From positions 1-36,436 of the forward strand of contig JACPFG010000063.1 of NCBI GenBank assembly GCA_016183125.1: DNA of 36,436 nt, written 5' to 3'. Position numbers and translations under genes: made by a program. Below, piece by piece: positions 1 to 36,436 of this stretch (positions are counted from its first letter, which is position 1; each line of letters opens with the position of its first letter). This DNA comes from Deltaproteobacteria bacterium. Its GTDB lineage: Bacteria; UBA10199; GCA-002796325; JACPFF01. The notes under the pieces are model-generated. The model did not search any database. It worked only from the letters and a program-made list of their open reading frames with translations, and had not been told where the DNA came from.

Positions 1-1
1 C

Positions 2-190
2 ATGCGGGAACACGTGCTCGCAGTCTTGAGGCACCCTGATACAATGGAAACGAAGCCCGATGGGATCAAGGTTGCGCAGGGCAGCTTCGATAAACAGCAT
101 GTATTGCGCGTTGTTTTTAGACGAGATGGTGGCGGGATTAAAGTGATTACCTTTCATCCCGGTGATCGGGGGCGTTATGAAAAGAAATAA
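2..190 (+). CDS. DUF4258-like protein, probably 5'-truncated by the window edge
   Basis: ORF with ...VLRHPDTM...VLRVVFRR...IKVITFHPGDRGRYEKK, resembling the C-terminal part of DUF4258 proteins; overlaps the next CDS. Confidence 0.6.
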   Translation: MREHVLAVLRHPDTMETKPDGIKVAQGSFDKQHVLRVVFRRDGGGIKVITFHPGDRGRYEKK

Positions 191-392
191 GGTGAAGATT
201 ACATATGATCGAGACGCGGATGTCCTGGCATTTAACGTGGGTGGAGGTAAACTCGACCACGCCGAGGAGATGTGGCCCTTTATTGTCCATTTTAGCAAGG
301 CAAAAAAACCCATTTATCTCGAGATCGTCGACGCGAGCAAAATGATTCCGCAGATCGTTGGCGCTGCGGTGCATACCAAGGCGGCGGCATAA
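177..392 (+). CDS. DUF2283 family protein
   Basis: MKRNKVKITYDRDADVLAFNVGG...; YDxDADVLAF motif; ATG at 177 overlaps the upstream stop by 14 nt. Confidence 0.75.
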   Translation: MKRNKVKITYDRDADVLAFNVGGGKLDHAEEMWPFIVHFSKAKKPIYLEIVDASKMIPQIVGAAVHTKAAA

Positions 393-470
393 CTCCTCAC
401 CCCCGGCGCCACCACGCAGGACATCATCGCGTGGCTAAAAGGTCCCCTGAGGGAGGGGGATTTTAAGTGA

Positions 471-872
471 TTACGGTTTTCCGGGTGGCTGGAAGAGGCG
501 GAGGTCCGAGTGGGCGCGGATATCCTGAAAGATGCCGTCGGCGCTCCAAAGGGGGACTCGTTCCGAAATCGCGTGCATTGCGATGAGGCAATCCATTGTG
601 GTGATTGTCACTCCCTTCTGCCGCATGCGAAGATACAGTTTCGGCGCTTCGGTCCAGAGGCGGTTAGGGAGGGGGAGCACGGGAATCGGGGCGAGCAACT
701 GGGCAATCGCTTCCTGATGTTTACTGTTGAGAGCGCCCTGAAGCAATTCGGTCAGGATAAGCGGGTTAATGCTCGCGTCGTTGGACTCGATGAGCGAAAT
801 CAGCGCCTCGTTGATCGCGGGGACACCGCCCCGCCAGCCGGCGATCCAGATGCTCGAATCAATCAAGGGCAC
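471..872 (-). CDS. vapC: VapC-type PIN-domain toxin
   Basis: MPLIDSSIWIAGWRGG... ILTELLQGA ... TTMDCLIAMHAI; conserved acidic positions present; overlaps the antitoxin gene. Confidence 0.85.
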   Translation of the reverse strand: MPLIDSSIWIAGWRGGVPAINEALISLIESNDASINPLILTELLQGALNSKHQEAIAQLLAPIPVLPLPNRLWTEAPKLYLRMRQKGVTITTMDCLIAMHAISERVPLWSADGIFQDIRAHSDLRLFQPPGKP

Positions 873-1065
873 GGTTTTTTCTCATTCGGCGGACGTTAGG
901 ATTCCACGCGGGAAACCGGCCAAAACTCTTGATGAGTTTCACCCGCTTCCGTTGCAGGAGGAATTGCTCGAGCGCGCTGCGAATAGCCCCGCTGAGCGTT
1001 GCGGCCCCCGTCTCCCGCCGCACCTGCCGAATCAGAGTGTCCGCAATTTGGATCGAGGTCCGCAT
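859..1065 (-). CDS. vapB: VapB-type antitoxin
   Basis: MRTSIQIADTLIRQVRRETGAATLSGAIRSALEQFL...; the listed ORF start at 1074 is TTG, the ATG is at 1065. Confidence 0.75.
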   Translation of the reverse strand: MRTSIQIADTLIRQVRRETGAATLSGAIRSALEQFLLQRKRVKLIKSFGRFPAWNPNVRRMRKNRALD

Positions 1066-1073
1066 GATATGCA

Positions 1074-1103
1074 ATAATAGATAAATTTGTAATATAATGT
1101 CAA
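1074..1103 (-). promoter_or_regulatory. candidate sigma70-like promoter for vapBC
   Basis: Minus strand TTGACA (1098-1103), 18-nt spacer, TATTAT (1074-1079), just upstream of the vapB ATG. Confidence 0.45.
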
Positions 1104-1116
1104 GCGATACTTCATA

Positions 1117-2897
1117 TCACGCCGGGACGTTTTCCACGGCGCGGATGATGGCGGCGTCCACGCCGTATTTCTCAAGGAAGGCGCGGCGTTCGGTTTTCAT
1201 CTTCGCAACCCAGCCACGATATTGCTCCGCGCGGCCATTGGCCTCGAAAAACCGGCGGGGCTCCAGGATCTCCGCCGGGACCTTGGCAAGCAGGGCCTTA
1301 TTTTCCGTGGCGTTCACGTCCACGATCTCGTAGCCGAAGTCCGGGTCCCGTTTCCAGACGACGCGCCCGCCGAGTTCGCGCGCCCGCCGAGCAGGGCCTC
1401 CAGCATGGCTGACGAGTGGGCGATCTTCACCTTCAGCGCCTTCCCAGCCTCCACATCCCGCTGATCGCCCGCGATATAACCGGTATTCATCAGCCACATC
1501 GTGCAGTGTTTCATCGTGGCGGCCAGTTCGTTAAACCGTTTGGCCTGTAAGGCATGGCTGCGTGGAAAGAAGGGCTGCGTAAACGGCGAGCGGGTTTTTC
1601 CACGTTCCTTCCCGGCCGCGCCCGTCTTCGATGTCTCGCCGAGCATGAAATAACCCGCCGCTTGGGCGGGGGAGGTGAACCGGACAATCCCCGGCGTTGC
1701 GGCCTCCGGTCCCTCATCGCGATTGAGCGTCCCCATCGAGCCGATCGGCGGCAACTCTCTCGTTAAGTCCGCGGCGTCACGAATGGCCGAGAGCGGAATG
1801 ATTGATCGCCCGTTCTGCGTCCATACGACAAAGTCCCAGCCATCCCTCGGCGTCCCGCCCGCATCCACGATCTCTTCGAGTCGGACTTTACCAGCGGCAT
1901 ACGCCTCGACGTTCTCCTTTGACGCGCCAGTCAGGCAGAGCGTTTCTTTCCATTTAGCGACCTCGGCCGGCGTGAGCGTCGTCTTGCCAAAGTCATACGT
2001 CCCGTCGGAATTCACGAAGACATTCTCCACCCACGCGCTCGGATGGATCGTCCCGTCGTAGATCACCGGCTCGGTCTGCTCTGTGAGGCCGAACGTCTTG
2101 GCAAAGCAGCCGTTCTCGGTGACGGAATACCGCCCGCCCGGCCAGAGCGTAATCATATCGTCCTGGACCGGATGAGTGAGTTCCCCTTGTTTGCTAAACG
2201 TCGTCGTCGTCTTTCCCGTCCCCGAAAGTCCCATGATCGCCATCGTCTCGCGCTTCGCGCTGATCTGGACTACCTTCGCGCCGGCATGGAGGACGAGGCC
2301 ATTGCGCTGATAGAGATAATCGCAGAGCATCCGCAGGACGCCTTTTTTACTCTCGCCAAAATAATCGGGACCGAGAATGTAGGTCGTCCAATTTTGGAGA
2401 TCGACGAGGATTGCCTGCCGCCCCGGCATCCCCTCGGCAGGGCAATCGGGTGTGAAAATAATCCGGAATGTCGGTGCAAACGGCTTGGCAAGCTGCTCTT
2501 TCGATTCGACCGCTGCGCGGGGAAAGCTCAAGACCTGCTGCATCCCGGCGATGTTCGCCCCCTCGCATGAATAGATCCACTCGACGCCGACCGCCTCCTT
2601 GCCAAGCCCGTAGTAGCCCTCTATGGCGACTGCCTCGCCCTGGGCCTCGAGGTATTTTTTCTGGATTGCGATCAACGCCGCCGCCTTGGCCGGGTCCATC
2701 ACCTTGCCGGAGTAGCTGCCGGCCTCGGATTCCGGGGCGAGGCAATAGGTGTACTGGGCCATCCGCGCCTTGTTCCGCGAGATCTTGTTGAGATTGCCAT
2801 ATTTCGTTTCCATCACCGCCGGCGTGTGTTTCAGCGCCAGCGCGCGGAGTTCCTTCTGCGAGGGGTTGCGAATCATTCGAAGGTTGGAGGTTTTCAT
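1117..2897 (-). CDS. pckA: phosphoenolpyruvate carboxykinase (ATP), reading frame broken near 1378-1395
   Basis: MKTSNLRMIRNPSQ...; kinase-type P-loop MGLSGTGKTTTTF; VQDDM; C-terminal part in another frame (GGxARELGGRVVWKRDPDFGYEIVDVNATENK...); start ATG at 2897. Confidence 0.85.
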
Positions 2898-3057
2898 CGT
2901 AATTGTCCTTTCCACGGCGAGGAAATAGCATTCCAAACACCAGGCGCAATGATTAAAAAAATCTTGCGCGAAGCAGGTCCCTCGGCTACAGCACGCCCCA
3001 AGGGGACGGAAAGTCGGCATCGTTGGCGCGGCGATTACGCCGTGTAAGAGCCACTGG

Positions 3058-4206
3058 GTGGAGCGGACGTACTACGGCCTCTCCCAGATGGCCGTGCGCG
3101 ATTGCCTGCGCGATGCGGCGATAGGAATCAAGGACGTGGATGCCGTCGTCTACGGGATCTATAACGACATCTTCGAGATGGCCGCCATCCCGGAACACCC
3201 GCTCCAAGGGATCATCGGGATGACGAACAAGCCCGGCATTCGCGTCACAAACGGCGGCGCAACAGGTGCTTATGCCATGCACTGCGCGTATGCGTGGGTG
3301 GCGAGCGGCCTCTACGACACGGTGATGGTCTTGGGCGTCGAGCGGGCAACCGACTGCTTCGACTTCGAGTCGATGACCGAGACACCGGAAGTGATCAAGA
3401 CGATCGGTTGGTCGGGCGATACCTTCTTCGAGCGGGAGCTCGGCTGGACGGCGTCGGACAGCTATGCCGAGGTGGTCCTCGCCTACATGGACGATCATCC
3501 GGAGGATCTCAAACCCGAAATATCCGCCAAGATCAGCGAGATTCTCTGCCAACAGGCGAAGCACAATCCGTTCGCCCAGCGCCGCGACGAGGTGGTCACC
3601 GCCGAGATGGCGATGAACTCCCGGTACGTTGTCTATCCCTTTAAACTCCTCGAGATGTGCGTCTATTCGGAAGGTGCCGGGGCACTGATCTTTGCCTCGG
3701 AGGAGAAGGCCAAGGCCATTGCGCGGAACAACGGCAAGGCCCCCATCTGGATCGCGGGTGTGGGTGCCAGCAATGAGCATAGCGTCGCCGGGCCGGATTA
3801 CACGCGCCACAAGTATATGGGACGGATCTGGTCGGATCATATCGCGGCTGAGAAGGCCTACGCAATGGCCGGGATCACAAAGCCGGTGCAAGAGATCCAG
3901 GTCGTGGAGCTGCACGACGCGTTTATCAAGCAATTACAGATCACGATGGGGGAGATGGGATTCGTCCCGATCGGGCGGACCGATGCCCTCGTGGAAGAGG
4001 GGATCATGACGCCGGGCGGGAAGGTGCTCGTGAATCCATCGGGGGGACTCACGTTCGGCGGACATTTTGTTGGCGGGTCGAACATCTTTTCGACCTGGAG
4101 CGCGCGGCGCGAGATGCTCGAGCGTGGATTTGCGCGCGGGTTGATCCACGGGACCGGCTCAACGGTATCCCAGTACGGCGTGGTGTTTGTTTTGGAGCGG
4201 AGCTAA
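3058..4206 (+). CDS. thiolase-superfamily protein (SCPx/Ltp2-like), lacking the usual nucleophilic Cys
   Basis: NGGATGAYAMHCAYAWVASGLYDTVMVLGVE, VVELHDAF, LVNPSGGLTFGGH; family-like frame extends upstream to about 3007 (RKVGIVGAAITPCKSHWVERT) without a canonical start. Confidence 0.85.
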   Translation: MERTYYGLSQMAVRDCLRDAAIGIKDVDAVVYGIYNDIFEMAAIPEHPLQGIIGMTNKPGIRVTNGGATGAYAMHCAYAWVASGLYDTVMVLGVERATDCFDFESMTETPEVIKTIGWSGDTFFERELGWTASDSYAEVVLAYMDDHPEDLKPEISAKISEILCQQAKHNPFAQRRDEVVTAEMAMNSRYVVYPFKLLEMCVYSEGAGALIFASEEKAKAIARNNGKAPIWIAGVGASNEHSVAGPDYTRHKYMGRIWSDHIAAEKAYAMAGITKPVQEIQVVELHDAFIKQLQITMGEMGFVPIGRTDALVEEGIMTPGGKVLVNPSGGLTFGGHFVGGSNIFSTWSARREMLERGFARGLIHGTGSTVSQYGVVFVLERS

Positions 4207-4208
4207 CT

Positions 4209-5207
4209 ATGGCAGGGGAGAAGGTTCAAAAAGTGATTCCGGAGCATATGATTCCGCCGGTGGCCTCGGAGATCGTCGAGCGGGGGGGCGAGCGCTACCT
4301 CCAATCGAACGAGGCGATGTTTACATTTTACAAGCGGACGAAGGGGGAGTTCTCGAAATATTTTCTGGGCCTGCGCGATGAGATGAAAATCTGGGGTGTG
4401 CGCTGCCCCAAATGCGGGATCGTCCGCGTCCCGCCGTTTCAGCTCATGTGCCCCGATTGCGACTTTTGCGACCTCAAATGGGTGGAGATGCCGCACACCG
4501 GCGTGATGAACTCCACGCCGCCGATCACGTATTTTGCCCACTCGCTCTTTCAGTCGTGGGTCCCGTTCGGGCGGGGTCGGGTCGTCCTGGAGGGCGCCGG
4601 CACCGCGCTCCCGGTACATGTCTTTACGACGAAGGGCGTGCTCACCCCGTTTATCTTCAAGAAAGGGACGCCGGTGAAGGTGGTGTTCCGCACCGAACGG
4701 TTCGGCAAACCGACCGACATTTTCGCCGTGCCGCTCGCCGAGTTGAGCGAGGCGCAAAAAAAGAAATCACCATTGATGGAAACCGACCTCGATTTTTCCG
4801 CTCCGGTCGAGCCGAAGGTTGGCGCGGCGACAGGAGCGGCAAAAGCGAGCTATGCAAAGGCGCTCGATCTGCTGAAGGAACTGGCGGTCGGCGTGACAAA
4901 GAGCCCCCGCGCGCAGCACAACCTCGCCGGTTGGACCCGCCGGATTGCCGTTCGGACAAGCAGCGGCGATTTCGGCCTTGTCATAGCCGAGGGCCGGCTG
5001 TCCGTAACGGATAAGACGCCGACCGGCACACCGGACCTCGTCATGGTCGCCGACGATCCGCAACTCTTCGTGGACTGGCTCACGTTCAAAGAGGCCCTCA
5101 CCAACGCCATCATCGCCGGCAAACTTTGGATCAGCCTGAACCGCGAATTCACCACCATCTTCAAACTCGACCGCCTCCCCCGCTCCGTCGCACGGGATCG
5201 GGGATAG
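4209..5207 (+). CDS. DUF35 Zn-ribbon/OB-fold protein fused to a C-terminal SCP2 sterol-carrier-like domain
   Basis: CPKC...CPDC Zn ribbon, OB-fold-like region; C-terminal FGLVIAEGRLSV...DLVMVADDPQLFVDWL...AGKLWISLNREFTTIFKLDRL typical of SCP2. Confidence 0.8.
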   Translation: MAGEKVQKVIPEHMIPPVASEIVERGGERYLQSNEAMFTFYKRTKGEFSKYFLGLRDEMKIWGVRCPKCGIVRVPPFQLMCPDCDFCDLKWVEMPHTGVMNSTPPITYFAHSLFQSWVPFGRGRVVLEGAGTALPVHVFTTKGVLTPFIFKKGTPVKVVFRTERFGKPTDIFAVPLAELSEAQKKKSPLMETDLDFSAPVEPKVGAATGAAKASYAKALDLLKELAVGVTKSPRAQHNLAGWTRRIAVRTSSGDFGLVIAEGRLSVTDKTPTGTPDLVMVADDPQLFVDWLTFKEALTNAIIAGKLWISLNREFTTIFKLDRLPRSVARDRG

Positions 5208-5266
5208 TGCCCGCTGTTTCTTTTCAGTTGTTTGCCAACGCTTTTCTATGGTAGAAAATACGCGGT

Positions 5267-5677
5267 ATGGTTGGTGGAGCGCTGAAAAAGGCGACACAGC
5301 AATGGATCCGTCATAGCGAAGCGGATTTCGGTACCGCACAGTTTTTATTGCGGGCACGGAAATATCTGTATGTCGGGTTCATGTGTCAGCAGGCCGTGGA
5401 AAAACTGCTGAAGGCGGTCATTTGTCAGGAAATGGACGTGACACCGCCGCGCACGCATAACCTGATTGCATTGGGCGATTTGATTGATGCGCGCATGAAC
5501 GACCACCAACGGGGCATCATGACGGCGTTAACCGAGTATTACCTGAATAATCGGTATCCGGAGGTGAAGGTCGCGCTTGCCAGACGATTGACGGGCCCGG
5601 TGGCGCGCCAGGTCCTGCAGGGCACGGAGGCAATCATCCAATGGCTGCGCGAGCAATACCGGATACCGAGCAGGTGA
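5267..5677 (+). CDS. HEPN-domain protein
   Basis: WIRHSEADFGTAQFLLRARKYLYVGFMCQQAVEKLLKAVICQ...PRTHNLIALGDL. Confidence 0.85.
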   Translation: MVGGALKKATQQWIRHSEADFGTAQFLLRARKYLYVGFMCQQAVEKLLKAVICQEMDVTPPRTHNLIALGDLIDARMNDHQRGIMTALTEYYLNNRYPEVKVALARRLTGPVARQVLQGTEAIIQWLREQYRIPSR

Positions 5678-6003
5678 TCCGCACATTTGTGCGGCGCCTC
5701 AATCGCGTCTTCCCACTGGAGGCGGTGTTCCTTTACGGGAGCCACGCGCGAGGGTGGCAGGATGCATGGAGCGACATCGACCTGGCGGTTGTGTCCAGGC
5801 GCTTTGACCGGGCTTCCCGTGCAACGTGGGAAGCGGTTCGTCGTATTGCTCACGCGATCTCGCCCATATTGGATGCCCGTCCCTTCGGTGCCCGGGAATT
5901 TGCGCGTTACGAGCGCGGCGATTTTGTCCACGAGATTCACCGGACCGGCAAACAGATCTACCGTAACGGTCGTTTTGCGGTCGCTGGGGCGCGCGGATAT
6001 TGA
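5641..6003 (+). CDS. MNT-type nucleotidyltransferase-domain antitoxin partner of HEPN
   Basis: FLYGSHARGWQDAWSDIDLAVVS (GSxxxG..SDIDL); overlaps the HEPN gene. Confidence 0.85.
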   Translation: MAARAIPDTEQVIRTFVRRLNRVFPLEAVFLYGSHARGWQDAWSDIDLAVVSRRFDRASRATWEAVRRIAHAISPILDARPFGAREFARYERGDFVHEIHRTGKQIYRNGRFAVAGARGY

Positions 6004-6059
6004 CCACGATCTTCGTGCTCGACCGGCTGCCTCGTTCTGTTGCGCGTGATCGGAAGTAG
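6003..6059 (+). pseudogene. 3'-terminal remnant of a second DUF35-SCP2 paralog
   Basis: Translates TTIFVLDRLPRSVARDRK*; 16/18 residues identical to the C-terminus of 4209..5207 (TTIFKLDRLPRSVARDRG*), with 9 synonymous codon differences. Confidence 0.8.
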
Positions 6060-6069
6060 GGGTAAACAT

Positions 6070-6864
6070 ATGCCAAAGGTTCAGACAACGACGGGGATCA
6101 ACATCTACTATGAGCAGGAGGGCGCGGGGAAGGACGTGATCTGCATTGCGGGCCTGTCGGCGGACCATACAACATGGTCTCCGGTCCTTCCCCAACTGGC
6201 CTCGTAGTGCCGCATGTTGATTTTTGATAACCGAGGCGTAGGCCAGACAGAGGCCCCTCCAACACCCAATACGATTCGGGTGATGGCCGATGACACCATC
6301 GCTCTTATGGATGCCTTGGACATTGAGCGGACCACTCTCGTAGGGCATTCAATGGGCGGAGCCATTGCGCTGCAGATGTCTCTGATTGCACCCGATCGGA
6401 TATCGCAAACGGTCATTTGCGCGTCCGCCGCCAGGCTACCGTATCCATCCGTCGCCGTCATAAAGGTTGCCGTAAAATATCGAGAGATGGACCTCGATCC
6501 AACACTCATTTTCGAGACGACCTTTCCGTGGATTTACGGCGAGGCATTTTTACGAGACGAAGCCAGGGTGAGAACTCAGATGGATCAATTACTACAAAAC
6601 CCATATCCACAGTCGCTCGACCATTTTCGCGGGCAAGTGGCTGCATGCGAGTCGTTCGATTTGGAGCGAGCGATCAGCGAAGTCAGAACGGATACGCTCG
6701 TGGTTGCAGGCAATGAAGATGTCCTTACGCCGCTTCGATGCTCGGAATATCTCCATCAGAACATTGCTGGTTCCCGGTTGGTCGTGATGAACAACTGCGG
6801 ACATATGATCCAACACGAACAGCCTTCAAAACTGGCCGAGACCATTCTCACCTTTCTCCACTAA
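6070..6864 (+). pseudogene. alpha/beta hydrolase with an in-frame TAG at 6205-6207
   Basis: MPKVQTTTGINIYYEQEGAGKDVICIAGLSADHTTWSPVLPQLAS-TAG-CRMLIFDNRGVGQTE...LVGHSMGGAIALQ...NCGHMIQHEQP; both halves in the same frame. Confidence 0.85.
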
Positions 6865-6867
6865 AGA

Positions 6868-6880
6868 GGGGGGGGGGGGG
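6868..6880 (+). repeat. poly-G tract (13 G)
   Basis: Direct count in the sequence between the hydrolase stop and the RHH gene. Confidence 0.9.
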
Positions 6881-6910
6881 CAGCTAAAACTTCTTGTGTT
6901 TACCATCATG

Positions 6911-6936
6911 AGTGCTGTATGCTGTAATACAGCACT
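6911..6936 (+). promoter_or_regulatory. inverted-repeat operator candidate upstream of the RHH antitoxin
   Basis: AGTGCTGTAT-GCTGTA-ATACAGCACT; also reads TGCTGTA-A-TACAGCA; followed by GGAGG and the ATG at 6950. Confidence 0.65.
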
Positions 6937-6949
6937 ATGGAGGACGGAA

Positions 6950-7192
6950 ATGGCCCATCGCACCCAGTTGTATCTCGACGACAGCCAGTATCAATTCGTG
7001 AAGGACCTGGCGCGGGCGGAGCGGAAATCGATCGCCCAGCTCTTCCGCGAATGGATTGAAGAGCGCCGGCATTTGCGCGCACAAAAACGCTACGAGAAGG
7101 ACCCATTTTGGCAAATGCGCGGCATTGGAGCAAGCGGACGATCGGATATTGCCAAGCATTTTGACGATTACCTCTACGGGGACAAACGATAA
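6950..7192 (+). CDS. ribbon-helix-helix antitoxin
   Basis: MAHRTQLYLDDSQYQFVKDLARAERKSIAQLFREWIEERR...; SD GGAGG upstream; typical DIAKHFDDYLYG tail. Confidence 0.75.
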   Translation: MAHRTQLYLDDSQYQFVKDLARAERKSIAQLFREWIEERRHLRAQKRYEKDPFWQMRGIGASGRSDIAKHFDDYLYGDKR

Positions 7193-7194
7193 CC

Positions 7195-7538
7195 GTGCAG
7201 CAAGTTTTCCTCTTGAACGATATCTTCGAGCGGAACAACCGTTGCTGTTGACGACCCATCTCATCTTTGCCGAAGCGAATTCCCTGATTACAAAACGGTT
7301 GGGCAAATCCGTAGGGGAGCGCACGGGGGACCTGTTGCAGCGCAGCGATTTTGTGCAGTTGGTCTTTCTTGACGAGGTTGTCCATCGTGAGGCATGGAAT
7401 CTGTACAAAAAATATCGGGACAAAGACTTTGACTACATTGATGCCACGAGCTTCGTTTTTTGCAAACGCCGCGGGATCCGCGAGGTCCTCACCTTTGACC
7501 GCCACTTCGCCCAAATGGGTTTTCGGATCGTGCCCTAG
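7195..7538 (+). pseudogene. PIN-domain (VapC-like) toxin lacking its N-terminal motif
   Basis: Frame ...RAASFPLERYLRAEQPLLLTTHLIFAEANSLITKRLG...FDYIDATSFVFCKRRGIREVLTFDRHFAQMGFRIVP; the usual xFVDTSAW segment is absent. Confidence 0.65.
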
Positions 7539-7577
7539 CACCTGGTACCTGGCACCGAATGATAATGCGGTGTAATG

Positions 7578-8723
7578 TCATTCGTGGATGGCGAGCAGGG
7601 ACGGCAGGGTTTTGAGACATTCCTCGAAGGGGATCACCTGGATCCCTTCCATCTCCATCCGCCGGTCGCCGCCGTAGATGCAATAGGTTCGTGCCGAGGG
7701 ATAGTCAGCGCGAAAGGCTTTGAGACCGCGCAACGCATCTGAGCCGACGCGGGCAGTGCGCTTGACTTCGAAGGCGTGGATTCCTTTCGGGCCATAAGCG
7801 ACGAAGTCAACTTCCAGTCCGGTCGCGGTCCGCCAATAGAAGAGGTCATAATCCAGCCCCTCGTCTGCATTCACGGCCTTCAGTTCCTGATAGAGGAGCG
7901 TTTCATAGGCCGCGCCTTCTGCCTCTTCCGGCCGGTCGAGCGGGCCCATCGGGCGCAGCGTGCGATAGATCCCCACATCAAAAAAGTAAAACTTGGGATG
8001 GGCTGCCATCCGCCGCTTGGCGCGTTTGGTGAAGGCCGGAAGGCGCTCCGCCAGCAGCAGGTCCTCTAGAATAACGAAATATTGTTCGACGACTTTGCGC
8101 TCGACCGCACACTCCCTTGCCACTCCGGCAATACTCAGGATGGCCCCTTGGGAAAAACTCGCCGATTCTAAAAAGCGGGTAAAGGCCGCCAGATTTCTGG
8201 TCAGGCCCTCCTGCTGGACCTCCTCTTTCAGATACGTCTGGACATACGATTCGAGATATCGCTTCGGATCGGCCTCCGTGTAGGCGCACGGCAACTGGCC
8301 AAACCGGAGGGAATGTTCTAGTCGAAAATCGTTGCTCAACTCCCGGGCCGTCAAGGGATGCATCATCAACGTCAGGGCCCGCCCCGCCAGCAAGTTGACC
8401 CCCTTGCGCCGCAATTTTCGGGCGTTCGACCCCGTCAGAACAAATTTGTAGCGACGAGTTTCGATCAGCCGATGCACCTCGTTCAGGAGTTCCGGTACTT
8501 TTTGGACCTCATCGAGAATAATCCAGTCGCTAAACCCCTGCGGCACCAGCTGCTCCAATCGGCCGGGGTGAGCCAGCAAGTCATTAAATGTCTCCGCGGC
8601 GAGTAAGTCCACGTAGACGGCCCGAGGAAAGGCAGAGCGAACCCAGCTGGTCTTCCCAGTTCCTCTCGGCCCAAAGAGGAAAAAACTCTTATTTTGCGGG
8701 TAGTTAATAATTCTGGAATACAT
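7578..8723 (-). CDS. AAA_14 / DUF4143 ATPase
   Basis: FFLFGPRGTGKTSWVRS (Walker A), IILDEVQKVPELLNEVHRLIE (Walker B), VLTGSNARKLRRKGVNLLAGRA, C-terminal GLEVDFVAYGPKGIHAFEVKRT nuclease-like motif. Confidence 0.9.
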   Translation of the reverse strand: MYSRIINYPQNKSFFLFGPRGTGKTSWVRSAFPRAVYVDLLAAETFNDLLAHPGRLEQLVPQGFSDWIILDEVQKVPELLNEVHRLIETRRYKFVLTGSNARKLRRKGVNLLAGRALTLMMHPLTARELSNDFRLEHSLRFGQLPCAYTEADPKRYLESYVQTYLKEEVQQEGLTRNLAAFTRFLESASFSQGAILSIAGVARECAVERKVVEQYFVILEDLLLAERLPAFTKRAKRRMAAHPKFYFFDVGIYRTLRPMGPLDRPEEAEGAAYETLLYQELKAVNADEGLDYDLFYWRTATGLEVDFVAYGPKGIHAFEVKRTARVGSDALRGLKAFRADYPSARTYCIYGGDRRMEMEGIQVIPFEECLKTLPSLLAIHE

Positions 8724-8754
8724 AACTCCATTTTACATAGTAATATGGAGTTAT
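8722..8754. promoter_or_regulatory. 10-bp-arm inverted repeat over the ATPase start codon, plus an extra half site at 8756-8762
   Basis: ATAACTCCAT (8722-8731) / ATGGAGTTAT (8745-8754), then AACTCCA (8756-8762). Confidence 0.6.
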
Positions 8755-8823
8755 CAACTCCAAAATACATAACCATCCCAAACCGGTTGCAAAACGATGA
8801 GGCGTCGGTTAGGTTCCCCGGCC

Positions 8824-9912
8824 ATGGCGGGCGACAATAAAAACACACGGGTAGCGGTGGCGATGAGCGGGGGGGTGGATAGCTCGGTGGCTGCCGTCTT
8901 GCTCAAAGAGGCCGGCTACGACGTGATCGGGATCACGATGGCCCTCTGGAGTTGTCACAAGGGTGAGACCGCCAGGAAGAAGACATGTTGCTCGCTCACC
9001 GATGTCCAGGATGCCAGGGCGGTGTGCGAGCGGATCGGGATTCCGCATGTGGTGGCAGATTACCGTACGGAGTTTCGGGAGAAGGTGATCGATCATTTTG
9101 TGTCTGAGTATAAACAGGCTAGGACGCCGATCCCGTGTATCGGGTGCAACCAGTATTTTAAGTTCGAGCGTCTCTGGCAGACCGCACACGAGGAGTATGG
9201 CGCGGAGTTTATTGCCACTGGTCATTACGCGCGGATTGCGGATAATGGGAGCAGAAGCCTTCTTAAGGGAAGGGACACCCACAAAGACCAGTCCTATTTT
9301 TTATTCGTCATGACGCCGGAACAGTTGCGCCACAGCCTCTTTCCGGTCGGCGGGTTGACAAAAGCGGAGGTGCGGGAAATTGCTGCCCGGCACGGCTTGG
9401 CGACGGCCGAGAAAATAGAGAGCCAGGAGATCTGTTTTGTCCCGGATAACGATTACGCAGGATTTATCGAGGATTATTACCCGGAAGCGGTGGGGGCGCC
9501 CGGGGCGTTTGTCGATCAGGATGGGAGCGTTATCGGTCGTCACCGCGGTACGCACGCCTATACGATAGGCCAGCGCAGAGGATTAGGCGTGGCGGTGGGC
9601 GAGCGGCAGTATGTCACGGCCATCGATCCCGTGAACGGCCAGGTGAAGCTTGGGCGCGAGGAAGAGCTCTATCGCGCCGGGCTGACGGCAACTGGAATGA
9701 ACTGGATCGTCGATCTCCCTCGAGAATTTGCCGCGAACGCAAAAATCAGGTATAAGCACGTTCCGGCGCCGTGCCAGGTGCGTATCTTGGACGACGGGGC
9801 GACACTCGTGGACTTCACTGAGCCGCAGCGGGCGATCACGCCTGGCCAGGCGGTGGTCTTCTACGATGGAGACACGGTGCTTGGTGGTGGGTGGATTGAG
9901 CGGGCAGTGTAA
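8824..9912 (+). CDS. mnmA: tRNA-specific 2-thiouridylase MnmA
   Basis: VAVAMSGGVDSSVAAVLL (PP-loop), PIPCIGCNQYFKF, ATGHYARI, DQSYFLF, SQEICFVP. Confidence 0.95.
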   Translation: MAGDNKNTRVAVAMSGGVDSSVAAVLLKEAGYDVIGITMALWSCHKGETARKKTCCSLTDVQDARAVCERIGIPHVVADYRTEFREKVIDHFVSEYKQARTPIPCIGCNQYFKFERLWQTAHEEYGAEFIATGHYARIADNGSRSLLKGRDTHKDQSYFLFVMTPEQLRHSLFPVGGLTKAEVREIAARHGLATAEKIESQEICFVPDNDYAGFIEDYYPEAVGAPGAFVDQDGSVIGRHRGTHAYTIGQRRGLGVAVGERQYVTAIDPVNGQVKLGREEELYRAGLTATGMNWIVDLPREFAANAKIRYKHVPAPCQVRILDDGATLVDFTEPQRAITPGQAVVFYDGDTVLGGGWIERAV

Positions 9913-9913
9913 A

Positions 9914-10654
9914 ATGGATATTACACGGGAAGAGAAACAGGAATTGAAGCGATTGGAGAAGGCGCTTGGCTATACCTTCCGCCGGCGCGTTCATTTGAAG
10001 CGAGCGCTCACGCACCGTTCGTATGCAAACGAGATGCGACTAAAACCAACCGAGCATAATGAGCGTTATGAATACCTGGGGGACGCGGTTCTTGAACTGG
10101 CGGTGAGTCATCTCCTGATGGATCAATATCCAGATCATCCCGAAGGCGAGCTCTCTAAATTACGAGCTGCGCTGGTCAACGAGGCGCAGTTGGCAGATCT
10201 AGCTCGGGAGGTGCAGCTGGGCATTTATCTATATCTGGGTAAGGGGGAGGAGCAGACCGGCGGGAGGGAGAAGCCATCCCTGTTGGCGGATGCGTTCGAG
10301 GCCGTTTTAGGGGCGATCTATATCGATCGCGGTTTTAAGAAATGCTTCGACGTTGTTAAGCATAAATTTCATAATATATTTCAGAATGTTAGACGAGGAG
10401 AATTCATCCAAGACTTTAAGACAAAACTACAGGAAGAGTCGCAGCAGCGTTTTCGTACGGTGCCGCGATATCGCCTGGTGAAGGAATCGGGCCCCGATCA
10501 CAGCAAGACCTTCGAGGTAAATCTCTACATCGAGGAGCGCCTGTTAGGGGCCGGCCGCGGCCCGAGTAAGAAGGCGGCCGAGCAGGATGCCGCGCGTCAG
10601 GCGCTGGAAAAGATTGCGGGTTCGCCGGCTGCCGAGCGCCAGTATAATCTATGA
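9914..10654 (+). CDS. rnc: ribonuclease III
   Basis: THRSYANE, NERYEYLGDAVLELAVS, C-terminal dsRBD (GRGPSKKAAEQDAARQALEKI). Confidence 0.95.
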   Translation: MDITREEKQELKRLEKALGYTFRRRVHLKRALTHRSYANEMRLKPTEHNERYEYLGDAVLELAVSHLLMDQYPDHPEGELSKLRAALVNEAQLADLAREVQLGIYLYLGKGEEQTGGREKPSLLADAFEAVLGAIYIDRGFKKCFDVVKHKFHNIFQNVRRGEFIQDFKTKLQEESQQRFRTVPRYRLVKESGPDHSKTFEVNLYIEERLLGAGRGPSKKAAEQDAARQALEKIAGSPAAERQYNL

Positions 10655-11532
10655 CGTTTCGGTGTGGCTACGTAGCCCTAATCGGTCGGCCCAATGTCGG
10701 CAAATCGACGCTGATAAACAGACTGGTAGGCGAATCGCTCGCGATCGTTACGCCAAAACCGCAGACTACGCGACAGAGGATCGTAGGCATTGTTCAGCGC
10801 CCCGAATCCCAGCTGATTTTTGTCGACACGCCCGGATTTCATGAATCCGCAAAATTACTCAATCGGGTCATGCTGAAGCAGGTGGATCAGGCCCTGGCCG
10901 ATGCGGATGCGGTCTGTCTTCTGCTGGAACCGCGCGCTTCCATCGACCCGATCGACCGCGAACTTTGGATGCGTATAGCCGGAGACTTACGCGCGACTCT
11001 ATTTGCTGTTATCAACAAGATGGACCTGGTGCCGCTCGCTAAAGTTGCACGGTTGTTGACGGCGCTGCGTCAGGAGCTGGGGCGAGAGCCGATGACCCTC
11101 TCAGCACTCAATGGGACAGGCGTCGAGGGTCTTATGCAGTCCTGCGAGGCCGTGTTACCAGAGGGCCCGGCGCTCTATCCAACCGATCAATATACCGAAC
11201 ACCCGACGCGGTTTCTCGCCGCGGAGATGATTCGGGAACAGCTGATTGTCTCTCTTGGCGAAGAGCTCCCCTATGCGACGGCCGTGGAGATCGAGGCGTT
11301 CGAGGAGAAAGAAAAACTCACGCGGATCCGCGCCCTGGTGATCGTGGAGAAAGACTCCCAGAAGGGGATCGTGATCGGGCAGGGGGGGCGCACGCTCAAA
11401 AAGATCGGCACGCGCGCCCGCGCAAAAATCGAGACCCTCGTCGGGACGAAGGTCTATCTCGAACTGTTTGTGCGTGTGGAAGCCGGGTGGACGAAGGATC
11501 CTACGGCGCTTCGGCGGCTGGGCTATGGATGA
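10651..11532 (+). CDS. era: GTPase Era
   Basis: [28 protein letters not shown] domain [22 protein letters not shown] overlap with rnc. Confidence 0.95.
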
Positions 11533-14500
11533 GGAGTGTGCACCCGCCCGCGTCAGCGGGTGACATGACCGCATCGGCAGCGCTTAATCCCTGGCCGATC
11601 GCCGGCGTGAGGAGTGTAAAGCCGGCTTCGAGGAGGTCGGTATCGCCATCGGCGTTCGAGACGACGACATCCCAAACGCCCAGTTCCTTTTCTTTGCCAA
11701 GATAGATTTCCATCTGGATCGTGTTCGGATCCACAACAGTAATCGCCCCGCTGACCGCCCGCATGTAATCGTCGCCCTTCGTGAATCGCACATCTGTGAT
11801 ATCCTCCAGTTGTTCCCCAGTGATCGTGAACGTGATCGTCTGGCCGGGATAGCCGGTGGCCGGGGCAATCTGGGTGATTACCGGCGGCGGATTTGCCACT
11901 ACCGGCAACACCGGCTCCACGGGATGTTGGCCGGGAATAGAGGAGGACGGGCCCATGACAAGCCGATGGATGTCGAGATCACACGGATCACCCAGCCCGT
12001 CGCCGTCCGTGTCGGTCTGCTGCGGGTTATAGACGGTCGAGCAGGTATCTTCCCAGTCGCGGAAGGCGTCATTATCATCGTCCACATCGCAGGCGTCTCC
12101 CAGGCCATCGCCATCGGTGTCCTCGTGGCTGACGAACAGGCGATCGGCTGGCCATTGAGCAAGGGGATGTCTTCTAATACCTTAAACCCACAGTAGGCAT
12201 TGAGTGTGGCCGGATTGATGCAAATCGGGTAGCGAGTCTTTTCGATGACCATCCCATCCTCACAAAATTGCGTCGGGACGGGTGAACCGCACTGGGCATC
12301 TTGCCAGCAATCCACGTAGAATTGCGCTAGACTCGAAGGAAGTTCAAGCCCGACATCTTTGTTGAGTGCCGTGACTTCCCACCAGCAATCCTCATGCTTA
12401 TTGAGGGCGTTGCCCGGGGGGAGGGTGTATTTCGTCGAGTATTCTGTTGGTGAAATCGGGCCAATCGTTTTCGTGAAGACGAGGTTATTGATATTATTCT
12501 GATAAATCTTCATCTGATATTCAATATCGAGATTGGTCGTCACATTGATCCACTCAAACGTCGGTGTCGTCGTTTTCGTAATCCCCGAATTGGGATTGCC
12601 CTCGACCTTCTTCGGCTTCACAATCTTCGGCGGATTTGCCACGACATTGATGGTCAGATGCTTGGTGGCATTATTCAACGTGCCGGGGACGACGAATTCC
12701 AGATTGTACGTACCGATGTTCTTCTGAGTGGTTTGCCACGCATAGTCGCATTTGATATCGGACCCTGGAGCCGGCGCGCATCCCTTGGATTCCCAACCCT
12801 TCGGTGCTCCATTGACCGTCGGCGATAGCGCGGGATCATTATCGTTGGCATAAAGCAAGACCTCCAATTGATCGCCAGCCGGCACGTTGATTGTTTTACA
12901 AGTCCAAGGCTGAGAATTGCTGGTGTCGCACGTGAGGTCATTGATGGTCGGCACCTGATTGCCAATGGCAAATGGGGTCTCCGACTTCCATAGCGCAACC
13001 GTGCCACCCGTCTTGCACGTGATCTTGCCGGGAAGGACGCACTGGTTATCGTCCCCAAAAATTTTGCAGGGCTCCCACCACTGACAATTCTTGGAACAGT
13101 CGTACCAGAGCTTCGAGACGAAAGTGAGGGGTTTGTTCTGTGGGGTTCCTTCCGGGATTGCCCAATAGAATGTGGCGGTTTTCGCCTGGGACGGTTCGAC
13201 GGTCAGCTTGACCGGCTGCAGATCACAGAACCCCCCATCGGCTTCCATGACCGTTGCCCCGACGTAAATATCTTTAAATATTCCCCCGCTGATATTTTCA
13301 ATGCCCACGCCATAATAATTCCGGACCTTGACCTTGAATTGCACCTGCTCGGGCCCGCTAGTAGTTTGGACACTTTCAATACCGGCCAACGGATGAATCC
13401 AATCGCCAATCGTTTCGTCCGCGTCGCCTATGCAGGCAACAGCTTTTCCATTTAAGAGGCCGCATTTCCCATCGAAGGTCTCATCCCAGTCAGGGTTGGC
13501 GAGCCACTCCAGCAAGTCGTCAGCCGTGGGGTCATTCACCAAAACCAATCCACCCATTCCGAGGAGTAGCTTACACATGTCGTCATTGATTCCGATTGGA
13601 TCACAAGCGGCTTTGCGGACGAAAAAGGCGATCTCCTTATCGAGGTTGGCCGCTTGAAGAATCAACGCCGGCGGCGTCAAGTTGTAAAGCAAGTCCACCC
13701 CAGAGTAAAAAGCGAATTTCAAGAGATCCCCATCCGACTGATCCCAGCCGCGAAAGAGCGCAAACCCAAGGTCAATGAGTGGAAGCTTGGTCCCCATGAT
13801 GGTAACGGTTGGTTGCAGGTATTTTTTTATTAAGGCTGCCGCTTTTCCGGCTTCGTTGACCTTTGCCTCGGCAATCCATACATCCTGCTCCGCGATCATG
13901 TAGACGCCATTGCCCGAGTTGATAGTTTTTGCTTGAACTCCCGGCTTCAGGGCGTAGCTCACTTCTTTGAAGTGTTCGCCGAGCATCGCGATGAACGATA
14001 AGCCCGTGTTAATAGATGGCAGGGCCGATAGAGCCGCGTCGGCGTTCTCCAGTTCATAGGTGAGAAGGGCAGCGGCGCTTTCTTCAACATAATTGGCAAA
14101 GAAGTACTGATTTACCAACTGGTTGGCGATCAATGCCGGCGCGAACGCCTCCTGGAATAGGGGGACCGAGATCAGGACCAAGTCGTCCGGTTGGATCGCC
14201 GAGTAATCCTGCGCACACGTGCCGCCCTGACAAGTGAGTTCGGCAGCGCACACGTTTCCACATTTGCCGCAATTGTTTTCGTCACCCATCAGGTCGAACG
14301 TTTCATCGCTCTGTCCATCACAGTCGTCGTCCGCCCCGTTACAAGATTCAGAGGTCGGTCCGCTGATGCTCGCGCATACGCCCCATTGACGTGCAGACAA
14401 CGCTGCAAGAGCCGGAGTTTACCCAGTCCCCACCCGAGCAGACCTGCTTGTGCTGTCCCGCTCCGTCTGGGCCGCAGGAGATGGATCGTGCATCGGAGAC

Positions 14501-15436
14501 GCCGTCACAATCATCGTCCATCCCGTTACAGGTTTCCGACGGCGGACTGGGGCAATACTGGACGCAGAGATTATGATCGCCGCAGCCGTCAAGCGGGTAG
14601 TAGGGACAACTTATATTCGCGTGAACATTCAGGTTCCAATCGTCGCAATCAGCTCCGTTCTCATAGCAATAGCCGTCACCATCATTATCAGTGCATGTGG
14701 AGCCGCAAACCCCTCCACTGCAGCTTTCACCTTGTCCGCACGGGGTGATGTTGGAATAATTACAATTCGCATCCCGGTATTGCTTCGTTTTTCCATCCAG
14801 GCACACCCATTCTTCATTGCAGCCCGCGATTACTTGGAAAACAAAATCGTTCGCGGAGTCGTTGCCTCCTTTTGCGATCCAGGTCGGTTTGACATCCGAC
14901 GGAGCATGTTCCCACAGGAGTCCAGGGTCATTTATGGTTTTCTGATACCCCTTGTAATACACTTTGACCCAATATTTTTGATTCGTCTCAAACGGTGTTG
15001 CATTTGCCGTCTTGAGCGGGACAGGAACCCAATCAAACTTTCCTATGATATTATCGTAGGCACAATAATTGAAATCCAGCGCGTAGGCTCTTTCTTCGTT
15101 GATCTGGTCGTCTGAAGTGTTACTGTAAATCTTCACATCCATTTTCTCAGTAGGAGAAAGACAAAAGGACGAGGAGGGGACTTGCAGCTTTAGGAGCACT
15201 TTGCTGATAGTTGGTGATGGATATTTCGGTTCGAACTGTTGATAGGCGTATTTATGGCCGCTATCATCATAATAGAATCCGTACGCACTCCCCCCTGTCA
15301 GTTGCTCCGCGCTGACAGTTTCGACCGCGAATACTTGTGCAGGGGTGAGGAAAGGTAGAACCGCCAACGCCGCGCCGAGGACACCTCCTCGCCAAGAGGA
15401 GGGGACACCGACCGCCGCTGGGCCGGGGCGAGGCAT
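11501..15436 (-). CDS. exported MopE-type metal-binding-motif protein with TSP3-like and IPT/TIG-like segments; spread over three frames
   Basis: Signal-peptide-like N-terminus ([19 protein letters not shown]); [13 protein letters not shown] and [59 protein letters not shown]-like C-terminus; frame breaks near 14390 and 12140. Confidence 0.8.
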
Positions 15437-15444
15437 ATGGGGTC

Positions 15445-15472
15445 CGAATACTCCTGGCGCGGGCCGTGTCAA
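15445..15472 (-). promoter_or_regulatory. candidate promoter of the MopE-type gene
   Basis: Minus strand TTGACA (15467-15472), 16-nt spacer, TATTCG (15445-15450); the listed ORF start TTG at 15472 lies inside this -35. Confidence 0.4.
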
Positions 15473-15532
15473 GCCCCATTTTCAGCTACTCTGCAGGGGC
15501 AATAACACTTTGAAGAGATGGAGGTGAGGGGT

Positions 15533-15548
15533 ATCTTCCCGCTTGACA
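15533..15548 (+). promoter_or_regulatory. upstream element ATCTTCCCGCTTGACA of the RHS gene
   Basis: 15-mer ATCTTCCCGCTTGAC is repeated exactly at 25298-25312 upstream of the S8 gene; contains TTGACA. Confidence 0.5.
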
Positions 15549-15686
15549 CGCCGCGGTGTCTACTAATAGTCACCACCGTAGACCTACATTTACAGCACAC
15601 GGTGTCCTAAGGGGGCCCATACGAAACGATTCGCACCAGTTATCCTCACGCTCCTCCTCGCAGCGATTGGGTGTGGGGAGGATGAG

Positions 15687-18600
15687 GTGCCCCGACTCGA
15701 ACCATCCGGGAATCCCGCTGCGTCTTCGCAGACGACCGATGTAGCGAAAAATACTCCCTCACCGTCACTAGATGTCTACGTGGACGATATCGACTCGGGG
15801 TTTTCAAAGTACGGCACCAGCAATTGGACGGAGGCCTGGACTGGTTGGCCCACCCCCGGTGGGCATATGTGGTACACCTGGAATACTCTTAAATATGTGG
15901 AAAACTCCGCGATGTGGATGCCAAATCTTCAGTGTTCTGGAAAATACGAGATTCAGGCCTATATTCCGAGTGAAAACGCCAAGACGTCTAAAGCAAAGTA
16001 CGAGATTAAGTCTGACGTCGGTTGGAGCAACTCAATTATTTCGCAACTAGCCAACCCTGGGAAATGGGTTGCTCTCGGCGGCAGCGGCACCACCTATTCA
16101 TTCACGAAGGGGGCCAGCGATCGGTATGTGAAATTAACGGACGTAACAGGCGAAATCAGTTCCAAAGGCCTATTTTACCGTATCGCCTTCGATGCAATCA
16201 AGTGGATCTACAAAGAAAAACTCTCCAACATGGGTTTTACCCTAACTGCGCCTAATAGCGGAACCGCCTGGTCCAAGGATGACACGTGTTTGTCGGTAAA
16301 ATGGTCCACGCAAGGGGATGTGCCTGGCGGTGTACGCATTCATTTGTACAAAGGCGGGACGAGCCCGTCGCAATTCGTCAAATCTCTCATTGGAAGCACA
16401 CCCAATAACGGCTCGGCATGTGTAGATGCCTCTGCGTTAAAGGACCAACCACTGGCGAGCGATTACGTGATTGGCATCTCCAATAATTTCCCCTATTGCG
16501 ACGGCTATGTATGGGCCTTTTCCAATTCTTTTAAGATCGCCGCGCCAGATCTTACGGGGTATCAGTTGCCAGGCTGGGGCGGCAAGTTGGTTGGCTCTGG
16601 CGTGTCCGGAACGAATAGTAACAGCGCGCTTTATACGTGTAAGGTTGCCTATTTCGATGTGGGCATCAAGAACGAGGGAAATGGCGACAACAAGAAAACG
16701 ATTTCAAATCGTCTACTGATAGACGGGATTAATTACGGCACCTGGACCGAGAGTCCGCTGAGCGCCGGATCGTATACCTCCGAAATCGACATGCCTGTCT
16801 CCGGCATCACTGCCGGAACGCACACGGTAAAAGTGGAAATTGATTACCCTAACAATATCCCGGAGAGTGATGAGAGCGATAACGCTGTGTCCGGTTCCTT
16901 TGCCTGGCAGCCATGTAATAATCCAAGCGTTATAATTACCTCGCCTGCGAATGGAAGCAGTACAACCTCCTCGTCTGTCACCGTATCCGGGACGTGCAAC
17001 GATTCCGATGGTGATTTAAAAACCTATATTGTCACGGTCAATGGAACGAGCTTGCCGCCAGGAAATATTAGTGGGGGGAGCGCCGCATTCGCGAAAACCG
17101 TCTCCCTGAATGTCGGATCGAATAAAATTGAGGCCACATGTACCGATCAACAGGGATTGGTCAGCAATGTGGCTATGATTACCGTGACCCGAACACAACT
17201 TGGGGGCATCGCCGGAACGGTGACGAGCACAAAAGGTGGCGCCATTGCCGTGGCCTCCGTCACGGCCAATGGGCCGGTTGGCGTGACAACGTCCACAGCC
17301 AGCGACGGCAGTTATTCCTTTACCGGGCTTCAACCAGGGACATATACGGTGACGGCTTCGTCCGCCGGTTATTACAGCACGTCCCAGTCAGTGAATGTGC
17401 AGACGAATACCACAGCAATTGCAAATTTTTCACTGGTGCCTGTCCCCAAACCGATCCTTTCGGTTGCACCAACCGCGGTTAGCGTCACGATGCCCTCCGG
17501 ATCGTTGAACGGGACACAGCAGGTCATTATCCAGAACAACGGAGACGCAAACCTCCAGTATTGGTTAGTTGTCCCGCCCCCATCGTGGCTCACGATTAAG
17601 CGCAATGGCGGGGCGCTTGTGAGTACTTCCGTGTCGCCGCCGTTGGCGCCCGGAGCAAAAGACACGCTCACGTTTTACTTTAACAGCAATCAGGTCTCAT
17701 CAAATCAGGCCGCCCTCCTAGTGGTCGGTTCCAACGATACGGCCAAAGGGGACACGGGGATTGATGTCACGATGACGATCAAGGCGTCCTCGCCGCCGCC
17801 GCCCCAGTACCCGGCGCCTAGCACGCCGACGTTCACCCCGACGTTCAGCGGGTCCTGCACGCTCATTAATGCCTGCGCCAAGGACCCCGTGAATACCGCC
17901 ACGGGGAATTATACCTATAGCCATACCGATCTGAATATCCGGTCCCGCGGGCCATCGCTCCTCTTTGCGCGGACATACAACTCGTTTGATCCGACGATCG
18001 GGCCGTTGGGACTTGGCTGGACGCACAGCTTCCACGTCTATGCGCTGGAATATACCAAAGACGATGGATCGCCCGGCGATGTCTATATCCGCTGGGGCAC
18101 CGGTAGAACGGATTGGTACCAGCGCAATGCCGATGGGACATACACTCCGGCGCCCGGCCTCTTCGACGCGTTTGTCAAAAACGGCGATGGCTCCTTCACG
18201 CTGGTCGAAAAGAATAAGACGGTCTGGAATTTCCAGGGGAGCGGGCGTCTGGCAAGTGTTGCCGACCGGCATGGGAACGCCATGACGCTTACATATGAAG
18301 ACGCGGAGCCGAAGCGCCTCGTGGCGGCGACGAATGCGCTCGGTGAGCAGTTGATCTTCTCGTATCAATCGGGCGATCCGCTCAAACTCGCCGACGTTTG
18401 GGATGTCCAAGGCAACCGGAAGATCCTCTTTACGTATGAGGGGGACCGGCTTACAACCGTCACGGATGCTAACGGCAATCCATTTACATTCGAGTACGAC
18501 GCAGCCGACCGATTGACCAAAATCATCGAGCGGGATGGCAAGCCGCTCGTCACGAACGCCTACAGCGCGAACGACCCGACCGACCGCCGTGTCCTCACAC

Positions 18601-21600
18601 AGCAAGATGGCTTAGGGAACACGACCGCGTTTTCATACGATACGCCCACTCCGTGGGAGACGACCGTCACCGATCCGGCGACTGAGGAGTTTCCGGGCGG
18701 CCGCAAGCATATCTATTCGTACGACGCCCTCTACCGGCTGCGCCGACACACCGCGCCGAGCGGCATGGACATAGTGACGTACGACTATAACGACAACCAC
18801 CAGCGCACGAAGATGACCGATGCCAACGGGAAGGTGACGCTTTGGGAGTACGACCCGCGCGGGAACCTGACGAAGATCACCGAGGCCGAAGGTGCACCCG
18901 AAGAGGTTGTCACGACCTGGACCTACTACCCTGGCACCGACCTGGTGGATCTCCATGTGACTCCGCTCGGTCTGACACTCAAGCACTATTACGAAGGCGA
19001 CGATCTCACGAAGGTGGAGGGGACAGGCCCCGATATCGAGCCGTTTGCGGTGGAATATACGTATCTCCCGACCGGCGAGGTGGCGACCGTGAAGGATCCG
19101 ATGCAGTATGTGACCACGTTCGATTATAATGGGAAGGGGGAGCTAGAGCAGATCGTATCGCCGCCGACAACAGCGAGCCCTGGTGGGGAGATCGCAAGTT
19201 TCGGGTACGATTCCAGTCATCGGCCTACGAGCGTTGCCGACCCGTATCTCCAATCGCTCGGCAAGGCCGCGCTCTACACCTACGACAAGAACGATCGCAT
19301 CACGAAGACCACCGACGGTCTGACGCGGGAGACGACCATCACGCCGGACAAACGGGACCTGGTGGAAAAGATCGCTGCGCCGAACGGCATCGTCACATAC
19401 GCCTACGACGACGCCGGGCGGTTGGTCAGCGTCACAACACCCACTGGGACCGTGACGTATGGTTACAATGCGAGCCACGAGCGAACGAGTGCCACCTCGC
19501 CGGGAAATCACACGACGACCTATTCTTACGATCCTTTGGGGTACCTGGCCAAGGTTACCGATCCGACGAACCGATCGCTCACACTCGATGCCGATCCGAT
19601 GGGTGCGCTCAAATCCTTGGCGAACTCACTCAATCACACGGTGGGCGTGGCGCCGGACCTCCTGGGACGAGCTAAGGAGATCACCGATCCGGTCGGGCGA
19701 AAGATCGAACTCCAATATAACGACGCCGGCCAGGTGACCAGTCGCGCGGGGCTCTTCGACCCGGCGAACCCTGCGACCAAGGTGACGACAACGACCGTGT
19801 ACGATGTGCTGGGCCGATTGCGGAAAATTACTACGCCGGCGAACGGGGAGATGGCGGCGCAATATAATCTTAATGCCGACATCATCGGCATCACGAATCC
19901 CAATGGCCATACCACGTCGTGGGTGCAAGGTCCGCTTGGGCGGCCGGAGGCGGAGCGGTTCGATGGAGTGACAAAGCGGACGTTCGGGTATTATCCGGGC
20001 GGACGGATCAAGACCGCGACGAATGCCAAGAGCGAGACGACCACTTTCCTCTATGATGAGGCCGCACGACTGAAAGAGATCCAATATGCGGATGGGGCCA
20101 AACGGACGATCGCCTTCAAGGGACAGACCGATCGAGTGGAAGCCATTACCCTCGTTGAGACGGACGGCACGACACGGAGCCGGAGCTTCACGTATGATTC
20201 GGCAGGCCGAGTCGCGACCGCCACCGATCCGTGGGGCAATACTATCAGCTACACGTATTGGCCGGATGGCCAGGTAAAGACGATCACGTATCCGGGGAAC
20301 AAGACGGTCAGTTACGCATACGACGACGCGGGGCGCCTTGCCACAGTGACGGACTGGCTGACACCGCCGGGGGTAACGACATACGGCTACGACACAGCGG
20401 GGAGGCTCGACACGATCACGTATCCGAACGGGGCGACGGCTGTCTATGCGTATGAAAATGACGGACGGGTGAAGAGTATCGCACACCGAAAGGCCGATGG
20501 GACGATCCTTGCGTCACAGACCGTTGGCTACGATGGACGCGCGCACGTGAAGGCCATCGAGTTGGTGCCGGAGCCGACCGCAGCGCTTGAAGGCAAAGAG
20601 CTCGACTACACGCCGAACGCGGAAGACCAATATGCGCAGATCGGTGGCCTCAACCTCGAGTACGATCCGGTGGGGCGGCTCACCACACCGTTCGTTGATG
20701 GCGGCCCCGGGATGGCATACACCTTCGACGTCAGGGACCATCTGGCGCAGGCGACGACAACCGGCGGTACGGTGAGTTATATCTCCGGCCCGGAGGGGGA
20801 GCGAATCGAGCAATCGGCTGGGGGCGCGACGACGCGGTATGTCGTGGACACGACAAGCAGGCTCTCGTCTGTTGTGGCGGAATTGGACGGCGCGAATACG
20901 CCGACCGCTTACTATATCTACGGCGTCGGATTGCTCGCGAGGATTCCAGCAAACGGCCAGAACGCAAGATATTACCATCAGGATGCGCAGCAAAATATCG
21001 CGGCGCTTACGGATGCGAGCGGCAATGTCACAGACAGTTACTTCTATCATCCGTTCGGACAGGTGTTGACCCAGACCGGCAGCACGCCGAACCCGTACCG
21101 GTTTGCCGGCGCGCTCGGTGTGGAGAATGATCCTACCGGCCTCTATTACATGCGCGCGCGCTACTATGATCCGGCCCAGGGGCGGTTCATCAGCAAGGAT
21201 CCGATTGGGATGGCGGGGGGGATGAATCTGTATGGTTATGTCGGGAATAATCCGCTCCGTGCGGCAGATCCCCTTGGCCTCTTCTCCTGGAAGACCTTTG
21301 GCACCGGATTGCTCGAACTTGGGAAGGCGGCCCTGAGTGTTGTTGAGACCGTCGGCAATGCCTTCCTAGCAGGAGGGTCGCTGGCCATTTTCCAGCCGGA
21401 AGGAACTGCCGCCCTTGGGCTTGCTGCCGTCGGCAACCTGGACGATGCCTTCGTTAACACTACGAATAGTTTTAATAACATCGTTGGGGCATTTTCAGAT
21501 AAACCGGCTGAAAAATTGATTACGCAAGGACCTTATAGAGAATTTCTCCAGGCAACCCTTGGGAGTACAAAGCTCTTAGATGTCCCTCAGGAGGCAGCGG

Positions 21601-21929
21601 ACGTTGCGTCATTTCTCTACGAGACTCCACAGCTCATTAAAGAAACACCTAAAATTATCGAAAAAATCGGGAAGGCAAGCAAGATTTACAAAAACGCCAA
21701 GTCGGTTGGAGGTGGGTCTGCGTCAGGAAAATATATACTGAAGAAGGGGACTGGGCTCGTTTCTGAATATTTAGATGTGCTCAACGATGCGACGGAAATA
21801 ATTTCCGGTGAGGACATATTGGAACATGCGGAAGATTGGATGATGTCACCGCAGCCGCAAGACACGACGATGATGTTGCAAGGATCGTATTTTAATTTAC
21901 AGACTACGACGGCTCCGACATCAAAATGA
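15687..21929 (+). CDS. RHS/YD-repeat protein (Golvesin-like, CARDB, Ig-like, CarboxypepD_reg-like, DUF6531, RHS core), probable lipoprotein
   Basis: DPVNTATGNYTYSHTDLNI; many YDxxGRLxxxT repeats; DPTGLYYMRARYYDPAQGRFISKDPIG...NLYGYVGNNPLRAADPLGL; upstream same-frame TKRFAPVILTLLLAAIGCGEDE (15621 on) without a start codon. Confidence 0.9.
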   Translation: MPRLEPSGNPAASSQTTDVAKNTPSPSLDVYVDDIDSGFSKYGTSNWTEAWTGWPTPGGHMWYTWNTLKYVENSAMWMPNLQCSGKYEIQAYIPSENAKTSKAKYEIKSDVGWSNSIISQLANPGKWVALGGSGTTYSFTKGASDRYVKLTDVTGEISSKGLFYRIAFDAIKWIYKEKLSNMGFTLTAPNSGTAWSKDDTCLSVKWSTQGDVPGGVRIHLYKGGTSPSQFVKSLIGSTPNNGSACVDASALKDQPLASDYVIGISNNFPYCDGYVWAFSNSFKIAAPDLTGYQLPGWGGKLVGSGVSGTNSNSALYTCKVAYFDVGIKNEGNGDNKKTISNRLLIDGINYGTWTESPLSAGSYTSEIDMPVSGITAGTHTVKVEIDYPNNIPESDESDNAVSGSFAWQPCNNPSVIITSPANGSSTTSSSVTVSGTCNDSDGDLKTYIVTVNGTSLPPGNISGGSAAFAKTVSLNVGSNKIEATCTDQQGLVSNVAMITVTRTQLGGIAGTVTSTKGGAIAVASVTANGPVGVTTSTASDGSYSFTGLQPGTYTVTASSAGYYSTSQSVNVQTNTTAIANFSLVPVPKPILSVAPTAVSVTMPSGSLNGTQQVIIQNNGDANLQYWLVVPPPSWLTIKRNGGALVSTSVSPPLAPGAKDTLTFYFNSNQVSSNQAALLVVGSNDTAKGDTGIDVTMTIKASSPPPPQYPAPSTPTFTPTFSGSCTLINACAKDPVNTATGNYTYSHTDLNIRSRGPSLLFARTYNSFDPTIGPLGLGWTHSFHVYALEYTKDDGSPGDVYIRWGTGRTDWYQRNADGTYTPAPGLFDAFVKNGDGSFTLVEKNKTVWNFQGSGRLASVADRHGNAMTLTYEDAEPKRLVAATNALGEQLIFSYQSGDPLKLADVWDVQGNRKILFTYEGDRLTTVTDANGNPFTFEYDAADRLTKIIERDGKPLVTNAYSANDPTDRRVLTQQDGLGNTTAFSYDTPTPWETTVTDPATEEFPGGRKHIYSYDALYRLRRHTAPSGMDIVTYDYNDNHQRTKMTDANGKVTLWEYDPRGNLTKITEAEGAPEEVVTTWTYYPGTDLVDLHVTPLGLTLKHYYEGDDLTKVEGTGPDIEPFAVEYTYLPTGEVATVKDPMQYVTTFDYNGKGELEQIVSPPTTASPGGEIASFGYDSSHRPTSVADPYLQSLGKAALYTYDKNDRITKTTDGLTRETTITPDKRDLVEKIAAPNGIVTYAYDDAGRLVSVTTPTGTVTYGYNASHERTSATSPGNHTTTYSYDPLGYLAKVTDPTNRSLTLDADPMGALKSLANSLNHTVGVAPDLLGRAKEITDPVGRKIELQYNDAGQVTSRAGLFDPANPATKVTTTTVYDVLGRLRKITTPANGEMAAQYNLNADIIGITNPNGHTTSWVQGPLGRPEAERFDGVTKRTFGYYPGGRIKTATNAKSETTTFLYDEAARLKEIQYADGAKRTIAFKGQTDRVEAITLVETDGTTRSRSFTYDSAGRVATATDPWGNTISYTYWPDGQVKTITYPGNKTVSYAYDDAGRLATVTDWLTPPGVTTYGYDTAGRLDTITYPNGATAVYAYENDGRVKSIAHRKADGTILASQTVGYDGRAHVKAIELVPEPTAALEGKELDYTPNAEDQYAQIGGLNLEYDPVGRLTTPFVDGGPGMAYTFDVRDHLAQATTTGGTVSYISGPEGERIEQSAGGATTRYVVDTTSRLSSVVAELDGANTPTAYYIYGVGLLARIPANGQNARYYHQDAQQNIAALTDASGNVTDSYFYHPFGQVLTQTGSTPNPYRFAGALGVENDPTGLYYMRARYYDPAQGRFISKDPIGMAGGMNLYGYVGNNPLRAADPLGLFSWKTFGTGLLELGKAALSVVETVGNAFLAGGSLAIFQPEGTAALGLAAVGNLDDAFVNTTNSFNNIVGAFSDKPAEKLITQGPYREFLQATLGSTKLLDVPQEAADVASFLYETPQLIKETPKIIEKIGKASKIYKNAKSVGGGSASGKYILKKGTGLVSEYLDVLNDATEIISGEDILEHAEDWMMSPQPQDTTMMLQGSYFNLQTTTAPTSK

Positions 21930-24577
21930 AACGAATGTGGCAGACAATTTGCGTAACATTCATCGGCCTAAGTATCGGCATTTCGAGCGTGATTGCCTCG
22001 CCGATCATCTTCACCTACGACACCACGGGACGGCTGCAGTCCTTCAGCCTCCCATCAGGTTCGTCGGCTACCTTCACCTACGACGCGAACGGAAATCGCC
22101 TGCATGAGAGCGTGAAGCCACCGCCGGATATAACCGCGCCAACCGTTGCCGGCACAAGTATCCCGGATGGCGCGACTGCGGTCCCGATCAACGCGCCGAT
22201 CACGGTCACCTTCAGCGAGCCGATGGACGCGGCGACGATCACGACGAGTTCGTTCCAGGTGGCGGATGGGACCGGGCCGATCGCGGGGACGGTGAGCTAC
22301 GCAAACAGTACCGCGACGTTCACGGCGACCGCGCCGCTGAATTATTTCACCGACTATACGGCCACGGTGACCACCGATGTAAAAGATGCCGCGGGGAATC
22401 CCTTGGCTGCGCCGGTGAGCTGGAGCTTTAGGACGATCGTGCCGCCGGTGATCGGTGCGGCCGGTGGCGGCGGGCATACGGTTACAATCGGGACCGATGG
22501 ATCGGTCTGGACGTGGGGCTACAACTCGCACGGACAATTGGGGAGCGGATCGCTCGTCGACCTAAACGCGCCGGCGCGAGTGAATGGCGTGACCGGGAGC
22601 GCGACCGCCGTGGCCGGCGGAGACTCCCATACCGTGGCCGTGGCCGGCGGTGTGGTCTGGAGTTGGGGACGGAATACCGTGGGGCAACTGGGTGACGGAA
22701 CGACAACTGACCGAAATGTCCCTGTCCAGATCGGTGGATTGCCGCCGGTGACAGCCGTGGCCGCGGGTGTCCTTCACGCCGTCGCGTTGACGACGCCGGC
22801 GGCGGGCGGCGAGGTCTATGCCTGGGGAAGCAATACGCTCGGCCAAGTCGGCGATGGGACGACAATGCAACAGACAAGTCCGGTGAAGGTCCCAGGCATC
22901 GCCGGCGCCACGGTCATCAGCAGTCGGGGAAATCACACGCTTGCCTTGAGCGGTGCCGATGGCACCGTCTGGACTTGGGGGTTCAATGGTTGGGGACAAC
23001 TGGGCGATGGCACCACGACGACGAGTACAACACCGAAGCAGGTGCAAGGCCTCACCGGCGTAGACGCCATTGCCGCCGGGTTCGGGCATTCGCTAGCAAA
23101 GGTGAACGGCACCGTCTACGCGTGGGGACTGAATGCCAATGGACAACTGGGCGATGGGACGACGAACAATCAGTCGGCGCCTCAGGCGGTCGCGGCGCTG
23201 GCAGGAATTGATATCGTCGCCATCGCGGCAGGGGCGAACTTTAGCCTCGCCCTTGATGCCAATGGCGCCGTGTACGCCTGGGGCCTGAACAGCAGCGGGC
23301 AGTTGGGCGATGGGACATTCACAGATCAGTTGAATCCGAAGACAATCGGGACGTTCACGGGAGCGGTCGGAATCGCCGCCGGGGGAAGCCACACCATGGT
23401 CTGGAAGGCCGATGGAACGATGTCCTCATGGGGCTACAATTTCTACGGTCAGGTTGGGAATGGCTCGGCAACGTATGTCGCATACACGCCGACACCTGTT
23501 TTGACGAACGTACAAGCGGTATCCAACGGCGGGAAACACACGCTCGCGTTGCTGGCCGATGGCACGGTGCGGGCCTGGGGATCAAATAGCAACGGGCAAT
23601 TGGGCGATGGGACGACAACGAATCGGGATGCGCCGGTGGCGGTGCCCGGACTCACCAACGTCACCGATATCGCCGCGGGAAGCCGGTTCTCCGTCGCGGT
23701 CGAAAACAACGACACCGTCCGGGTCTGGGGGATCAACAGCTCGAAGGAATTGGGATTGGGCGCCGCGAGTGCCGATGTCCTGCAACCGACGCCATTGCCG
23801 GGGCTCAGCGGCGTGACGGCCGTTGCGGCGGGTGATTTTAGCACGGCGGCGATCGTGGGTGCGACTAACGACGTATGGACCTGGGGCTCCAACAGCAACG
23901 GCCAGTTGGGGAACGGGAGCTATGCGAATCCAGGCGTCCCCGCGGCGGTGCCCGGCCTGACAGGTGCAACAACCATTACCGGTGGCGGACGTCATTTCCT
24001 TACCTTGAAGAGTGACAAAACGATTGTGGCCTGGGGACGGAATGCAGATGGCGAACTGGGCGACGGAACGAAAGTCGAGCGGACGGCGCCTGTGACGGTT
24101 GCCGGACTCACGGACGTGATCGCGATCGGGGCGGGGCATAGGCACTCACTCGCGGTGACCGCCGATGGAACGGCGTTCGCCTGGGGGCTTAATTCCAGCG
24201 GGCAACTCGGCGACGGGACATTCGCGCAACACTCGGCGCCCGCGCCGATATCGAATCTCGTAAATGTCGCAGCCGTCGCGGGCGGGGCATCTCATTCGCT
24301 GGCGCGGCTATTGGATGGCTCTGTTCAGGCCTGGGGATTCAACCTCCTCGGCCAACTTGGCGACGGCACGGCGGTTACGACCGGAAAGAATTTGCCGGTT
24401 CAGGCGGTGGGTCTTGCCGGCATCGAGTTTGTGGACGCCGGTACCGGCTCATCCTCCTATGCCCTCGACCTCGCCACCGGCACGCTCTATGAGTGGGGCT
24501 GGAACGGCGCCACCGCCTTCGTAGATGGCACGATCCCATGGGTACTCGTGCCCACCGCCGTCCTGTGGCCGGAGTAA
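21926..24577 (+). CDS. exported RCC1-repeat beta-propeller protein with a YD-like N-terminus and Big_5-like domain
   Basis: MKRMWQTICVTFIGLSIGISSVIAS signal; FTYDTTGRLQSF...FTYDANGNRLHE; FSEPMDAATITTSSFQV; 14 WGxNxxGQLGDGT-type units. Confidence 0.9.
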   Translation: MKRMWQTICVTFIGLSIGISSVIASPIIFTYDTTGRLQSFSLPSGSSATFTYDANGNRLHESVKPPPDITAPTVAGTSIPDGATAVPINAPITVTFSEPMDAATITTSSFQVADGTGPIAGTVSYANSTATFTATAPLNYFTDYTATVTTDVKDAAGNPLAAPVSWSFRTIVPPVIGAAGGGGHTVTIGTDGSVWTWGYNSHGQLGSGSLVDLNAPARVNGVTGSATAVAGGDSHTVAVAGGVVWSWGRNTVGQLGDGTTTDRNVPVQIGGLPPVTAVAAGVLHAVALTTPAAGGEVYAWGSNTLGQVGDGTTMQQTSPVKVPGIAGATVISSRGNHTLALSGADGTVWTWGFNGWGQLGDGTTTTSTTPKQVQGLTGVDAIAAGFGHSLAKVNGTVYAWGLNANGQLGDGTTNNQSAPQAVAALAGIDIVAIAAGANFSLALDANGAVYAWGLNSSGQLGDGTFTDQLNPKTIGTFTGAVGIAAGGSHTMVWKADGTMSSWGYNFYGQVGNGSATYVAYTPTPVLTNVQAVSNGGKHTLALLADGTVRAWGSNSNGQLGDGTTTNRDAPVAVPGLTNVTDIAAGSRFSVAVENNDTVRVWGINSSKELGLGAASADVLQPTPLPGLSGVTAVAAGDFSTAAIVGATNDVWTWGSNSNGQLGNGSYANPGVPAAVPGLTGATTITGGGRHFLTLKSDKTIVAWGRNADGELGDGTKVERTAPVTVAGLTDVIAIGAGHRHSLAVTADGTAFAWGLNSSGQLGDGTFAQHSAPAPISNLVNVAAVAGGASHSLARLLDGSVQAWGFNLLGQLGDGTAVTTGKNLPVQAVGLAGIEFVDAGTGSSSYALDLATGTLYEWGWNGATAFVDGTIPWVLVPTAVLWPE
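22490..24540 (+). repeat. 14 RCC1 repeat units (approximate bounds)
   Basis: Counted by the WGxNxxGQLGxG signature in the translation; the last unit (YEWGWNGATAFVDGT) is degenerate. Confidence 0.85.
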
Positions 24578-24590
24578 GAGAGGGTAGGCA

Positions 24591-24618
24591 GTGAAAGGTA
24601 CCAGAGGGGATATGCGGC
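24591..24618 (+). repeat. direct repeat copy 1 flanking the HigBA module
   Basis: GTGAAAGGTACCAGAGGGGATATGCGGC; 26/28 identical to 25339-25366, with an exact 18-mer CCAGAGGGGATATGCGGC. Confidence 0.85.
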
Positions 24619-24625
24619 TGAGCAA

Positions 24626-24910
24626 TCACCTCAGGGTAATATCCACTCGCTTTCCCACCACTGAGGCAAATTTGATCAGGGTGTCCAGGCCGATGTTGGC
24701 CTCCGGGTCACTGATAATCCGCTCTACCTGGGATTTGCTGGTCCCCATGAGGCTGGCTACTTTCCTGATCGATAGGTGCGACCTGGTCATAGCGGTCTTG
24801 AGACGATCCGCCAGCCGTAATCGTTCCTTTTCTTTTTTGAAATGGACCGCAAACATCGGGTCCTTGAGGTCCCTTTCCAAATCTTTGTGAAAATCGCCGC
24901 TCGTTCTCAT
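24626..24910 (-). CDS. higA: XRE/HTH antitoxin (HigA-like)
   Basis: HLSIRKVASLMGTSKSQVERIISDPEANIGLDTLIKFASVVGKRVDITL helix-turn-helix. Confidence 0.8.
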   Translation of the reverse strand: MRTSGDFHKDLERDLKDPMFAVHFKKEKERLRLADRLKTAMTRSHLSIRKVASLMGTSKSQVERIISDPEANIGLDTLIKFASVVGKRVDITLR

Positions 24911-24923
24911 AAAATCCCCCCCT

Positions 24924-25241
24924 TTATTCGCTCATCCGATTATAAGCCGTATCAATCTCCCGTTGAGGCGTTTTGTCCGACTTTTTCCGGAAGCCGTGCA
25001 GCAACACGACCTTCCCTTCATGGTAACAATAGAAAACCCGATGCGCCCCCGCTCTCAATTCAAACAACCCTGGATATCCTCCCATCTTCTTGGCGTGAGG
25101 CTCGTTCAAAACAACCTTCTCCGAGAGATGGGCAATCAGGGCCTTCACCTTCGCCCTCTCTTTGTCAGAAAGGGTTTCAATATAAGTCCTGACCGGTTGA
25201 TCGCCACGAGCAGTCTCATAGTAGGTAACCGGGATACTCAC
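24924..25241 (-). CDS. higB: RelE/HigB-type toxin (Gp49-like)
   Basis: PVRTYIETLSDKERAKVKALIAHLSE...LFELRAGAHRVFYCYHEGKVVLLHGFRKKSDKTPQREIDTA. Confidence 0.85.
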   Translation of the reverse strand: MSIPVTYYETARGDQPVRTYIETLSDKERAKVKALIAHLSEKVVLNEPHAKKMGGYPGLFELRAGAHRVFYCYHEGKVVLLHGFRKKSDKTPQREIDTAYNRMSE

Positions 25242-25297
25242 CGGAAAGAAGCGTACCTATATATGGGGGCAAAGTCAATGAAGAATCAAGCCAGGGG

Positions 25298-25312
25298 ATC
25301 TTCCCGCTTGAC
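25298..25312 (+). promoter_or_regulatory. second copy of the ATCTTCCCGCTTGAC upstream element
   Basis: Exact match to 15533-15547; followed by a 17-nt spacer and TAAAGA. Confidence 0.45.
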
Positions 25313-25338
25313 CTCGGTTGTTCTTGGTTCTAAAGACC

Positions 25339-25366
25339 GTGAAGGGTCCCAGAGGGGATATGCGGC
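25339..25366 (+). repeat. direct repeat copy 2, covering the S8 gene RBS and start codon
   Basis: GTGAAGGGTCCCAGAGGGGATATGCGGC; see copy 1 at 24591-24618. Confidence 0.85.

Positions 25367-36436: not shown

Follow-up and report, generated by a model that had tools for sequence, protein, structure and literature searches.

A duplicated gene tail behind a HEPN/MNT module as a probable scar of tail-duplicating insertion

In contig JACPFG010000063.1 of a deltaproteobacterial metagenome-assembled genome (MAG; GCA_016183125.1), all 36,436 nucleotides of which are here called the window, a 57-nt segment directly behind a HEPN/MNT gene pair repeats the end of a DUF35-SCP2 gene that lies intact in front of it. 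How did a second copy of a gene's last codons come to lie on the far side of a putative toxin-antitoxin (TA) module? A sequence-only reading had taken the segment for the relic of an old paralog once under selection, and proposed that the HEPN/MNT pair had inserted into a tandem paralog or that a deletion had removed most of it. The features concerned are the following.

3010..4206, + strand, thiolase-like gene (Pfam Thiolase_C_1/Thiolase_N), of a probably horizontally acquired type
4209..5207, + strand, DUF35 zinc-ribbon/SCP2 fusion of 332 aa, intact host gene (Pfam zf-ChsH2, SCP2)
5151..5207, + strand, intact 3' tail of DUF35-SCP2, repeat copy 1
5267..5677, + strand, HEPN gene, presumed toxin (Pfam PF05168, E=7.6e-21)
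5641..6003, + strand, MNT nucleotidyltransferase gene, presumed antitoxin (Pfam Polbeta, NTP_transf_2)
6003..6059, + strand, duplicated or displaced DUF35-SCP2 tail, repeat copy 2 (the relic; nucleotide homology over 5999-6059)
6070..6864, + strand, alpha/beta hydrolase gene (Pfam Abhydrolase_1), native to the order

The relic encodes TTIFVLDRLPRSVARDRK and the intact tail TTIFKLDRLPRSVARDRG, each followed by a stop codon, and re-reading both segments confirmed that they agree at 16 of 18 residues. With BLOSUM62 the relic scores 75 against the intact tail and at most 29 elsewhere tested in the window; in the whole 1.77-Mb genome its peptide finds two places only, itself (3.7e-7) and the intact copy (1.6e-5). 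Self-blastn of the region pairs 5147-5201 with 5999-6053 (E=1e-5). The repeat is not a matter of chance, and its homology ends abruptly on both sides, the flanks sharing 14/60 and 15/60 identities. At 74-76% nucleotide identity the two copies are more divergent than most of the other tail pairs described below. Eleven of their 15 differences over 57 nt fall at codon position 3 (binomial P=0.0018 versus a random spread), nine codons differing synonymously, as the sequence-only reading had counted, and two non-synonymously; the dN/dS check that it had proposed for this segment gave dS ~1.8 and dN ~0.12 (NG86). Thus, the tail copy is genuine, long diverged, and was coding while it diverged; the former full-length tandem paralog is the part of the claim that did not stand, for reasons given below.

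The stop codon of MNT (TGA, 6001-6003) overlaps the first base of the relic, as previously noted. The window MNT continues for 13 residues beyond "IY", whereas its homologs end 1-5 residues after it, which argues that the junction clipped the 3' end of MNT and that the native stop was lost. We rejected the relic as the C-terminus of the MNT family, an alternative that the sequence-only reading had named, since it lies in a different frame and MNT homologs end earlier. An upstream extension of the relic through a frameshift (GRFAVAGARGY versus GKLWISLNREF) was likewise unconvincing, with a mean profile score of 4.8 (three frames were tried, and ~0.6% of random peptides reach a score of 6). No further thiolase or DUF35 fragments were found in the window.

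HEPN and MNT overlap at 5641-5677, and the adjacency of a HEPN-domain and a minimal nucleotidyltransferase gene makes the pair a putative HEPN/MNT TA module, type VII-like. MNT matches Polbeta (PF18765, E=1e-9) and NTP_transf_2 (PF01909, E=1.4e-7), and contains the GS...DxD active site (GSHARGWQDAWSDID, in 5641-6003); against NCBIfam MntA_antitoxin it reaches 37.6 bits (E=1.5e-9) for an equivalog cut-off of 60, and so is not filed as MntA proper. As to the catalytic RX4-6H motif of the PF05168-type HEPN, only R-x3-H is visible by eye. The zf-ChsH2 and SCP2 matches of the host gene are weak, below the curated cut-offs. The gene shares 58-74% identity with single-copy homologs from eight MAGs that are deltaproteobacterial, acidobacterial or unclassified (73% for L004), and its family is absent from 45 other searched genomes of the window's class. 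Together with the thiolase it is of a type that occurs in MAGs of deltaproteobacteria and acidobacteria, and the two were probably acquired horizontally, as judged from this distribution. Searches of viral contigs found no relatives of DUF35-SCP2 or HEPN, those of plasmids no MNT relative and one distant partial match to DUF35, and those of the PDB no DUF35-SCP2 relative.

The neighbourhood shows several further particularities. The conserved N-terminus of the thiolase lacks an ATG, GTG or TTG start (window 3000-3060): L004, with a thiolase 85% identical, starts MKKVGIVGAGITPCKS and the window reads RGRKVGIVGAAITPCKS, so the start codon may have been removed by a junction or a small deletion. 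In several families of the class, mnmA-rnc-era is preceded by a thiolase/DUF35 operon (L153 of G001, L124 of G021, L125 of G016, and the window); the thiolases are only distantly related, and repeated replacement at one locus is possible. The hydrolase, 47-48% identical over its length to that of a genome of the same order (G002, L078), carries an in-frame TAG at 6205-6207 and is otherwise complete, with homology to G002 running across the TAG; its Shine-Dalgarno-like AGGGG (6058-6062) shares bases with the stop codon of the relic. Further downstream (6953-7540), a ribbon-helix-helix antitoxin-like gene precedes a PIN-like frame with a seemingly missing or frameshifted N-terminus; together they probably represent a VapBC-type pair in decay.

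Tail copies of this kind recur beside other MNT genes. We collected 40 loci around MNT homologs regardless of repeats, several from the same genomes, and analysed 39, omitting the internally repetitive L191; the DUF35 loci that prompted the idea were excluded from the tail statistic. A 3'-tail copy accompanies 9 of 53 genes with an MNT within 1.3 kb downstream versus 1 of 123 other genes (Fisher p=9e-5), the nine representing eight independent loci because the L176 repeat counts twice, in two opposite frames. About a fifth of the other sampled HEPN/MNT-family sites carry such a scar. The sole "other" gene, guaA, has its tail copies around a ParE-type TA pair and then HEPN/MNT. Gene 5' heads show no significant enrichment near MNT (2/38 versus 1/126, p=0.13); direct repeats around MNT are common, and those in real genes are nearly always 3' tails. 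The duplicated tails belong to these genes.

L161, PBP4B-like serine hydrolase, 73 nt, 100% identical
L168, FliR/SctT
L182, TruA
L183, ThiG, two extra copies
L192, GuaA, two extra copies around the ParE-type pair and HEPN/MNT
L195, UbiD-family gene, 141 nt, 96% identical
L159, DcrB-like gene
L176, 621-aa ORF

Every tail copy is downstream of its intact gene, and all repeats end between -18 and +19 nt from the stop, with the single exception of L183 (+84). Outside the window 57 of 98 tail differences are at third positions, and several copies carry indels or many non-synonymous changes. The inserts measure 0.5-1.4 kb (up to 2.8 kb for the guaA stack) and hold TA-sized ORFs, among which no recombinase or integrase gene is evident from ORF content; by inspection, the junctions of different host genes share no motif or constant attachment core. 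Direct repeats that do not correspond to gene tails, at L157, L175, L185, L188 and L189, were not counted. At L189 a 210-nt direct repeat (3849-4058 and 4999-5208, 92%), not an obvious gene tail, flanks HEPN/MNT. At L177 HEPN/MNT lies within a 139-nt direct repeat (4046-4184 and 4997-5135, 89%) that takes in the last part of a 526-aa ORF together with 73 nt behind it.

The same arrangement is found behind DUF35 genes within the window's class. Four family-f5 genomes of the same class carry a native DUF35, not orthologous to DUF35-SCP2, followed by TA modules and by their own tail copies, which span 29-109 nt and lie after HEPN/MNT or AbiE modules.

G007 (L115): DUF35, MNT/HEPN, tail, RelBE, tail; near tail 95-109 nt, 83-86%; far tail 92 nt, 98.9%
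G014 (L116): DUF35, MNT, tail; 33-34 nt, 97%
G019 (L117): DUF35, MNT/HEPN, tail, RelBE; 43 nt, 97.7%
G024 (L118): DUF35, AbiEi/AbiEii, tail, RelBE, MNT/HEPN; 29 nt, 96.6%

RelB and RelE of G007, G019 and G024 are orthologous (70-84% identical), whereas the cassette between DUF35 and RelBE differs, being one of two HEPN/MNT pairs only 35-36% identical to each other, or AbiE, with tail copies of different lengths. Orthologous RelBE genes beside differing cassettes, each with its own tail copy, point to independent insertions at one point, and three such insertions at the same spot would be the simplest reading. Each f5 relic is closest to the tail of its own genome, indicating for these loci a local or intraspecific origin, by local copying or from close-kin donors. 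In G007 the copies lie at +737 and +1376 from the DUF35 stop, and the farther one (98.9%, versus 86% for the nearer) is seemingly younger, which conflicts with a simple first-in-furthest-out order; gene conversion or re-insertion may account for this. No duplicated tail was found in G029, G003, G004, G021, G040, G043 or G031, all of which have no recognised TA module directly behind DUF35, as judged by an MNT-motif scan and ORF listing; G040 has only a tandem DUF35 paralog of 37% identity. G017 (L123) and G016 (L125) carry MNT behind DUF35 and no tail copy. Overall, the region 3' of thiolase-DUF35 is a recurrent TA site in the class (G007, G014, G019, G024, G017, G016), occupied by HEPN/MNT in both orientations, MNT-HEPN, AbiE and RelBE. 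In L118 the AbiEi gene start occurs twice as a 48-nt direct repeat (6702-6749 and 8740-8787, 97.9%), the second time between RelBE and MNT; this may be the 5'-end equivalent of a tail duplication.

The window thus exemplifies an architecture that recurs at HEPN/MNT and other TA modules, and we consider it probable, at roughly three chances in four, that the relic is a copy of the DUF35-SCP2 3' tail displaced by insertion of HEPN/MNT exactly at the gene end. The insertion would be self-restoring and tail-duplicating: the upstream gene would keep or receive a complete 3' end, the module would come to lie right behind the DUF35-SCP2 stop codon, and a second, partial tail would remain beyond it, abutting the former downstream DNA, in the window that of the alpha/beta hydrolase. 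Afterwards, the tail copy would have no required function. As in insertion with long target duplication, the modules are flanked by direct repeats of host sequence, which are long and vary between insertions (29-270 nt among the listed cases). DUF35-SCP2, the target, is single-copy in other genomes, and the f5 cassettes differ between relatives at the same position; the genomes compared include draft assemblies and yielded no empty-site genome closely related to that of the window. The features of the inserts fit either long-target-duplication insertion or homology-anchored integration. We infer the latter as the most likely molecular route: incoming DNA composed of a gene tail and the module would recombine with the resident tail on one side and be joined illegitimately inside the resident tail on the other. 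The third-position lean of the tail differences, strong in the window, suggests that part of the divergence predates the insertion. Simple local copying and drift would not yield two tails that had diverged as functional sequences beforehand, and this leaves some room for an older second homolog.

Such a homolog is what the principal alternative supposes: a thiolase/DUF35-SCP2 paralog in tandem, or else a xenolog that had earlier resided just upstream of the hydrolase, would have been reduced to its last 57 nt by HEPN/MNT insertion and deletion. The mainly synonymous divergence is what two separately maintained genes would show, the relic abuts the hydrolase ribosome-binding site as an operon partner might, and the neighbourhood, with a thiolase start codon gone and a TAG in the hydrolase, is decaying. 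Nevertheless, tandem copies sought in homologous loci were never found: exactly one full-length DUF35-SCP2 is present in each of 15 genomes (the window's own, the eight MAGs named above, and six GTDB genomes), none of the others being a close relative of the window's genome. As far as genomes with the gene could be found, this is the outcome that the sequence-only reading had itself named as counting against it. The absence of the family from the 45 class relatives speaks against a former resident as well. Single copies throughout, no thiolase remnant in the window, and tail-only scars beside HEPN/MNT at about a dozen loci with differing host genes leave the tandem paralog unsupported; repeated deletion of paralogs at so many unrelated genes is implausible, while tail-duplicating insertion explains all these scars by one process. 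We therefore regard a lost paralog as unlikely, retaining from the sequence-only reading the tie between the relic and a HEPN/MNT insertion.

A different question is whether a recombinase acting in trans used the gene 3' end as an attachment site, as in guaA- or rlmH-targeted elements. This concerns the route only, tail-duplicating insertion being common to both accounts. Specificity for 3' ends, restoration of the host gene, and cassettes stacked with a tail between them (G007, G024 and the guaA locus) would agree with it, and guaA is a known 3'-end integration gene. However, the target genes differ and have no motif in common, the 5' boundaries share no sequence, the repeats vary widely in length and the inserts hold no evident recombinase, all of which disfavours a dedicated site-specific enzyme; we rank this route below homology-anchored integration and think it rather improbable. 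Two further accounts seem very doubtful. The 19-codon frame from TTG 6000 could be a functional micro-peptide or a translational-coupling device mimicking the DUF35-SCP2 C-terminal tail, in line with its open frame, its conserved residues, the TTGA overlap with the MNT stop and the adjacent Shine-Dalgarno-like sequence of the hydrolase; yet other tail copies are explained as scars with no coding role, and several bear indels or many non-synonymous changes. Least probable of all is an assembly chimera. The source is a MAG of 142 contigs with 2.45% contamination, but native genes flank the junction on both sides (besides the hydrolase, PEPCK has its best match, 71%, in the same-family genome G001 and was found in none of the other searched class members, and the best matches of Era come from the order and class of the window's genome), which makes a chimeric contig unlikely; furthermore, non-identical tails do not allow a k-mer mis-join, and the layout recurs in many independent assemblies.

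The tail scar hints at a route by which chromosomal TA modules could spread in the absence of transposases, a matter not yet settled. A more general proposal, which we put forward tentatively and hold to be somewhat less likely than its opposite, is that TA pairs (HEPN/MNT, RelBE, AbiE) move as integrase-less cassettes entering the 3' ends of conserved genes, each duplicated tail keeping the host gene whole and offering the following cassette a docking site; TA cassettes would then pile up with host-gene tails between them. Tail duplication would explain how TA modules enter conserved genes harmlessly. The scar, a downstream copy of a host-gene tail ending at the stop, is diagnostic, and would allow insertions, the order in which they happened and the genes they hit to be read off any genome. 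Annotators should bear in mind that a short C-terminal "paralog relic" next to a TA module may not be a decayed gene but the scar of an insertion.

No description of gene-tail duplication at TA modules was found in the literature searched, the coverage of which is incomplete; several known systems nevertheless offer partial parallels. Integrative elements using gene 3' ends, such as the guaA-, rlmH/SCC- and mnmE-type islands, share the 3'-end target, the restored host gene, direct tail repeats and tandem accretion. Unlike them, the inserts described here carry no recombinase gene, are 0.5-1.4 kb in size, enter many target genes and have no constant core. The p-dif modules of Acinetobacter plasmids, in which XerC/D sites flank TA pairs, are likewise small TA cassettes bounded by short repeats, but their boundaries are dedicated recombination sites and not host-gene tails. 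Recent HEPN-MNT insertions were recognised from presence/absence pairs in Deinococcus and Thermus (Makarova et al. 2009; PMC2701414), similarly indicating a module mobile between close relatives; direct repeats or gene-tail duplication are not mentioned there ("direct repeat" occurs 0 times). In Microcystis a ParDE-like pair directly behind an orthocaspase gene is also fenced by direct repeats, two of 152 bp; in contrast to the tails reported here, that repeat starts 14 bp past the stop, contains inverted repeats and is not a coding tail (PMC7935541).

A close likeness is to restriction-modification systems, which insert with long target duplication (Nobusato et al. 2000; Furuta et al. 2010; both cited through PMC1643837, PMC3031569 and PMC3874152), the repeats being "in the order of 100 bp" (PMC3874152). 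In the 2013 review among these, which treats both restriction-modification and TA classes, long target duplication is mentioned for the former only. An addictive two-gene module, no transposase, and long, variable direct repeats of host sequence are common to both cases. Here, however, the modules are HEPN/MNT, RelBE/ParE-type and AbiE TA pairs, what is duplicated is the upstream gene's 3' tail, and a single site can hold a stack of cassettes. The tail scars thus link TA modules to a mode of insertion so far described for restriction-modification systems.
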